A stretch of DNA of 64,000 nt from Alicyclobacillus kakegawensis NBRC 103104 (GTDB lineage: Bacteria; Bacillota; Bacilli; Alicyclobacillales; Alicyclobacillaceae): positions 1 to 64,000 of the forward strand of contig NZ_BCRP01000016.1 in the NCBI RefSeq assembly GCF_001552655.1. The letters are read 5' to 3'. Both the position numbers and the translations under genes were made by a program. The notes below the pieces were generated by a model. The model was not told the origin of the DNA. It saw only the letters and a program-made list of their open reading frames with translations, and made no database searches. Positions within the stretch are counted from its first letter, which is position 1. The number at the start of each line of letters is the position of its first letter. Shown piece after piece: positions 1 to 64,000 of the stretch.

Positions 1-8
1 TTTTGTCG

Positions 9-995
9 TTATTGGACGTGCTCAATCTCAAACCCCAAATCCTCAATCATCTGCCAATCCGCTTCCGCCGCTTGGCCCGGCGTCGTCAGGTAATCGCCGA
101 CGAAAATCGAGTTCGCCGCGTAGAGTCCCAGGGGCTGCAGGCTCCGCAGGTGGTGTTCCCGCCCGCCGGCGATGCGAATTTCCTTGCTGGGGTTGACAAA
201 CCGCATCATAGCCAGGATTTTGAGGCACTCGTAGGGTGTGAGTTCGTGATGCCCGGCGAGTGGAGTTCCTTCTATCGGGGTCAGGAAGTTGCAGGGAATC
301 GAGTCCACGTCCAGCTCGCGCAACGCGAACGCGATGTCCACCCGCTCCACGTCCGTTTCTCCCATTCCAAAGATGGCGCCTGAGCAAGGGGACAGTCGAG
401 CGGATCGCGTGTGTTCGATGGTTTCCACTCTGTCTTCATAGGTGTGCGTGGTGCAAATTTCCCCGTAGCGTGTGAAACTCGTGTTGAGGTTGTGATTGTA
501 GCGGTGCACACCCGCCTCAGCAAGCTTGGTTGCTTGTTCGGGGGTGACCAGGCCGAGACAGCAACAGATGCGCAGGTTGGTGGTGTTACGAATCTCGCGC
601 ACAGCGGCGGCCACTTCGTCCACCTCCCGGTTGGATGGACGCCGGCCTGACATAACGATGCAATAAGTCGAAGCTTTTCGTTCGAGCGCCGCCTTCGCGC
701 CTTCCACGAGCTGTTTGCGCGTCAACAGCGGGTACTTCTCGATGGGGGCCGTCGAGAGGATGGATTGGGAACAGTAGGCGCAGTCTTCTGGACACAGGCC
801 CGATTTCGCATTCACAATGAGGTTCAGTTTGACCGTGTTCCCGTAGTAGTGCCGGCGCAGCCGATAAGCGCCGTCCAGCAGGGCGAGCACTTCGCCATTG
901 TCCGCACGCAGCATCGCCAACGCGTCCTCGCGCGTGACGGGGCGCCCCGACAGCACAGCTTCAGCCAGTTCGCTCCACCTTCCGTCAATTGTCAT
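9..995 (-). CDS. bioB: Biotin synthase, radical SAM
   Basis: Radical SAM enzyme that inserts sulfur into dethiobiotin, the last step of biotin synthesis, in the cytoplasm. The 328-residue product has the usual length. It shows the iron-sulfur motif CPEDCAYC with Cys68, Cys72 and Cys75, followed by typical BioB segments (YNHNLNTS, IFGMGETD, NFLTPIEGTPL). The start ATG at 995 follows a strong AAGGAGG site. Upstream at 1024-1055 lies a BirA-type operator, so repression by biotin-loaded BirA is expected. No other bio synthesis gene is adjacent in the window. The biotin transporter gene bioY at 33831 carries the same operator. The identification is secure. Confidence 0.97.
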   Translation of the reverse strand: MTIDGRWSELAEAVLSGRPVTREDALAMLRADNGEVLALLDGAYRLRRHYYGNTVKLNLIVNAKSGLCPEDCAYCSQSILSTAPIEKYPLLTRKQLVEGAKAALERKASTYCIVMSGRRPSNREVDEVAAAVREIRNTTNLRICCCLGLVTPEQATKLAEAGVHRYNHNLNTSFTRYGEICTTHTYEDRVETIEHTRSARLSPCSGAIFGMGETDVERVDIAFALRELDVDSIPCNFLTPIEGTPLAGHHELTPYECLKILAMMRFVNPSKEIRIAGGREHHLRSLQPLGLYAANSIFVGDYLTTPGQAAEADWQMIEDLGFEIEHVQ

Positions 996-1023
996 TGTAC
1001 CCAGTTCCTCCTTGTTGCCTCGT

Positions 1024-1055
1024 GTGTAAACTATGATACGTTATCAAGTTTACAA
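1024..1055. promoter_or_regulatory. BirA-type biotin operator before bioB
   Basis: Inverted repeat GTGTAAAC (1024-1031), a 16-base spacer, then GTTTACAA (1048-1055). This matches the known Firmicute BirA operator architecture (TTGTAAAC-N16-GTTTACAA type) with one mismatch in the left arm. It lies 29 bases upstream of the bioB start on the minus strand. A perfect copy with the same spacer precedes bioY at 33775-33806, which strongly supports the assignment. Confidence 0.88.
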
Positions 1056-1103
1056 TAATCCTGAGGGAAGTTCATACCGGGCTGGTGTGGTCCACACGTC
1101 GCA

Positions 1104-1175
1104 CGGATCGCCAAAGCCGCGCTGGAGATGGCCCTGTGGGACGTGTTTGCCCCCGACACCGGCATAACCCGCCGC
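1104..1175 (+). pseudogene. Fragment of a MenC/N-acylamino acid racemase-like gene
   Basis: In the plus strand this stretch reads RIAKAALEMALWDVFAPDTG, closely matching residues about 105-124 of the intact racemase-family gene at 10780-11928. At DNA level a run of 30 bases (1113-1142) differs from 11101-11130 at only one position. No start, RBS or continuing frame exists on either side, so it is a relic. It is divergent enough after that run to suggest a paralogue rather than a recent exact copy. It sits at the left edge of the lower-GC block that ends just before the intact gene. Confidence 0.75.
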
Positions 1176-1225
1176 GAGGAAGATGGGGCAGCCAGGAAGG
1201 ATGGAAGGTCCAGTGGGAGAGAGAC

Positions 1226-1256
1226 TTGACAGCGCGACAATCGATGGCCATTTAAT
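1226..1256 (+). promoter_or_regulatory. Possible promoter for the M20 peptidase gene
   Basis: TTGACA at 1226-1231 and TTTAAT at 1251-1256 with a 19-base spacer. The -35 is perfect, but the spacer is long and the -10 is imperfect. It would give a leader of about 60 bases before the ATG at 1326. The AT-rich run at 1250-1265 is the only such sequence nearby. Confidence 0.4.
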
Positions 1257-1325
1257 TTAATTTATAGAACAGGAGCCAAGTTTGTAGGCGGACTTGGAAG
1301 CCTTGATCTCAGGAGGTGCGTTGGA

Positions 1326-2483
1326 ATGAGCCGGGAACCGGTCGAGTTTTTGAAGCAGATTGTTCGAATTCCCTCTGTCAATCCGCCGGGGAACGAACGA
1401 GAGGTAGCGCTGGCGTTGCAAGTGCTCTTGGAAAGGTACGGGTTGGAGACGCGTCGGACGGATTTTGACGGGGGGCGCGCCAACCTGGTCGCCTGGCTGC
1501 GCGGCAATCACAGTGGTGGCGGCAAGCGCATACTCGGTCTGTCCGGACACATGGATGTCGTGCCGCCCGGACAGGTGCCATGGTGTTATGATCCGTTTTC
1601 TGCCGTTGAAGAGAACGGGCGGATCTACGGTCGAGGAACCAGTGACATGAAAGGCGGACTCGCAGCCCTCGCCTTTGCCATGATTGAGCTGAAAGAGGAA
1701 GGTGCACGTCTCAATGGGGATGTGAAACTCTTGGCGTCTGCCGGGGAGGAGGCGGGGTCAGTTGGAGCGAAGCGACTGTTTGCCGCCGGAGAAATGGATG
1801 AAGTGACGGCTCTGATTATCGCCGAGCCCACGCGGGATCACATCGTCGTCGGGCAGAAAGGCGCGTTGTGGGTAGAGATCACGTGTTTCGGAAAGACCGC
1901 CCACGGTTCGTCTCCAGAACTCGGGGTCAACGCCATCGTCCACATGCACCGAATCATCGATGCCTTCCTGAATCGCTTTCGGATGGAGTATACGCCGGAT
2001 GACCTGCTCGGACATCCCACGAGCAACATCGCGATCATCCAAGGTGGCGTGAACACGAACGTGGTGCCTGATCATTGCCGCGTTCAAATCGACTTTCGTA
2101 CAGTACCCTCACAGAAGCACGAGCGCATTTTACAGGAGTTGAATGCGCTGATTGCTTCCGTAGAACCGGATTGTCCCGGCCTCCATGCAGAACTGCGAGT
2201 GCTAAACGACTTGCCATCGGTTAGAACACGCTCAGACGATCCCTTTCTCGCGACGGTGACGGAGGGATATAAGGAGGTATTCAATGCCGAGCCGACCATC
2301 CGCGGCACGAATGGGTACACAGACGCCGCGGAGCTGATTCCCCCAGGCCACAACAAGCCATTTGTGATTATTGGTAGTGGTGATGACAGACTGTCCCATC
2401 AGCCAGACGAATCGATTGAGGTGGAACGGTTTTTGCGCTCCATTGAGCTATACAAGTCTATGATACGCAAGTATTTACAATAG
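1326..2483 (+). CDS. M20 family metallopeptidase (ArgE/DapE/acylase type)
   Basis: Zinc-dependent hydrolase of N-acyl or N-carbamoyl amino acids or similar amides; the exact substrate cannot be read from sequence. The 385-residue protein has the M20 order: GHMDVVP (His75, Asp77), GRGTSDMKGG (Asp107), the catalytic base and metal ligand pair GEEAG (Glu141, Glu142), AEPT (Glu167), a dimerisation lid domain around 180-290, and a C-terminal SHQPDE histidine. The ATG at 1326 follows AGGAGGTG. It stands between a racemase-gene fragment and the hydantoinase operon. N-acylamino acid racemases often work with M20 deacylases, so a role in the same salvage route is plausible but inferred. Confidence 0.88.
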   Translation: MSREPVEFLKQIVRIPSVNPPGNEREVALALQVLLERYGLETRRTDFDGGRANLVAWLRGNHSGGGKRILGLSGHMDVVPPGQVPWCYDPFSAVEENGRIYGRGTSDMKGGLAALAFAMIELKEEGARLNGDVKLLASAGEEAGSVGAKRLFAAGEMDEVTALIIAEPTRDHIVVGQKGALWVEITCFGKTAHGSSPELGVNAIVHMHRIIDAFLNRFRMEYTPDDLLGHPTSNIAIIQGGVNTNVVPDHCRVQIDFRTVPSQKHERILQELNALIASVEPDCPGLHAELRVLNDLPSVRTRSDDPFLATVTEGYKEVFNAEPTIRGTNGYTDAAELIPPGHNKPFVIIGSGDDRLSHQPDESIEVERFLRSIELYKSMIRKYLQ

Positions 2484-2509
2484 GTAGATTAAACAATAGG
2501 GAAGGACGA

Positions 2510-2571
2510 TTGACAGCAAGCGCAAATCTGCATATAAATATAATTACGTGCTCGATAAACAGATTAATTAT
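2510..2571 (+). promoter_or_regulatory. SigA promoter and inverted repeat before the hydantoinase operon
   Basis: TTGACA (2510-2515), a 17-base spacer, and TATAAA (2533-2538) form a near-consensus housekeeping promoter. Directly downstream is an inverted repeat, ATAATTA (2540-2546) and TAATTAT (2565-2571), which would span the transcription start and could be a repressor site. The leader to the GTG at 2730 is about 185 bases, AT-rich, and codes for nothing recognisable. The promoter is well supported; the operator role is a guess. Confidence 0.7.
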
Positions 2572-2729
2572 ATATATTTACTTCGTTTTACGAAGCCGTC
2601 TAGTCGCTATGTTCGATCCTCCGCATATAGCTCCGATGGTGGAGAGATACCTGCGAACACTTAGCGCCTCTATACCTACTTATCATTCCTATATTATGTA
2701 AAATGTGTATTTCGAATGAGGTGGAATGA

Positions 2730-4799
2730 GTGTCACCGAAGTACCGGCTTGGAATCGACATCGGAGGGACTTTTACTGATTTCACCCTTCTGGATCAAGA
2801 AACAGGAGAGATTTTCTCGCATAAGACACCTACAGTTCCTCATGATCCGGCGAAGGGTGTTCTGAATGGCCTAACATACCTGGTTGAACAGAAGGAGGTA
2901 CAGCCCTCCGATATTACCTATTTTGTCCACGGAACGACCATAGGGTTGAACACGCTCCTACAGCGAAATGGGAGTAAAATTGCTCTATTTGTCACGGAAG
3001 GCTTTCGCGATCTATTAGCCTTGCAGCGTTTGCGACTTCCTGTTCCATACGATTTTCGCTCTCGCCTTCCTGAACCCCTGGTGCCGCGGAAGAGAGTGTT
3101 CCCAATTCGAGAGCGTCTGTGGAAAGACGGCACGACGAGGTTGCCTCTCGACTTCGACACGCTGAATGCGGCGATTGATGCTGCCATTGAGGAAAAGGTG
3201 GAAGGTATCGCAATTTGTTTCTTGCACAGTTATAAAAATCCGATTCACGAGGAAATGGCCGCGGCAGCTATTCATGAGCGTGTTCCAGAGATACCCGTGG
3301 TCATCTCGTCGTCGGTTTGGCCTCAGATGCGAGAGTACGAACGCGCGACAATGACCGTCTTGAATCTTTATATTCAACGTCGAATGCTACAGTACTTCCG
3401 TAACCTGAAGTCTGAACTTGAAAGGGCGAGAATCACTGTCACTCCTTACATCACTCAATCCAATGGTGGGATTATGGACCTTCAGGCTGCCTCGGAGGCT
3501 CCCATCCGAACCCTGCTTTCCGGTCCAGCGGCCGGCGTGATCGGAGCTGCCCGTGTCGCGAAGGCCGCTGGGTTCGATAATGTGATCACAATCGACATGG
3601 GGGGGACGAGTGCAGATATTTCCATCATTCAAAATGGGCGGCCGAAATACACTCCATCAAGTGAACTGGATGGATTTCCAATTATGTTGCCGACAATCTT
3701 CGTGTCTTCCATAGGCGCCGGTGGTGGGTCCGTCGCCTGGATCGATAAAGGGGGCATCCTGAAGGTAGGGCCAGACTCCGTAGGGGCGGATCCCGGGCCA
3801 GCTTGTTATGGCCGTGGTATGCAACCGACCTTAACAGATGCATTTCTTCTTTGTGGCTATTTGAACCCAGATCAATTTGCTGGGGGCCTTATGAAACTGG
3901 ATCCGCAACGGTCAGCCGAAGCCATGCGTCCGATTGCGGAGTATCTCCATCAAAGTGTGGAAATGGCGTCGGATCGAATCATTCAGGTGGCAGTGGCCAA
4001 CATGTATACTGACGTGAGCAGTGTCATGGAGCAACAAGGCTTTGATCCTCGGGAATTTACTTTAGTGGCTTTTGGCGGAGCCGGCCCTGTCACTGCCAAC
4101 TTTTTGGCCGACGAAATACAGGCTAATAGCGTGCTGGTGCCTCTCCATCCAGGCACCTTGTGCGCTCTTGGTTCGCTTACTGCGGATTTTATGTACGATG
4201 CCATTAGGTCGCGGCAATCCGTCTTGAGTGAAATTTCCACGGAGGAGCTCCGTGGCGAATTCCTCCGTTTGGCAGAGCAAGCAAAGACGTGGTTGGAACA
4301 ACAGCACGGGTCTCACGTGCAGTCCATGGAACTTGTGTATTCACTCGATGCCCGATACAAAGGACAAGCCTATGACATCGAACTCCAACTGGATCCAAAA
4401 TGGCTTGAAGAGCCGACCCATGCGAAAATCATGGAGCGTTTCCATGATGTTTATCGTAAGCAGTATGGACATTACAATGCGGGAGGGACTGTCGAAGTCA
4501 TCAACCTTCGGGTTCGGATAATAGGCAATACACACAAACCGCCGTTGAGCACCGTTTCTCCGGCAACAGCAAGTCCGAGGCCGTCTGCGTCACGCCAGAT
4601 CCTTTTCCGTGGAAAGACGTACGCCGCCGAGGTGTATCCAAGGTCTGGACTCCGGGCAGGACATCACTTCCGTGGTCCGGCCATTGTGGAACAAAGTGAT
4701 ACAACGGTACTCATCCTGCCCGGGTGGGAAGCCCGTGTTGATACATATGGGAATCTACTGATTACAAGGCCTCAACAAACGAATTTTGGTTCACATTAA
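2730..4799 (+). CDS. hyuA: Hydantoinase/5-oxoprolinase subunit A (HyuA family)
   Basis: ATP-dependent amidohydrolase subunit of the hydantoinase A/oxoprolinase family. With HyuB it opens hydantoins, 5-oxoproline or related lactams. The 689-residue length is normal for HyuA. It shows the N-terminal sugar-kinase-like ATP site DIGGTFTDF, the segment HGTTIGLNTLLQR, a second nucleotide-binding segment DMGGTSADIS, and the glycine-rich GAGGGSVAWID and VGADPGPACYG segments. The GTG at 2730 follows GAGGTGG. HyuB starts 12 bases after its stop, and an ABC importer follows in the same operon. The precise substrate (hydantoin, N-methylhydantoin, 5-oxoproline or acetophenone-like) is not determinable from sequence. 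Confidence 0.92.
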   Translation: MSPKYRLGIDIGGTFTDFTLLDQETGEIFSHKTPTVPHDPAKGVLNGLTYLVEQKEVQPSDITYFVHGTTIGLNTLLQRNGSKIALFVTEGFRDLLALQRLRLPVPYDFRSRLPEPLVPRKRVFPIRERLWKDGTTRLPLDFDTLNAAIDAAIEEKVEGIAICFLHSYKNPIHEEMAAAAIHERVPEIPVVISSSVWPQMREYERATMTVLNLYIQRRMLQYFRNLKSELERARITVTPYITQSNGGIMDLQAASEAPIRTLLSGPAAGVIGAARVAKAAGFDNVITIDMGGTSADISIIQNGRPKYTPSSELDGFPIMLPTIFVSSIGAGGGSVAWIDKGGILKVGPDSVGADPGPACYGRGMQPTLTDAFLLCGYLNPDQFAGGLMKLDPQRSAEAMRPIAEYLHQSVEMASDRIIQVAVANMYTDVSSVMEQQGFDPREFTLVAFGGAGPVTANFLADEIQANSVLVPLHPGTLCALGSLTADFMYDAIRSRQSVLSEISTEELRGEFLRLAEQAKTWLEQQHGSHVQSMELVYSLDARYKGQAYDIELQLDPKWLEEPTHAKIMERFHDVYRKQYGHYNAGGTVEVINLRVRIIGNTHKPPLSTVSPATASPRPSASRQILFRGKTYAAEVYPRSGLRAGHHFRGPAIVEQSDTTVLILPGWEARVDTYGNLLITRPQQTNFGSH

Positions 4800-4811
4800 G
4801 GAGGAGCCACT

Positions 4812-6809
4812 GTGCGAACTGATCCCGCCACTTTGGAAATTCTAAGGAGCTATTTCAACGCTATTGCCGCGGGGATGGGACATGTCATTGAGCGGACCTC
4901 CTTTACCACGTTTGTCAAGGAATCTGCTGACTTTGCGACGGCATTGGCGACGCCGTCCGGGGAGTTTTTTGTCTATCCTCGTACAGTAGGTGTAACTATC
5001 TTTGTCGGACTTAGCTTAGAACGGGCCATTCGAGAATGCGGACATTTGAATCCAGGCGACATCATCATCACAAACGATCCGTATTCGACGGATGGTTTGG
5101 CGACTCACCTGCCGGATGTGCATATCATCAAACCGATTTTTGTGGATGGCACATTAATCAGTTATGCGTGGGCATTTGTACATTGCAGCGATGTCGGTGG
5201 GCTTGTTCCGGCTAGCATCTCTCCTACCGCCACGGAAATTCATCAGGAAGGACTCCGGATCCCTCCGGTCAAATTGTATCGCCAGGGCAAACTGAATGAA
5301 GAAGTGCAGAAGCTGTTTATGGCCAACTGCAGAATCCCGGATCTGAACGAAGGCGACATCAACTCCATGGTTGCGGCCGTAAACACCGCCGAAGCCCGGT
5401 TGCATGAGATGGTTAGAAAGTTTGGCTTACAGATAGTTCAGCAGTCCATGGAGGACCTTTTGGAACAGGCCGAGGAGCGGGCACGTCGAGTCATCTCGGA
5501 CATTCCGGATGGAACATATACCTTTTCCGATTATCTGGACAGCGACATGATGTCTGAGGTCCCGATTCGCCTTTCTGTGAAATTACAAGTATCTGGGAGC
5601 GACATCACTTTAGATTTGTCGAATTGTGATCCACAAACGGCAACGGCATTTAACTTGGTAACGAATGGTTCCCGGCACTCGTTTCTATTTCAAGGTCTAA
5701 TCAATTACATTATTAGTTCCGATCCGTACATCCCCGTCAACGGCGGCATCGCACACCCGATTCATGTCGTCGCTCCCAAGGGGACAGTGGTCAACGCGGA
5801 ATATCCCGCGGCTGTCGGTGTCAGACACACCATCACCATGCGGATGTACAACGCGATTCTTGGAGCGCTCGCTCAGGCCATACCTGACAAAATTCCTGCC
5901 GCAGGCGCGGGACAGGCTGCGATTGTGGTGCTTTCGACGCCCGATGAACTAACTGGTGCTAGGAATGTGACCGTCGTTGAACCGATGGGAGGAGGTGGTG
6001 GCGGCCAGTATGACATGGACGGCGTGGATGGAATTGATCACGCGTCAGGATTCCTAAAGAACACGCCCATTGAAAGCTTAGAGCATCACATTGACGTGCT
6101 TGTGACACGATATGAATTGTTGCCCGACAGTGCGGGGCCAGGTATGCATCGCGGCGGGCACGCAATCCGTCTCGATTTTGAAATTCTAAAACCAGGATCC
6201 ATTGTGACTGCCCGAGGGATGGAGCGTGTACACTTTCAACCGTGGGGTCTCCGAGGTGGCCGAGCGGGTTCCCTGGGAAGTGTCCTGTTGAACCCGGGTC
6301 TGCCAAATGAGCAACGCCTGTCCAAGATTGATGTTCTTATGCCAGATCCCGGCGATGTCGTAAGCATTCGTTCGCCGGGAGGAGGCGGTTGGGGCAGTCC
6401 GTATCACCGGGATCCAAGGCGAGTGCTCGAAGATGTGGAATCAGGTCTATTGAGTTCTGATGAGGCGAAAGCGAGTTACGGTGTCGTCATTCGGAAAGGA
6501 GGTGACGCACTTGAAGTAGATGAGGTAGCCACTACGAGTCTTCGTGGCATGCTTACTGCTTCCCAGGATTCTGAAGGACTTTGGGACTTCGGGTTCGCTC
6601 GGGAGGAGTACGAGCGGCGCTGGTCGTCCGAGGCGAGCGATGCTCTTGCACAGCTCTTAATCACCTTGCCTGCAGCGCAACGTTCATATTGGAAACATAG
6701 GATTCATGAGATGTCACGCAGCATTCAACTTGATGGACCCGTTCAAGCTGAAACGGTTCACAAAATGTGGGAGCAACTCAGATTCGGCTCTAAGGAGGAT
6801 CATCTATGA
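4812..6809 (+). CDS. hyuB: Hydantoinase/5-oxoprolinase subunit B (HyuB family)
   Basis: Partner subunit of HyuA in an ATP-dependent ring-opening hydrolase. The product has 665 residues. It starts with GTG at 4812 after AAGGAGG. The family landmarks are present: the N-terminal IERTSFTTFVKES region, the NDPYSTDGLATHLPDVH segment that holds metal-binding acidic and histidine residues in the family, SCRH-like NGSRHSFLFQGL, GGGGGGQYDMDGVDG, and the C-terminal RSPGGGGWG. Its stop overlaps the start of the substrate-binding protein gene (ATGA at 6806), so it is translationally coupled to the transporter genes. That suggests the transporter imports the substrate of HyuAB. Confidence 0.92.
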   Translation: MRTDPATLEILRSYFNAIAAGMGHVIERTSFTTFVKESADFATALATPSGEFFVYPRTVGVTIFVGLSLERAIRECGHLNPGDIIITNDPYSTDGLATHLPDVHIIKPIFVDGTLISYAWAFVHCSDVGGLVPASISPTATEIHQEGLRIPPVKLYRQGKLNEEVQKLFMANCRIPDLNEGDINSMVAAVNTAEARLHEMVRKFGLQIVQQSMEDLLEQAEERARRVISDIPDGTYTFSDYLDSDMMSEVPIRLSVKLQVSGSDITLDLSNCDPQTATAFNLVTNGSRHSFLFQGLINYIISSDPYIPVNGGIAHPIHVVAPKGTVVNAEYPAAVGVRHTITMRMYNAILGALAQAIPDKIPAAGAGQAAIVVLSTPDELTGARNVTVVEPMGGGGGGQYDMDGVDGIDHASGFLKNTPIESLEHHIDVLVTRYELLPDSAGPGMHRGGHAIRLDFEILKPGSIVTARGMERVHFQPWGLRGGRAGSLGSVLLNPGLPNEQRLSKIDVLMPDPGDVVSIRSPGGGGWGSPYHRDPRRVLEDVESGLLSSDEAKASYGVVIRKGGDALEVDEVATTSLRGMLTASQDSEGLWDFGFAREEYERRWSSEASDALAQLLITLPAAQRSYWKHRIHEMSRSIQLDGPVQAETVHKMWEQLRFGSKEDHL

Positions 6810-7927
6810 GAAAACAGAGATACTTAGGTGCAATCTTCGCCGCCCTGTTGACGGTCGTGGTCAGTGGATGCGGAACCGCTTCGACCAATTCCCAATCTAG
6901 TAGCGCTCAAACGAGTACAAACAACGGCGCTAAGACCAATAAAGTCATCATCGGTGTCTATGGAGGCAGCTGGGAGCAGGAAATTCGCTCGGCGGCACTT
7001 AATGATTTCCAGAAGCGCACAGGTATAAAGGTCGTCGTGGTCCCCGGAACGGATGCGGACTGGTTTGCCAAGGTGCGTGCAGCGAATGGGAAGAATCCAC
7101 CGTACGATATCTTGGTTCTGCAACCGGACACCATCAACCGTTTAGAGGGAGCAAATTTGCTGCAGCCTCTTGATTCGAAACATGTTCCGAACCTTGCACA
7201 CCTGTACGCCAGCGCTACCGACCACTTCACGAAGGATGGGAAAGTATATGCTGCTGGATTCAGTTATGGACAATTGGGCATAGCGTATCGGAAAGATTAT
7301 GTTCATGTACCGCCGAGCAAGTGGACCAATCTGTGGAATCCGAGATATAAAGGGCATGTCGCGGTGTCACCCCTTACATATGCAGCCGGTCTACAATTTT
7401 TTGCGGGTATCGTACACGCGACCGGCGGCCAATTAAGCAATCCAAGCGACGTTCAAAAGGCATTTCAAAAACTCGGTCAATTGCGCAACAATGTGGTGGC
7501 TTATCCAAGTGATCCCGGCACCATTCAGACACTCTTGCAGAGAGGCAATGCTTGGCTCGTTCCCGAGTGGGATGGACGGGCATATGCTTTGCAGCAGCAG
7601 GGGCTGGACGTCGGTTTTGTCTACCCGAAGGATGGACCTGTCGCCGCCATATCCAGCTGGGCCATCATGAAAGGAAGCCCGAATCTCGCCAACGCATACA
7701 AGCTTTTGAATTACTTGCTGAGCCCCCAAGTGGAAGGAAAGTTCGCTCAGCAGTCGTTCTACGGGATGAGTAACAAAGATGTTCAATATAGTTCAGATTT
7801 CAAAAAGAAAATTCACGTCGGCGACGCATATTACAACAAGTTGCTGTGGGTAGATTATTCAGTAGTGACACCGAATCTGGCACAGTGGACGAACGAGTGG
7901 TCGCAGGTGATGGGTGAGGGCAAATGA
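6806..7927 (+). CDS. ABC transporter substrate-binding lipoprotein, PotD-like
   Basis: Extracellular binding protein for the importer encoded by the next three genes. The 373-residue product begins with a lipoprotein signal ending in VSGC (Cys22), followed by a Ser/Thr/Asn-rich linker of about 25 residues. The mature domain begins GVYGGSWEQEIRSAALNDF and resembles spermidine/putrescine or thiamine-type binding proteins of the periplasmic-binding II fold. The start overlaps the hyuB stop and has an AAGGAGG site. The gene ends in an ATGA overlap with the ATPase gene. The ligand is inferred from context to be a small cyclic amide, hydantoin-like or polyamine-like compound. Confidence 0.88.
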   Translation: MRKQRYLGAIFAALLTVVVSGCGTASTNSQSSSAQTSTNNGAKTNKVIIGVYGGSWEQEIRSAALNDFQKRTGIKVVVVPGTDADWFAKVRAANGKNPPYDILVLQPDTINRLEGANLLQPLDSKHVPNLAHLYASATDHFTKDGKVYAAGFSYGQLGIAYRKDYVHVPPSKWTNLWNPRYKGHVAVSPLTYAAGLQFFAGIVHATGGQLSNPSDVQKAFQKLGQLRNNVVAYPSDPGTIQTLLQRGNAWLVPEWDGRAYALQQQGLDVGFVYPKDGPVAAISSWAIMKGSPNLANAYKLLNYLLSPQVEGKFAQQSFYGMSNKDVQYSSDFKKKIHVGDAYYNKLLWVDYSVVTPNLAQWTNEWSQVMGEGK

Positions 7928-9036
7928 GCAACATTCGTATTGAGAATGTTAGCCGTCAGTTTAGCTCAGTCACGGTCCTGGACCAAGTAAGTCTTGAGGT
8001 CCAAGAGGGAGAGCTTTTCTCCCTTTTGGGCCCGTCTGGTTGTGGAAAGACTACCTTGCTCAACATTATCGCTGGTTTTCTTGCACCCACGAGGGGATCG
8101 GTCTGGCTGGGAGATCGGAACATTACCCAATTGCCGCCGTATCGTAGGGATATTGGGATGGTATTTCAGAACTACGCCCTGTTCCCGCATTTAAATGTGT
8201 TTCAGAACGTGGCCTATGGTCTGACGCTGCGGAAGCTGTCTCATGGAGAGGTCAAACGACGGGTCGACGAAGTACTTTCCATCGTTCAGTTAGAACAGTA
8301 CGCCGACAGAATGCCTCATCAATTGAGCGGTGGCCAGCAACAGCGCGTGGCCATCGCCCGCGCACTCGCTATCCGTCCTGCGGTGTTGCTGATGGATGAG
8401 CCTTTAAGCAATTTGGATGCCAAGCTCCGAAAGAGTATGCAAAGCGAACTTCGCAGTCTCCAGCGACGGGTAGGTATCACGACAATTCTCGTGACGCATG
8501 ATCAAGAGGAAGCACTGGCGTTGTCGGATCGCATCGGTGTCATGGGACATGGTCGTCTGCAACAAGTTGGTACGCCTGTAGAGATCTATCGCCGGCCGTT
8601 CAATCGGTTTGTCGCGGAATTCATTGGTGAAGCGAATTTTATCACGGCGACATTAGATTCCCATCAAACCAGAGAAAATGGTTATTTGACATTCACTGTT
8701 CCCAGTGAAGGGCATCGAGACCCTCTCCACTTGGCTGTTCAACCGGGGTCTTATTCATTTGGAAAAAAATCAATCGTCACCTTCATGCTCCGCCCAGAGC
8801 ACATCCAGGTGGGCAAGGCGACAGATCAGAGAGGTTACAATCAGACCAACGCAGAAGTCGTGGACTGTTCGTATGCCGGTAGTCTTCTCCGCCTTCGTGT
8901 CCGACTGCAGGGAGGGGGAGAATTTCTGGTGACCACCTCGGACATTGACCTTTTTTCAGAGGGAATTGCACCCAATCAACAACTGCATCTATCATGGGAA
9001 CCGTCGGCTTTGGTACCAATCTCTGAAGGGGAATAA
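7924..9036 (+). CDS. ABC transporter ATPase, PotA-like
   Basis: Cytoplasmic ATPase driving the importer. The 370-residue length equals that of polyamine/sulfate/iron-type ATPases with a C-terminal TOBE domain. It shows Walker A GPSGCGKTT near residue 38, a Q-loop in VFQNYALFPH, signature LSGGQQQRVAIARA, Walker B VLLMDEPLSNLD and switch histidine THDQEEAL. A regulatory TOBE-like domain occupies about residues 235-370. The start overlaps the preceding stop. It is dedicated to this operon because both permeases follow directly. Confidence 0.93.
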   Translation: MSNIRIENVSRQFSSVTVLDQVSLEVQEGELFSLLGPSGCGKTTLLNIIAGFLAPTRGSVWLGDRNITQLPPYRRDIGMVFQNYALFPHLNVFQNVAYGLTLRKLSHGEVKRRVDEVLSIVQLEQYADRMPHQLSGGQQQRVAIARALAIRPAVLLMDEPLSNLDAKLRKSMQSELRSLQRRVGITTILVTHDQEEALALSDRIGVMGHGRLQQVGTPVEIYRRPFNRFVAEFIGEANFITATLDSHQTRENGYLTFTVPSEGHRDPLHLAVQPGSYSFGKKSIVTFMLRPEHIQVGKATDQRGYNQTNAEVVDCSYAGSLLRLRVRLQGGGEFLVTTSDIDLFSEGIAPNQQLHLSWEPSALVPISEGE

Positions 9037-9044
9037 GGCTTGAT

Positions 9045-9911
9045 ATGAACCAGCGGTGGCTGAAATCTCTATACTGGTTGTTACTCATCCCTGCGATTTT
9101 GTTCCTTGTCCTGTTCTTTCTTCTTCCATTAATCCTGCTGGTGGAAGTCAGCTTTCGAAAAGTCGATAGAATGCTGGATATACTCCCCAGTTTTGGTTTG
9201 GATCAATATATGCAAATTTTTACGAGTCCTATCTATGGACACATGATGATCGACGGCCTCCGTGTAGCGGCATTGACAGCTGTGATTTGCATTTTGCTTG
9301 CATATCCGGCCGCCTACGGTTTGGTTCGGGCACCCAACCGACTGGTTCGAACGATTCTCTATATTATCTTGGTCTCTCCCTTGCTCAATAGCGTCGTCGT
9401 ACGGACGTTCGCATGGATTGTTTTGTTATCGAATAACGGATTGATCAATCAATTTTTGCATTGGCTTGGTGTGATTAATCATCCCTTGAGCTTACTGTGG
9501 AACATGAAGGCCGTCATTGTCGCTTATGTACAAGTCCTGCTGCCATTCGCTGTGTTACCTATTTCCACCTCCTTGGCAGATATTCATCCTTCGCTTCGAC
9601 ATGTGTCGATGAGCTTGGGGGCAGGACGATTACAGACTTTCCTGCGAATTACGTTGCCTCTCACTATCCCGGGTTTAATTTCGGGCTCTATGATTGTGTT
9701 CTCACTTGCGGCTGGAAGTTACATTACACCTTTATTGATAGGTGGAAGCGCTCAGCCCTTGTGGTCACTCAATATCTATCAACAGGCAATCCAGATCGAC
9801 GACCTTCCTTTGGCTGCTGCCATGTCTTTGCTATTACTTTTCACTGTGCTCATTATCATAATGGCACTTGGATATGTACTGAGACGATGGGAGAAGAGGG
9901 TTTATGGTTGA
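9045..9911 (+). CDS. ABC transporter permease, PotB-like
   Basis: Inner-membrane permease of the binding-protein-dependent family. The 288-residue protein has six predicted hydrophobic segments, the first at residues 9-32. It carries the cytoplasmic EAA-type coupling loop around ASMSLGAGRLQTFLRITLPL, here with DIHPSLRHVSMSLGAGR. Nine bases separate it from the ATPase gene, and it overlaps the next permease gene by 8 bases. It would form a heterodimeric channel with the product of 9904-10731. Confidence 0.92.
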   Translation: MNQRWLKSLYWLLLIPAILFLVLFFLLPLILLVEVSFRKVDRMLDILPSFGLDQYMQIFTSPIYGHMMIDGLRVAALTAVICILLAYPAAYGLVRAPNRLVRTILYIILVSPLLNSVVVRTFAWIVLLSNNGLINQFLHWLGVINHPLSLLWNMKAVIVAYVQVLLPFAVLPISTSLADIHPSLRHVSMSLGAGRLQTFLRITLPLTIPGLISGSMIVFSLAAGSYITPLLIGGSAQPLWSLNIYQQAIQIDDLPLAAAMSLLLLFTVLIIIMALGYVLRRWEKRVYG

Positions 9912-10731
9912 ACATGGTGCTTCTACTGGAGTAACAAGTCCAAAGAAGGTAAATTGGATAAACATCTTGTTGTGGACATGCACGGTGCTCATCTACGCGT
10001 TTCTTGCCCTGCCCGTGATTGTGGTCGTCTTGTCGGCATTCAGTCCAACCCCATTTCCTCAGTTTCCACCGACACATGTGTCGATCAAATGGTTTTTGGC
10101 TGTACTCAACAACTCCGAGTGGATGGATGCCTTCCGCATCAGTTTGATTTTGCTCGTGATTGTGACGCCAGTCACGGTGATTTTAGGGACCTTAGCCGCG
10201 TACGGCATATCCAGGCTGGAGTTTCGAGGCCGACAAGTGATTCAGGCTTTAATGTTATCTCCGTTGATGATGCCTGAAATCACGTTAGGCATTATGCTTC
10301 TATACGCTTTTACCCTATTTGGGTTTGTAGGGACAATATGGGCGCTCGTGATTGGACATACACTGGTTGCCTTTCCTTACGTAGTGCGGACGGTGAGCGT
10401 GAGCCTTGCCGGGTTGGATCGAACTCTGGAGGATGCTTCCATGAATTTGGGTGCTGGGCCGGTGGTAACCTTTCGCCAAGTGACGCTGCCGCTGATGCGT
10501 CCTGGTATCATCGCGGGTGCTGTATTCGCATCCGTGACGTCATTTGGCGAGGTTTCAGTTAGTCTGCTGGTGAACGGGCCACAGACCATCACAATTCCAG
10601 TACGAATTTATAACTACATACAGCAAACCTTTGATCCCAGCGTGAACGCCGTTTCTGTAATATTCGTTGTTCTGGCCATCGGAACGTTGGTGGTGATTGA
10701 ACGCCGATTTGGGCTAACTAGGGTCCTTTGA
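9904..10731 (+). CDS. ABC transporter permease, PotC-like
   Basis: Second permease of the importer, 275 residues with about six membrane segments. The EAA-type loop reads LEDASMNLGAGPVVTFRQVT, the PotC-like signature. It overlaps the preceding permease gene by 8 bases and is the last transporter gene of the operon that starts at hyuA. The lower-GC composition of the operon ends here. The next gene, a racemase-like enzyme 48 bases downstream in the same direction, is clearly richer in G and C. No terminator is evident in the gap, so read-through is possible. Confidence 0.92.
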   Translation: MVEHGASTGVTSPKKVNWINILLWTCTVLIYAFLALPVIVVVLSAFSPTPFPQFPPTHVSIKWFLAVLNNSEWMDAFRISLILLVIVTPVTVILGTLAAYGISRLEFRGRQVIQALMLSPLMMPEITLGIMLLYAFTLFGFVGTIWALVIGHTLVAFPYVVRTVSVSLAGLDRTLEDASMNLGAGPVVTFRQVTLPLMRPGIIAGAVFASVTSFGEVSVSLLVNGPQTITIPVRIYNYIQQTFDPSVNAVSVIFVVLAIGTLVVIERRFGLTRVL

Positions 10732-10779
10732 TCCAACACGGTATGCCCGGCCTACATCACTGAAAGCAGGGTTGTTCAC

Positions 10780-11928
10780 ATGAAGGTGAGATCTGTTCGC
10801 TTGCGCCGCCTGCGGTTGCCGATGCAGGAGCCGTTCGAGACGTCGTTTGGCGTCGAAACGGACAAAGATGTCATCATTGTCCAACTCGAAACCGAGAGCG
10901 GGGCCGTCGGGTACGCGGAATGTGTGGCCATGGCGGCTCCTCTTTATTCCGAAGAGACCACCGGCACCGCCTGGCATGTATTGACCGAGTTTTTGATCCC
11001 GCATCTGTTGCGAGCGCCCGACTTGATGGATTTCTCCAGCCTGGAGGACCTGCACCAGGTTCGCCGCCACTTTGCCCACTTCAAGGGCAACCAGATGGCC
11101 AAGGCCGCGCTGGAGATGGCCCTGTGGGACGCGTTCTCCGCCGATACGGGAACGCCCCTGACGGACCTGCTCGGCGCCGAGAAAGCGGCCATCCCGGTCG
11201 GCATCAGCGTCGGCATCCAGCCGAGCACGGAGGCGCTGCTAAAAAAGGTGGAAGGCTACCTCGAGCAGGGCTTCCAGCGCATCAAGGTGAAGATCAAGCC
11301 CGGGTACGATGTGGAACCGCTCATAGCCTTGCGCCGCGAGTTCGGCGACATCCCGCTGATGGCCGACGCCAACAGCGCCTACACTCTGGCGGATTTGGAC
11401 ACGTTCCAGCGCCTGGACAGTCTGGGCCTGACGATGATAGAGCAACCGCTGGCCCACGATGACATGGTGGACCACGCCGCATTGCAGCGGCGGTTGGCGA
11501 CCCCGATTTGTCTGGACGAGAGCATCCACCACGCCGAGGACGCGCGCAAGGCGATTGAGTTGGGGGCCTGCCGCATCATCAACCTGAAGCTAGGGCGCGT
11601 CGGCGGGTTTGGCGAGGCGCTGGCGATTCACCAGGTGTGCCAGGCGCACGACATCCCGCTCTGGTGCGGCGGCATGCTGGAGACCGGCATCGGCCGCCTG
11701 CACAACATCGCCATCACCGCGCTGCCCGGCTTTACGCTGCCTGGGGACACCGCCCCAAGCGCCCGCTACTTCGCCGAGGATGTTATCGATCCGCCTGTCA
11801 CCTTTGCCCGGCCGGGCTTTCTGGCCGTGGAGCGGCTGGCTGGAGTGGGGGAGCGCGTGCGGACAGATCGGCTGGAAAAGTGGACGGTGGAGGAGGCGCA
11901 CGTGACGCGGCAGGGGCGCATCGGATGA
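10780..11928 (+). CDS. menC: o-Succinylbenzoate synthase / N-acylamino acid racemase family enzyme
   Basis: Enolase-superfamily enzyme, 382 residues. The catalytic set is complete: a KxK pair at Lys169 and Lys171 (IKVKIKPG), metal ligands Asp196 (ADANSAY), Glu221 (IEQPL) and Asp246 (CLDES), and the opposing Lys270 (INLKLGR). Members of this subgroup catalyse o-succinylbenzoate synthesis for menaquinone, N-succinylamino acid racemisation, or both. No other men gene is adjacent. An M20 peptidase and the hydantoinase-importer operon are nearby, so the racemase role is favoured here by context; this is an inference. A fragment of a close relative lies at 1104-1175. The ATG at 10780 has only a weak RBS (GCAGGG). 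Confidence 0.85.
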   Translation: MKVRSVRLRRLRLPMQEPFETSFGVETDKDVIIVQLETESGAVGYAECVAMAAPLYSEETTGTAWHVLTEFLIPHLLRAPDLMDFSSLEDLHQVRRHFAHFKGNQMAKAALEMALWDAFSADTGTPLTDLLGAEKAAIPVGISVGIQPSTEALLKKVEGYLEQGFQRIKVKIKPGYDVEPLIALRREFGDIPLMADANSAYTLADLDTFQRLDSLGLTMIEQPLAHDDMVDHAALQRRLATPICLDESIHHAEDARKAIELGACRIINLKLGRVGGFGEALAIHQVCQAHDIPLWCGGMLETGIGRLHNIAITALPGFTLPGDTAPSARYFAEDVIDPPVTFARPGFLAVERLAGVGERVRTDRLEKWTVEEAHVTRQGRIG

Positions 11929-12027
11929 TGGGCCAGGGCGCAGTGGAGCCACCCGCACATATATTCTGCCACTTGGGGAAACACTGCTGAGCAGTGAACC
12001 GGTGGCGCGCAGAATGGGGGAATGGGC

Positions 12028-12201
12028 GTGAAGTTGAACATCGTGGACGCCTTGTTGGCGTTTTTCATTGGGGAAGAGATCGACACGGGACGATCTTCGA
12101 TGTACTTCGAGGCCGTTTCCCGGCGCCCAGCGCACAGGTCGCGAGTGTCCGTGTCCCCGCGCCAAAACCAACACACCGCGTGGGACGAGCGGGACATCTG
12201 A
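12028..12201 (+). CDS. Small open reading frame, unknown
   Basis: A 57-codon frame opening with GTG and reading KLNIVDALLAFFIGEEIDTG at its N-terminus, then a basic, Ser/Arg-rich tail. The front half looks protein-like and amphipathic; the back half is low in hydrophobic residues. The upstream GGGGG run is a poor ribosome site. It lies in the 313-base gap between the racemase-like gene and the aldolase gene, where nothing else was recognised. It could be real or a decayed remnant; no family is recognised. Confidence 0.3.
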   Translation: MKLNIVDALLAFFIGEEIDTGRSSMYFEAVSRRPAHRSRVSVSPRQNQHTAWDERDI

Positions 12202-12241
12202 CCTCGTGCGGATGGCCACCGGCCGTCGGAGGTGTACATCG

Positions 12242-13324
12242 ATGCGTTTCGCTATCGTCGGAGAACGCCTGAGCCCGCGCCAGCGCTGGCTGGCCGACGG
12301 GCTGGACAGAACGCTTCAGCACCGGGGCCACACGCGGGTTGAGCCGGGAGACGAGGACCTGCGGATGGTGCTCAACTTTGCCGATTCGGACCACCCGCGT
12401 CCCTACCGGCGCAAGGCGCAGGCTACCTACGTCGTCACCGTGGCGGAGCTGGACGAGCGTCCGGAGAGCATCCTGCGCGCGGGCTACCCGATTCTGGTGC
12501 GGTCTCTGTCCAATCTGCTGCTTTTGCTGGTCAACACACCAGACGACTTTGACACCTACTTTGTAACCTTAGAGCAAGGATTTTACCGCGTGCCGCCCAC
12601 GGGGCACGATGACGATTACTTCGCGCGCGTGTACCAGCGCTTGGAGCCGCTGGCCACCTCCAACCTCATCATCAACAACGATTTCCACCCCGATTTACCC
12701 GAGGAACTTTGGGAAGGCGACGACATTACCCGCCAGGTCAGCCGAGCCGCGAAGCAGATTGAGGCGATGGAGCTATGGCCGGCCCCGTTTCCGATTCAGG
12801 AGATCCTACCGCCGGAGGACTTGCGCCACGTCAAGCGGCTGTACGGTATCGGCGGGCTCAGCTACGGCAATCTGAGCGCCAGAAAGGACAGGCGGCGCTT
12901 TTGGATGAGCGCCAGCGGTGTCAACAAGGCCAACCTGCGGACCGTGGGGGAGGATATCCTGCTCGTCAAGCAGTTTGACGAACGGCGCAAGGCGATGCAG
13001 TTGAGCGTACCCCCGCACGTGACGCCGAGGCGGGTATCGGTGGACGCGATAGAACACTGGATGATTTACACCGAGCATCCCGACGTAGGCGCCATTGTGC
13101 ACATCCACGCCTGGATAGAGGGCATCCCGTCGACGCAGATCAACTACCCGTGCGGCACGGTGGAGTTGGCGCGCGCGGTGGCCAACGAGGTGCGTCGCGC
13201 GAAGGACCCGGCGCGTGCCATCATCGGACTCAAAAACCACGGCATGACCATCACCGGGCCCGACTTGGACGACATCTTCGAGCGGATTGACGGCAAGGTG
13301 ATCCCGCAGGTGCCTATGGCGTAG
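12242..13324 (+). CDS. Class II aldolase/adducin-like protein with extra N-terminal domain
   Basis: 360-residue protein. Roughly the last 190 residues match the class II aldolase/adducin fold: GGLSYGNLSAR, the SASGVNK substrate loop, the zinc-binding histidine pair in IVHIHAW, and the third histidine in LKNHGMTI. The first 170 residues (MRFAIVGERLSPRQ onward) form a separate domain with a conserved-looking NLLLLLVNTPDDFDTYF segment that I do not recognise. The ATG at 12242 follows GGAGGTG. An open frame extends further upstream but is basic, low-complexity and lacks an RBS, so it was not used. The reaction (aldol cleavage or epimerisation of a sugar phosphate) cannot be specified. Confidence 0.8.
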   Translation: MRFAIVGERLSPRQRWLADGLDRTLQHRGHTRVEPGDEDLRMVLNFADSDHPRPYRRKAQATYVVTVAELDERPESILRAGYPILVRSLSNLLLLLVNTPDDFDTYFVTLEQGFYRVPPTGHDDDYFARVYQRLEPLATSNLIINNDFHPDLPEELWEGDDITRQVSRAAKQIEAMELWPAPFPIQEILPPEDLRHVKRLYGIGGLSYGNLSARKDRRRFWMSASGVNKANLRTVGEDILLVKQFDERRKAMQLSVPPHVTPRRVSVDAIEHWMIYTEHPDVGAIVHIHAWIEGIPSTQINYPCGTVELARAVANEVRRAKDPARAIIGLKNHGMTITGPDLDDIFERIDGKVIPQVPMA

Positions 13325-13356
13325 GATGCGGCGCTTGCGTGCGCGGCGCATCCTAC
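13321..13356. terminator. Hairpin between convergent genes
   Basis: GTAGGATGCG (13321-13330) pairs perfectly with CGCATCCTAC (13347-13356). The stem extends by three more pairs after one mismatch, around a small loop. It lies exactly between the convergent aldolase and SDR genes, overlapping the aldolase stop codon. There is no U-tract on either side, so it may be a weak bidirectional terminator. Confidence 0.5.
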
Positions 13357-13364
13357 GCCCGGCG

Positions 13365-14213
13365 TCAGCGATGGGGCGTGAAATCGCGTTGCTGATGCGT
13401 TTGTTCCAAAACGAGCTGGTCCCAGCCGCGAATGGTGAGCCGGTAATAGGCCTCCATCAGTCGCGGGAACACGTGGGCGATGCGCGCCGCTGGTGCGAGG
13501 CGGCGCGGGATGGTGACGTCCGCGCGCCTTTTGTGGATGGCGCGCACGATTTGGCGCGCCGCGGTATCCGGGTGCAGCACCGGCACACCGGGCGGAACGC
13601 GGTACATGCCGCTGTGAATGTGTCCTTGAATCAGCGGTGTCAAGACGGGGCCGGGCGAAAGGATGCCGACATGGATGCCTTGGGGTCGCAGCTCCTGCCG
13701 CAGGGCCAACGCGAACCCGCGCAGGGCGTGTTTACTGGCCGCGTAGGCGGTGAAAAACGCGGGCGTACACTGCACAGAGACCGAGGACACGTAGTAAATG
13801 CAGCGCACCTGGCTGCGCCGGATGAGCGGCAGCAGGGCCTGGGTGGTTCTCACCGCCCCCCAATAGTTGATCTCCATCGCCTGTTTCGCCTCTTCCACGT
13901 CGAGCGACTGCGCCGGGGCGAGCGAAAACACGGCGGCCGCGTAGACGAGGATGTCCACCCGCCCGTACGTTTGCGCCAGCCACCGCGAGAGCCCGGCGAC
14001 TTCTTCCGCCTCAGTGCAGTCGGCGGCATAGACCGCTGCCTTTCTGCCTGTGCGGCGCTCAATCTCATCTGCCGCCGCCTCCAGCGCCGGTTTTCCGCGG
14101 GCCACGAGCACCACGCTGGCGCCCTGTTCCGTCAGTTGGGCCGCCACCGCTCGGCCGATGCCGCCAGATCCACCGACGATGACGACGATAGGCGACTCTG
14201 TCCGCACTCGCAT
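13365..14213 (-). CDS. Short-chain dehydrogenase/reductase
   Basis: NAD(P)-dependent oxidoreductase, 282 residues. It has the cofactor motif GGSGGIGR near residue 14, a segment VYAADCTEAEEV for the adenine side, catalytic Ser in YYVSSVSVQ, and the Tyr-Lys pair in YAASKHA. The C-terminal extension (about residues 220-282) is that of the long SDR type often linked to lipid metabolism. The ATG at 14213 has a strong AGGAGG. PlsC, a lipid kinase and a glycosyltransferase follow on the other side, so a lipid substrate is plausible but unproven. Confidence 0.9.
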   Translation of the reverse strand: MRVRTESPIVVIVGGSGGIGRAVAAQLTEQGASVVLVARGKPALEAAADEIERRTGRKAAVYAADCTEAEEVAGLSRWLAQTYGRVDILVYAAAVFSLAPAQSLDVEEAKQAMEINYWGAVRTTQALLPLIRRSQVRCIYYVSSVSVQCTPAFFTAYAASKHALRGFALALRQELRPQGIHVGILSPGPVLTPLIQGHIHSGMYRVPPGVPVLHPDTAARQIVRAIHKRRADVTIPRRLAPAARIAHVFPRLMEAYYRLTIRGWDQLVLEQTHQQRDFTPHR

Positions 14214-14359
14214 AGATGGTCCTCCTGATTACGGGATTGCTACCAGTATATCCGGAGCCGGGACGGGAGAACCCCCAGCGACCGCATGCACGGGCAGGGC
14301 ATGGGATACGCTACGTATCGTGAATTTCGATGCCACCTCAAGAAGGAGACACGCGCAGC

Positions 14360-15067
14360 ATGAAGCACGGGCTGATACGCACGGCCGCCTGTCTCGTTCG
14401 GCTGTACTACCGGGTGTTCTATCGCGTCCGTATTATCGGCCGGCACCGGCTCTGGCGTCTTCAGCAAGGCCCGTTGCTGGTGGCCGGCAATCATGTCTCC
14501 ATGAACGATCCGGTCCTGCTCTCGGCCTTCCTCAGTCCCTCCATTCGCTTCATGGCGAAGGAGGAGCTGTTCCGCGTCCCTGGGGTCTCTTGGCTCATCC
14601 GGCGCATGGGTGCGTTTCCGGTCCATCGACGCGGCATCGGCATCGGCGCCATCCGCACCGGATTGCGGATTCTGGAGCAGCAAGGCGTGGTCGGCATCTT
14701 CCCAGAAGGGACGCGCAACCGCGGACAAGGGCTCCTGCCCGCCAAGCCGGGAGTCGGGTTTCTGGCCGTGCGCACGGGCAGCGTCATCCTGCCTGTGGCC
14801 ATCGCCCTGCACCCACGCTGGGTTTTCCGGCGCAACTACATCCTCATCGGCCGGCCGATTGTGGTTAGGCCCTATGAGCGGGCGGATTACCGGGCTCTGT
14901 CGCGGCAGGTGATGGCGGTCGTGGACGACCTGTTGGCTCGGGTGCAAACACGTGATAGGGCATGGGGCAGGGGCATCAAGGCCCGCCCTGCGCCCGCGTT
15001 GTCGGCTCCTCTGCAGGAGGAGCCGCACGGCGAGTATGAGACCCGGGCCCCGGAGGGGAGCAGCTGA
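14360..15067 (+). CDS. plsC: 1-acyl-sn-glycerol-3-phosphate acyltransferase
   Basis: Membrane-associated acyltransferase making phosphatidic acid from lysophosphatidic acid. The 235-residue product has the acyltransferase motifs in order: the catalytic NHVSMNDP box near residues 43-50, FMAKEELF, FPEGTRNR, and an IALHP-like block. The ATG at 14360 is preferred to an in-frame ATG ten codons upstream because it lies 12 bases after GAAGGAGA. The C-terminus carries a basic, low-complexity tail. The lipid kinase gene is convergent, with about 35 bases between the stops. Confidence 0.92.
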   Translation: MKHGLIRTAACLVRLYYRVFYRVRIIGRHRLWRLQQGPLLVAGNHVSMNDPVLLSAFLSPSIRFMAKEELFRVPGVSWLIRRMGAFPVHRRGIGIGAIRTGLRILEQQGVVGIFPEGTRNRGQGLLPAKPGVGFLAVRTGSVILPVAIALHPRWVFRRNYILIGRPIVVRPYERADYRALSRQVMAVVDDLLARVQTRDRAWGRGIKARPAPALSAPLQEEPHGEYETRAPEGSS

Positions 15068-15102
15068 TTCGCATCCGGATGAGCAGAGGTTTGCGTTCGC
15101 TT

Positions 15103-16017
15103 CTAGAGGCGCTGTGACGCCTCCGGGACTGATGGCTTGATGAAGCGCATCGGCGTCTCCTCGAGACGGATGCGCAGGGTTTGGATGGCCAGCGGTTCGC
15201 CATCGACGTGCGCGTAGGTGTCGGCCGGAAATTCCACATCAATCGCCTGCCCGCGCAGTGCGGTGACAACGTCGGTGCGGCGGATATGCTGGCCGCTGTA
15301 TACCAGTGGAAACAGGCGTAGAAACTTCAGCTTGTCCAGCTTGGAGACCACGCAGATATTGAGCACCCCGTCATTGAAGCGGGCGTTCGGAAACAGCTTC
15401 ATGCCGCCCGCGTAGTAGGGGCAATTGCCGACGACCAACATCCATACATCCGTAAGCCGCAGGCTTTCGCCATCAATGCGCAGCTGGACCTCGGTCGGCG
15501 CGAAGGTGGCCAGAATGCGCAGCGCGCTGTACGCGTAGCCCAGGGGGCCGAGGTGCTTAACAGCGCTGTGGCGGTTGATGTAATCGGCGACAATGGCGTC
15601 GAAGCCCATGCCGGCGGCGATGATGAAGCGGCGATGGTTGAGTGTGGCCACGTCGACTTCCACTTCGCTCGGCTGATTGAGCATGTTGAGCAGACGTCGG
15701 GTGGACTTGGGCAACCCCAAGGCGCGCGCCAGGTCGTTGCCTGTCCCGCACGGGATGATGCCGATGCGGACATTGCGCCCGAAGGCGCCGTTGACCACTT
15801 CGTTCACGGTGCCATCGCCCCCGACCACGACGATGCGCTCATAGCTGCCGGCGGCCTCGCGCGCGCATGCCTCCGGTTGTCCGGGAGCCTCTGTGAAGAC
15901 GACGTCAAACGGAAATTTCGCTCCTTCGCGCAGCACGCGGGCCATGACCCGCCAGCGCCGGAAGCTGCGGCCCCGACCAGCCGCCGGATTCACCAGGAAC
16001 AGGGTGTTCATGGCCAC
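15103..16017 (-). CDS. Diacylglycerol/lipid kinase (YegS/DgkB family)
   Basis: Cytoplasmic or membrane-associated lipid kinase of the DAGK catalytic family, 304 residues. It has the N-terminal NPAAGRGR motif, the nucleotide-binding VVGGDGTVNEVVNG near residues 64-77, and IIPCGTGNDLARALG. The C-terminal half carries the typical beta-sandwich ending in HVDGEPLAI. Family members phosphorylate diacylglycerol (DgkB) or related lipids, recycling it to phosphatidate, which fits the neighbouring plsC. It precedes no other gene in its transcript; the GT4 gene lies upstream on the same strand, 48 bases away, so both may be co-transcribed. Confidence 0.92.
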   Translation of the reverse strand: MAMNTLFLVNPAAGRGRSFRRWRVMARVLREGAKFPFDVVFTEAPGQPEACAREAAGSYERIVVVGGDGTVNEVVNGAFGRNVRIGIIPCGTGNDLARALGLPKSTRRLLNMLNQPSEVEVDVATLNHRRFIIAAGMGFDAIVADYINRHSAVKHLGPLGYAYSALRILATFAPTEVQLRIDGESLRLTDVWMLVVGNCPYYAGGMKLFPNARFNDGVLNICVVSKLDKLKFLRLFPLVYSGQHIRRTDVVTALRGQAIDVEFPADTYAHVDGEPLAIQTLRIRLEETPMRFIKPSVPEASQRL

Positions 16018-16065
16018 ATCCTCTCGTCCGACTTGTGCCTGTTGGGCAGGTTGTACATTCGCGCT

Positions 16066-17214
16066 TTAGCCGGCCGGATCCTGCATGTGAAACAGTCGGT
16101 AATAGTGATCAATGAGCTGCTGCGTAGGACCGCTCCAGTCCAGATGCGAGACCAACTCCAGCGCGCGTTGCCGAACCGCCTGTCGGCGGCGCTGGTTGCT
16201 GAACAAATCGGTCAGCGTGGCGAGAATGGATTCTGGGCTCAGCGGATTGAACAACCAACCTGCCCGCCCGTGCTCGAGGACCTCGAGCGTCGCGGGGCTC
16301 TCCGCGGCCATGATGGGCAGCCCGCTCGCCATCGCTTCGTACAACACCAGGCCGAGCGTCTCGGTCGTGGAGGGGAAGACGAATCCATCCGCCGACGCGT
16401 AGGCTTGCGCGAGTTCGTCGCCGAACAGGTAGCCGGTGAAGGTGGTGTTGGTTCCCGCGAAGGTCTGCTCAAGCGCCGAACGGTGCGGGCCGTCCCCGAC
16501 GATGGCCAGGTGGATGTCCGGCAGCTCGCCCAGGCAGGGACGCAACCGTTCAATCCCCTTTTCCGCGGCCAAGCGTCCTACGTAGAGCAGGATGCGGGCG
16601 TCGCGCACGTTTTTCGCATCGGCATCCGGCTGGCCCAGCAGCCGTCGGCGCATCTCGACGGACCTATGATCCGGTGAAAACCGGCGCAGGTCTACGCCTC
16701 GGTCCCACAGTGCGAGGTTGCGGAAGCCCCGCGCCCTCAGCTCGGCCATGGTCGCTTCGGAGGGGCATAGATTGATGGCCGCCCGGTTGTGGATGGTGCG
16801 AAAACACCACCACAGCATCGGTTCCAACCAGTGCAGCCGGTAATAGCGGGCATAGGCCGGGATGTGGGTGTGGTAGGAGGCAATCAACGGCACCCGCAGC
16901 CACCGCGAATAGTAAATGGCGGCGAAACTGAGAAATCCGGGGTTGACCGAGTGGATGACATCGGGCTGAAATTCGCGCAGGATCCGCCCGACACGCGGAA
17001 AGGGCCGCGCAAATCGCTTTTCCGGATACAGGTAAAAGCGAAAGGAAGGCACACCGATGACCCGCGCCGACGCGTACTGGGGCGGCGCGCCCTCGGGCGC
17101 GAAGAGCAAAATCTCATGATCTTGATCGGCCAGGTGGTCCAGTGTCGCGCACAAACGCGTGACCACGCCGTCGGTCCCCGGCAGAAAGGTCTCCGAAAAC
17201 ACTGCAATACGCAT
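16066..17214 (-). CDS. GT4 family glycosyltransferase
   Basis: GT-B fold retaining glycosyltransferase of 382 residues. It starts MRIAVFSETFLPGTDGVVTR, typical of the MgtA/PimB-like subgroup that glycosylates diacylglycerol or lipid carriers. The C-terminal nucleotide-sugar domain shows YVGRLAAEKGIERL, IVGDGPHR, and the acidic motif ending in FPSTTETLGLVLYEAMASGLP. The ATG at 17214 follows GTGGAGGAA. An open frame continues about 108 codons upstream without an RBS or similarity and was rejected. Neighbouring lipid genes suggest glycolipid synthesis, for example a glucosyl- or mannosyl-diacylglycerol; that is inference. Confidence 0.88.
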   Translation of the reverse strand: MRIAVFSETFLPGTDGVVTRLCATLDHLADQDHEILLFAPEGAPPQYASARVIGVPSFRFYLYPEKRFARPFPRVGRILREFQPDVIHSVNPGFLSFAAIYYSRWLRVPLIASYHTHIPAYARYYRLHWLEPMLWWCFRTIHNRAAINLCPSEATMAELRARGFRNLALWDRGVDLRRFSPDHRSVEMRRRLLGQPDADAKNVRDARILLYVGRLAAEKGIERLRPCLGELPDIHLAIVGDGPHRSALEQTFAGTNTTFTGYLFGDELAQAYASADGFVFPSTTETLGLVLYEAMASGLPIMAAESPATLEVLEHGRAGWLFNPLSPESILATLTDLFSNQRRRQAVRQRALELVSHLDWSGPTQQLIDHYYRLFHMQDPAG

Positions 17215-17440
17215 CCAGAATTCCTCCACAACGTCGCCGTTCAAGAGATCATTCTCTCCGCCTGGGAATCGGCCTATACCGAACCTCGACCGACCACATC
17301 TCCGTTGCATCGGCCACTGGCCGAACCTGGGCCACCCGCGCCTTCTGTTGTGGGACAGTCCTTGGTGTCGCTGGAAAAAATATAGTGCAGAGAGGGCAAA
17401 GGTCTGGTATAGATGAGGGTAAGATGAACCAGGAAAGTGG

Positions 17441-17896
17441 GTGGGCGTTTTGGCCTGGTGGATCTGGTTGGTCATCGCGTTCGGGATTGGCGTGATTGAG
17501 TTGGCCACGGTGACCTTTGTCCTGCTGTGGATGGCCATCGCCGCGTTTGTGACGTCCGTGGTCAGCCTGGTCGTGCCCGACGTGTGGGTTCAGCTGCTCA
17601 TCTTCGCGGCGGTCAGCGTGGGCCTATACCTGGCCACGCGGCCGGTGGCGCAGAAGTGGCGGGAAAAGCGGCGCTACCCCACGACGCGATTGGAGGGGAT
17701 GGTCGGGGAGCGGGCGGTGGTCGTCAAAGGGGCCGCGCCTGGCCGCATGGCCACCGTGCGTGTCAGGGGCGAGCTGTGGAGCGCCCAGAGTGACGCGGTG
17801 CTGGAGTCGGGGAGTCAGGTGGTCATCGTACAAGCGGAATCGAGCGTGCTGTTTGTCCGGCCGGCCATGCAGGAACCACCTGCGGGAGCCAAGTAG
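17441..17896 (+). CDS. NfeD-like membrane protein (short form)
   Basis: 151-residue membrane protein. About 65 N-terminal residues hold two to three hydrophobic segments, including WIWLVIAFGIGVIELATVTF. After residue 75 comes a soluble OB-fold (RLEGMVGERAVVVKGAAPGR). This is the short NfeD1b type, which is almost always paired with an SPFH protein and is thought to help organise membrane microdomains. The start is GTG at 17441. The SPFH gene follows 56 bases downstream in the same direction, consistent with an operon. Confidence 0.88.
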   Translation: MGVLAWWIWLVIAFGIGVIELATVTFVLLWMAIAAFVTSVVSLVVPDVWVQLLIFAAVSVGLYLATRPVAQKWREKRRYPTTRLEGMVGERAVVVKGAAPGRMATVRVRGELWSAQSDAVLESGSQVVIVQAESSVLFVRPAMQEPPAGAK

Positions 17897-17952
17897 ACGC
17901 TTGCCCGCGCCGAGAAGTGAAAATTTCTGGGGCTTGAGTCCGGAAAGGGGTA

Positions 17953-18909
17953 GTGGATGGTATGGTCGGTACGATAGTCGTCCTGATCTTGGTTGTGCTG
18001 GTGGTGCTGCTCATCTTGCGCGGCATCCGCATCATTCCGCAGCAGCGCCTGGCGATTGTGGAGCGCCTGGGCAAGTATCACGCGACCTTGCAGCCGGGCG
18101 TGAACCTGATTATTCCGTTTATCGATCGGGTGGTGCGCGTGGTCGATCTGCGCACGCAGCAGGTTGTCGTGCCGCCGCAGATGGTGATCACGAAAGACAA
18201 CGTGCAGATCCAGATTGACACGGTATTCTTCTATACCATCGTCGACGCGCGCACGGCGACTTACAACATCGCCAATGTGGTGCAGGCGATTCAGAACATC
18301 ACTGCCGCCAACATTCGCCAGGTGGTCGGTCACATGGAGCTGGACGAGACGCTGGCAGGCCGTGACAAGATCAGTTTGGCGCTGCGCACCGCCCTCGACG
18401 AGGTGACCGAGTCGTGGGGTGTGCGGATTGACCGAGTGGAAGTAGTCGACATCAAACCGCCGGCGGAGATCCAGGATGCCATGGAGAAACAGATGAAGGC
18501 GGAGCGCGAAAAGCGGGCGAACATCCTGCAGGCGGAGGGTGAGCGGCAGGCCGCGATTCTCAAGGCTGAGGGCGAGAAGCAAAGCGCCATCCTGCGCGCG
18601 GAAGGGCTTCGGGAGTCGCGCATTCGCGAGGCAGAGGGCGTGCGCGAGGCGCAGCGCCTGGAAGCGGAAGGGCGCGCCCAGGCCATCCGTCTGGTCGCGG
18701 AGGCGGAGCGCAACCGCATCGAGATGATTCGCCAGGCGCAATTGGACGCCAATGTGCTGACGTATCAGTCATTCGAGGCATTGCAGGGGATGGCGAACGG
18801 ATCGGCCACGACGCTGTTCATCCCATCAGAGGCTGTCGGCGTCCTGGGGGCGCTGGGCGCATTGAAAACCGCCGCGAACAAAGGGGATGCAGGGAAAGAC
18901 GCCGAGTGA
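17953..18909 (+). CDS. SPFH/Band 7 (slipin/stomatin-like) protein
   Basis: 318-residue membrane-anchored protein with one N-terminal hydrophobic segment (residues 4-24). A Band 7 domain follows (IIPQQRLAIVERLGKYHATL to about residue 190), then a long charged coiled-coil with repeated AEGE/AEGL/AEGV units at about 185-260 and a C-terminal tail. These proteins assemble into large oligomers at membrane microdomains. The start is GTG at 17953 after GAAAGGGG. It pairs with the NfeD-like gene upstream. The AEG repeats are typical of slipins and QmcA-like members. Confidence 0.92.
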   Translation: MDGMVGTIVVLILVVLVVLLILRGIRIIPQQRLAIVERLGKYHATLQPGVNLIIPFIDRVVRVVDLRTQQVVVPPQMVITKDNVQIQIDTVFFYTIVDARTATYNIANVVQAIQNITAANIRQVVGHMELDETLAGRDKISLALRTALDEVTESWGVRIDRVEVVDIKPPAEIQDAMEKQMKAEREKRANILQAEGERQAAILKAEGEKQSAILRAEGLRESRIREAEGVREAQRLEAEGRAQAIRLVAEAERNRIEMIRQAQLDANVLTYQSFEALQGMANGSATTLFIPSEAVGVLGALGALKTAANKGDAGKDAE

Positions 18910-18986
18910 GACAGGGCGGCAACCGACAGGCGGCCGAAGGCTGCAAGGACGGCGTCACGCATCGCGAACTTTTGACGGCAGACGAC

Positions 18987-19023
18987 AAAAAACACCCAGG
19001 CGAAACCGCTTGCCGCCTGGGTG
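18987..19023 (-). terminator. Rho-independent terminator of the 19077-19226 peptide gene
   Basis: CACCCAGGCG (18993-19002) pairs perfectly with CGCCTGGGTG (19014-19023) around an 11-base loop. On the minus strand the stem is followed by six T residues (plus-strand A-run 18987-18992). The U-tract orientation shows it terminates leftward transcription. The only candidate gene it can serve is the small peptide gene ending at 19077. It may also stop read-through from the SPFH gene less efficiently. Confidence 0.88.
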
Positions 19024-19076
19024 TGCTCCCGGGGTGATATGGAATGCTTCAGTAGAGTCCGAATGTGCTGGGGATC

Positions 19077-19226
19077 TTAGAAAAACGATTCGCCAATGGG
19101 AAACCCGTCAGGGTGCGCTGTGAACGTTGATGAGACTGAGAGCGTGCTGGATAATGCTGTGTAGGCCAACGGTGCGATAGCTGACATGGCGACTACGACA
19201 GACGCAAGCGCAATCAGCTTCTTCAT
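19077..19226 (-). CDS. Small secreted peptide, candidate signalling pro-peptide
   Basis: 49-codon gene not belonging to any family I recognise. The product has a classical Sec signal: KK, then a hydrophobic core (LIALASVVVAMSAIAPLA) with a likely cleavage near AYTA. A short mature tail follows, reading SSTFTAHPDGFPIGESFF at the end. The ATG at 19226 (or the adjacent GTG at 19229) follows GAGGTG. A good SigA promoter (19304-19333) lies upstream and a strong terminator 54 bases downstream. It therefore looks like a complete monocistronic unit. Size and layout resemble PapR, NprX and Phr precursors, whose C-terminal 5-10 residues become an exported signal. It is divergent from the kinase-TPR operon beginning at 19424, the proposed sensing partner. 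Confidence 0.72.
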   Translation of the reverse strand: MKKLIALASVVVAMSAIAPLAYTALSSTLSVSSTFTAHPDGFPIGESFF

Positions 19227-19303
19227 CACAATGTATCACCTCGTCCTTTGCCCCCGGGGGCCGCCTGTTTGAGCGCGAAATGTGTCGTATTTCCTTGTGG
19301 ATG

Positions 19304-19333
19304 ATTTTAACTATGAATCCACCTGACTGTCAA
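19304..19333 (-). promoter_or_regulatory. SigA promoter of the small peptide gene
   Basis: On the minus strand, TTGACA (plus positions 19328-19333), an 18-base spacer and TAAAAT (19304-19309). It points toward the peptide gene starting at 19226, giving a leader of about 70 bases that contains a GGCCCCCGGGGGC palindrome at about 19250-19262. The kinase operon is transcribed the opposite way from the same 197-base gap. Confidence 0.75.
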
Positions 19334-19423
19334 CGCTCTATTGATATTTTTGTGATTATCGTTTTTCGGTTATGATAGAGAAGAGATATTCTGACAGGAT
19401 GCAACCAAAATGCGAGGACATTG

Positions 19424-20092
19424 ATGGTGGTCAGGGGTGTGCCTGTGGAGAATTTCAACTCTGAACGCATAATCGAACTGCTCGAAGAGGAACGCAAACG
19501 TATGGCCAGGGACATTCACGATGGGCCAGCCCAGAGCTTGACCAACGTGACTATGCGCCTGGAGGTTACAGAACGCATGCTTGAAAACGGACGCCTGGAG
19601 GATTCGATTCAGGAGATTGAGCGCCTGAAGTCTATCCTCAGGACCGCGATTAACGATGTGCGGCGCCTCATCTTCGACCTGCGCCCCTCGTTTTTGGAGC
19701 GCGGCGTATCCGACGCCATCCGCTTATATGCTGAACGGTTTTCGCAAATGTCTGGTCTGCCGGTGACGGTAGATAGTGAGTGGGGACAGCCTAATCTATC
19801 CCGTAGCGCGGCGGTCGCGGTATTTCGAGTAGTTCAAGAGGCGCTGAATAACATTCATAAACACGCCAAAGCCACGACAATTGAAATACGGTTGCTCCAT
19901 AGGAATGGCGTCTATCAGGCACTCGTAAAGGATGATGGAAAGGGCTTTGCGACAGACGTATCGTCGTCGGCGTCCTACGGTTTGCAGGGTATGAAAGAGC
20001 GGATGGAGCTAGTGGGAGGCCGCGTTATGGTCCAGTCGCAACCTGGCCACGGGACCCTGGTCACATGCGAGGTGCCCGCAGCGGATGAATGA
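19424..20092 (+). CDS. Soluble histidine kinase, DegS/NarX type, without sensor domain
   Basis: 222-residue kinase with only the transmitter. The HisKA_3 dimerisation helix carries the phospho-acceptor His32 (MARDIHDGPAQSL), and the HATPase_c domain has an N-box (VVQEALNNIHKHAKA) and a G-box (VKDDGKGFA). There is no membrane segment and no recognisable input domain, so the signal must come from a partner. The ATG at 19424 follows GAGGAC; a TTG lies directly before it. The gene overlaps the TPR gene by 8 bases, so the two are translationally coupled, and a NarL-type regulator follows. It is divergent from the small peptide gene. Confidence 0.9.
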   Translation: MVVRGVPVENFNSERIIELLEEERKRMARDIHDGPAQSLTNVTMRLEVTERMLENGRLEDSIQEIERLKSILRTAINDVRRLIFDLRPSFLERGVSDAIRLYAERFSQMSGLPVTVDSEWGQPNLSRSAAVAVFRVVQEALNNIHKHAKATTIEIRLLHRNGVYQALVKDDGKGFATDVSSSASYGLQGMKERMELVGGRVMVQSQPGHGTLVTCEVPAADE

Positions 20093-21527
20093 GAAATGGA
20101 GGCTTGGATTTGCCCACTTTCAACGAGGCAATTACTATGCCGCGATCCATTCATGCCAGCAATATGCCCAAGAGGCTACTGATAGCGTGGAACGCGCTTC
20201 ATTCTTAAATTCTGTGGGTGCCACTGTATTTCGCCTCAAGTCCCCTGAAGCGGCTCGGCCCTACTACGAGCAGGCACTGTCCCTGTTGGGAAATGAGAAT
20301 GGGGATCATGTAATAGCTCTTAGATTGAAGTGTACAGCGAACCTCGCTCTCGTCTTGGGCAATGCAGGCCATGTCGATGAAGCGTTGCGCGTGTGCCAAG
20401 CCGTTTTGGAACAGACCTCCAATCAATTTCCTTATGAGTCGTCTGCGTTATTAAGCACCTACATATATTCGCTAATACGCTCGGAGCTGTACGAGCAGGC
20501 CTTGGAATTGTTTCCTGCTGTCCTAGAGATGATTCGCTTGATTGCTGATCCTGGTCTGCAACGGGTCTTGGAGGGGCTGCTCCGCTACAATGTGGGTTGC
20601 GCGGCAGAAGCCATGGGAAAATTTGAAGAGGCCCTGTGTCATTTTCATAAGGCCGCTCAGGTCGATCCCGCGTCCGGGCCCTATCAAGGCATTGCGCGTA
20701 TGTACCTATATCTCGAACGACCAGCAGAAGCGATTCAATATACTTCGGAATTCTATCGCAGCGTATGGGGAAATTCTATGGCTGACGGAAATGTCAAGCT
20801 AGCAGACAATCTGTACCTGATTGGGTTGTTTGCGTATTATGCTGCCCAGAGAGATTTGAGCGCGCGATGCGTGGAGAAGGCCGAGATCTACCTTGGCCAG
20901 GCTTGTTACTGGAACGAATGGCTTAAAGTCCGCGATTTTGATTCTTGGGTTAGCCAGCGCGACATTGTCATTCCCGAAGACACTTTTGACTGGCCGCTCT
21001 GGCATCAGTTTCTGGATGAGTTGAGCCTCATCGACAGCTTTGAGACCATGTTCCCGCGGTTTGCGCACATGCCGCGGTACGAGGCCAATCTGGCCGCGCA
21101 GTTGTACGAGCGGATCGTGCCGGACGCGCCGTGGGATGATATACGGCGGTTGCAGGTGGCAGGGCGCTTGGTGTATCTTGGGTTGACTGTCATGACGTCG
21201 AATGAAGAGGAAGCTGCCTCCATTCTCAGTGATCGGTCCTCCATCCCTGAGATTGGGCAGCTCGGCGTTCGCCTGCTTGAGGCGTACCCGCACAGCGAAA
21301 ACTATCGCTATCTGATTCCGGCATGCCGCAAGGGTGCGGACGTGTCGGGGTTGACGGACGAAGACCGGTTGATGGCGGAGTGCCTCGGCTTGTCGCTGGA
21401 TTACGTGGAGCTGATGGAACTGTATGGGCTGTCTCATGACGAGGCCATGCGAGAATTGGCATCAAGTCGCTACCATCTCTACGATCCGCGAGTGGTAGAT
21501 TCTTTTCGCGCTCAAATGACAGTGTAA
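20085..21527 (+). CDS. TPR protein with degenerate HD-GYP domain
   Basis: 480-residue cytoplasmic protein without signal or membrane segment. Residues about 5-270 form TPR-type helical pairs (for example NYYAAIHSCQQYA, EAARPYYEQALSLL, KFEEALCHFHKAA, AEAIQYTSEFYRS). Residues about 312-476 follow the helical order of HD-GYP domains and end with the family-like DPRVVDSF, but the HD dyad and the GYP motif are absent (AGRLVYLGL stands where LLHDIG is expected). The domain should be catalytically dead and may bind a ligand or partner. There is no DNA-binding domain. It overlaps the kinase gene, suggesting the TPR protein controls the kinase. The HD-GYP assignment is my reading of the pattern and needs a profile search. 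Confidence 0.72.
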   Translation: MNEKWRLGFAHFQRGNYYAAIHSCQQYAQEATDSVERASFLNSVGATVFRLKSPEAARPYYEQALSLLGNENGDHVIALRLKCTANLALVLGNAGHVDEALRVCQAVLEQTSNQFPYESSALLSTYIYSLIRSELYEQALELFPAVLEMIRLIADPGLQRVLEGLLRYNVGCAAEAMGKFEEALCHFHKAAQVDPASGPYQGIARMYLYLERPAEAIQYTSEFYRSVWGNSMADGNVKLADNLYLIGLFAYYAAQRDLSARCVEKAEIYLGQACYWNEWLKVRDFDSWVSQRDIVIPEDTFDWPLWHQFLDELSLIDSFETMFPRFAHMPRYEANLAAQLYERIVPDAPWDDIRRLQVAGRLVYLGLTVMTSNEEEAASILSDRSSIPEIGQLGVRLLEAYPHSENYRYLIPACRKGADVSGLTDEDRLMAECLGLSLDYVELMELYGLSHDEAMRELASSRYHLYDPRVVDSFRAQMTV

Positions 21528-21588
21528 GCGCTGGTATGGGTCCCTTTTCACGATCAACCGGACAGATGAACACTCCAAGGAGGTTGAC

Positions 21589-22332
21589 ATGAACCACTTG
21601 CTGCAACATCTAACCCTCCCGCAGACCCATCGCGGGTCTTCCGTCTCCGCTCCGGTTGTGTCGCAGGGGAGAGTGCGCGTTCACACTTTGATGACCCATC
21701 CGCTGTTTGATGTCGCCGTGAGGTCCTTGTTTTCCCAGCGACCGAACTTTGAATCCGGGAACTCGTTTCACGGCTTGGAAGACCTCCTGCATGGGCTGCG
21801 TGGCCCGGAAGACGAGTTGATGGACGTCCTTATCACCGACATCACGCCGGATGCGCGGACGACGCCGCGGTTTATGGCTGAACTTCGGCAATTGCGGCCG
21901 CAGTTGGCGGTTGTTCACCTGATTCCGGAGACCGACGACGCCGCCGTGATTGTGCAGGCGTTTCGCTGGGGCGCCGACGCATACCTGTTTCAAACGGCGC
22001 CGGTCGAAGTGCTGGAGCAGGCGGTGAACACGGTGCTGGAAGGGAAGGCGTACATCCAGACTCACCTGACCCCGTTGGTCTTGGCTGAGATTCGACGGCC
22101 GGATCAGGCCGTGTTCACAGCAGAAATTGACGTGCCTTTGAATGAGCGGGAGCAGATGCTCCTGCAGCTGGCCACGGACGGACTGAACAACCGGGCGATT
22201 GCCGAAGTGTTTGGTGTGACGGAAAAGACGGTGCGTGGCATGTGGTCCACGTTGATCCGCAAGCTTGGTGTGAACGACCGCACGCAGGCGGTGCTCTGGT
22301 CCATCCGCTCCGGCTTCACACGCCTCCATTGA
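21589..22332 (+). CDS. NarL/LuxR-type regulator with degenerate receiver
   Basis: 247-residue DNA-binding protein. The C-terminal GerE helix-turn-helix is intact (LNEREQMLLQLATDGLNNRA through VTEKTVRGMWSTLIRKLGV). The N-terminal receiver keeps Asp84 (LITDITPD), but the paired acidic residues are replaced by Met35-Thr36 (TLMTHPLF where IVDDHPLF is usual). The invariant lysine is replaced by Gln135 (YLFQTAP). Normal magnesium-dependent phosphorylation is therefore doubtful. The ATG follows AAGGAGG. It lies 61 bases after the TPR gene and is the likely output of that operon. A preceding N-terminal extension of about 28 residues is unusual for this family. Confidence 0.85.
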   Translation: MNHLLQHLTLPQTHRGSSVSAPVVSQGRVRVHTLMTHPLFDVAVRSLFSQRPNFESGNSFHGLEDLLHGLRGPEDELMDVLITDITPDARTTPRFMAELRQLRPQLAVVHLIPETDDAAVIVQAFRWGADAYLFQTAPVEVLEQAVNTVLEGKAYIQTHLTPLVLAEIRRPDQAVFTAEIDVPLNEREQMLLQLATDGLNNRAIAEVFGVTEKTVRGMWSTLIRKLGVNDRTQAVLWSIRSGFTRLH

Positions 22333-22506
22333 ATTTCTTTACAGCAATTCCCGACAGGATTTTTGGCGCACGGTGTCGAACTGGTAAGGCGCGGCGGGTA
22401 AACGCTCGTGGTCTCGCGCGATGAATGGAGCCGGATTGCACCCGGTTGTCAATCATCCACGATTCTCGTCGAGTGATCTGACCCTTCTGCGAGGAGCGAT
22501 GCCTGA

Positions 22507-23193
22507 GTGATTGAGATGCAGGACGTCTGGAAGCAATACCCAAATGGGACGATGGCGCTCAGCGGCATCACGATAAATATCAAGAAAGGTGAATTTGTCT
22601 ATGTGGTCGGGCCCAGCGGCGCTGGGAAATCGACCTTCATCAAGCTGATGTACCGTGAGGAGCGGCCGACCAAGGGGCAGATCTTTGTGAACGGGTTTAA
22701 CATCGAACGGCTGCGCCATCGGAAGATCCCGCTGTTGAGGCGGCACATTGGTGTGGTGTTTCAGGACTTCAAGTTGTTGCCGAAGCTGACCGCGTACGAG
22801 AACGTGGCGTTTGCCCTGGAGGTGATTGGGGCCCCGCAGCGGCACATCCGCAGGCGCGTCCCGGAAGCCCTCGCGTGGGTCGGGCTGGAGGACAAGGCGG
22901 ATGTGTTGCCCACCCAGCTTTCTGGCGGGGAGCAGCAGCGGGTGGCCGTGGCGCGGGCGCTCGTCAACAACCCCAGTGTCATCATCGCCGACGAGCCGAC
23001 CGGCAATCTAGACCCCGACACTTCCTGGGGCATTATGAAGCTGTTTCAGCGCATTAATGACCGAGGTACCACCGTCGTGATGGCGACGCACAACCGGGAC
23101 ATTGTCAACACGATGCGCAAGCGTGTCATTGCCATTGAAGAAGGGCGGATCGCCCGAGACGAGCAAAAGGGACTGTACGAATATGAGGATTAG
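22507..23193 (+). CDS. ftsE: Cell division ABC ATPase FtsE
   Basis: ATPase of the FtsEX complex that activates peptidoglycan hydrolases at the membrane. The 228-residue protein has Walker [10 protein letters not shown], the FtsE-typical [13 protein letters not shown]-loop, signature [14 protein letters not shown] and Walker [14 protein letters not shown]. The start is GTG at 22507 after GAGGAG. The gene overlaps ftsX by 11 bases. In Bacillus FtsEX controls the CwlO hydrolase; no hydrolase gene is adjacent here. Confidence 0.96.
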
Positions 23194-24079
23194 CAGCATT
23201 GGGCGGCACCTCCGCGAAGGCAGCAAGAGTCTCATCCGCAACGGCTGGATGTCGTTCGCATCCATCAGCGCTGTGGCCGTGACCCTGCTGATTCTGGGAT
23301 CCACGTTGGTGCTGGCCATGAACGCGCAGCAGATGTCGAACTATGTCTCCGGGCAGTTGGAGATTTCGGTCTTTCTCAAGCCGCAGGTTTCGGACAGTGA
23401 GGGGGCGCAGACGGCCGCAGCTGTCAAACAGATTCACGGGGTGGAATCGGTCCAGCTGGTGACCCACGAGGAAGGCTTCAAGCAGCTGCAGGACTCGTTG
23501 GGCAGCCAGTATAAGAACGTGCTCGATGGATTGCCGAAAAACCAGACCATACCCGTCAAGTTGGTGGTCAAGGCGCAAGACCCGCGGCAAACGGTGGCCA
23601 TCAGCAACAAGATTCAAGGCATGCGCAACGTCGACACGGTGCTCGACGGCAAATCGTATGTGGACAAGTTCTACCGTTTCATGGATACGGTGCGCAACAT
23701 CGGGCTGGTATTCGTGGTGGCCCTCATCCTGATGGCGATGTTCCTCATTTCCAACACCATCAAGATTGCCATCTTCAACCGCCGCCGTGAGATTGAAATC
23801 ATGAAACTGGTGGGCGCTACAAACTGGTTTATTCGTTGGCCGTTCCTGGTGGAAGGGATGCTGATTGGCGCCATTGGGGCCGTGGTCCCGTTTGCCGCCA
23901 TCTGGGTGGTCTACCGTCAGATCTTCTCCCATCTGAACGGCAGCTTCATCGCGCTGACGTTCCCCCTGCTGCAGCCGGGTGCGTTATTGGGAAAACTGGC
24001 GGTCATTATGTTTGGCATAGGACTCCTGATTGGCCTCTGGGGCGGCATCATGTCCATCCGCAAGTTCTTGCGCGTATGA
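23183..24079 (+). CDS. ftsX: Cell division membrane protein FtsX
   Basis: Membrane partner of FtsE, 298 residues. It has an N-terminal cytoplasmic arm, a first hydrophobic segment (ASISAVAVTLLILGSTLVLA), and an extracellular domain of about 120 residues. Three more membrane segments follow, with the coupling region FNRRREIEIMKLVGATNWFI. The ATG at 23183 lies inside the end of ftsE, a normal coupling for this pair. The frame is open further upstream but without support. Confidence 0.96.
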   Translation: MRISSIGRHLREGSKSLIRNGWMSFASISAVAVTLLILGSTLVLAMNAQQMSNYVSGQLEISVFLKPQVSDSEGAQTAAAVKQIHGVESVQLVTHEEGFKQLQDSLGSQYKNVLDGLPKNQTIPVKLVVKAQDPRQTVAISNKIQGMRNVDTVLDGKSYVDKFYRFMDTVRNIGLVFVVALILMAMFLISNTIKIAIFNRRREIEIMKLVGATNWFIRWPFLVEGMLIGAIGAVVPFAAIWVVYRQIFSHLNGSFIALTFPLLQPGALLGKLAVIMFGIGLLIGLWGGIMSIRKFLRV

Positions 24080-24144
24080 CAAGCAGGAGCGTGGGCAGTT
24101 GCATCGAATCACATGTGTAGGGTCCGCAGGAGCCAGTTTGCCGG

Positions 24145-25488
24145 ATGGAAAAGGGAGTCTTCGTGTTGGGTGCCTATGATGGATGGCAAATCGCAAACGC
24201 TTTGTGGGACGGGGCGCGCATGTTGCTGGAAAACCCCCTCCTCTACCTGGGCACGGCGCTCATGTACGCCGAAACGTACCGCACGAGCCGCCAGGAGCGT
24301 GGTTTTTTCGGCTTTCGCCTGACGCGCGCCTGGCGTTCTGTCGGGTTACGCTGGGTGTATGCGTTCATCGCTGGGCTGATTGCCAGCGCCATCAGCGTCG
24401 CGTCGGGTTTAACCTTGGACGTCTGGGGCGTTGGCGCGGTGGTGGTGCTGAGCATCCTGCTCGCCTGCATCCGTCTGCGCCTGTGCGCTACCGTGTACGC
24501 CATTGCCATCCTCGTCGCTCTCAGCCGCGTGCTGCTTATGCTGCCGGTGCCTTCCGGGCCTTCGTGGCTCCGTGAGACGTGGCTGCATTTGGCGCGCCAA
24601 CCGGTCAGCCCATGGCTGGCGGCGGCGGCGCTGTGTTTGCTCCTGGAGGTGGGCCTGTTGCTTGTCGGGCGCTATCGCTTCGTCGCCCCTGCCTTTGTCC
24701 AGAGCAAACGAGGCCGGGCGATTGGTGCGTGGACGAGCCAACTGGCTTTCGTTGTGCCCGTGCTTTGGGTGGCTCCAGGCGGTCACCCGCTCTTACATAC
24801 ACCCTGGCCTTGGCCGTTGCTCGGCGGGCTCGGCGCGGCGGGGGCGACGCTGGCCGGTATACCTCTCTTCCTCGGGCAAAGCGGCCTGTATGCGGCACTC
24901 ACACCGCAAGGGGCGGCGAGCATTCGAGCCGCCTATGACGCGGTCTGTGGCGCGTTGTTGGCTGCCGATGCGTGGGCTGTCGTCCACCTGGGTCCGACTT
25001 GGGCGTGGGCGGGCGTGCTGATTGCTCTTTTGGGTCAGGAGGCTGCCACCTGGCATGTGCACTGGCGAGAGCTTCTGGCCGATCCGCTCTACGCTCCGGT
25101 TTCGGACGGTGTCAAGCTGTTGGCTGTGGTGCCCGGTTCCCTGGCCGACACCATGGGATTGAAGCCGGGCGAGATCATCACGCACATCAATCAGGTTCCG
25201 GTTCAGACCAGCTATGACCTGCACTTCGCGCTCGACCAGAACCCGGCCTACGCGAAGCTGCAGGTCTATGACGTGCGTGGCGAAATGCGGCTGGTCGGGA
25301 AACCGGTGTTCAGTGGGGAGAGGGCCAAACTGGGATTGATACTGGCCCCCGATGTCCCGGGGGTGCCCAGTTACCGGCGGCGCCGCGTGGGGCTGTTTCA
25401 AACGCTGTATCTGAAAGCCCAGACGTCCGGAAATTCATACGAGGATGTATTTGTGGACGTCGACCCGGCGCCGCCTCACCAAACGTAA
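24145..25488 (+). CDS. minJ: PDZ-domain polytopic membrane protein, MinJ-like
   Basis: 447-residue protein with about eight hydrophobic segments in the first 330 residues. A C-terminal PDZ domain follows (VSDGVKLLAVVPGSLADTMG, then LKPGEIITHINQ) and a short polar tail. MinJ of Bacillus, which links DivIVA to MinCD for division-site placement, has the same architecture and lies close to ftsEX. That synteny supports the name. Sequence identity cannot be judged without a search. The start ATG at 24145 follows a weak site, and an earlier start is not supported. No ctpB peptidase gene lies between it and ftsX, unlike in B. subtilis. Confidence 0.75.
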   Translation: MEKGVFVLGAYDGWQIANALWDGARMLLENPLLYLGTALMYAETYRTSRQERGFFGFRLTRAWRSVGLRWVYAFIAGLIASAISVASGLTLDVWGVGAVVVLSILLACIRLRLCATVYAIAILVALSRVLLMLPVPSGPSWLRETWLHLARQPVSPWLAAAALCLLLEVGLLLVGRYRFVAPAFVQSKRGRAIGAWTSQLAFVVPVLWVAPGGHPLLHTPWPWPLLGGLGAAGATLAGIPLFLGQSGLYAALTPQGAASIRAAYDAVCGALLAADAWAVVHLGPTWAWAGVLIALLGQEAATWHVHWRELLADPLYAPVSDGVKLLAVVPGSLADTMGLKPGEIITHINQVPVQTSYDLHFALDQNPAYAKLQVYDVRGEMRLVGKPVFSGERAKLGLILAPDVPGVPSYRRRRVGLFQTLYLKAQTSGNSYEDVFVDVDPAPPHQT

Positions 25489-25628
25489 ACGTGCGAGACG
25501 GGCATCGTTGGGTCCGTGCAGCCGTAAAGGCGTCCGTGATTCAAGTCCTGGTACAGAAAAAAAGAGGGGGCGGATGTTTCCCGGACGCTTGGTAAGGTCG
25601 GGCTGCAGCGCACATGGGGGTATCGGTG

Positions 25629-26435
25629 ATGGATATTGCAACGCTGTTTGGTCTCGTTCTTGCCATTGGCAGCCTGATTTTGTCGTTTGTCACGGACGGG
25701 GGCAGTCTCTCCGCATTGGCGCAGGCGCCCGCCGCCCTGATTGTCTTCGGCGGCACCATCGGGGCCACCTTAACCTCCGTATCCCTGCGGCAATTCATGG
25801 GTGTGGGCAAACAACTGAAGATTGCCTTCTTTCAACGCCGTTCCAATCCCCTGCAGTTGATTGAGGAATTGGCAGAGCTGGCCACCATCGCCAGGCGAGA
25901 AGGGATCTTGGCGTTGGATGAGCGGTTGGAAGACTTCGATGACGACTTCCTGCGGCGTGGGCTGCAGCTGGTGGTCGACGGGGTGGATCCGGAGCTCGTA
26001 AAGTCCATGCTGGAGACGGAGCTGGACTATGTGGAAGAACGGCATGCGGCCGCCGCCGGCCTGTTCGAAACCGCAGGCGGGTACGCGCCGACCATGGGCA
26101 TCATCGGCACCGTGATGGGGTTGGTTCACGTCCTGGGCAGCCTGCAGAACGTGGACAAGCTGGGACCGGAAATTGCCACCGCGTTTACGGCCACGCTGTA
26201 CGGTGTCGCCAGTGCCAACATCCTCTGGCTTCCGATAGCCAGCAAACTGAGACGGCGGAGCGCGGAAGAGGCGCTTCTGCGTGAGATGACGCTTGAAGGC
26301 ATCCTCTCCATCCAGGCGGGTGAGAACCCGAATATCCTGCGGCAAAAGCTGAAAGCGTTCCTGGCTCCGCACCAGAGGTCGGACAAGAGAGCGGACAAGG
26401 TGGGTGAGGTCGATGGCGAGACCGTCGAGGCGTAG
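25629..26435 (+). CDS. motA: Flagellar motor stator protein MotA
   Basis: Proton-channel stator subunit, 268 residues. Four membrane segments are visible, the first directly after MDIATLFGLVLAIGSLIL. The large cytoplasmic loop follows ASVSLRQFMG-like sequence, and the pair GGYAPTMGIIGTVMGLVHVL plus the following helix are typical MotA/TolQ elements. The ATG at 25629 is favoured over one five codons upstream because GGGGGT precedes it. It overlaps motB by 23 bases. The location directly after the minJ-like gene is unusual. Confidence 0.95.
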   Translation: MDIATLFGLVLAIGSLILSFVTDGGSLSALAQAPAALIVFGGTIGATLTSVSLRQFMGVGKQLKIAFFQRRSNPLQLIEELAELATIARREGILALDERLEDFDDDFLRRGLQLVVDGVDPELVKSMLETELDYVEERHAAAAGLFETAGGYAPTMGIIGTVMGLVHVLGSLQNVDKLGPEIATAFTATLYGVASANILWLPIASKLRRRSAEEALLREMTLEGILSIQAGENPNILRQKLKAFLAPHQRSDKRADKVGEVDGETVEA

Positions 26436-27201
26436 CAGAAGGTCGTCCCATCGGCACGGAGGCCACGTGTCCAACGAGCGGTGGTTGATCACGTATTCGG
26501 ACCTCATCACCCTATTGATGATCTTTTTCGTCATCATGTACGCCATGTCGAAGGTGAACCAGGTCAAGTTTTACACGTTGGAGCAATCTTTGGCGCAGGC
26601 GTTGCACCAGAGCCACGACATGCTGACCGGATCGGGCAAAAGCTCGCTTATTCAGTCGGCGAATCCAACTGATGCGGGTCATCACCTGGTGGCGCCGGCC
26701 AAAGTGGCTACGACTTCCCAGGGGGCCGTGGGCAACCAGCAGGATCAAGCCCTCAATCGATTGTACGAGCAGATTCGCGAATACATTCAATCCCATCACC
26801 TGCAGAACACGGTGTTGGTTCTAAATACCGTACGCGGGGTGCAGGTGACCTTTCCCGACGCGGTTCTGTTTCCGACCGGGAAGGCGACGCTGACGCCGCA
26901 TGCGAAGAGTACGTTGAAGGCGTTGGTGCCGTTTTTGAAAAAAGTGGACAACAACATCGTGGTCGAAGGGTATACTGACAATCGCCCCATCCATAACTCC
27001 CAGTTTCCAAGCAACTGGGAGTTGTCGGCGGCGCGCGCCATCGGCGTTGTGCATTTTTTCGCCGACAACGGAATCCAGCCTGAGCGGCTGTCCGGCACCG
27101 GGTATGGGCCTTATCACCCGGTGGCGCCCAACAACTCGGACGCCAACCGGCAGAAGAATCGGCGCGTCAACATTGTCATTCTGAAAAACGGGAACGAATG
27201 A
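26413..27201 (+). CDS. motB: Flagellar motor stator protein MotB
   Basis: Partner of MotA, 262 residues. A basic N-terminus precedes the single membrane segment WLITYSDLITLLMIFFVIMY with the proton-carrying Asp30. A periplasmic-type linker follows, then the OmpA/MotB peptidoglycan-binding domain at about 140-255 (VEGYTDNRPI, NWELSAARAIGVVHFF, NRRVNIVIL). The ATG at 26413 lies within the end of motA, after GTGAGG. Asp and the conserved Pro-free channel segment suggest proton rather than sodium coupling, though that is uncertain. Confidence 0.95.
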   Translation: MARPSRRSRRSSHRHGGHVSNERWLITYSDLITLLMIFFVIMYAMSKVNQVKFYTLEQSLAQALHQSHDMLTGSGKSSLIQSANPTDAGHHLVAPAKVATTSQGAVGNQQDQALNRLYEQIREYIQSHHLQNTVLVLNTVRGVQVTFPDAVLFPTGKATLTPHAKSTLKALVPFLKKVDNNIVVEGYTDNRPIHNSQFPSNWELSAARAIGVVHFFADNGIQPERLSGTGYGPYHPVAPNNSDANRQKNRRVNIVILKNGNE

Positions 27202-27266
27202 CCTGGATAGCGATCTTTTCATCTCCGCGGATTGACGAAGCCGTGCCGCTGACGTAGCGTAGAGTC

Positions 27267-27911
27267 ATGAACACTCCACGTGGTGACTCCTGGCTGCAAC
27301 ATGTTCATTCTGTACTGGCGCCACGCCGGGCTGGCATCATGACGCAGGGCGCCTCGGCGCAGGTGTCGGCGGTCCTGGTGCCGCTCGTGCAACTGGAAGG
27401 CGGCGAGTGGGGGCTGCTGTTTGAACGACGGTCTACATCTTTGCGCCGCCATTCGGGGGAGGTCGCGTTCCCGGGCGGGCACTTCGAGCCGACCGACTCT
27501 GATTTGCGAGCCACTGCGCTGCGCGAGACGTGCGAAGAGCTGCAGACGTCGCAGGACAACCTGCAGGTCTTGGCCGATCTCGATGTGCTCATCACCTGGT
27601 CAGGCCAGCGGGTGCACCCGTTTCTGGGCCGCATCCTGGATATGAGCCGAGTGGTCCCGAGCCCTTCCGAGGTGGCCGAGCTGTTCATCCTGCCCCTGGC
27701 TCGCTTGTGGGCGGTGCAGCCGCAAGTCTACAACCTGTCATTGCAGCCCACGCCGGCCGACGACTTTCCTTTCCACCTGATCTCTGGCGGGCGCGGCCAT
27801 CGGTGGCGCAGGATGGTGGCCAGGCAATTGTTTTACGAAGTGGACGGACGTGTGATCTGGGGCATGACTGCCCGCATTCTGGAGCACGCCCTGCAGCTGC
27901 TGAAAGAGTGA
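27267..27911 (+). CDS. Nudix hydrolase, CoA pyrophosphatase type
   Basis: 214-residue Nudix protein. The Nudix box runs from GGHFEPTDSDL to RETCEEL. The preceding RRHSGEVAFPGG segment is the signature of the CoA diphosphatase subgroup (NudL/YeaB), which hydrolyses CoA or acyl-CoA to 4'-phosphopantetheine. Family members are cytoplasmic. The ATG at 27267 lacks a clear RBS. An acyl-CoA ligase follows about 250 bases downstream, which fits CoA metabolism but may be coincidence. Confidence 0.85.
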   Translation: MNTPRGDSWLQHVHSVLAPRRAGIMTQGASAQVSAVLVPLVQLEGGEWGLLFERRSTSLRRHSGEVAFPGGHFEPTDSDLRATALRETCEELQTSQDNLQVLADLDVLITWSGQRVHPFLGRILDMSRVVPSPSEVAELFILPLARLWAVQPQVYNLSLQPTPADDFPFHLISGGRGHRWRRMVARQLFYEVDGRVIWGMTARILEHALQLLKE

Positions 27912-28163
27912 AGCCTCTGGCACAGGCCGCTCGCTCGCACTTCCCGAAACGAAAACGGAAGCGACGCGGCCTGCCGGGCAAGGGGGGCGTCCAATTGACG
28001 CCAGCCTTCGACAGACAGGCGACGACACGTGGCACGGTATTTCTCAGGAAATGTCGAAGCCCCAGGGGATAGGTTCGTAGTCTACGTATACGATTCGATA
28101 ACAAGTTCAGAATAACCCGATTTGAGTGTTGGATATTCGGTATGCGGAAGAGGGGGATTTTTG

Positions 28164-29837
28164 ATGACCCAGTCCAGCGCACCCTGGCGCCGGCAAACCT
28201 TGGGGGACACGCTGCACCGTAGCCGCATGCGTCACCCGCACAAGCGGGCCCTTTTGTGGCGGGATGAATGCGTCTCGTATGGCGAGCTGGACGAGCGGGC
28301 CAACCAACTCTCCCACGCCCTGCTGGCCCAAGGGGTGCGCAAGGGAGACAGGGTGTCCATTTTGGCCACCAATTGCCTCGACTTCGTCATCGTCCACTTC
28401 GCGGTGGCCCGCACCGGTGCCATCCTCGTTCCCGTCAACTTCATGCTGGAACAGACCGATATTCTGTACATCCTCAATCATTGCCGGCCCAAAGCCCTGT
28501 TCGTCACACCCAACCGCCTCCGGGTGGCGGAGGACGTACTGGCCGCGTGGCCGCCAGCAGCGACGGCAGACAGCGTACGCCGCGGCTTGTCACGGGAGGC
28601 CGCCCAGGCTCCCTCCCTGCGGGTTGTCATCGACAGCACCGAAACGGTACCGGGGTGGACGACGCTGGCTGAGCTTTGCGTTGGGCAGCCACGCGAGGAG
28701 CTGGACGTGGAGATTTCCGATACGGACGTGGCGCAGATTCTCTACACCAGCGGAACCGAATCCCGCCCCAAGGGCGTCATGTTGACTCACCAGAACTTGA
28801 TTTGGGAGTACGCCAGCTGCATCGTCGATTTCGAGTTCCAGCCGGACGACGTGTTGGTACACGCCATGCCTTTCTTCCACAGTGCCCAGTTGCACGCGTT
28901 TCTCGGCCCGTCGGTCTACATCGGTTCCACTGGGGTCATCCTCGACAGTCCAGAACCGGGGCGCCTCCTGCGCACCCTTGAAGGGGCGCGTGTCACCCAG
29001 TTCTTTTGCCCGCCAACGGTGTGGATAGCCATGACCAACCACCCGGATTACCCGCACACCGACCTGACCGCCCTACGCAAGTGCTACTTCGGGGCGGCCG
29101 CCACGCCGATGGAGGTGCTTGAATCCGCGGCCCGCGATCTGCCCCAGGTGCGCATCTGGAACACCTACGGCCAGACCGAAGTGGCCCCGTTCGCCACCGT
29201 CCTGCGCCCGGAGGAACAGCGTATCAAACCTGGCAGCGTGGGCCGGCCCTGCCTCAACATGGAGACGGCCATCATGGATGAGGAGGGAAACCTATTGCCA
29301 CCGGGACAGCTGGGGGAAATCGTCCATCGCTCTCCGCACGTGATGCTTGGCTATTATGCGGATGAGGCGCGGACGGAGGGCGTCTTCGCGCACGGCTGGT
29401 TCCACACGGGCGATCTCGGTTTCTTCGATGCGGACGGGTTTCTCACCGTCGTGGATAGGAAGAAGGACATGGTCAAGACCGGCGGCGAGAACGTCAGCAG
29501 CCTGGAGGTGGAGGAGGTGTTGTACCAGCACCCCGGGGTCCAGGAAGCGGCGGTGATAGGGGTGCCGCATCCATATTGGGGGGAGGCGGTCACCGCCGTG
29601 CTCGCCCTGCGCCCGGGCGCGGCGGCCGACGCGGGCGAGGTGTTGTCGTTCTGCCGCCGCCGGCTGGCTTCTTTCAAAGTGCCGAAGTACGTGGTGTTCG
29701 CCGATGCGCTCCCGAAAAACCCGAGCGGGAAGATCCTCAAACGCGAACTGCGCGTCCGCTACCGGGACTTGGCCCAGCAGATGGGAGGCGCCACGCCTCA
29801 GTCGGAGACGCCGGCGCCACCGACCGACATCGTTTGA
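28164..29837 (+). CDS. Fatty-acid/acyl-CoA ligase (AMP-forming)
   Basis: 557-residue adenylate-forming enzyme that activates a carboxylic acid to its CoA thioester. It has the phosphate loop YTSGTESRPKGVMLTH near residue 195, NTYGQTEVAP, the hinge region HTGDLGFFDADGF, the pantetheine tunnel motif KTGGENVSSLEVE, and the C-terminal catalytic lysine in NPSGKILKRELR. The ATG at 28164 follows GAGGGGG. The acid specificity (medium or long chain) is not evident. A 253-base gap upstream holds no gene; only weak promoter-like sequences were seen there. Confidence 0.93.
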   Translation: MTQSSAPWRRQTLGDTLHRSRMRHPHKRALLWRDECVSYGELDERANQLSHALLAQGVRKGDRVSILATNCLDFVIVHFAVARTGAILVPVNFMLEQTDILYILNHCRPKALFVTPNRLRVAEDVLAAWPPAATADSVRRGLSREAAQAPSLRVVIDSTETVPGWTTLAELCVGQPREELDVEISDTDVAQILYTSGTESRPKGVMLTHQNLIWEYASCIVDFEFQPDDVLVHAMPFFHSAQLHAFLGPSVYIGSTGVILDSPEPGRLLRTLEGARVTQFFCPPTVWIAMTNHPDYPHTDLTALRKCYFGAAATPMEVLESAARDLPQVRIWNTYGQTEVAPFATVLRPEEQRIKPGSVGRPCLNMETAIMDEEGNLLPPGQLGEIVHRSPHVMLGYYADEARTEGVFAHGWFHTGDLGFFDADGFLTVVDRKKDMVKTGGENVSSLEVEEVLYQHPGVQEAAVIGVPHPYWGEAVTAVLALRPGAAADAGEVLSFCRRRLASFKVPKYVVFADALPKNPSGKILKRELRVRYRDLAQQMGGATPQSETPAPPTDIV

Positions 29838-29877
29838 CCAACGCTGCTCCGCTTGGCACACGGCTCGTGGTGGTATC

Positions 29878-29893
29878 ATGGAATTGATTCCAT
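29878..29893. promoter_or_regulatory. Palindrome ahead of the quinone oxidoreductase gene
   Basis: ATGGAATTGATTCCAT contains the perfect inverted repeat ATGGAAT/ATTCCAT with a 2-base centre. It overlaps the candidate -10 TATCAT (29875-29880), which lies 15 bases after TTGGCA (29854-29859). Its position 22 bases before the GTG start at 29916 suits a repressor site, perhaps of the TetR or MarR type. No regulator gene is adjacent. Confidence 0.45.
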
Positions 29894-29915
29894 GTGTGAG
29901 AAAGGAAGGGTGCGC

Positions 29916-30899
29916 GTGAAAGCGGTGCTTATGTCCGGCTTTGGCGATCCGGACGTCTTATCCATCGGGGAGGCGCCCACCCCGCGGCTGGGTCCGGGCG
30001 AGCTGTTGGTGCGAGTGCGGGCGACGGCGCTCAACCGCGCCGATCTATTGCAACGACGGGGGCACTACCCACCTCCCCCGGGAGCCCCGGACATCCTCGG
30101 GCTCGAGGCCGCCGGTGAAGTGGTTGAGGTGGGCGCCGGGGCAGGGGACTGGCGGATTGGTGATCGCGTGTGCGCCCTGTTGCCCGGGGGTGGATACGCA
30201 GAGTACGCCGTCATTCCGGCGGGCATGGCGATGCGCATTCCACCCAACCTGAGCTTTGAGCAGGCCGCGGCCATCCCGGAGGTGTTCCTGACCGCCTATC
30301 TCAACCTGTTCTGGTTGGCCCGGTTTGCCGCGCATGACCGGGTGCTCATCCACGCCGGCGCCAGCGGCGTCGGGACTGCCGCCATCCAGCTGGTGCGCGA
30401 AGGGGGCGGCCGGTCCTGGGTGACGGCCGGATCGACGGAGAAAATCGCACGCTGCCTGGAGCTGGGGGCTGAGGCTGGATGGAACTACCATGATGGATCG
30501 TTCGCGCCGTTTGTGGCCGAACAGACGGCCGGCCAGGGCGTCGATATCATCCTGGACTTCGTCGGGGCGCCGTATTTCCGCGACAACCTGCGGTCCCTGG
30601 CGATGGACGGACGCCTGGTGGTCATCGGCACCATGGGCGGCGTGAAGGTGGATGAGGTGGACCTGGGCTATCTGCTCGGCCGCCGGCTGCAAATCATCGG
30701 CACCGCCCTGCGATCCCGCCCGGTCGCCGAAAAAATCCGCCTGACGCAAGCGTTTTGGGCATTCGCGGAGGATCGCTTCGCGAGCGCCCGCCTGCGACCG
30801 GTGGTGGACACGGTCTTCCCTTGGACAGACGTCGTGGCGGCCCACCGATATATGGAGGAAAACCGCAACACGGGCAAGATTGTGCTCACGGTGGAGTGA
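29916..30899 (+). CDS. NAD(P)H:quinone oxidoreductase, PIG3-like MDR family
   Basis: 327-residue zinc-independent medium-chain reductase. It has the N-terminal MDR domain (LNRADLLQRRGHYPPPPGAP, ILGLEAAGEVVEVG) and the Rossmann domain with HAGASGVGTAAIQL near residue 148, followed by TAGSTEKIARCLELGAE. The C-terminus SARLRPVVDTVF plus AHRYMEENRNTGKIVLTV is typical of the PIG3/quinone oxidoreductase group. The start GTG at 29916 follows AAAGGAAGG and is preferred to an upstream in-frame start in the promoter region. It probably detoxifies quinones. Confidence 0.9.
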   Translation: MKAVLMSGFGDPDVLSIGEAPTPRLGPGELLVRVRATALNRADLLQRRGHYPPPPGAPDILGLEAAGEVVEVGAGAGDWRIGDRVCALLPGGGYAEYAVIPAGMAMRIPPNLSFEQAAAIPEVFLTAYLNLFWLARFAAHDRVLIHAGASGVGTAAIQLVREGGGRSWVTAGSTEKIARCLELGAEAGWNYHDGSFAPFVAEQTAGQGVDIILDFVGAPYFRDNLRSLAMDGRLVVIGTMGGVKVDEVDLGYLLGRRLQIIGTALRSRPVAEKIRLTQAFWAFAEDRFASARLRPVVDTVFPWTDVVAAHRYMEENRNTGKIVLTVE

Positions 30900-30941
30900 C
30901 GGTTTGTACAAGTGCTGAATCTATACCGAACCGTCTTGTTA

Positions 30942-32789
30942 TCAATGCAAGAAATTTCCGGGAATCGGCGTCCACAGGCTGAGGCCTATCAATGCCAGGC
31001 TGCACGCGCCGACCACCGCCACGCTGGCGGTGTCCAGCGGGCGCCAGACGAGGGGCGACATCTCGGTTCGTCGCCCGCCGAGGCGGTACCCCCGCATCTC
31101 CATGGCTTCTGAAAACTCGTCGGCCAGGCGCAGAAGGGAGAGGAGCAGCGGGATGATGACCGCCGGCAGGTCGCGTAGCCGCAGGCCGCCGCGCGGACGG
31201 CCGCGTCCGCGGGCGCGGGCCATCCGCGCAAAGCGGTGGAACTCGCCCAGGAGCAAAGGGATGAAGCGCAGGATGAGCGACGCGGCCAGGGAAACGGCTT
31301 CGCTTGGGAAGCCAGTCCGCGCGAGCGGTCGCAACATCCGCTCGATGCCGCGCCGCATTTCCAGCGGGGGCGTGGTGGCGGGCAGTGCGGCTCCAACCGC
31401 TGCCAGCAACATGAAGCGGTATGTTTGCGCCAGTGTGTCCAGCGCCTGCCACGGCGCAAAACCTATCCTCCCCCAGTGCACCATGCCCTCCGGCCAAGCG
31501 CCGCCGGCGGTGCTGCCCCAGCGCAGACCGGACAGCGCCGCGGAGACCAGCAGGAGGACGACCAACGGCTTCATCAGGCGCCAGAACTGCTGGCGCGGGA
31601 CATCGGCGGCAAGCAGCACCCCTGCCACCAACAGGGTGGCCACAGCGCAGCCGGCGGCACGGTCCTGCATCAGCAACGCGGCCGAGAGCATCAGGCAGCA
31701 CGCCCATTTGGCCCGCACATCCAAGCGGCGAGCGACACCGCGCCACGGCGCCCGCCGCTCGGCAGAATGGACCAGCGGCGTTCCATCGGATGTCGCCCCG
31801 CCCGGCCCAGCACCATTCAGCCCAGCACGAATCAGCTCAGTATCGCTCGGCAGCGAAGCGGCATGCGGTGTCGGGGCCAGCTGCCCCGAGGGCGAGTCCA
31901 GGGCGTGTAGTGTAGGCTGCGGGCCGGGACTGTCCCCGCCTGTCACCGGCGCCCTGCTTCGCCACTGCAGCAAGGAGGCGGCCAGATTGTCCGCTGTCAG
32001 GGGTGTCGGCACCTCTCCTGTCACTTCCTTCACAAAGCTGGATATCTGAATCAGTTCGCAGCCGTCCATCCCGGCCTCCGCGAGGACCTGCGGCCGCTCC
32101 AGGAGTGACGCGGTGTCGCCGGAGAAGCGCACCCGCCCGCCGCACAGCACAATCACTGCATCCGCCAGCGGCAGCAGGGCGTCCAGGTCATGGGTGGCCA
32201 CAATCACGCCGCCCGCCCGCCGCTGCGCCCGCCAATCCCGCAGCCAGCGGCAGAAGGAGGCGGTGGCGGCCGAATCCAGCCCGGCTGTCGGCTCGTCGAG
32301 CAGGAGCCAGTCCGGCTGAACGGCCATCGCGGTGGCCAACGCGACGCGCCGCTTTTGCCCGCCGGACAGGGTGAGCGGAGAGGCGGAGAGTAAGGCTTTG
32401 TGCAGACCCACCTGGGCCAGCGCCTCCGTTATCCGTCGCTGCTCCTCGGCGCGCGGGAGCTGCAGTGGCTTCAGGGAGTAGCGAAATTCACCGAGCACAC
32501 TGGGGGCAAACAGGTATTCTTCCGGAGACTGCAGCACCAGGCTCAGCCGCCGCTGCACCGCCGGATTGACGCGGCCGGCCCGCCAGAGCGGTCGCCCGTC
32601 GCAGATGACCTGCCCGCGCGTCGGGGGTGTCAACCCGGACAGCGCTTCGAGCAGCGTCGATTTGCCGGCTCCGCTACGGCCAATGAGAAGTGTCACGGTC
32701 CCATCCAGAATGTCCAGGTTCACTCCCTGGATGAGCGGCCGGTCTGCCAACGACGTCGTCACCTCCAATTGCCGGACGGTGAAGGGCAC
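30942..32789 (-). CDS. Fused ECF transporter ATPase and EcfT membrane component
   Basis: 615-residue fusion. Residues about 1-255 are an ABC ATPase (Walker A GRSGAGKST at 37-45, LSGGQKRR at 141, Walker B LLLDEPTAGLD at 162, switch ATHDLDAL). Residues about 255-355 are a Pro/Gly/Ser-rich linker. Residues about 355-615 form an EcfT protein with five or so membrane segments and the two Ala-Arg-Gly-type coupling helices (ARARGRGR and MEMRGYRLG). It energises uptake of a vitamin together with the other ATPase and an S component. The GTG at 32789 follows GGGAGGTGG and overlaps the preceding ATPase gene by 31 bases. BioY, divergent next door, is the obvious S partner. A sequencing or frameshift origin of the fusion is unlikely because the linker is continuous. 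Confidence 0.88.
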   Translation of the reverse strand: MPFTVRQLEVTTSLADRPLIQGVNLDILDGTVTLLIGRSGAGKSTLLEALSGLTPPTRGQVICDGRPLWRAGRVNPAVQRRLSLVLQSPEEYLFAPSVLGEFRYSLKPLQLPRAEEQRRITEALAQVGLHKALLSASPLTLSGGQKRRVALATAMAVQPDWLLLDEPTAGLDSAATASFCRWLRDWRAQRRAGGVIVATHDLDALLPLADAVIVLCGGRVRFSGDTASLLERPQVLAEAGMDGCELIQISSFVKEVTGEVPTPLTADNLAASLLQWRSRAPVTGGDSPGPQPTLHALDSPSGQLAPTPHAASLPSDTELIRAGLNGAGPGGATSDGTPLVHSAERRAPWRGVARRLDVRAKWACCLMLSAALLMQDRAAGCAVATLLVAGVLLAADVPRQQFWRLMKPLVVLLLVSAALSGLRWGSTAGGAWPEGMVHWGRIGFAPWQALDTLAQTYRFMLLAAVGAALPATTPPLEMRRGIERMLRPLARTGFPSEAVSLAASLILRFIPLLLGEFHRFARMARARGRGRPRGGLRLRDLPAVIIPLLLSLLRLADEFSEAMEMRGYRLGGRRTEMSPLVWRPLDTASVAVVGACSLALIGLSLWTPIPGNFLH

Positions 32790-33739
32790 TGGACCACCTC
32801 CCGCATCAACGCCTCCGCGCACAGCGGTTGACCGATGGGCCATCCGGCCGCCCGCAGCCGCAGGGCCACCGCCACAGCCGGGGGCGGTGTCAAGTCGAGG
32901 CGCTGACACCAGGACGCCGCGGCGTCGCCAATTGCCCCATCGCCGTAGAAGAACCCCTGCGGGCTGCCGTGGTACACCGCCTCGCCGTCCCGCAGGGCGA
33001 GCACCGCGTCAGCCAATGCCAGTTCATCGAGCCACTGCGTCACCCAGACGACGGTGACCCCGGCCTGCCGCAGCCGCCGGACGACCGTGAGAATGTTGCG
33101 GCGGGAGGACGGATCGAGCATGGAGGTGGCTTCATCGAAAATCAAGACCCGCGGTTTCACGGCCAGCGCGCCGGCGACAGCCACCAGTTGTTTTTGCCCG
33201 CCGGACAGGGTGGAAATCGGACGGTCTTCGAGACCGGCGAGCCCCACCTGGCCAATGGCAGCGCGCGTGCGGCGGGCGACTTCTCGCGGCGGCAGGGCGA
33301 GGTTTTCCAGTCCAAAGGCGACGTCCTCGGCCACCGTTTCCCCGACCAATTGCGCATCCGGGTTCTGGCCAATCAGTTGCACCAGTGATTCGGGAGCGGC
33401 CGCAGCCGAGGTTGACCCGGGAGCAGGACCGGGTGCACGGCTCGTATCTGGCTGTCGATCCGCCCGTCCTTGTTTCTGGGCGCTCGCTTGCGCCCGTTGG
33501 CCCAGCGGCACCCGCTGCCGGTCGATGAGCAGTTCGGCCCGCCCTTTGGAGATCGGCAAGCGGCCGGCCAGGACGCGGGCCAGCGTGCTCTTGCCGCTTC
33601 CGTTCGGGCCGACGACAGACAGCCATTGCCCGCGGGCGACGGACAAATTCAGCTGGCGGAGCACCGGTTTGGGGCCCGCGCCGGTGTGAAACAGGACATC
33701 TACCTGCTGAAGTTGGATGCCAGCCCCCAGTGTGTCCAC
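32759..33739 (-). CDS. ecfA: ECF transporter ATPase (EcfA)
   Basis: About 326-residue ABC ATPase with Walker A GPNGSGKST, Q-loop IGQNPDAQL, signature LSGGQKQLVAVAGAL and Walker B VLIFDEATSMLDP. The switch residue is unusual: VTQWLDEL stands where a histidine is expected (THxxxE-like). An insertion of about 35 residues, rich in Ala, Gln, Pro and Ser, lies between Walker A and the Q-loop. The GTG at 33739 is 9 bases after GGGAGG; an ATG at 33748 directly abuts that site and is less likely. It forms an operon with the fused EcfA-EcfT gene and is divergent from bioY across a BirA operator. Confidence 0.88.
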   Translation of the reverse strand: MDTLGAGIQLQQVDVLFHTGAGPKPVLRQLNLSVARGQWLSVVGPNGSGKSTLARVLAGRLPISKGRAELLIDRQRVPLGQRAQASAQKQGRADRQPDTSRAPGPAPGSTSAAAAPESLVQLIGQNPDAQLVGETVAEDVAFGLENLALPPREVARRTRAAIGQVGLAGLEDRPISTLSGGQKQLVAVAGALAVKPRVLIFDEATSMLDPSSRRNILTVVRRLRQAGVTVVWVTQWLDELALADAVLALRDGEAVYHGSPQGFFYGDGAIGDAAASWCQRLDLTPPPAVAVALRLRAAGWPIGQPLCAEALMREVVQCPSPSGNWR

Positions 33740-33742
33740 TCT

Positions 33743-33806
33743 TTGCATCCTCCCATGGTCGTGCTAGAATCCGATTGTAAACATCATAGCATCATAAAGT
33801 TTACAA
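33743..33806 (+). promoter_or_regulatory. bioY promoter with perfect BirA operator
   Basis: Promoter: TTGCAT (33743-33748), 16-base spacer, and extended -10 TGC-TAGAAT (TAGAAT at 33765-33770). Operator: TTGTAAAC (33775-33782), 16-base spacer, GTTTACAA (33799-33806), a perfect inverted repeat. It lies just downstream of the -10 and covers the expected start site. Bound BirA would block bioY and probably also the divergent ECF operon. The same operator precedes bioB at 1024-1055. Confidence 0.9.
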
Positions 33807-33830
33807 ACCAAGCAGAATGGAGGAACGGGC

Positions 33831-34457
33831 ATGTCATTTCGCTTGACGGTGCGGGGAGTGGTCCTCTCCGCCCTGTTTGCGGCGCTGCTGGTCGTGATGA
33901 GCTACGCGAGCGTGCACATTCCCGGATCGCCGGTGCCCATCACGTTGGAGAACATGGCGGTCATGTTGGCGGGGGCGATTCTCGGCCCCTGGTACGGGTT
34001 TTTCAGTATGCTGCTGGTGCTGGTGCTGACAGCGCTGGGGCTGCCGCTGCTGCACAACTCCGGCGGCATGGGGGTCATCCTGGGGCCGACAGGTGGATAC
34101 ATCTGGATGTGGCCGGTCTGCGCGTTCGGGATTGGCGCTCTCGTGCAGGCACTCAGCAGGGGCCGCGGCAGCGGGGCGTGGCGCGGAGTCGCGTCGCTCG
34201 TCGGGCTGTTTGTCGTCGTGGAGGTGTGCGGATCGTGGCTGGATTATGTGCTCGCGATTCCCTGGCTGATGCACACGCTGCACTTGAGCTTCGGCAAGGC
34301 GATGGTGGCCGGCTGCTACCCCTATTTGCCGGGCGACGCCTTGAAGGCGGCAGCGACGGCGGTTATCGCGCGGGCTGTCCATACGGTCTACCCGCCACAG
34401 AGGTTGACCGTCGGAGCGGCATCACAGGTGGTCGCGCTCGACAGGGGGGATGCATAG
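33831..34457 (+). CDS. bioY: Biotin transporter S component BioY
   Basis: Substrate-binding membrane component of an ECF biotin importer, 208 residues with six hydrophobic segments. Typical BioY features are visible: IPGSPVPITLENMAVMLAGA near the N-terminus, then GGMGVILGPTGGYIWMWPVCAFG. The N-terminal helix carries the Ala-rich face used to contact EcfT. The ATG at 33831 follows GGAGGA. The BirA operator upstream confirms biotin as substrate. With the divergent ECF genes it forms a complete biotin uptake module. Confidence 0.95.
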   Translation: MSFRLTVRGVVLSALFAALLVVMSYASVHIPGSPVPITLENMAVMLAGAILGPWYGFFSMLLVLVLTALGLPLLHNSGGMGVILGPTGGYIWMWPVCAFGIGALVQALSRGRGSGAWRGVASLVGLFVVVEVCGSWLDYVLAIPWLMHTLHLSFGKAMVAGCYPYLPGDALKAAATAVIARAVHTVYPPQRLTVGAASQVVALDRGDA

Positions 34458-34512
34458 GTGAGCGGCGCTTCGGACACCTTGAACCTGTAGTCACTGGCGA
34501 GGGGGGACGAAG

Positions 34513-34761
34513 ATGAAGACGGTCGCCGTGGAACAGGGCCTCGGCAACGTGAAAGACTACTTCGAGGCGCAGGGCTGCCAGGTGGTGGAGCTGGACCACG
34601 CAGCGGTGAGCGCGCCAGCCGGCGCCTCGGTCATGGTCGTGACGGGCGGGGACAACAACCTGATGGGGATGCAGGACATCGTGGCGGATGTGCCGGTTGT
34701 CTCCGCGGAAGGGTTGTCGCCTGAAGAGGTCTATCGGCGGGTCCAGAACTACTTGCAATGA
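34513..34761 (+). CDS. UPF0180 family protein, YkuS-like
   Basis: 82-residue cytoplasmic protein of unknown role. It begins KTVAVEQGLGNVKDYFEAQG and has VVTGGDNNLMGMQDI followed by a C-terminal amphipathic helix. This pattern matches the YkuS/UPF0180 family of Bacillales. The ATG at 34513 follows a GGGGGG tract. A good terminator follows at 34794, so the unit ends here. Confidence 0.82.
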   Translation: MKTVAVEQGLGNVKDYFEAQGCQVVELDHAAVSAPAGASVMVVTGGDNNLMGMQDIVADVPVVSAEGLSPEEVYRRVQNYLQ

Positions 34762-34793
34762 CTGTGCTCAACCAAGTCCATCAGGGTTTGTAG

Positions 34794-34815
34794 GGCGGCC
34801 GCTCGGCCGCCTTTT
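34794..34815 (+). terminator. Rho-independent terminator
   Basis: GGCGGCC (34794-34800) and GGCCGCC (34805-34811) form a perfect GC-rich stem with a 4-base loop, followed by TTTT (34812-34815). It lies 33 bases after the YkuS-like gene and ends the bioY-ykuS direction transcript. Confidence 0.85.
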
Positions 34816-35012
34816 CGCGTATAGATCTGCAATCGGATTGTATTATCAGTTCAATCTGTCTCTTTCCAGAATTATGCCACCAACCAATTTCTTGTAATAT
34901 AAGCTTTTAATTTGCTTGATGTTTTGTGTATAGTAGGGTATGCAGACGGCCTTTTTGCTTTGGTCCATGGCGTTGAAAGCGTTTCATGTACAGTAAAGGG
35001 GTGAAAGAGTCC

Positions 35013-36599
35013 ATGGGATACAAACGCAATGTAGGCGCATTTGCCCTGATGATGACAGGGCTTGGCTCAATCATCGGATCCGGCTGGCTGTTTGGCGCCT
35101 GGAAGGCGGCGAATGTGGCCGGCCCGGCGTCGGTGTTCGCGTGGATCATCGGGGCCATCGTCATTATGTTCATCGGTCTGACGTTCGTGGAATTGGGCTC
35201 GATGTTTCCCGAGGCCGGCGGAATGGTCCGCTATGCCCAGTATTCGCATGGCTCACTGGTCGGATACATTGCCGGATGGGCAAACTGGATTGCCATTGTC
35301 TCGGTGATCCCGATTGAGGCCGAGGCCTCGGTTCAGTATATGAGCTCCTGGCCGTGGGCGTGGGCGCAGTCCTTATACAACGGACATACACTGCAGCCCT
35401 TGGGGCTGTTCTTTGCCGCGGTGCTGGTGTTCATTTACTTTCTGCTGAACTATTGGACGGTCAAGCTGTTTGCTCGCGCCAATACGTTCATCACGGTGTT
35501 TAAGTTCATTGTGCCGACGCTGACCTTCATCAGCTTGATAGTCGCCGGTTTTCATGCAGGGAACTTTCACCAGTATGGCGGGTTCGCCCCGTTCGGTTGG
35601 TCGGCGGTGTTGACTGCGGTCGCCACGTCGGGGGTGGTGTTTGCGTTCAACGGATTTCAGAGCCCTATCAACCTGGCCGGTGAGGCGAAAAACCCGGCGA
35701 GGGCCGTGCCGCTCGCGGTGGTAGGATCCATCCTGATTGCGGGCTTGATCTACGTCGGTCTTGAGATAGCCTACCTCGGCGCCGTACCGGGGCACAGCCT
35801 GCTGCACGGATGGAATAACGTGGTGCTGAACTCCCCGTTTGCGGATCTGGCGCTGGCCATCAACCTGAACTGGTTGGCTGTCATCCTGTTCGCGGACGCG
35901 TTCGTGTCGCCGTCTGGAACCGGCATCACCTACACCGCTTCGACTGCGCGCATGGTCTACGGCATGGAGAAGAACGGCTATTTCCCGAAGGCGCTCGGCC
36001 GTATCCATCCGCGCTTTGGCGTGCCGCGGCCGGCGATGTGGCTGAATCTGCTGGTGGGGTACGTGTTTCTGGTGTTGTTCCGGGGCTGGGGATCACTGGC
36101 CGACGTGATCTCGGTGGCCACGCTCATCTCGTACGTGACCGGACCGATTACGGTCATGGTGCTGCGGCGCACGGCGCCTAACCTGCACCGTCCGTCGCGC
36201 ATCCAGGGGCTTAAGGTGATTGCCCCGCTGGCGTTCATGCTCGCGTCGCTGATTCTCTACTGGGCGCGCTGGCCGCTGACCGGCAAGGTGATCATCATCA
36301 TGCTGATTGGCCTGCCCATCTACTTCTACTACCAAGCAAAAGCCGGATTCCGCGGCTTCGCCCGTCACCTGAAGGCAGGCATCTGGCTGCTTGTCTACCT
36401 GGGATGGATGGCACTCTTGTCCTCGCTCGGCAGCGCGAAGTTCGGTGGTCACAATATCATTCCGTACGGGTGGGACATGCTGGCGGTCGCGGCGTCGTCG
36501 CTCATTTTCTACTTCTGGGGCGTCAAGAGCGGCTGGGCGAACGAATACCTGGAAGATGCCGAGGCACTCAACCGCGCTGGCTTCAAAGCGGTGACATGA
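35013..36599 (+). CDS. APC family amino acid permease
   Basis: 528-residue amino acid/polyamine/organocation permease with about 12 membrane helices. TM1 carries the substrate-site motif GLGSIIGSGWLFG, and TM6 has the region VVFAFNGFQSPINLAGEAKNP, both typical of the family. The ATG at 35013 follows AAAGGGGTG at a good distance; earlier in-frame starts lack an RBS. The substrate amino acid is unknown. The 210-base gap before it holds a terminator and AT-rich sequence, but no convincing -35/-10 pair. Confidence 0.93.
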   Translation: MGYKRNVGAFALMMTGLGSIIGSGWLFGAWKAANVAGPASVFAWIIGAIVIMFIGLTFVELGSMFPEAGGMVRYAQYSHGSLVGYIAGWANWIAIVSVIPIEAEASVQYMSSWPWAWAQSLYNGHTLQPLGLFFAAVLVFIYFLLNYWTVKLFARANTFITVFKFIVPTLTFISLIVAGFHAGNFHQYGGFAPFGWSAVLTAVATSGVVFAFNGFQSPINLAGEAKNPARAVPLAVVGSILIAGLIYVGLEIAYLGAVPGHSLLHGWNNVVLNSPFADLALAINLNWLAVILFADAFVSPSGTGITYTASTARMVYGMEKNGYFPKALGRIHPRFGVPRPAMWLNLLVGYVFLVLFRGWGSLADVISVATLISYVTGPITVMVLRRTAPNLHRPSRIQGLKVIAPLAFMLASLILYWARWPLTGKVIIIMLIGLPIYFYYQAKAGFRGFARHLKAGIWLLVYLGWMALLSSLGSAKFGGHNIIPYGWDMLAVAASSLIFYFWGVKSGWANEYLEDAEALNRAGFKAVT

Positions 36600-36605
36600 C
36601 ACCTT

Positions 36606-36633
36606 TTGCATGGCCCCCCGATTCCGGCATAAT
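36606..36633 (+). promoter_or_regulatory. Candidate SigA promoter of the esterase-Nudix pair
   Basis: TTGCAT (36606-36611), 16-base spacer and CATAAT (36628-36633), about 70 bases before the ATG at 36702. It starts within 10 bases of the permease stop. Confidence 0.5.
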
Positions 36634-36701
36634 GATGAGAAAGAAGACGAATCAGTCGTGCCCCAAGGCCTGCTCACGACTAAAGTGAAGGAGACGAACC
36701 G

Positions 36702-37457
36702 ATGCAGCGAGCTGTCGAACTGGTCAGTCACGGCGCCACCCTGCGCGGAATGGAGCACATCCCCGACCAAGCGGCGGAGAAGTATCCGGCGGTTCTGTTG
36801 TTTCACGGGTTTACGGGAAACCGGTTGGAGCCGCACCGCATGTTTTTGAAGATTTCCCGAATGCTGGAGGACATTGGCTACGCGAGTTTTCGATTCGATT
36901 TCATGGGCAGCGGCGAGAGCGACGGCAACTTTGAGGATATGACCCTTTCCACCGAGGTGGCGGACGCGCACAGGATGGTCGATTGGGTCAAACAGCATCC
37001 GAAGGTGGATGCCAAGCGCGTGGTGCTGCTCGGATTGAGCATGGGCGGCCTCGTGGCCAGTCTGGTGGCCGGGGACCGGCCGGACGACGTGTGGCGCCTG
37101 ATTCTCATGGCGCCAGCCGGCAACATGCCCGGCATCGTCCGTTCCATCGAGTCGAGCCAAGCGGTCCAGCCGGATGCCGAGGTGTTCGATCACGCTGGCA
37201 ACTTGGTCGGTCGCGCGTTTGCCGATGATCTGAGGGGATTGGACGTGTTCCCGCGGGCCGCGCGCTACCGAGGACCGGTGCTGCTGATTCACGGCGAGAA
37301 GGACGAAACGGTGCCGTATCAGGTTTCGGAGCAATACCGCGATCTTGCGTACGGTGATTGCGCCTCCATCCACATCGTACCGGACGCCAACCACACCTTT
37401 GACGGGCACGCGTGGGAGAACGAAGTGCTCGCCGCAATCCGTGGGTTTCTTGCATAA
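36702..37457 (+). CDS. Alpha/beta hydrolase, esterase type
   Basis: 251-residue cytoplasmic serine hydrolase. The oxyanion region HGFTGNR is followed by FRFDFMGSGESDG, the nucleophile elbow GLSMGG, and the C-terminal catalytic pair: an Asp in GEKDETVP and a His in NHTFDGHAWE. This is the pattern of the BAAT/cinnamoyl (feruloyl) esterase-like subgroup. The ATG at 36702 follows GAAGGAG. A Nudix gene follows 13 bases downstream. Confidence 0.9.
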   Translation: MQRAVELVSHGATLRGMEHIPDQAAEKYPAVLLFHGFTGNRLEPHRMFLKISRMLEDIGYASFRFDFMGSGESDGNFEDMTLSTEVADAHRMVDWVKQHPKVDAKRVVLLGLSMGGLVASLVAGDRPDDVWRLILMAPAGNMPGIVRSIESSQAVQPDAEVFDHAGNLVGRAFADDLRGLDVFPRAARYRGPVLLIHGEKDETVPYQVSEQYRDLAYGDCASIHIVPDANHTFDGHAWENEVLAAIRGFLA

Positions 37458-37470
37458 AAGGGGGCCGAGC

Positions 37471-37950
37471 ATGGCTCGTCCAGGGTTTTGGCAGCGGGCT
37501 GTGGTGCAGACCTACGCCCACGCGCCACGGTGGATGACCAATCCGGTGGTCCGGCTGGTCAAGGGGCAGTATCCCATCGGCGTGGCCGCCGTGGTGTTTG
37601 ATGGGGCGGATCGGCTTTTGACGCTTCGCCACACATACGGTCAGCCGTTCTGGCGCCTGCCTGGCGGCCTGATGGAACGGGGTGAGTCGGTCTACGAAAC
37701 CGCCGCCCGCGAGGTGCGCGAGGAGGCGTGTTGCGACATTCGGCCCGAGTGGATTGTCGAAGCGGAACCTGCGGTGTACACCTTCGACGTGGTGCTCTTG
37801 GCGTCGCTCGTTAAGCAGTCTCCCTTCGCCGCCAGCGCCGAAATCGCCGAGCGGCGTTGGATGCACCCGGATGAGTTCTGCCAGGTCAACGAAGACCAGC
37901 GAGCCTATGTGGAACGGGCGCGCTGGCTGCGGCAGCACCTGAACGGATAG
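37471..37950 (+). CDS. Nudix hydrolase
   Basis: 159-residue Nudix protein. The box runs GGLMERGESVYETAAREVREEA, with all catalytic acidic residues. The N-terminal 35 residues (ARPGFWQRAVVQTYAHAP) are a short amphipathic extension found in several Bacillales Nudix proteins. The substrate is unknown. The ATG at 37471 follows AAGGGGG, and the gene is probably co-transcribed with the esterase. The following 135 bases to moaB are GC-rich and hold no gene. Confidence 0.88.
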   Translation: MARPGFWQRAVVQTYAHAPRWMTNPVVRLVKGQYPIGVAAVVFDGADRLLTLRHTYGQPFWRLPGGLMERGESVYETAAREVREEACCDIRPEWIVEAEPAVYTFDVVLLASLVKQSPFAASAEIAERRWMHPDEFCQVNEDQRAYVERARWLRQHLNG

Positions 37951-38085
37951 CCCCCCAGCGGTGGAGCCTTGGTATTGTCCGGGCGACTTCACAGCGAATG
38001 TCCGGGCCTAATGCCCCTCGGGAGGGAGGCAGCCAGGCGGCCCCCAGGCGGCGGGTAACAACCGTCGAGGCTCTGCGGCGGCCGC

Positions 38086-38577
38086 TTAGGCGCCGTGCGC
38101 CGTATGGCCGCAGACCAAATCCACCAGGTGGCGCAGAACCGGCCGAATCACGGCGAAGCACTCCCGGACCGCCTTCTCGCTCCCCGGCAGGTTGATGATA
38201 ATCGTGTCTCCCGCAATCCCCGCCACCTGGCGCGAGGTCATGGCAAACGGTGTGTGCCGCAGGCTCTCGCTGCGCATCGCCTCGGCGACGCCGGGCAGCT
38301 CTTTGTCGATGACCTGACGCGTCGCTTCAGGTGTCACGTCACGCGGCCCGGCACCTGTACCCCCGGTGGTCAGCACCAGGTGAATCCGCGCATCGCCCGC
38401 CCAGCGCCCGAGAACCGCCGCCAAACGGGCCTGGTCGTCGGCAACCGCCGTCCGTTCCGCGACGGTAAACCCCGCCTCTTCCAACAGCTTTTGCAGCGTG
38501 TCTCCGCTTTTGTCCTGACGTGTCCCGGCTGCGACCCCATCGCTGGCGGTCAGCACCGCTGCCGTATACCTATCCAT
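38086..38577 (-). CDS. moaB: Molybdenum cofactor biosynthesis protein MoaB/MogA
   Basis: 163-residue protein that adenylylates molybdopterin before molybdenum insertion. It has the family blocks TASDGVAAGTRQDKSG, LVLTTGGTGAGPRDVTPEAT and NLPGSEKAVRECF. The gene stands alone in the window with no other mo- gene adjacent, as is common for moaB in Bacillales. The product is cytoplasmic. The ATG at 38577 has a GGGGGA-type site upstream. Confidence 0.92.
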   Translation of the reverse strand: MDRYTAAVLTASDGVAAGTRQDKSGDTLQKLLEEAGFTVAERTAVADDQARLAAVLGRWAGDARIHLVLTTGGTGAGPRDVTPEATRQVIDKELPGVAEAMRSESLRHTPFAMTSRQVAGIAGDTIIINLPGSEKAVRECFAVIRPVLRHLVDLVCGHTAHGA

Positions 38578-38772
38578 GTATCCCCCATCCTTCCTCTCCC
38601 CTTTGGGCGCCCGCTTGAACCGCGCGGCCTCATTCTATCTGGGCTTGCTCAGGCATAGTGTATTACAACGACAAACCATAGAGAATACCCATGTTCATGT
38701 TCCGAATGTAAGCGCACGTATCCATAACACGAGCAGTCCAGATACCAAGCGCCATGACGAGGGGGTAATGTC

Positions 38773-40089
38773 GTGAAGATGCGTCGCGTTTTGGCCGCCT
38801 CATCTGTTGTCGCGGTGGCGCTGGCGGTCACCGCCTGCGGCAGTGCGTCCAGCAACAACACGAGCAGCAACGCATCCGGCAACACGGCGAACCGGGCGAG
38901 CAACGACGGTGCCAAAGAAGTGGAGATCTTCAGCTGGTGGACAGGGGCTGGCGAGTCGGACGGCTTGAAAGCGCTCATCAAACTGTTCAAGAAGGACTAT
39001 CCCGGCTACACCGTGATCAACTCGGCCGTCGCGGGCGGCGCCGGATCGAACGCGAAGGCGGTTCTGGCCAACCGCATGCAGAACAACAACCCACCCGATA
39101 CCTTCCAGGTGCACGTCGGGCAGGAGCTGCTGTCTTGGGTGGACGCCGGCAAGATGGAGCCGCTCGACAGCCTGTACCAGCAAGAAGGCTGGAACAGCAA
39201 GTTCCCCAAACAGCTGATTGACATGGTCAGCCACGACGGGCACAAGTACGCCGTGCCGGTCGATGTGCACCGCGGCAACGTATTGTGGTACAACAAGAAA
39301 ATTTTTGACGAATATCACCTGACCCCGCCCAAGACGTGGAACGACGTGATTCAGGATGCCAAGGTGCTGAAACAGCACAACATCACCCCGCTGGCCCTGG
39401 GTGACAAGGACCAGTGGGAAACGACGATGCTCTGGGAGGACATTCTGCTCGGGCAACTCGGGGCGCAGGATTACGACAAATTGTGGAAGGGTCAGATCTC
39501 GTTTGACGATCCGCGCGTCAAACAATCGCTCCAGACGCTGAAGGACCTGATGTCCGACGTCAACTCCGACCACGCGGCCAAGGTCTGGCAGGACGCTTCT
39601 CAGATGGTGGCCAAAGGCACGGCGGCCATGAATGTGATGGGCGACTGGGCCAAAGGCTACTTCACCAGCGACCTGCACCTCAAGCCCAATGTTGACTTTG
39701 GCTGGACCACCACGCCCGGTACCGAGCACGACTTTATGGTCATCGTCGACTGCTTCGGCCTGCCCAAGGGGGTCAAACACCCTGAGGGCACCAAGGATTG
39801 GCTGAAGGTGCTCGGGTCTGTCCAGGGCCAGGACGCGTTCAACCCGCTGAAGGGTTCCATTCCAGCCCGCATCGACGCGGACAAGAGCAAGTACGACGTG
39901 TACAGCCAGCAGGCCATGACCGACTTTAAGAAAGACCAGCTGACGCCCAGCCTCGCCCACGGTGCCGCCGCCTCGCCAGGGTTCCTGGACGCGGCCAACA
40001 AGGCCATCAACCAGTTCGTCAACACAGGCGACATCGATACTTGCATCCAGCAGCTGCAGTCCGCATTTCAGCAAAACCCGCCCGTGTAA
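38773..40089 (+). CDS. Sugar ABC transporter substrate-binding lipoprotein
   Basis: 438-residue extracellular binding protein of family 1. It has a lipoprotein signal ending in VTAC, followed by an Asn/Ser-rich linker. The mature domain begins EVEIFSWWTGAGESDGL, with later AAMNVMGDWAKGYF. The WWTGAGE and NVMGDW elements are typical of glucose/mannose-type binders. The start is GTG at 38773. Two permease genes follow about 130 and 0 bases downstream. The sugar is inferred, not proven. Confidence 0.9.
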   Translation: MKMRRVLAASSVVAVALAVTACGSASSNNTSSNASGNTANRASNDGAKEVEIFSWWTGAGESDGLKALIKLFKKDYPGYTVINSAVAGGAGSNAKAVLANRMQNNNPPDTFQVHVGQELLSWVDAGKMEPLDSLYQQEGWNSKFPKQLIDMVSHDGHKYAVPVDVHRGNVLWYNKKIFDEYHLTPPKTWNDVIQDAKVLKQHNITPLALGDKDQWETTMLWEDILLGQLGAQDYDKLWKGQISFDDPRVKQSLQTLKDLMSDVNSDHAAKVWQDASQMVAKGTAAMNVMGDWAKGYFTSDLHLKPNVDFGWTTTPGTEHDFMVIVDCFGLPKGVKHPEGTKDWLKVLGSVQGQDAFNPLKGSIPARIDADKSKYDVYSQQAMTDFKKDQLTPSLAHGAAASPGFLDAANKAINQFVNTGDIDTCIQQLQSAFQQNPPV

Positions 40090-40215
40090 CTCATCAACCG
40101 GACGTGAGGACTGCCACGGTCTCCGACCGATGGCGGCTGGAATCCAAAAAGCTCGGCGGCCAGGCGGACTTTTCGTTTGCCTGGCCCGCTTTCTGCCAGG
40201 AAGGGGGAGCTGCCA

Positions 40216-41184
40216 GTGGCCATGCAGCCCGCGGAGATGACCATTACGCAGCCACGACGGGCGCGCAAGCCGTGGACGTGGGAGCGCGTCTATCCCATCT
40301 TGACCCTGCTGCCGTCCATCATCGCCATCGCCGTGTTTGTGTATGGGTTCATCGTTTGGACCGGCGTCGTATCCTTTACCAAGTGGAACACACTGGTTCC
40401 CGACCTCTCGTGGAACGGGTTTGCCAACTACCGGGCCATCTTTCAAGACTTTCGCTTCCAGTCGGACCTGCGCAACCTGTTGTTCTTCACCGTCCTGTTT
40501 GTCCTTGTCTCTATGATCATCGGGCTGTTCCTCGCCGTGTTGGTGGATCAAAAAATCCGCTTGGAAGGGCTGTTTCGCAGCCTGTTCATCTTCCCGATGG
40601 CGATAGCCTTCATCGTCACCGGCGTCGTCTGGCAGTGGCTGCTCAACCCCTCCACCGGTGTTAATCTCATTCTCAAGGCGCTGGGGCTGACGCACCTGCC
40701 GAAGTGGTATGTGGATATCACCATCGTCCCCTCCATTCCCTGGGGACACATCAAGTTCGGCCTGCCGCTGGCTCTGCTCGCGGTCATCATCGCCGCCGTC
40801 TGGCAGATGTCCGGATTTGCCATGGCGTTGTACCTGTCCGGGCTGCGGGCCATCCCGGATGACTTGAAGGAGGCCGCCGCGGTGGACGGCGCCAACGCCT
40901 GGACAACCTTCTGGCGCGTCATCCTGCCGCAGCTGAACGCGGTCACGGTGACTGTGGTCATCATGCTCATCCACATTTCCATGAAGACGTTTGATCTCAT
41001 CTACGCGATGACGGGCCCCGGCGCCGCGTTTGTGACCGACATGCCGAGCATGGACATGTTCCAGACCACCTTTCAGGGCAACCACTATGCCCAGGGCGCG
41101 GCGATCTCCATCATCATGCTGCTGCTGTTGGCCATTTTCATCGTCCCGTACCTGACCTACAGCCTGAGGGGGGAGAAGCCCTGA
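40216..41184 (+). CDS. Sugar ABC transporter permease
   Basis: 322-residue inner-membrane permease of the MalF-like group. The first hydrophobic segment is YPILTLLPSIIAIAVFVYGF; about six segments follow. The EAA loop reads LKEAAAVDGANAWTTFWRVI. The GTG at 40216 is the right distance from AAGGGGGAG; an ATG two codons later is possible. The stop overlaps the start of the next permease gene (TGATG). Confidence 0.92.
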   Translation: MAMQPAEMTITQPRRARKPWTWERVYPILTLLPSIIAIAVFVYGFIVWTGVVSFTKWNTLVPDLSWNGFANYRAIFQDFRFQSDLRNLLFFTVLFVLVSMIIGLFLAVLVDQKIRLEGLFRSLFIFPMAIAFIVTGVVWQWLLNPSTGVNLILKALGLTHLPKWYVDITIVPSIPWGHIKFGLPLALLAVIIAAVWQMSGFAMALYLSGLRAIPDDLKEAAAVDGANAWTTFWRVILPQLNAVTVTVVIMLIHISMKTFDLIYAMTGPGAAFVTDMPSMDMFQTTFQGNHYAQGAAISIIMLLLLAIFIVPYLTYSLRGEKP

Positions 41185-42005
41185 TGAGTCTGCGCCGTGT
41201 AAACCGGGCGGTTCTCTACCTTGTCCTGTGCGTCTTCGCCGCCGGTTATCTGATGCCCGTGTACGTCGCCCTCATCACCAGCCTGAAGCCCAACAGCGAG
41301 GTCGATCTCGCCCGCATGTGGCAGCTTCCCACCCGAATCGACTTGTCCAGCTGGGGGCAGGCGTTTGAGAGGTTGTCGCCGGGACTGGCCACCAGCCTGG
41401 AGCTGGCCATCCCCGCCACCATCATTGTCGCCATTATCGGCGCCTGCAATGGCTATGCCCTGTCCAAGTGGCGGTTTCCCGGCAGCCGTACCCTGTTTCA
41501 GTGGCTGCTGTTTGGGATGTTCATCCCTTACCAGAGTGTGTTGATCCCGCTGCTCAAGGTGATGGACAGCATTGGCCTATACAACTCGGTGCCGGGATTG
41601 GTCCTGGTGCACGTGATCTACGGGCTCCCGATAGCCACGCTCATCTTTCGCAATTTCTATGTCGGCATCCCGGATGACTTGTTGGAGGCGGGGCGTATCG
41701 ACGGCAACGGCTACTGGGGACTCTTCCGCTCCATCATCCTGCCTCTGTCGGTGCCCGCGTTCGTCGTCATCGGCATCTGGGAATTCACGCAGGTGTGGAA
41801 CGAATTCTTATTCGCGGCCACATTGACCACACCGCCGCATCAGCCGGTCATGGTGGCGCTGCAAAACCTTTCCGGCAGCCAGATTGTTCAGTGGAACGTG
41901 CAGATGGCCGGCGCCATCATGGCCGCCTTGCCGACACTCATCGTCTACATTTTCCTCGGCAAGTACTTCGTGCGCGGGTTACTGGCCGGATCGGTCAAAG
42001 GGTGA
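41184..42005 (+). CDS. Sugar ABC transporter permease
   Basis: 273-residue MalG-like permease with six hydrophobic segments and the EAA loop LLEAGRIDGNGYWGLFRSII. It overlaps the preceding permease gene by one base. No ATPase gene follows, so the importer probably uses a shared MsmX-type ATPase encoded elsewhere. The 3' end overlaps the convergent HTH-TPR regulator gene by 27 bases, and no terminator separates the two. Confidence 0.92.
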   Translation: MSLRRVNRAVLYLVLCVFAAGYLMPVYVALITSLKPNSEVDLARMWQLPTRIDLSSWGQAFERLSPGLATSLELAIPATIIVAIIGACNGYALSKWRFPGSRTLFQWLLFGMFIPYQSVLIPLLKVMDSIGLYNSVPGLVLVHVIYGLPIATLIFRNFYVGIPDDLLEAGRIDGNGYWGLFRSIILPLSVPAFVVIGIWEFTQVWNEFLFAATLTTPPHQPVMVALQNLSGSQIVQWNVQMAGAIMAALPTLIVYIFLGKYFVRGLLAGSVKG

Positions 42006-43337
42006 GGGGGAGTTGGGCTGCGCCGGAGCCACCCGGTCTATTCCCGGATAATCGTAGGAGACGGCGCGTACGTAGGCGCGGTAGTGGGCGAGCGCCAGCT
42101 TGCGGTACTGCTGAACCTCGTACGCCGCATCCGTCGCGGGCGAACCTCCGGTCCCTTCCAGCAAATTGGCCACCGCCTCGGCGGACAGCGCAATCAGGAC
42201 GTGGTCGTGCGCGTTCAGGGCGGCCTCAAACGCCTGGCGCGCGTCGGCCAGCTTCTTGGCGCCGTCGCACTCGGTCTCCGCGCGAAGCAGCAACAGTTCC
42301 GCTGTCGTCTTGTGCAGCCTGTGCGCGCGAGCGATGGCAAGGGCACGGTGGAGGAACCTCAGCCCCTGTGCAAAGTCGCCTTGGCGATGGCACCATAACG
42401 CCAGATTGCGCAGCGTCAGGCAGGCGCACAGGTCGTCGTCGGCCGCTTCCGCCCCGGCGAGCGCCTCCTCGGCCCACGTCTTCGCCTCCTCCAGCTGTCC
42501 TTGTTCCAGGCAGGCGGCAGCCAGGCTGCATGCGATGCGTGCCCTGTCCGCGCGCTCGCTTTCCCAACGTATCAGTACGTCGTACGCCAAGCGCAGGGAT
42601 TTGACCCCGTCTTCCGGACGCTTGGCTCGCACCTGAATCACGCCCAACAGTCCCACTGCCTTGGCATAGCTGGGCAGGTCCTGTTGCGCCTGAAAGCATT
42701 CCGCCGCTTGATGGGCGTACCACAGCGCCATCACGGGGTTATCCAGCTGCGTGTACGTGTAGCCGAGGTTGTACAGGAGCTTCGGCCGCAGCGGACTGTC
42801 GGCGTCGGCCAGGTGCTGCTCGGCCATCACCAGCCAGCGCTCCGCCTCTTCGTAATCGTGCGTGAACAGGAAACTGCTGCCGGAATAGAAGCATGCCGCC
42901 GCCTGGGTGCGGGGGTCCTGGGCGTGATCCAAGATCATCCGGCCGATCTGGTGTACTATATCGAAATCTTTCGTCGTATAGTAGTGTTGACAGAGTTCCG
43001 TCGCGACTTGTTCATGCACGTTCTGCCAGTGTCCGCGCAGCGAGGTCAAGGCCTCCAGCAGCAGCTCTCGGTTGCCGGTGATGGTGCGGCTGAACGACAG
43101 GTCACCGGTGGCAAGCGCGGATGCGTACTCGGCCAGCGTCTTGTCCTCAAGGCGCTCGGCAATCAACTGCAGCATATCGGGCAAGGGCAGTTGGCGGCCG
43201 CTTTCGCACAGGCTGATGAGCGACTGGCTGGAGATGCCGTGCGCCAGGTCGGCTTGGGACAGTCGCCGGCGCTGGCGCAGGCTGCGGATGCGGTGGCCGA
43301 TGACGAAGGCGAGCAGTTCGCGATGGGTGTCTGTCAC
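41979..43337 (-). CDS. HTH-TPR transcription regulator, RRNPP type
   Basis: 452-residue regulator. Residues about 10-65 are an XRE-family helix-turn-helix (VIGHRIRSLRQRRRLSQADL, then SQSLISLCESGRQLP). Residues about 85-430 are alpha-helical TPR-like repeats (EEAERWLVMAEQHLADA, NPVMALWYAHQAAECFQ, GQLEEAKTWAEEALAGA, DFAQGLRFLHRALAIAR). This is the build of PlcR, NprR and Rgg-like regulators that bind an imported peptide in the TPR domain. The GTG at 43337 follows GAGAGGGGGG. A 41-codon exported peptide gene starts 57 bases away on the opposite strand and is the likely cognate signal. Its targets are not evident; the peptide gene itself is the first candidate. Confidence 0.85.
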   Translation of the reverse strand: MTDTHRELLAFVIGHRIRSLRQRRRLSQADLAHGISSQSLISLCESGRQLPLPDMLQLIAERLEDKTLAEYASALATGDLSFSRTITGNRELLLEALTSLRGHWQNVHEQVATELCQHYYTTKDFDIVHQIGRMILDHAQDPRTQAAACFYSGSSFLFTHDYEEAERWLVMAEQHLADADSPLRPKLLYNLGYTYTQLDNPVMALWYAHQAAECFQAQQDLPSYAKAVGLLGVIQVRAKRPEDGVKSLRLAYDVLIRWESERADRARIACSLAAACLEQGQLEEAKTWAEEALAGAEAADDDLCACLTLRNLALWCHRQGDFAQGLRFLHRALAIARAHRLHKTTAELLLLRAETECDGAKKLADARQAFEAALNAHDHVLIALSAEAVANLLEGTGGSPATDAAYEVQQYRKLALAHYRAYVRAVSYDYPGIDRVAPAQPNSPSPFDRSGQ

Positions 43338-43393
43338 AGTGCGGGCCCCCCTCTCGGTATGCCCAAATCATGGTTGACAAAGGGGTGAGTGGA

Positions 43394-43519
43394 ATGAAAA
43401 AGCTTGCCTGTCTGGCGGCTGCCCTGTCAACGGTCGCGGCCTTTGCGGCGGCGCTTGTGATTCTGCCGAACGACGGGTGTGTTCCGCCGACTCCCTTCTC
43501 GCACTCGACCAACCTGTGA
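43394..43519 (+). CDS. Small exported peptide, candidate RRNPP signal precursor
   Basis: 41-codon gene. The product starts MKKLACLAAALSTVAAFAAA, a Sec signal with a basic start and hydrophobic core, and ends with the tail LPNDGCVPPTPFSHSTNL. AAAGGGGTGAG provides a well-placed RBS for the ATG at 43394. A Rho-independent terminator starts 15 bases after the stop, so the gene is a self-contained unit. Precursor size, basic-hydrophobic start and short polar tail are those of PapR/NprX-type precursors. It is divergent from the HTH-TPR gene at 41979-43337. No strong promoter is visible, which would suit activation by the regulator. No family is recognised. Confidence 0.75.
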   Translation: MKKLACLAAALSTVAAFAAALVILPNDGCVPPTPFSHSTNL

Positions 43520-43533
43520 GGCTCTGGCAGAGG

Positions 43534-43566
43534 ACCGCAAGCGCTCTGGCTTGTGGTTCTTTTTTT
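43534..43566 (+). terminator. Rho-independent terminator of the small peptide gene
   Basis: ACCGCAAGC (43534-43542) pairs with GCTTGTGGT (43549-43557) with one G-U pair around a 6-base loop, followed by TCTTTTTTT up to 43566. It lies 15 bases after the 41-codon gene and upstream of the phosphoglucomutase gene, so it specifically ends the peptide transcript. Confidence 0.9.
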
Positions 43567-43717
43567 GTGTGCTCCCCTTGGTTTCATATAAACACAATCT
43601 TCGGCGGAGGGCATCGGACTTTTGTCCCACCAGTGGTTGCCTTGGACGCGGCAATCCGGCATGATCTTGAGGTGGACGCATCGCATAACAGCATCCGAAA
43701 CGAGGTGGTATGGCGAC

Positions 43718-45457
43718 GTGGACGTGACGACGCGATATCAACAATGGCTCAGTTACAGTGGTCATTCGCCGGATTTCCGAGCGCAGTTGGAAGCTCTGGC
43801 CGAGCAGCCTGACGCGCTCTACGACGCGTTTTACCGCGATCTGGAGTTTGGCACGGGTGGCCTGCGCGGGGTGCTGGGGCCGGGGACCAACCGGATGAAC
43901 GTGTACACGGTACGCAGGACGACGCTGGGCCTGGCGCGGTACGTGGCCAATCGAGGTGAGGACGCGAAAACCCGCGGGGTGGCCATCGGCTATGACTGCC
44001 GCCGCATGTCGCGTGAGTTCGCGCTTGAGGTGGCGTGTGTCTTGGCCGCTTGCGGGGTGCGGGCGCACCTGTTCGAGCACCTGTGCCCGACGTCCGAGCT
44101 GTCGTTTGCGGTACGCCGTCTGCAGGCGGCCGCTGGCGTGATGATCACCGCCAGTCACAATCCGCCGGAATACAATGGGTACAAGGTGTACAACGAGGAC
44201 GGCGGCCAACTTCTGCCCGATGAAGCGAAGTTGGTCATGAAGGAAATTGAGGCCGTCACAGACCTGTTTTCGATTCCGCGTATGGATGCCGACGAGGCGC
44301 AGGCGGCCGGGCTCCTGACCTGGATTGGCGAAGAAATGGACAAGGCGTACACGGGGGCAGTGGTCGACGCGGTGCGCGAACCGGCGGTGGCCGCACAGGC
44401 CCGCGAGCAGCTGCGCATTGTCTACACTCCGTTGCACGGCACGGGCAACCTGCCGGTGCGCCAGGTGCTGAGTCAGTCCGGCTACAAGAACGTGTTCGTA
44501 GTCGCCCAGCAAGAGGCGCCGGATGGAGAGTTTTCCACCACCCGCTCGCCCAATCCGGAAGAGCCGGAGGCGCTGGCGATGGCCATCGCCGAGGCGCGCA
44601 GACAACAGGCTGACCTGGTGATGGGGACCGATCCGGACGCTGACCGGGTGGGTATCGCGGTGCGTGGGCAGGACGGCGAATACCATCTCTTGACGGGCAA
44701 CCAGGTGGGTGGTTTGCTGGTGGATTTCGTCCTGTCGCAACGACAGGCGCGTGGGCAATTGCCGGATAACGGTGTGGTGTTCAAGACCATCGTCACCTCC
44801 GGGCTGGGCGCGGCCGCGGCGAGAAGGTACGGCATCAAATCGGAAGACACGCTGACCGGGTTCAAGTATATAGGGGATCGCGTCCGCCACTATGAGGCGA
44901 CGGGCGAGAAGACGTTCGTGTTCGGCTACGAGGAAAGCTACGGCTACCTCGCTTCTCCGATTGTCCGCGACAAGGACGCTGTGCAGGCGTGCCTCCTGAT
45001 TGCCGAGATGGCCGCGTTTCACCAGATGCACGGGCGTACGCTGCTGGACGCGTTGGCGGCGCTGTACGGGCGTGTCGGCCACTTCCAGGAACGGCTGGTC
45101 AGCGTCACCTTGCCCGGAGCTGACGGGCTGGCGCGCATCCTGACGGTGATGCGGCGCCTGCGCGAGCAAGGTCTGCCAGAAGTGGACGGGTTGGTGCTGG
45201 AGACGGTGGAAGACTATCAGGCCGGGGAGCGCCGCCGCGCCGACGGCAGCGGCGGGGTCGAGGCGTTGACGTTGCCCCGTTCCGACGTGCTGCGGTACCT
45301 GTTTGCGGGCGGATCGTGGTTGGCCGTTCGACCTTCCGGCACGGAGCCTAAGCTGAAGCTTTACCTGGGCGCCCAGGCTCCGAACGAGGAAGGATGTCTG
45401 ACGCAAATCCAGCGGCTCAATCAACTGGCTGAAAAGATCACCGCGCTGGCCGATTGA
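43718..45457 (+). CDS. pgcA: Phosphoglucomutase/phosphomannomutase
   Basis: 579-residue alpha-D-phosphohexomutase interconverting glucose-1-phosphate and glucose-6-phosphate, used for cell-wall and glycolipid sugars. It has the phosphoserine loop TASHNPPEYNGYK, the magnesium-binding GTDPDADRVG, the sugar-binding GYEESYGYL, and the phosphate-binding RPSGTEPKLKLY. The GTG at 43718 is nine bases after GAGGTGG. The open frame extends 32 codons upstream through unrelated sequence without an RBS. The length and motifs fit PgcA of Bacillus. Confidence 0.93.
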   Translation: MDVTTRYQQWLSYSGHSPDFRAQLEALAEQPDALYDAFYRDLEFGTGGLRGVLGPGTNRMNVYTVRRTTLGLARYVANRGEDAKTRGVAIGYDCRRMSREFALEVACVLAACGVRAHLFEHLCPTSELSFAVRRLQAAAGVMITASHNPPEYNGYKVYNEDGGQLLPDEAKLVMKEIEAVTDLFSIPRMDADEAQAAGLLTWIGEEMDKAYTGAVVDAVREPAVAAQAREQLRIVYTPLHGTGNLPVRQVLSQSGYKNVFVVAQQEAPDGEFSTTRSPNPEEPEALAMAIAEARRQQADLVMGTDPDADRVGIAVRGQDGEYHLLTGNQVGGLLVDFVLSQRQARGQLPDNGVVFKTIVTSGLGAAAARRYGIKSEDTLTGFKYIGDRVRHYEATGEKTFVFGYEESYGYLASPIVRDKDAVQACLLIAEMAAFHQMHGRTLLDALAALYGRVGHFQERLVSVTLPGADGLARILTVMRRLREQGLPEVDGLVLETVEDYQAGERRRADGSGGVEALTLPRSDVLRYLFAGGSWLAVRPSGTEPKLKLYLGAQAPNEEGCLTQIQRLNQLAEKITALAD

Positions 45458-45468
45458 GCCAGTGGTCT

Positions 45469-45487
45469 GGGGGCCGTCCGGGCCCCC
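45469..45487 (+). terminator. GC-rich hairpin after phosphoglucomutase
   Basis: GGGGGCC (45469-45475) and GGCCCCC (45481-45487) form a perfect stem with a 5-base loop, 11 bases after the stop. There is no U-tract directly after it, so termination efficiency is uncertain. Confidence 0.5.
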
Positions 45488-45629
45488 ACGCTCTTGCGCC
45501 CCTCAGGATTTTTCCTTTCGCCAAGTTTCCCTACTTTTCGATTTTCCCAGTAGGTATAATGAAGTTTGTAAATCTATCGTGAAAATCCATACAGCGGGGA
45601 TTTGACCTTGTGGATGGGGGTGCCTGGTG

Positions 45630-47543
45630 ATGAAGAAGGGGTTTGCGCTTGTGGCGGCACCGGCGGCGCTGAGCGTTGCCACCGCGCTGATGCCCTCCGG
45701 CGGCCAGATGGCGCTGGCGGCCACTGAGAAGGCGGGCACTGAAGCCTCCGTGGCTGCGGCTGGAGCCAAGGATTTGGGACCGACTGACGAAGGGCAGGTG
45801 ATCACCGCGAGCCTGGTGCTCAAGGTGCGCAACCGGAACGACTTGGCCGCCTGCATCCAGGACGTTTCGACCCCAGGCAGCCCGGAGTATCGCCACTTCC
45901 TGTCGGTTGCGGAGTTCAAACGCCGGTATGCCCCGTCCGATGCGGAGATTGCGGCCCTCACTCGGTACCTGGAGGCGAACGGCCTGCGCGTGCGCGAGGT
46001 GTATCCGGACAACCTGCTACTGAAGGTGGAGGGGACGGCCGAGCAGTTCAATACGGTGTTTGACACCACGTTGCACAATTACCTGCGGCACGGCCGCCGC
46101 TTCTACGCACCCGCGCGCTTCCCGCGCATCCCGAAGGCGCTGACTGACATCGTCTTGGCCGTGGTCGGGCTCGACACCGAGGCGCTGGCACGGCCGATGA
46201 GCGCCCGGACCGCGCAGGTGGACGGTCAATCGACGCGTGTGGTTTTGCCGCAAGGCGGCAGCACGGCCACCGGCGTCCCACAGGACTACACAGTGGGCGA
46301 CGTCGCCAACCTCTATGACGTGAATCCGCTCTACCAGCATGGCGTCACGGGCAAGGGCCAGACGCTCGGCATCGTCACCCTGGCCGATTTTGATCCGAGC
46401 GACGCGTACACGTATTGGGACACCATCGGTCTCAAGTACAAGCCCAACCGGATTACCCAGGTGCACGTGGACGGCGGCGGGCCTCTTGGCGCCGAGGATG
46501 GATCCGGCGAGACAGCCCTGGATGTGGAGCAGGCTGGGGGACTCGCACCAGACGCTGACATCCTCGTCTACGATGCGCCGAACACGGATGCCGGGTTCAT
46601 CGACGTGTTCTACAAGGCCATCTCCGCCAACTTGGCGGACAGCCTGTCGGTCAGCTGGGGGATGCCGGAGGTGCTGTACTATGCTGAGCTGAATGGCGGC
46701 GTCGACTACACGAGCGAGTTACAAGCATTCCACCAAGTGTTTATGGAAGCAGCCGTCCAGGGGCAGTCTCTGTTCGCGGCCAGCGGCGACGCGGGAGCGT
46801 ACGACGTCAACGGTGTACTGCCGTATCCTGCCTTTTCCAAGGTGGTGTCGGTCGATTCCCCGGCGGCCGATCCGTACGTGACCGCGGCCGGTGGCACGAC
46901 GGTGCCGGCCACCCTGACGCTGTCCAAGGGCACGGTCACCATTAAGGAGGAGCGCGCCTGGGCCTGGGATTATCTGTTGCCGCTCGGGTATGACGAGTCC
47001 ATCTTGTTCCCGGTGGGGGACGGCGGCGGGGTCAGCACGTACTGGTCCCTGCCCTGGTACCAGCGTGGTCTTGCGGGCATCGCCAGGACGCCGGCAGGAC
47101 AGAGCGTCGTGGACAACAGCGGATCGACACCGCAGGATTACTACGACCTACCGGCTCACTTCGCCGGGCGCAATCTGCCGGACCTCTCGATGAACGCGGA
47201 CCCAGAGACAGGCTACCTCCTCTATTCGACCCCGGATGGAGGCTGGGTAGCCGGGTATGGCGGGACCAGCTTCGTGGCGCCCCAGCTCAACGGCATCGCG
47301 GCGCTGTTGGAGCAGAGCGTGCATGGGCGCGTCGGCCTGTGGAACCCGCTGCTCTACACCATCGCGCGCTCCGGTTCCGGCTATGGATTGCAGCGTCCGT
47401 TCAACGATATCACGGCGGGTGACAACTGGTACTGGCAAAGCGCACAGGGGTATGATCAAGCCACCGGCATCGGGACGCCCAACGTCGCGAACTTGGACAA
47501 GGTCTTGACCAATCTTGTGTCTGAATCCCAGAACCGTCGTTGA
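45630..47543 (+). CDS. Kumamolisin-like secreted acid serine protease (S53)
   Basis: 637-residue sedolisin-family endopeptidase, secreted and active at acid pH in known members. A signal peptide covers about residues 1-31. The activation pro-domain lies at about 50-185 (TPGSPEYRHFLSVAEFKRRY). The mature enzyme carries the Glu294-Asp298 pair (GSGETALDVEQ), the oxyanion Asp387 (ASGDAGAYD) and nucleophile Ser547 (YGGTSFVAPQ), and near the end a calcium site (NDITAGDN, then GYDQATGIGTPN). The ATG at 45630 follows GGGGGTG. A TATAAT at 45555-45560 may be the -10, with no clear -35. Kumamolisin was described from an Alicyclobacillus-like organism, supporting the taxon guess. Confidence 0.94.
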   Translation: MKKGFALVAAPAALSVATALMPSGGQMALAATEKAGTEASVAAAGAKDLGPTDEGQVITASLVLKVRNRNDLAACIQDVSTPGSPEYRHFLSVAEFKRRYAPSDAEIAALTRYLEANGLRVREVYPDNLLLKVEGTAEQFNTVFDTTLHNYLRHGRRFYAPARFPRIPKALTDIVLAVVGLDTEALARPMSARTAQVDGQSTRVVLPQGGSTATGVPQDYTVGDVANLYDVNPLYQHGVTGKGQTLGIVTLADFDPSDAYTYWDTIGLKYKPNRITQVHVDGGGPLGAEDGSGETALDVEQAGGLAPDADILVYDAPNTDAGFIDVFYKAISANLADSLSVSWGMPEVLYYAELNGGVDYTSELQAFHQVFMEAAVQGQSLFAASGDAGAYDVNGVLPYPAFSKVVSVDSPAADPYVTAAGGTTVPATLTLSKGTVTIKEERAWAWDYLLPLGYDESILFPVGDGGGVSTYWSLPWYQRGLAGIARTPAGQSVVDNSGSTPQDYYDLPAHFAGRNLPDLSMNADPETGYLLYSTPDGGWVAGYGGTSFVAPQLNGIAALLEQSVHGRVGLWNPLLYTIARSGSGYGLQRPFNDITAGDNWYWQSAQGYDQATGIGTPNVANLDKVLTNLVSESQNRR

Positions 47544-47645
47544 CGACGGCCACGACATGACCCGGAGGGCCTGTTCAGGGCGACTAGACTCTCGGGCTTA
47601 CGGAGGAATTGGCCCCGGATTCGACAAGAATCGTCATCCGGAACG

Positions 47646-47672
47646 CAAAAAACGCCCCGCAAATGCGGGGCG
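47646..47672 (-). terminator. Rho-independent terminator of the cold-shock gene
   Basis: CGCCCCGC (47653-47660) and GCGGGGCG (47665-47672) with a 4-base loop. On the minus strand this is followed by a T-run (A-run 47647-47651 and neighbours on the plus strand). It lies 33 bases beyond the cold-shock gene stop. Confidence 0.88.
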
Positions 47673-47705
47673 ATTCGATTCTCATGTGAGTACAGTCAGA
47701 GAAGT

Positions 47706-47903
47706 TTACAGTTTCTGGACGTTGGCAGCCTGCGGACCACGCTGACCCTCGACGACGTCGAATTCAACAGCCTGGCCTTCCTCAAGAGTACGGAAACCTT
47801 CACCCAAGATGGCGGTGTAGTGCACGAATACGTCGTTGCCACCCTCCATCTGGATGAAACCATAGCCCTTCTCCGCATTGAACCACTTTACAGTTCCTTG
47901 CAC
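47706..47903 (-). CDS. csp: Cold shock protein, CspA family
   Basis: 65-residue single-stranded nucleic-acid-binding protein, an RNA chaperone. It has RNP1-type KGYGFIQ and RNP2-type VFVHY on a five-strand OB fold, with the usual [12 protein letters not shown] start. The start is GTG at 47903, seven bases after GGGAGG. The leader to the promoter at 48003-48031 is about 95 bases and holds repeated GTAC blocks. Long leaders are common in csp genes and act in cold regulation. A terminator follows at 47646. Confidence 0.95.
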
Positions 47904-47922
47904 ACGTAATGCCTCCCACTCA

Positions 47923-47978
47923 GTACCATCGTACCAGAGCCAAGTACTTCTCCGTACTCCTGCGCCGTACCATCGTAC
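47923..47978 (-). repeat. Repeated GTAC blocks in the cold-shock leader
   Basis: GTACCATCGTAC occurs twice (47923-47934 and 47967-47978), 44 bases apart, with GTACTTCTCCGTAC (47944-47957) between them. All three are GTAC-spacer-GTAC units that can fold as small hairpins or pair with each other. They lie wholly in the csp 5' leader. A role as an RNA thermosensor element is conceivable but unproven. Confidence 0.5.
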
Positions 47979-48002
47979 TAAAAGATATTTGGTGCCGATG
48001 TA

Positions 48003-48031
48003 AATATAACACCGGCGCGCGGGTGTGTCAA
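48003..48031 (-). promoter_or_regulatory. SigA promoter of the cold-shock gene
   Basis: On the minus strand, TTGACA (plus 48026-48031), a 17-base spacer, and TATATT (48003-48008). It is near-consensus and points toward csp. It lies about 140 bases from the divergent metalloprotease gene. Confidence 0.85.
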
Positions 48032-48168
48032 ACACACCCTCTGATAAGAGTATATCACATCGCGCCGGCAAAGTTGCATGCGGCGTGGGAGAATCAGGTT
48101 TGTCCGCTGTCGCTGGCGGCCAGACTAAGACTAGAAACACGCGGATTTTTTGCGAGCGGGGTGTGGTC

Positions 48169-49677
48169 ATGGCCAAAGCGACGGGACGGGGGTTTCACCT
48201 GACGGTCTCGGTGTTTGCCTTGCTGTTGGCGGCGGCATCGGGCGCCGCTCTCTGGTATCAGTACCATCCGGACACAGTCCTGCGCGTTGTCCGGCCGCTT
48301 CTGACGGGCGGGCTGCCGCAGTTTGGACCCGGCGGGAGCCCGGACTCGAGCCAGGACGCGGTCGGCGGAGGGCCGGGCAGCGCGGCACCGACTCCCGCAC
48401 AGGGGGCGAATTCGGCCGCGCCGGGGGGAGGAGCGCCACCCGCGCAGGGGGCCGGCAGCCACACCGGCGCCAGTGACACCGCGTTGGTTCAGGTCAAGGC
48501 AGTGGATAAGGGAGTCACCGCCAGCCAATTGGCCCTCGTGCGTCGACTTCTGGACAAAGGCGGCATCCTCGACGATGTGACCGGTCTGCTCGGGCTGCAT
48601 TTGCGCACCTCCGTCAACATCCTGCTCGCCAGCAGCAAGGCCGCCTACACGCAGGCGCTGGCGAACGAGGGCATGTCCCAGCAACAGGCAAGCGCGCTCA
48701 GCCAGGACACGGGCGGCTTCACCCAGGACTCAACCATCATCATTCCGCTCTACCAAAACGAGACGACGCCGGACCTGGGCAACACGCTGGGGCACGAGCT
48801 GGTGCATGCCGTGCTCAATCAGGACGTCGGGTCGGTGCCCAGCTGGATGAACGAGGGTCTGGCGGTGTACACCGGGATGTCCGTCCAGCGCCGCCTGGAG
48901 TCGTCGGTGGCCTACGCCGGGTACGCCCGTCAGCTAGCCGAGTCGGTGGTGGCCGCCAGCGCGCAGGGGAAATGGATACCCTTGGCCAACAGTGAATCCG
49001 CGCTTCTGAGCGGACAGCCACCCTACGACCTGGAACTGCAGGACTGGCTCGCGGTGGCGGATTTGTTCACTCACCAAGGAACAGGCGGCCTGTCAGCCTA
49101 CTTTCAGCGGCTGGAAGCCGGCGCCGCCCCGGACACTGCTTTTGCCGATGCGTTTCACATCACTCGCAGCGAATTGGACGCGCACCTGCGCAGCCTGATG
49201 AACCAGGCCGCGCGTCAGCCGGACCCGGGCCTGGACCTGACGCTGTCCATCCCGAACGGCTTTCGCGGCTATATCCGGATTTTGCCGCGCGACAGCCAGG
49301 TGTGGCAGAGTTTTCGCGTGACCCCGGGGGATCTCCATCTCACCGTCACGGCGGGTCAGCGTCTGAGCGGATCCCCTCTCCCGGTCACGAAGACCCGCGA
49401 CTCGGCGCCGCCGGACAGCCGCACCCTCTACATCAACATCAGCCCGGACCAACCCTACACGTGGCACGGCAAGACGGTGGCGCACTGCGGCTTCGCCTTT
49501 GACTACCATGACGGGTTGTACGGATTTGTCGACGCCTGGGTGACGACGGCGGACGGGCGCACGACTTACCTGGAGCAGCCAAGCCTGTTTTCGGTGCGCG
49601 TCGATAGGGCGACGGAGCACACCCAGACGAATCCGCTTCTGCCGTTGTTGTCTGCTGGACCGAGCGCCGCCGGTTGA
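48169..49677 (+). CDS. Exported or membrane-anchored HExxH metalloprotease
   Basis: 502-residue protein with an N-terminal hydrophobic segment ([20 protein letters not shown]) acting as signal or anchor. A Gly/Pro/Ala-rich linker follows at about 50-105. The zinc site is HELVH at residues 209-213 with a downstream Glu229 in [11 protein letters not shown], the gluzincin (peptidase MA-like) pattern. The last 170 residues are a beta-rich domain of unknown role. The ATG at 48169 follows GGGGTG. An open frame continues upstream across the csp promoter and was not used. The substrate is unknown; an extracytoplasmic location is expected. Confidence 0.82.
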
Positions 49678-49757
49678 GCGCGAGCCGTTGCCGGATCTGA
49701 TGTATACTGTGGGGTGAAACCGTACGGACAGGCTGATTCCAGGAGAGGGATGACGCG

Positions 49758-50516
49758 TTGCTGGGCACATCGACGGGAGCGGCAGAACACGTCCACGTGT
49801 TGGGTGTGCGGTTTGACTTGATGCCGCGGTCCCACGTCGTGGAGCAAATCCTCGGGTGGGTGGCGGAAGGCAGCCGCCACATGGTGGTCACGGCCGGCCC
49901 GGAGCTGGTCATGCAGGCGGTGGCGGATGTAGACCTGCAGCGCATCCTCCATGTGGCCGACCTGGTCACGCCGGACGGAGTGGGGATTATCTGGGCGGCG
50001 CGGCGGGCCGGGCGGCGCGGCGTGGAGCGGGTGAGCGGCGTCGATTTGGTCGAGGACGTGCTCGCCGCCGCCTGCGAACGGCACCAGCCGCTGCGCGTGT
50101 TCGTGCTCGGCGCAACGCCTGCGTCGCTGAGCGCCTGTTTGGCCGAGTTCGCCCGCCGCTATCCTGGGTGCCGGTTCGCCGGGCATCATGGCTATTTTGC
50201 GCCCGCGGATTTGCCCGAGGTGCTGGAGGAGGTGGCCCGGTTCAGGCCTAACCTGTGGCTGGTAGGGCTCGGACAACCGCGGCAGGAGAAACTGATCTTT
50301 GAACACCTGCGCGACCTGCCAGCCTGTGTCGGCATCGGGGTCGGCGGCAGCATCGACGTCTGGGGTGGCACCATCAAGCGGGCCCCGGCCTGGGTGCGGC
50401 GGATGAATTTGGAATGGCTGTACCGGTTGCTGCGTCAACCTGCGCGCTGGCGCCGCCAACTGGCGTTGCCACGCTTCGCCTGGCATGTGATACGAAGCCG
50501 GCGTCAGGCGTCCTAA
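49758..50516 (+). CDS. tagA: WecG/TagA/CpsF family glycosyltransferase
   Basis: 252-residue GT26 enzyme adding N-acetylmannosamine or a similar sugar to a lipid-linked GlcNAc in wall teichoic acid or capsule synthesis. It shows LVTPDGVGIIWAAR with the catalytic Asp, FVLGATPASL, LWLVGLGQPRQEKLI, and the C-terminal GGSIDVWGGTIKRAP followed by LEWLYRL. The start appears to be TTG at 49758 after AGGAGAGGGA. It is peripheral to the membrane through its C-terminus. No other teichoic acid gene is adjacent. Confidence 0.9.
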   Translation: MLGTSTGAAEHVHVLGVRFDLMPRSHVVEQILGWVAEGSRHMVVTAGPELVMQAVADVDLQRILHVADLVTPDGVGIIWAARRAGRRGVERVSGVDLVEDVLAAACERHQPLRVFVLGATPASLSACLAEFARRYPGCRFAGHHGYFAPADLPEVLEEVARFRPNLWLVGLGQPRQEKLIFEHLRDLPACVGIGVGGSIDVWGGTIKRAPAWVRRMNLEWLYRLLRQPARWRRQLALPRFAWHVIRSRRQAS

Positions 50517-50638
50517 TGGACAGGCTCCCCGCGTCTGGCGGGAGAGGAAAGATTCGCAGCGTGTGCGCACCGCCGCGGCGGCAAATCCTAGGGGCACGCC
50601 GGCCTGTAAGGCTGGCACTTCTGGGGAGGTGCTGGCGG

Positions 50639-50848
50639 ATGAGCAAGACGCACGTGGTTCCAGGCTGCCACAAAGCTCTCGACGATTTAAAGTACGAGAT
50701 AGCCCACGAACTCGGCATCCCTGTATACCAGGGCAGCGAAGATTATTGGGGAGAGATTGCCAGCCGCGATACGGGCGCGGTCGGCGGCCGCATCACGGCA
50801 CGCTTGGTCGCCTACGCGGAGCAGGTGTTGGCCTCCGGCGGCAGGTAA
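50639..50848 (+). CDS. Small acid-soluble spore protein, alpha/beta type
   Basis: 69-residue DNA-binding spore protein. It matches the family pattern: ALDDLKYEIAHELGIPVY with the GPR protease cleavage site (YEIA), then SRDTGAVGGRITARLVAYAE. These proteins coat spore DNA and protect it from UV and heat. The ATG at 50639 follows GGGGAGGTG. Expression in the forespore (SigG) is expected; no convincing SigG promoter was picked out in the 120 bases upstream. It proves the organism belongs to a spore-forming lineage. Confidence 0.93.
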   Translation: MSKTHVVPGCHKALDDLKYEIAHELGIPVYQGSEDYWGEIASRDTGAVGGRITARLVAYAEQVLASGGR

Positions 50849-50872
50849 CACAGACGGCATACTTTGTTGCAG

Positions 50873-50900
50873 CAGGCGAGGCCCATAGCGGTCTCGCCTG
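50873..50900 (+). terminator. Hairpin after the spore protein gene
   Basis: CAGGCGAG (50873-50880) and CTCGCCTG (50893-50900) form a perfect stem with a 12-base loop, 24 bases after the SASP stop. It is followed by TTCCTGATT, a weak U-tract. Confidence 0.6.
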
Positions 50901-51040
50901 TTCCTGATTGACGGATACAGCCAAATATAATACCATTACGTTGTTTTGGATACGGATTGCGATCCATATCGGTTTTTTTCCGAGAGTCCGAAGCTTTTTC
51001 GGATTGGTTGGCGTGATCCACCATCCGCAAAGGGGGAACA

Positions 51041-52231
51041 ATGATGGCGGCACGTCGGTTGTTTACATCTGAGTCGGTGACCGAAGGCCACCCGGACAAA
51101 ATCTGTGACCAAGTCTCCGATGCGGTGTTGGACGCCATCCTCGCGGATGATCCGAACGCGCGCGTCGCCTGCGAGACGGCGGTGACCACCGGCTTGGTGC
51201 TGGTCTCCGGTGAAATCAGCACGACTTGTTATGTGGATATTCCGAAAATCGTCCGCCGCACCGTCGCGGAGATTGGCTATACACGCGCAAAGTTTGGCTT
51301 CGACGCTGAAACCTGTGCGGTCATCACGTCGATTGACGAACAGTCGCCCGACATCGCGGCCGGCGTCAACCGGGCGCTGGAAGCGCGCGAGAAGAACATG
51401 ACTGACGCCGAGCTGGACGCTATCGGTGCCGGCGACCAGGGCCTGATGTTCGGCTTTGCCTGTGACGAAACGCCCGAGTTGATGCCGTTGCCGATCTCGC
51501 TCAGCCACAGGTTGGCGCGCCGGCTCAGTGAGTTGCGAAAGGACGGGACGTTGACCTACCTGCGCCCGGACGGCAAGACCCAGGTTACTGTCGAGTATGA
51601 TGGGGACAAGCCGGTGCGCATCGATACCATTGTCGTCTCCACCCAGCACGGCGAGGAGGCGGACTTGGCAACCATTGAACGGGACATCAAGGAGCACGTG
51701 ATTGCTCATGTGGTGCCTGAACAGTGGCTGGACGCCAATACGAAGTACTTCATCAACCCGACCGGGCGGTTTGTCATCGGCGGCCCGCAGGGGGACGCGG
51801 GTCTCACTGGGCGCAAGATCATCGTCGATACCTACGGCGGCTACGCGCGCCATGGAGGCGGGGCGTTCTCCGGCAAGGACCCGACCAAGGTCGACCGCAG
51901 TGCCGCTTATGCCGCCCGCTACGTGGCCAAAAACGTGGTGGCCGCGGGGCTGGCGCGCAAGTGCGAGGTGCAAGTGGCCTACGCGATTGGCGTCGCCCGG
52001 CCGGTGTCCATCTCGGTGGACACCTACGGGACGGGTGTGGTCTCGGAGGAAAAAATCGTCGAACTCATCCGCGAGCACTTCGACTTGCGGCCCGCCGCCA
52101 TCATTCGCGACCTGGACCTGCGGCGGCCGATTTATCGCCAGACGGCAGCGTACGGACACTTCGGGCGGCTGGATTTGGATTTGCCCTGGGAGCGGACGGA
52201 CAAGGCGGAGGCGTTGCGCCAAGCGCTTTGA
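51041..52231 (+). CDS. metK: S-adenosylmethionine synthetase
   Basis: Cytoplasmic enzyme making S-adenosylmethionine from methionine and ATP. The 396-residue length is standard. Hallmarks are [32 protein letters not shown] with the ATP-binding hexapeptide, and [19 protein letters not shown]. The ATG at 51041 follows AAAGGGGG. The 192-base upstream region shows a TATAAT at 50926 without a good -35, and small hairpins, but I see no S-box (SAM-I) riboswitch core. Confidence 0.97.
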
Positions 52232-52494
52232 GGCAACAGCCCACCCCCACAAGCGGATCGTCCAGCGCGAAGGATATAGCATCACCCTTACCCCATGTTT
52301 GGGCGTTGGTTGGGAACCCGGCCGACGCCATTTCTTTTTTATCCATCTTTTGCTTTTGTTCGCCAAAGTTCAGCAGGAAAATCATAAAGGTATCCAGAAT
52401 TATTCATAATACACTGCGATTCGTACCTATGATTCTCCCGTTGGGAACAGGTCCGCAAGGATAGACCACACTGAACGGAAGGGCGACGTGTGAG

Positions 52495-53691
52495 TTGAAT
52501 CCCAATTTCGCTGCGCTGCAGGAGGCTATTGACAAGACCCTGGCAGCTGTTTCCGAAGGGCGCGGGCAAGTCGGGCAGATTGTCGAATCCACGTCTCGGG
52601 AACTGCAACGCCTGGAGTCGGAGTACGAGCAGGCGAAGGATGCCTGCATGAAGGCCATTGCCGAGGTGGCACAGGCCGAGATGCAAGCGCGCCGGGCGCG
52701 CACACGGTTGGCCGAAATGAGCCGGCTGGAAGGACCCGAGGCGGAGGAAAAGATGCGCGAGGCTTATACGGCAGCCGAAAACGCGCAGACCGACCTGAAG
52801 CTCTGGCGCGAACGCGAGGCCAACCTGCGCTGGCGGCGCGACGAATTGGCCCGCCAGTTGAAGACTATGCAGGTGACCCTGCACAACGCCGAATCGTTGC
52901 TGATGAAGTTCGACCACGTCCGCGACTATCTCGCCAACGGCCTGGCCGGTCTCTCCACTACGCTGGAATTAGCCCACCTGCAGACTTTGCTGGGCTTCCA
53001 GATGTTGCAGATGCAGGAGGAGGAACGGCGCTTTTTGGCGCAGGTGCTGCACGACGGCCCGATGCAGTTGCTGGCCAGCGTCGCCATGCGGCTGGAGGCC
53101 CATAGTCACTTGGACGGCGACATCAAGCAGGAGGTGCAGGGGCAGCTGCGCGCGGTGATCCAAGATCTGCGTCGGGTAGCGTTTGACCTGCGTCCGCCGC
53201 TCATCGACGACTTAGGGTTGATTCCAGCGCTTAAGCGATACGTCCAACAGTGGACCGAGTGGACCCAAGTCCAGGCCAAGATTCATCTCAGCGGCATTGA
53301 GGTGCCTCTGGGGGCGGCAGAAAAGATGGCGGTGTTTCGATCCGTTCAGGAAGCGCTCCACAATGTGGAACAGCACGCCCACGCGCGAAAGGTGGACATC
53401 TTCGTGGTCTACGGACTGGATACGCTGTTGGTGCGTGTGCGCGACGACGGCGTGGGTCTGGCGGTGGTCGATTGGTCAGGCTGGCTGCAGGAGGGGCGCA
53501 TTGGCCTGACGATGGTCAATCAACGCTTGCAGTTGCTGCAGGGGAGCCTGGACGTGCAGCGGCGAGAGAACGGAGGGACCGAAGTGATCATTCACCTGCC
53601 CCTGCGGCGCAGCGATTTCACTCGTGTGCAGGCAGAAGGAGGGGGAATGGTTGGAAACGCAGCAACCCATTCGCGTGGCCATCGCGGATGA
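52495..53691 (+). CDS. degS: Sensor histidine kinase DegS
   Basis: Cytoplasmic kinase of the DegS-DegU system controlling exoenzymes, competence and motility. The 398-residue protein has a long N-terminal coiled-coil sensor region (residues 1-160), HisKA_3 with phospho-acceptor His186 (AQVLHDGPMQLL), and the HATPase N-box SVQEALHNVEQHAHA. No membrane segments are present. The start is TTG at 52495 with a distant GGAAGGG. It overlaps degU by 41 bases. The identification rests on architecture and conserved synteny with degU, degV and comF genes. Confidence 0.93.
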   Translation: MNPNFAALQEAIDKTLAAVSEGRGQVGQIVESTSRELQRLESEYEQAKDACMKAIAEVAQAEMQARRARTRLAEMSRLEGPEAEEKMREAYTAAENAQTDLKLWREREANLRWRRDELARQLKTMQVTLHNAESLLMKFDHVRDYLANGLAGLSTTLELAHLQTLLGFQMLQMQEEERRFLAQVLHDGPMQLLASVAMRLEAHSHLDGDIKQEVQGQLRAVIQDLRRVAFDLRPPLIDDLGLIPALKRYVQQWTEWTQVQAKIHLSGIEVPLGAAEKMAVFRSVQEALHNVEQHAHARKVDIFVVYGLDTLLVRVRDDGVGLAVVDWSGWLQEGRIGLTMVNQRLQLLQGSLDVQRRENGGTEVIIHLPLRRSDFTRVQAEGGGMVGNAATHSRGHRG

Positions 53692-54307
53692 CAATGACCA
53701 ATTTCGCGAGACACTGCGCGAGGTACTCAGCTACGAATCCGATCTCCAGGTCATCGCCATGTGGAAAAACGGTGCCGACGCGGTGGAGGGCTTGGAACAC
53801 GTGCAGCCGGACGTGTTGCTGTTGGACATCAACATGCCTGTGCTGAATGGAGTCGAGGCGACACACCGGCTACAGGTCACACATCCGGATCTCAAGATCA
53901 TCATCCTCAGCATGTACGACGATGAAGGCTACGTGCTTGAGACGTTGAAGGCCGGCGCCGCCGGGTACCTGGTCAAGGACGGATCTGTCACCGAGGTGGT
54001 GGGCGCCATCCGTGAGGTCGCGGCGGGCCGCGGGATGGTACATCCGCAGGTGACGCACACCATTATTTCGCAGTTTCACGACCTGGCCCTGCTCAGCGAC
54101 GAATGGAAAGAGACGCTGACCAATCGGGAGATGGATGTCCTGCGCGAGTTGGGGCAGGGCAAATCCAATGAAGAGATTGCGCAAGCCCTTGGCATCACGG
54201 AAAAGACTGTCAAAGACCATATTTCCAATATCTTGGCCAAATTGGGCGTGACCGACCGCACACAAGCCGTGGTGATGGCCATGAAGCGGCGCTGGATTCC
54301 GTCGTAA
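53651..54307 (+). CDS. degU: Response regulator DegU
   Basis: 218-residue NarL-family regulator phosphorylated by DegS. The receiver is intact: acidic pair Asp13-Asp14 (VAIADDND), phospho-acceptor Asp59 (LLLDINMP) and lysine in GYLVKDGS. The C-terminal GerE domain (LTNREMDVLRELGQGKSN, ITEKTVKDHISNILAKLGV) is typical. The start is TTG at 53651, about six bases after AGGAGGGGG and inside degS. An ATG at 53647 is out of frame. Confidence 0.95.
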   Translation: METQQPIRVAIADDNDQFRETLREVLSYESDLQVIAMWKNGADAVEGLEHVQPDVLLLDINMPVLNGVEATHRLQVTHPDLKIIILSMYDDEGYVLETLKAGAAGYLVKDGSVTEVVGAIREVAAGRGMVHPQVTHTIISQFHDLALLSDEWKETLTNREMDVLRELGQGKSNEEIAQALGITEKTVKDHISNILAKLGVTDRTQAVVMAMKRRWIPS

Positions 54308-54381
54308 GATTGCGAGTTCCCGACCTTCGGGAAGGTTCCTCCTTTTCCCTCCCCGCATATATTGCTGCAGGGGGTGAGGGC

Positions 54382-54813
54382 ATGGTGGAGGCCCTGGTAT
54401 TTTGGGGACTTGCCCTGTATGGGGCCGTGGTTCTCGTCTGGCAGGTGAGCCAGCGGCTCAAGCGCCGCTTGGCTTCCAGTCCGTTGACGTTTGTCCTCAT
54501 TGTGCAAGATGCTGAGGCGCACATCGAGGGCGTGCTGCGCTCCCTAACCCTGCGGACAGCGTGGTCTGCGCGGCCCCGGCGGGTGCTTGTGATTGATTCG
54601 GCGTCTGCGGATGATACCCCACTCATCCTCGAACGCCTTGCCGAGGAGCGTGACTGCATCCATTGGCAGCGGGCGGAAACTGAAGACGAGGTTCGCCGCA
54701 TCTTGACGCGGACCTGCCTCACCGAGCCGTTTGTCGGCTGCATCTACGATTTGCGGGCGGTTCGGAAGCTGCGGGACGTCACAGAAGATATGATCCGATT
54801 CTGTTGTCACTGA
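54382..54813 (+). CDS. Small membrane protein with GT-A-like fold, unknown
   Basis: 143-residue protein with one N-terminal hydrophobic segment (VFWGLALYGAVVLVWQV). The soluble part resembles the first half of GT2 glycosyltransferases: VLIVQDAEAHIEGVLRSL, then RVLVIDSASADDTP. The acceptor-binding and catalytic second half is lacking, so it may be non-catalytic. The ATG at 54382 follows GGGGGTGAGG. It follows degU by 74 bases. Its 3' end overlaps the convergent TPR regulator gene by 35 bases. No function is assigned. Confidence 0.65.
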   Translation: MVEALVFWGLALYGAVVLVWQVSQRLKRRLASSPLTFVLIVQDAEAHIEGVLRSLTLRTAWSARPRRVLVIDSASADDTPLILERLAEERDCIHWQRAETEDEVRRILTRTCLTEPFVGCIYDLRAVRKLRDVTEDMIRFCCH

Positions 54814-56110
54814 GTTTGTCAATCAGCTTGTCCGCGCGCTCGCTCCATGCGAATACCGTCTGCGCATCGGCTTCGGTTTTCGATAACCAGGTCAGCAGGT
54901 ATTCATAGGCGTCGAGGGCGTCGAGCAGTCCGTCGTTGTCCCCACACGCCTCGGCTGCCTGGGCAACTTCCATGACCTCGCGCAGGGCCTTGTCTGTGTC
55001 TCCGAGTTCATACCAGGCTCGCGCCCGCAGCAGACGCAAGCGGATGGTCAGGTCCGGCTTGCGTTCAGCCGGCGCCTCTTCCGGCACATGTCCGACCACG
55101 GACGCAAGACACTCCTCGGTTCGTTCCAGCGCTTCCTGAATCCGCCCTTCATCCAACAAGTGTTGAATCAAGAGTTCCTCTATCCTGACCAGGGATTCGG
55201 CGTCTTTGGCCATGGTGAGACCAGCGCGCAGCCAGGGGGAAGGCCACCGCTCCTGCCGGCCTCCGATGGATTCCAACATCATCTGGCCCTCCAGGTGACG
55301 CGCAGCTTCCAAAAAGGCAATCGCCTTGTCCATGAGCGCGCGGGCCCCACCTGGGTCGTTGCGGGCGAGAGCCCGGTCTGCATCTTTCGCCAGCGAGTCG
55401 GCCATCCTGTGCAGGCGGTGAAGACGGGGGGATCGGCGGAGCGCGCGTTCCACCCACGCGGCTGCTTCCGTTTCCCGTCCCTGCTCCGTCAACAGTTGGT
55501 AGAGCAACAGGTAGATCTCGGTCAGGTCCGTCTCCACCTGTGTGCGCGAGTATTCTGATTTATTCGCTAAGCGTTCTCCTAAGATTACCGCGTTTTCCCA
55601 TTCATGAATTGCTCCGTCCGGGTTGTTCATGGCATACTCGACCTGCCCGGACTCTCTGTAGATGCGCAGCAAGGCTCGCTGCTCCTGCGTCTGCAGGGCG
55701 TATTCGCGCAGTTGCTCCAGGAGCGGTACAACCTCGTTGTAATCGCCCAGCATGCGTTTCGCCTGGACGAGCAGCAGGTGGTATTCCAGGTACTCGTATC
55801 CTGGCGGATTGGGCACGGGTAGTTGGTGCAGCGTCTCCAGGGCTTTGTTCGGCTGGCCGGCCAGCAACCAGTACTCGGCGGTGCGCAGCATCGCCGTCGG
55901 GGTGTAGGGATCGCCCAGTTCTCCTAAAAAGTACTCGACCGAGGTCCCCAGGCGATTGGCCAACTGACACAGCAGGGCATAGGATGGACGCGCCTTGTCG
56001 GATTCAATCTGGCTGATCATGCTCGAAGTGACAATGCCGTTCGCCAGCTCCGCCTGCGTCATCCCGCGCTGTTGCCGGATTTCACGGACCTTTGCGCCGA
56101 TGGAGGTCAT
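54779..56110 (-). CDS. HTH-TPR regulator, RRNPP-like (orphan)
   Basis: 443-residue protein. Residues about 5-60 are an XRE helix-turn-helix (IGAKVREIRQQRGMTQAELA, then SSMISQIESDKARPSYALL). The rest is TPR-like helices (LLAGQPNKALETLHQLP, KMLGDYNEVVPLLEQLREYA, TDKALREVMEVAQAAEACG). It resembles the regulator at 41979-43337. ATG 56110 is chosen over TTG/GTG 4-5 codons upstream because GGTG lies at a suitable distance. Two perfect 11-base direct repeats lie just upstream (56139-56162) and may be its operator. I found no small exported peptide gene within about 300 bases on either side, so it may be an orphan or respond to another ligand. Confidence 0.82.
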   Translation of the reverse strand: MTSIGAKVREIRQQRGMTQAELANGIVTSSMISQIESDKARPSYALLCQLANRLGTSVEYFLGELGDPYTPTAMLRTAEYWLLAGQPNKALETLHQLPVPNPPGYEYLEYHLLLVQAKRMLGDYNEVVPLLEQLREYALQTQEQRALLRIYRESGQVEYAMNNPDGAIHEWENAVILGERLANKSEYSRTQVETDLTEIYLLLYQLLTEQGRETEAAAWVERALRRSPRLHRLHRMADSLAKDADRALARNDPGGARALMDKAIAFLEAARHLEGQMMLESIGGRQERWPSPWLRAGLTMAKDAESLVRIEELLIQHLLDEGRIQEALERTEECLASVVGHVPEEAPAERKPDLTIRLRLLRARAWYELGDTDKALREVMEVAQAAEACGDNDGLLDALDAYEYLLTWLSKTEADAQTVFAWSERADKLIDKLSDNRIGSYLL

Positions 56111-56138
56111 GGAAAAGTTCACCAACCCTTTGCCGATG

Positions 56139-56162
56139 TCTTGAGTGTTTTTCTTGAGTGTT
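56139..56162 (-). repeat. Tandem direct repeats before the HTH-TPR gene
   Basis: TCTTGAGTGTT occurs at 56139-56149 and again at 56152-56162, a 13-base period. On the minus strand the unit reads AACACTCAAGA. Two more degenerate copies (AATACACAGA and AACACACAAA) continue further upstream to about 56195. They lie 29 bases upstream of the regulator start and are a natural candidate for autoregulatory binding. Confidence 0.55.
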
Positions 56163-56389
56163 CTTTCTGTGTATTCCTTTGTGTGTTTATGGCGGGCCGT
56201 GGGGGCGGATCGGATAGAATCTTCAGGAATACAAGATAGAAGACAGAATACTAATGGGATTTTACAGGATACTGACGAGAAATCCTAGCCCTATATTGGA
56301 AAGAATATATATACATCAATGGAAATTTCATCCCTGATGCGGGTCTTCAGGTCCGGCGCACCGTCTCGGGGAGATAGGAGGTCCAATGC

Positions 56390-57256
56390 ATGGGGAATAT
56401 TGCTTTTGTCACCGACAGCACGGCGTATCTGACACCAGAGCAGGCAAACGAGTATGGGATTGAGGTGGTGCCGCTGTCCGTCTTGTTCGGCAGTGAGACG
56501 TTCCGCGAAGGCGTGGATCTGACTGCAGAAGAGTTTTACGCCCGGCTGGCGGAGGCAGACAAGCTGCCGACCACTTCACAGCCGACCCCGGGGGAGTTTG
56601 CGAAGGTGTTTGAACGGCTCCTGAAAGACCATGACAGTGTGCTGTGCCTCTTGCTCTCCAGCGGTCTGAGCGGCACGACGCAGTCGGCTGAAATAGCGGC
56701 CAAGCAGGTCGGAGGCGACGTGACCGTTGTCGATTCCCGGATTGCCAGTTACGGCATCGCCGGGCCGCTGTTGGACGGGGCGGCGCTGGCACGCCAGGGA
56801 GGCAGCAAAGAGGATGTGCTGAATCTTTGGCGGCGTGAGTTGGAAGAGATGCACGCTTACTTTGTCATCGACACACTGGAATACCTGCACAAAGGCGGGC
56901 GCATTGGCGGAGCGTCTGCGGTATTCGGGGCGCTGCTGCAGATTAAGCCGATTTTAACGATAAACGACGGGCGGATTGACCTGTTCGAAAAGGTACGCAC
57001 GCACCGGCGAGCGATGGAGAGGATGTTGGCGCGCTTTGACGAGGATGCCAGGGACGGTCGCCCGCTCCAGGTGGGGGTGGTGCATTCGCGGCGTCTGGAA
57101 GACGCGGAGAGGCTCAGACAGGACCTGCTCGCCCGCTACCCCAACATCCAGGCGGACATTAGCGAACTGGGCCCGGTCATCGGCACGCACACCGGTCCGG
57201 GGGTGCTCGCCTTGGTCTATTACCCGCGGCTCTCATCCCGGTGGGATGGACGATGA
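56390..57256 (+). CDS. degV: DegV family fatty-acid-binding protein
   Basis: 288-residue cytoplasmic DegV-fold protein that binds a fatty acid and, with FakA, presents it for phosphorylation. It has VTDSTAYLTPEQ at the start, TSQPTPGEF and LSSGLSGTTQSAEIAA, and the C-terminal GPVIGTHTGPGVLAL. The ATG at 56390 follows GGAGG. It is coupled to comFC by an ATGA overlap. The location between degU and comF matches Bacillus synteny (yviA). Confidence 0.93.
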   Translation: MGNIAFVTDSTAYLTPEQANEYGIEVVPLSVLFGSETFREGVDLTAEEFYARLAEADKLPTTSQPTPGEFAKVFERLLKDHDSVLCLLLSSGLSGTTQSAEIAAKQVGGDVTVVDSRIASYGIAGPLLDGAALARQGGSKEDVLNLWRRELEEMHAYFVIDTLEYLHKGGRIGGASAVFGALLQIKPILTINDGRIDLFEKVRTHRRAMERMLARFDEDARDGRPLQVGVVHSRRLEDAERLRQDLLARYPNIQADISELGPVIGTHTGPGVLALVYYPRLSSRWDGR

Positions 57257-58119
57257 GCGCCGGCAAACCCTGGTTCCCGCGTTGCCCGGCGGGCATCCTG
57301 CTTCGTGGCCGCGCGGGGGGCTGGGGAAGGTCGCGAGAGCGTGCCCCGGCCCGCCTGACACCTCGTTTTCGGGCACGCCTCCTGATGCGGGCAGCATTGT
57401 CGTGGTTGTATCCGGATGCTTCGCCCATTTGCCCTCTTTGCCACCGCCCGTTGCCCGGCCCGGCGATGGTGGATGCGGCGCGTTCGGATGGCAGCCGATT
57501 CTGCCTGTTTTGCGTCCAGCGCCTCGCCGCCCTGCAGCCACGGGTCTGGAAAGGCTGCCTGCAGACCCGGCTGGGGCGTGTGCCGCTGGCCTGCGGCATC
57601 CCCTATGACAGGGATATCCCAACGTTCATCCGCGCCTGGAAATATGACGGCGTGCTCGCCCTGACTCCTTGGCTCGCCGTCTTTGTCGAGGCGGCCCTGC
57701 AGCCGCTGGCGCGGGTGTTCGGCAGAGAGCCGTGGCTTTTGGTCCCTGTCCCCACATCGCGTGATCGGTGGCAGCAGCGTGGCTATGACCACGTGCTCCT
57801 GCTGGCGGAGCGGATTTCCACACGAACACGTCTCCCCGTATGGCCGGGTTTGCTGAGGCGCGCCGATGACGGGAGCGGTCTGACGCAATCACAGACCGCC
57901 AAGTCGGCGGCCCAGCGCAGCGCCGGAACGGTTGGCCGCTATGCCGTCCGCCCCGAGGCCTTGGTCCATCCCTTGCTCCGGGCGGGCGTACGGGCACAAC
58001 GGTTCCTGCTGTTGGATGACGTGGTGACGACCGGATCAACCCTGGCGGCGTGCGCCGACGCGCTGTTCTCCGCGGGCGCCCTGCAAGTGGCCGGGGTGGC
58101 GATTGCCCGCGTGAGGTGA
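57253..58119 (+). CDS. comFC: Competence protein ComFC, phosphoribosyltransferase fold
   Basis: 288-residue cytoplasmic protein needed for DNA uptake/transformation in Bacillus. The N-terminal zinc finger uses CPLCHRPL and CLFCVQ. The PRTase domain shows LLVPVPTSRDRWQQRGYDH and the PRPP loop LLLDDVVTTGSTLA. The ATG at 57253 overlaps the degV stop. The first 44 residues are Arg-rich and unlike the family, so translation may really begin at the ATG at 57385. comFA (helicase) and comFB, normally upstream, are absent here. Confidence 0.9.
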   Translation: MSAGKPWFPRCPAGILLRGRAGGWGRSRERAPARLTPRFRARLLMRAALSWLYPDASPICPLCHRPLPGPAMVDAARSDGSRFCLFCVQRLAALQPRVWKGCLQTRLGRVPLACGIPYDRDIPTFIRAWKYDGVLALTPWLAVFVEAALQPLARVFGREPWLLVPVPTSRDRWQQRGYDHVLLLAERISTRTRLPVWPGLLRRADDGSGLTQSQTAKSAAQRSAGTVGRYAVRPEALVHPLLRAGVRAQRFLLLDDVVTTGSTLAACADALFSAGALQVAGVAIARVR

Positions 58120-58275
58120 GCCCGCTCGGCTTGCGCGGCTCTTGCCCTGCATGCGCGGATTTTGTCGAATGGAGCAGGAAAATGACGGTGGCAAGTGGAA
58201 ATGTTCCAGAAATAGATTTCGGGCTGCTGGGCGGCTGTCAGGTCTCGGCAGGCCCGGTCTAGGGTGGGACGTTTC

Positions 58276-58677
58276 ATGACGATTGCCAATTGCAAACGCT
58301 GCGGGCGCATCTTCAACCGCGTGTCGCGCGACATCTGCCCGGCCTGCGTCGCGGAGGAGGACGAGGCGTTCGAGAAAGTGCGCGCGTACCTCAAGGAACA
58401 CCGCTACGCCACTATCCTTGAGACGAGCGAAGCGACGGATGTCGACCTGGATCTGATTGTCGACATGATCAAGAGCGGGCGGTTGATCATCCGCGACCTC
58501 CCCAATTTCACTTATGCCTGTGAGCGGTGTGGCGCGCCCATCCAGGTGGGGCGGTTTTGTTCCCGTTGTACGCAAGAGCTGTCGAGCCTGCTCGGGATGG
58601 CCGAGAAGGGCAAAGAGAATTCCAGGGTTCAAACGGATACGCCCCTCTCCCGCAGACACGGCTATTATTCGCGCTAG
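58276..58677 (+). CDS. yvyF: Flagellar operon protein, YvyF-like
   Basis: 133-residue cytoplasmic zinc-ribbon protein. The two CxxC pairs of the N-terminus (CKRC, CPAC) are followed by a winged-helix-like central part (LETSEATDVDLDLIVDMIKS) and a second CERC/CSRC pair. Proteins of this type are encoded between comFC and flgM in Bacillales; their role is not established beyond motility gene linkage. The ATG at 58276 is preceded by GGGTGGG. The gap to comFC is about 155 bases. Confidence 0.85.
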   Translation: MTIANCKRCGRIFNRVSRDICPACVAEEDEAFEKVRAYLKEHRYATILETSEATDVDLDLIVDMIKSGRLIIRDLPNFTYACERCGAPIQVGRFCSRCTQELSSLLGMAEKGKENSRVQTDTPLSRRHGYYSR

Positions 58678-58703
58678 AGCGCAGCGGGAGTGGAGGTGCG
58701 AGC

Positions 58704-59528
58704 GTGGCGACACCTTACAACGCGTATCGTCAGTGGCAGCAGACTCGCCGCCAGGAGACAGTCGAACAGAACTTAGAATTGGTCTACCGGATCGCTCGCA
58801 GGGTACTCGCCGCCGTCGGCCAGGACGGTCGCTTGGAGTACGGAGACTTGGTCAACGCCGGCATTCTCGGCCTGTACGAGGCGATAGACAGGTATGACGC
58901 AGCGCGCGGAGTGCCGTTCGCGGTGTTTGCCAGCCGCCACATCAGGGGGCGTATGTTGGATGAAGTGGCGCGACAACGCCAGTTGCCGCGCAGCCTGCGA
59001 GATAAGCAGGCGCGTCTGCACCGCGCGGTGGACGAACTGAGCCAGAGGCTGATGCGGACGCCGAGCGATGAGGAGGTGCGGGCGCAGCTTGGGCTGTCAG
59101 AGCAGGAATACCAGAACTGGTTGGCCGATTGCGCTTGGACGGCCGTCTGGTCGGTGGAGGAATTGGAGCAGGCGGGCCAGTTCGATGTGGTTGAGGAGCG
59201 CCCAGACGCGAGTCCGGAGGCGACCATGGACTGGCAGGAGACCCGAGCCGAGTTGATGCGCGCTCTTCGGCAGTTGAACCTGCGCGAGCAGCAGGTCCTC
59301 TACGCCTACTACGTGGAGGAGTTGACGATGAAAGAGACGGCGGATGTGGTGGGGGTCAGTGAGTCGCAGATATCCCGGATTCACAGCCGGGCGTTGGCCA
59401 AGCTGCGGGATTTGCTTGGCGGACTGGAGAAAGGGGCCCCTGCTCGCGCAGACGCGGAGGGCAGGGATGCGGCCCGTGCAGGAGCCGCAAACCCGCGCAT
59501 CAAGAAAAACCGCCAAGCAGGCACTTGA
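58704..59528 (+). CDS. sigD: FliA/SigD-type RNA polymerase sigma factor
   Basis: 274-residue sigma-70 family factor of group 3. Region 2 reads NLELVYRIARRVLA to DLVNAGILGLYEAIDRYDAARG, with the FAVFASRHIRGRMLDEVARQ promoter-melting helix. Region 3 starts VDELSQRLMRTPSDEEVRAQ. Region 4 is NLREQQVLYAYYVEELTMKE then VSESQISRIHSRALAKLRDL. The length and the region 2 pattern fit FliA/SigD. The GTG at 58704 follows GGAGGTG. It lies directly before flgM, its anti-sigma factor, not in the fla/che operon as in B. subtilis. The last 40 residues are a low-complexity tail. Confidence 0.88.
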   Translation: MATPYNAYRQWQQTRRQETVEQNLELVYRIARRVLAAVGQDGRLEYGDLVNAGILGLYEAIDRYDAARGVPFAVFASRHIRGRMLDEVARQRQLPRSLRDKQARLHRAVDELSQRLMRTPSDEEVRAQLGLSEQEYQNWLADCAWTAVWSVEELEQAGQFDVVEERPDASPEATMDWQETRAELMRALRQLNLREQQVLYAYYVEELTMKETADVVGVSESQISRIHSRALAKLRDLLGGLEKGAPARADAEGRDAARAGAANPRIKKNRQAGT

Positions 59529-59593
59529 CTGTCTGCAAGTTTTGTGCCGTGTTTCAGATATATAAAGCGAGAAGCGGAGCGGGTGGTGAGAAC

Positions 59594-59944
59594 ATGCGCA
59601 TTGGCGAGACCGGTTGGCCGGCCGGTATAGGTCCCAACGCCGAGCGACTGCGGCCGAGCAGTGCTGGACAGCCACGAGAGGCAGATGTGGTGGACTCTCG
59701 CACGGGGAAGGCCATCCGGGCGGCAGAAGAGACAGCCGGAGCTGCGGCTGCCGGCCTTGTGGCATCCAGCTCAGCCGTGTCACCGGCAGAAACGGAAGGG
59801 GAGTTGGCCGGATCCGACCGTTCCAATAAGGTGGCGGCAGTCAAACAGGCGTTTCAATCCGGGCAGCCGCTGGACTTGGAGACGTTGGCCGACAGACTGC
59901 TGGAGAGCGGCGTGCTGTTCTCCAATCTCCCGAATGCCCGGTGA
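59594..59944 (+). CDS. flgM: Anti-sigma factor FlgM
   Basis: 116-residue protein. The C-terminal half (SDRSNKVAAVKQAFQSGQPL then TLADRLLESGVL) is the FlgM helix pair that grips SigD and keeps late flagellar genes off until export. The N-terminal half is disordered, Ala/Glu-rich and longer than usual. The ATG at 59594 follows GGTGGTGAG. The sigma gene ends 65 bases upstream, so the pair may be co-transcribed. Confidence 0.85.
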   Translation: MRIGETGWPAGIGPNAERLRPSSAGQPREADVVDSRTGKAIRAAEETAGAAAAGLVASSSAVSPAETEGELAGSDRSNKVAAVKQAFQSGQPLDLETLADRLLESGVLFSNLPNAR

Positions 59945-60138
59945 GTCCATCTGCCGGTTCGCTGCAGAACGGCTGAGCACGGGTCGATGAACGTCGGGCC
60001 TCAGACCATTCATTATGGGGTAAGGTTGAGAGAAGCAAAGAAATACGGGTGATACGTGTCGTCTGAGGCAGGCGGGAGGCGCGCAGAACTGCGCGGCAGG
60101 ACCAGGAGTTTAGGCCGGAGACAAGGGGCGAGGCCGGA

Positions 60139-60591
60139 ATGGATACGGAGCAGCTGTTGTTCTTGTTGCAGCAGGTGCAGCGGCGCCTGGATGAGATGCT
60201 CACGCTGGGGCGGGCCGTGCTGGCCAATTTGCCGACGACCGAGGCGGACGGAGAGCGTTTTGCCGAGCGGATCGATGAAATTCTGGATGCGCTCAGCCGC
60301 CGCGACGAGTCGTTTCGCATGCTGCGGGAGTTGCGGCTGTCGGACAAGTACACGGTGTGGGAGTTGGCGCAACACGCGGACGGGCGGGTTCGCAAGGCGG
60401 CCGTTGCTGTGGCGGGTCGGCTGGAGGAAACGGCGCGGCAGAGTCAGGAATTGGGTGAGCGGCTGCACGCGGTCCAGGGAGAATTGCAGGACAGACTGGA
60501 GCGTGTGAGTCGGTCGTTGCGGTTCACCGCCGCATACCGGGGCGGGGGATTCCGGTTACCGCCGGGCCTGCGTGTCAATCAGCAGGGGTGA
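60139..60591 (+). CDS. Coiled-coil protein, possibly FlgN-like chaperone
   Basis: 150-residue cytoplasmic protein, nearly all helical (LLQQVQRRLDEMLTLGRAVL, GRLEETARQSQELGERLHAV), with a C-terminal YRGGGFRLPPG tail. In Bacillales the gene after flgM encodes FlgN, the chaperone for hook-filament junction proteins FlgK and FlgL, and this product has the right size and fold type. Sequence similarity is too weak to be sure. flgK and flgL are not next to it. The ATG at 60139 has GGGGCGAGG upstream. Confidence 0.5.
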   Translation: MDTEQLLFLLQQVQRRLDEMLTLGRAVLANLPTTEADGERFAERIDEILDALSRRDESFRMLRELRLSDKYTVWELAQHADGRVRKAAVAVAGRLEETARQSQELGERLHAVQGELQDRLERVSRSLRFTAAYRGGGFRLPPGLRVNQQG

Positions 60592-60654
60592 GACGAGCTG
60601 TCGAACCTGGGGCTGGGCAGGTCCGCTGCGCATCAATTTGCAGGCGTCACGGGT

Positions 60655-60681
60655 GCACCCTCACGTTGCGGGTGCGCTTTT
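60655..60681 (+). terminator. Possible terminator before flaG
   Basis: GCACCC (60655-60660) and GGGTGC (60670-60675) form a short stem with a 9-base loop, followed by GCTTTT (60676-60681). It is short and so only moderately convincing. Confidence 0.5.
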
Positions 60682-60706
60682 GGTATAGGTTGGAAAGGAG
60701 AGGCCT

Positions 60707-61129
60707 ATGGACGTACGCTATCCGAATCATCACGCTGTGTCCGTGGACTTTTCGCGCGCCGCTCCGGCGGGGAATGGGCATCCGCTGCAGCGCCAGCCTG
60801 GTGCCCGAGAGATGGCGCTGTCGGCCGCGACAGTGGCAGCGAACGGGGCTGCGGTGGCGCCTCATCCCGAAACGGGAACAAGCTGCGAAGGCAGCGCCCC
60901 TGGACAAGTGGACAGCCCAACCCTGCAGAAGGCCATCGATGCGGTCAACCAGCAGCTGGCGCCGCGCGCGATGCGGGTTGAGTTTCAATATGACGACAAG
61001 GCCAATCGGGTATTCGTCAATCTGCTGGATGCGAAGACGGGCCAACTGTTGTTGGAGATCCCGCCGGATGGAGTGCGGCGGATTTTGGAAGGTGATGTGG
61101 GCGGCATCATTTCCGACGAAACTATCTGA
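60707..61129 (+). CDS. flaG: Flagellar protein FlaG (YvyC-like)
   Basis: 140-residue protein. The C-terminal 75 residues hold the FlaG domain (LQKAIDAVNQQLAPRAMRVE, then LDAKTGQLLLEIPPDGVRRI). The N-terminal 65 residues are Ala/Pro-rich and variable, as usual. Its role in filament length or assembly is poorly defined. The ATG at 60707 follows AAAGGAGAG. It lies directly before hpf, as in Bacillus, but fliD, fliS and fliT are missing between them. Confidence 0.88.
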   Translation: MDVRYPNHHAVSVDFSRAAPAGNGHPLQRQPGAREMALSAATVAANGAAVAPHPETGTSCEGSAPGQVDSPTLQKAIDAVNQQLAPRAMRVEFQYDDKANRVFVNLLDAKTGQLLLEIPPDGVRRILEGDVGGIISDETI

Positions 61130-61155
61130 TAATTATGGCGCCTGGGCTGCGCCCG

Positions 61156-61164
61156 TGCTATAAT
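61156..61164 (+). promoter_or_regulatory. Extended -10 promoter of hpf
   Basis: TGCTATAAT (61156-61164) is a perfect extended -10 (TG-N-TATAAT). The -35 region is poor. Transcription would start about 20 bases before the hpf RBS and ATG at 61190. Confidence 0.7.
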
Positions 61165-61189
61165 GGGGTCACGAAGGGAGGAGTCAAAC

Positions 61190-61735
61190 ATGAACGTACT
61201 CGTACGTGGTGACCGCATGGAAGTAACCGGTGCCCTTGAGGAGTATGCCGCGAAGAAGCTCGGTCGCCTGGAAAAGTACTTCGACACTCCACCTGAGAAA
61301 GAGGCGCACGTGACGATGTCGGTGGCGGGCAATCAACACCGCGTCGAAGTGACCCTGCAGTTGCACGGTGTGCTGTTCCGCGCCGAAGAAGAGTCGGAAG
61401 ACATGTACGCTTCCATCGACCTGGTGGTCGATAAGCTGGAGCAGCAGCTCAACCGGTACAAGGCGAAGCTCAACCAACGGTTTCGCGAGCAGGGTCTGCG
61501 CACACGTATCAAATCCTCCCGACAGGAAGCCGCTCGCCGCGCATCGGATGATGCGGAACTGCGCGTGGTCAAGACCAAGCGTTTTCCCATTAAGCCGATG
61601 GACGTGGAAGAGGCGGTTTTGCAAATGGAACTCTTGAGCCACGATTTCTTTGTTTTCACGAATGCGGACACCGAAGAGGTGAATGTGATATACCGTCGGC
61701 GCGACGGCAACTATGGCCTGATTGAACCCCAGTGA
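61190..61735 (+). CDS. hpf: Ribosome hibernation promoting factor, long form
   Basis: 181-residue long HPF that binds the 30S subunit and dimerises ribosomes into 100S particles in stationary phase. The N-terminal S30AE domain covers residues 1-100 (VTGALEEYAAKKLGRLEKYF). The C-terminal dimerisation domain starts KRFPIKPMDVEEAVLQMELL and ends near the C-terminus. The ATG at 61190 follows GGGAGGAG. The gene lies next to secA as in Bacillus (yvyD). Confidence 0.95.
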   Translation: MNVLVRGDRMEVTGALEEYAAKKLGRLEKYFDTPPEKEAHVTMSVAGNQHRVEVTLQLHGVLFRAEEESEDMYASIDLVVDKLEQQLNRYKAKLNQRFREQGLRTRIKSSRQEAARRASDDAELRVVKTKRFPIKPMDVEEAVLQMELLSHDFFVFTNADTEEVNVIYRRRDGNYGLIEPQ

Positions 61736-61820
61736 CCTCGTTGTCGGATGGACGCGGGCGACTGTTGGCATCGACTCTGTGCCGCCTTCGCTCCCGCTAT
61801 GTGCATGTATGAAAGGCAAC

Positions 61821-61845
61821 CACGCCCGCCCGCACGGCGGGCGTG
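61821..61845 (+). terminator. Hairpin between hpf and secA
   Basis: CACGCCCGCC (61821-61830) and GGCGGGCGTG (61836-61845) make a perfect 10-pair stem with a 5-base loop. No U-tract follows, so it may be a transcription or RNA-stability element rather than a strong terminator. Confidence 0.55.
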
Positions 61846-61902
61846 AGTATTCAGGTGAGACTGATGTTGGGCCCCGCTCTTTTGGAAAAAGACTCCTCCG
61901 AG

Positions 61903-61931
61903 TTGTGATTCCCGTCCTCTCCCTGTACAAT
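61903..61931 (+). promoter_or_regulatory. SigA promoter of secA
   Basis: TTGTGA (61903-61908), 17-base spacer, TACAAT (61926-61931). It gives a leader of about 80 bases before the GTG at 62018, containing no recognised regulatory RNA. Confidence 0.75.
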
Positions 61932-62017
61932 TCTATACTAGGAGATGTTGGGCTCCGGCACCCGCCGCGATTCGGCGACTGCGGGGGCCCACGCACAGAG
62001 AGGGGCGTGACCTTCGG

Positions 62018-64000
<1,983 letters not shown>

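Follow-up and report, generated by a model that had tools for sequence, protein, structure and literature searches.

In an Alicyclobacillus genome and about 30 of its relatives, a gene for a small, putatively exported peptide lies with genes for a sensorless histidine kinase and for a TPR protein that ends in a degenerate HD-GYP domain, forming a cassette family that is apparently undescribed. It is best classed as a new variant within peptide–TPR signalling, one that is tied to c-di-GMP in most members by a riboswitch preceding the peptide gene. The riboswitch of the relatives, missing from the window (the whole stretch of 64,000 nt analysed here), is the larger finding. The best explanation, which we regard as probable, is a peptide-signalling cassette in which the peptide would act on the TPR protein and the TPR protein on the kinase. 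It is based on observed gene structures, conservation, coding constraint and riboswitch placement and on predicted folds; export, import, binding, control of the kinase and output are steps that we infer.

At the scale of the locus, the first-pass annotation of the window had described a 49-codon peptide gene with its own promoter and terminator, divergent from an operon of kinase, TPR protein and regulator, and this arrangement was confirmed (Table 1). The pro-peptide frame, MKKLIALASVVVAMSAIAPLAYTALSSTLSVSSTFTAHPDGFPIGESFF, is read on the minus strand from an ATG at 19226 to a stop at 19077, with a GTG at 19229 as the other possible start, and is preceded by the Shine–Dalgarno sequence GAGGTGA. 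Both promoter hexamers and their spacing are conserved in Alicyclobacillus shizuokensis, where the alignment reads a different spacer sequence. The terminator, identical in sequence in A. shizuokensis, folds with -24.7 kcal/mol over a 55-nt stretch; a scan for consensus short-loop terminators gave no match at this position because of the long loop. Between the two species the peptide frame differs at 18, 11 and 36 sites at codon positions 1, 2 and 3, a comparison for which dN/dS is not computable owing to saturated synonymous sites. A frame that A. shizuokensis shares and that recurs at 31 loci is more than a chance ORF. No clear paralogue of the peptide was found in the window genome.

Table 1. 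Features of the cassette locus and its flanking signals in the window.
Feature	Position	Strand	Basis
Terminator of peptide transcript, hairpin then T-run	18987..19025	minus	sequence and fold
Pro-peptide gene, 49 codons, putative Sec-type signal	19077..19226	minus	ORF; 49-aa orthologue in A. shizuokensis
Promoter of peptide gene, TTGACA-18-TAAAAT (11/12)	19304..19333	minus	sequence scan; hexamers conserved in A. shizuokensis
Histidine kinase, HisKA_3 + HATPase_c, sensorless, cytoplasmic	19421..20092	plus	Pfam; motifs against 24 aligned relatives
TPR protein, 480 aa	20085..21527	plus	Pfam TPR_1, TPR_12; models; fold searches
LuxR-type regulator, pseudo-receiver	21589..22332	plus	domain calls; NarL alignment; only in window's clade

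The window genome is 3.42 Mb in size and of Alicyclobacillus type, and its nearest named relative is A. shizuokensis, whose TPR protein is 75% identical. A scan with the single TPR protein matched A. shizuokensis only, and whole-genome searches were needed for further members. A single-sequence search then detected TPR homologues in 23 of 41 family-level genomes, and a profile search in 32 of 59 at the level of the order. Every match at E <= 1e-45 in a class sample of 399 genomes fell within the window's order, and a sample of the phylum added four further distant genomes with matches to the TPR profile. L106 and L107, from one family outside the class, have peptide, kinase and TPR genes; L108 has no cassette and L109 only a riboswitch and a TPR gene, and both were set aside.

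A peptide gene with a Shine–Dalgarno sequence adjoins the kinase or the TPR gene at 31 loci, 29 within the order and two outside the class. It opens the operon at most loci (divergent in the window, A. shizuokensis and L034). A blind, hydropathy-based criterion found a peptide ORF at 25 of 35 loci, compared with 13 of 143 control genes drawn from the same DNA (Fisher p = 2e-13). Values of dN/dS in four close pairs (0.32, 0.14, 0.07 and 0.16) indicate that the peptide gene is under purifying selection, and amino-acid constraint extends past the signal part. The first-pass annotation had let its interpretation hang on conservation and coding constraint of the peptide frame in relatives, and both were found. 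By eye and by the hydropathy criterion, the pro-peptides, 44-74 aa long in all loci, have a basic n-region and a hydrophobic core, often with an AxA site; the putative cleavage site is less canonical in the window than in the relatives. It could also be hypothesized that the small frame encodes no functional peptide and is instead a leader ORF or incidental to the riboswitch leader, as it is the first frame 3' of the riboswitch in relatives. This is barely credible, given the signal-peptide character of all members, the constraint beyond the signal and the divergent gene with its own transcript in the window and in L034.

A short conserved motif is found at the extreme C-terminus of the pro-peptides, behind a variable Ser/Thr-rich stretch, as would be expected of pro-pheromones. 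Many C-termini share roughly (P/H)DG(W)xxxIW(D/E), and the relatives include SPDGMIWIWD, SPDTLVRPIWD, TPDSTLPIVVE, THDGFRLVVE and SHGWREIW; the window protein ends in HPDGFPIGESFF, retaining the PDG part. Export and small size alone would also fit a secreted effector such as a surface peptide or an antimicrobial, regulated by the kinase and the TPR protein and carrying no signal. Several loci with kinase and TPR genes but no peptide gene agree with this: the peptide gene was not seen in seven loci, two of them cut by contig ends (L033, L043, L050, L053, L095 and L097 are among those concerned), and most of the peptide-less loci retain kinase and TPR. Scans of the flanks of L033, L043, L050, L053 and L095-L097 for a displaced peptide gene gave none that was convincing, and these loci also weigh against the preferred signalling reading. 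However, no immunity or transport gene was seen beside the peptide gene, the C-terminal motif behind its variable stretch resembles that of pro-pheromones, and the peptide gene stands immediately 5' of the TPR gene where the kinase is lacking, which makes an effector very unlikely.

Comparison of the loci points to the TPR protein as the peptide's partner, because the peptide is kept in loci without a kinase and in L091, where the kinase is dead. L089, L093 and L094 have peptide and TPR genes in the order riboswitch–peptide–TPR with no kinase, representing two independent losses on the tree (L089; L093 with L094), and in L091 an intact peptide accompanies a kinase without its phospho-His (DLHDG to DLSEG). 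On this comparative evidence the peptide–TPR link is well supported. Covariation of the peptide C-terminus with the TPR protein, a check akin to one proposed by the first-pass annotation, gave a positive result that lacks specificity: a Mantel test of C-terminus against TPR distance, given the kinase, yielded a partial correlation of 0.26 (p = 0.0025), but the signal sequence correlates as well (0.49 with TPR distance), so the result reflects linkage rather than specific co-adaptation and is no independent sign of the latter.

The TPR protein comprises a TPR array (residues 1-294) and a degenerate HD-GYP domain (residues 297-480), and its whole predicted model has a mean pLDDT of 92.5. In support of the earlier interpretation, the modelled TPR half (residues 1-293) has a peptide-receptor type of fold. 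It matches peptide-bound structures of phi3T Rap (Z 20.6) and RapJ-CSF (Z 20.2), RapF with an inhibitory peptide (Z 19.5) and NprR-NprX (Z 18.8), but because the eukaryotic peptide-binding TPR of LGN ties with this Rap/NprR range (Z 20.8 against 18.8-20.6), the predicted fold shows a TPR of peptide-binding type and is not proof of RRNPP membership. Two groove Asn residues on successive repeats are conserved in 21 and 23 of 26 members; in the window one is kept (N169) and the other lost (T125).

Pfam HD_5 was detected in the C-terminal half of 21 of 26 relatives of the TPR protein, and this domain of the window protein, modelled alone, reaches a pLDDT of 92.9 with HD-GYP structures as its top fold matches: c-di-GMP-bound 9rbz (Z 14.7 over 169 residues, 4.3 A), 4mcw (Z 13.2) and 4r8z (Z 13.1). 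The description of the domain as a degenerate HD-GYP is borne out by these data. The HD metal motif is lost across the aligned family, and since a FADYGLTAL-like sequence takes its place, hydrolysis is unlikely. The HHExxDGSGYP motif is retained in most members, but the window protein has neither the HD nor the GYP motif; HHExxDGSGYP is lost in the window's clade (window, L031, L032, L033 and L034; support 100/100) and in a few other members.

A second connection to c-di-GMP is provided by the riboswitch. Rfam models RF01051 or RF03167 place a c-di-GMP-I aptamer on the peptide strand at 27 of 29 order-level peptide loci, the exceptions being the window and A. shizuokensis. The distance from the end of the aptamer to the start codon of the peptide is 21-32 nt (L034: 83 nt), and riboswitch control of peptide translation is likely, because this spacing fits a Shine–Dalgarno sequence and hardly a terminator. 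In L034 the riboswitch lies 5' of the divergent peptide gene and not of the kinase gene. L107, outside the class, gave no Rfam riboswitch match and has its peptide gene 3' of an EAL-like gene. Two c-di-GMP-I riboswitches occur elsewhere in the window genome, upstream of apparent chemoreceptor genes. In relatives, the genes next to the cassette often code for FapA-like proteins, a free-standing receiver, a KaiC-like ATPase or an EAL protein, the last with a Spo0E-like stretch in L036. These neighbours would point to c-di-GMP and perhaps to sporulation.

With a c-di-GMP-I riboswitch and an HD-GYP fold in one cassette, and FapA, EAL and receiver genes close by, the TPR–HD-GYP protein might sense only c-di-GMP or another nucleotide, with the peptide as a separate product of the riboswitch operon. 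This is highly improbable, as the GYP motif is lost in the window's clade and the riboswitch in the window, where peptide, kinase and TPR protein are all kept under constraint.

The kinase is the next candidate for a place in the pathway. The window kinase (~210-223 aa; its start is uncertain, with GTG 19439 or 19445 also possible) consists of HisKA_3 and HATPase domains only, with no sensor domain and no membrane segment, and its ORF overlaps the TPR gene by 8 nt, in agreement with the earlier description of a kinase without an input domain overlapping the TPR gene. Its catalytic motifs are intact, namely HDGPAQ with the phospho-His and the N and G boxes of ATP binding, and all 24 aligned kinases likewise have intact motifs and no sensor or membrane segment. 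A sensorless HisKA_3 kinase gene lies just 5' of the TPR gene in 26 of 26 loci of the first set (partial in L036 and L053). The proposed coupling of kinase and TPR protein stands for most loci, where the genes are coupled or adjacent, but it does not extend to the whole family: the kinase is a common and not a universal partner, because it is absent from three loci with peptide and TPR genes and has lost its phospho-His in a fourth. Control of the kinase by the TPR protein would be the natural reading of the tight gene coupling, although it is unproven.

The step from kinase to adjacent regulator, as originally proposed, is not supported. The regulator gene, which starts 61 nt after the TPR gene, is restricted to four loci of the window's clade (window, L031, L032 and L034). 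Alignment with NarL shows that its receiver, as previously suspected, lacks key residues: the phospho-Asp position is kept (D84), but the acidic pair (M35/T36), the Thr/Ser (I112) and the Lys (Q135) are missing. Because of these losses, a normal phosphorelay from the kinase to this regulator is unlikely. The regulator may instead be a direct target of the TPR protein, by analogy with Rap proteins, or the kinase may serve an unlinked one. In a rival reading, the peptide would bind the TPR protein, the TPR protein would act directly on the regulator or another partner, and the kinase would be an accessory. The three loci missing the kinase are in line with it, as is the pseudo-receiver regulator that adjoins the TPR gene in the window's clade, but most loci have no regulator beside the TPR gene, whereas nearly all of them have a coupled kinase with intact catalytic motifs. 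This rival is considered unlikely. Altogether, the earlier interpretation is partly supported.

In the preferred peptide–TPR–kinase pathway, the pro-peptide would leave the cell via Sec and be processed to a short C-terminal signal. An oligopeptide permease would probably bring this signal back in, where it would enter the groove of the TPR protein. The peptide-bound TPR protein would then alter the activity of the coupled kinase in place of the missing input domain, and the degenerate HD-GYP half probably transmits this change; in relatives that keep HHExxDGSGYP it may also sense c-di-GMP. For most relatives, riboswitch control of peptide synthesis would gate the signal by c-di-GMP, with a plain promoter in the window species. 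Output in the window may pass through the adjacent LuxR-type regulator, by a way other than normal phosphorylation of its receiver, or through an unlinked regulator.

In Gram-positive bacteria, peptide signals have been described as acting either through kinases in the membrane or through TPR receptors in the cytoplasm. In the known cases of RapF with ComA and RapG with DegU, a peptide–TPR protein connects to a NarL/LuxR-type two-component pathway; DegS is a cytoplasmic HisKA_3-type kinase. The cassette resembles these systems in its elements and differs in that its TPR gene is coupled to the kinase gene, the kinase is sensorless and the adjacent receiver is degenerate. Like ComQXPA and Agr, it pairs a peptide with a histidine kinase as a signalling unit, but its kinase lacks both a membrane and a sensor part, it includes no modification enzyme and a TPR protein would be the sensor. 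Its TPR protein shares the predicted fold of HD-GYP c-di-GMP phosphodiesterases and, in most members, HHExxDGSGYP, whereas its HD motif is replaced, a TPR array is fused and the GYP motif is also gone in the window. Compared with a classical two-component pair, the window kinase has its motifs and the receiver retains only the phospho-Asp position.

The closest likeness is to RRNPP systems (Rap-Phr, NprR-NprX, PlcR-PapR, AimR-AimP and AloR), in which the gene for a small Sec-type pro-peptide neighbours that for a TPR protein of 250-500 aa. The cassette likewise has a small pro-peptide, with a putative Sec signal and the likely signal at its C-terminus, and a TPR protein in this size range, whose modelled TPR half fits Rap and NprR structures as well as it does LGN. 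The cassette differs by a kinase gene between or beside the two in most loci, by a receptor with a degenerate HD-GYP domain and no DNA-binding domain, and by the c-di-GMP riboswitch 5' of the peptide gene in most relatives. In the RRNPP_detector study, these systems are defined by a pro-peptide of 10-100 aa, Sec-dependent secretion, a receptor of 250-500 aa with TPRs, directly adjacent receptor and pro-peptide genes and an imported peptide that binds the TPR groove (PMC10075063). The window pro-peptide (49 aa) and TPR protein (480 aa) fall within these sizes, but the two genes are separated by the kinase gene in the window and directly adjacent only in L089, L093 and L094. Alicyclobacillaceae are named once in the main text of that study, for HTH-type systems inside biosynthetic clusters (PMC10075063). 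No paper joining a peptide–TPR system with a kinase, an HD-GYP domain or a riboswitch was found in the open-licence literature, although the supplements of PMC10075063 may list such loci. In the main texts of that literature, no previous report was found that connects a c-di-GMP riboswitch to this type of peptide pheromone gene.

The cassette appears to join the kinase and TPR-receptor routes, with the peptide gene directly 3' of a c-di-GMP-I riboswitch in most members. It is possible, at somewhat below an even chance, that it represents a new signalling class, in which a riboswitch-gated pheromone and a c-di-GMP-sensing TPR/HD-GYP receptor acting as the sensor of a kinase would serve perhaps sporulation or biofilm decisions. 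The ~30 natural variants, among them kinase-less, dead-kinase and riboswitch-less loci, make the question of a TPR receptor as kinase input testable, and offer a way to test the gating of a pheromone by a second messenger. If the new-class reading is true, a population signal and a second messenger would be integrated in one cassette.

In locus L091, from another genome with a homologue of the TPR protein, the phospho-accepting histidine of the cassette kinase is gone, and the riboswitch, the peptide gene and the TPR gene are all intact. Judged from its sequence, this kinase is a natural pseudokinase.

The c-di-GMP-I riboswitch also occurs apart from the peptide gene. In L109, a distant match to the TPR profile, riboswitch and TPR gene form a pair without peptide or kinase, and in the genome of the window chemoreceptor-like genes stand 3' of both riboswitches (L110, L111). 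The FapA-like and receiver genes of L037, L051 and neighbours follow a c-di-GMP-I riboswitch of their own.

Features outside the core cassette and the altered L091 kinase
Feature	Location	Strand	Details
Cassette kinase without phospho-accepting His	L091, between oriented 5457 and 6434		ARDLSEGP
c-di-GMP-I riboswitch directly 5' of TPR gene	L109:131-214 and 317-1837		distant genome of the phylum
Two c-di-GMP-I riboswitches outside cassette	G000:C23:31980-32064 and G000:C2:107753-107848		window's genome
FapA-like beta-solenoid protein and stand-alone receiver	L037:1834-3720, L051:1393-3240 and neighbours		directly upstream of cassette
EAL-domain protein with C-terminal Spo0E-like stretch	L036:4222-5223	minus	Pfam; near TPR gene of relative's genome (G035)
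cspA thermoregulator match (Rfam), sub-threshold	window:47646-48041	minus	62.4 bits, E = 2.3e-13

Elsewhere in the window, the cspA thermoregulator match covers the full model length and scores below the gathering threshold of 78. On the 5' flank of the cassette, a divergent KaiC-like ATPase gene is found in L040, L041, L049 and L052, accompanied in some of them by a LuxR-type HTH gene, and EAL proteins similar to that of L036 adjoin the cassette in L038 and L047. The L036 protein itself, with its EAL domain and Spo0E-like stretch, possibly links c-di-GMP directly to sporulation control.
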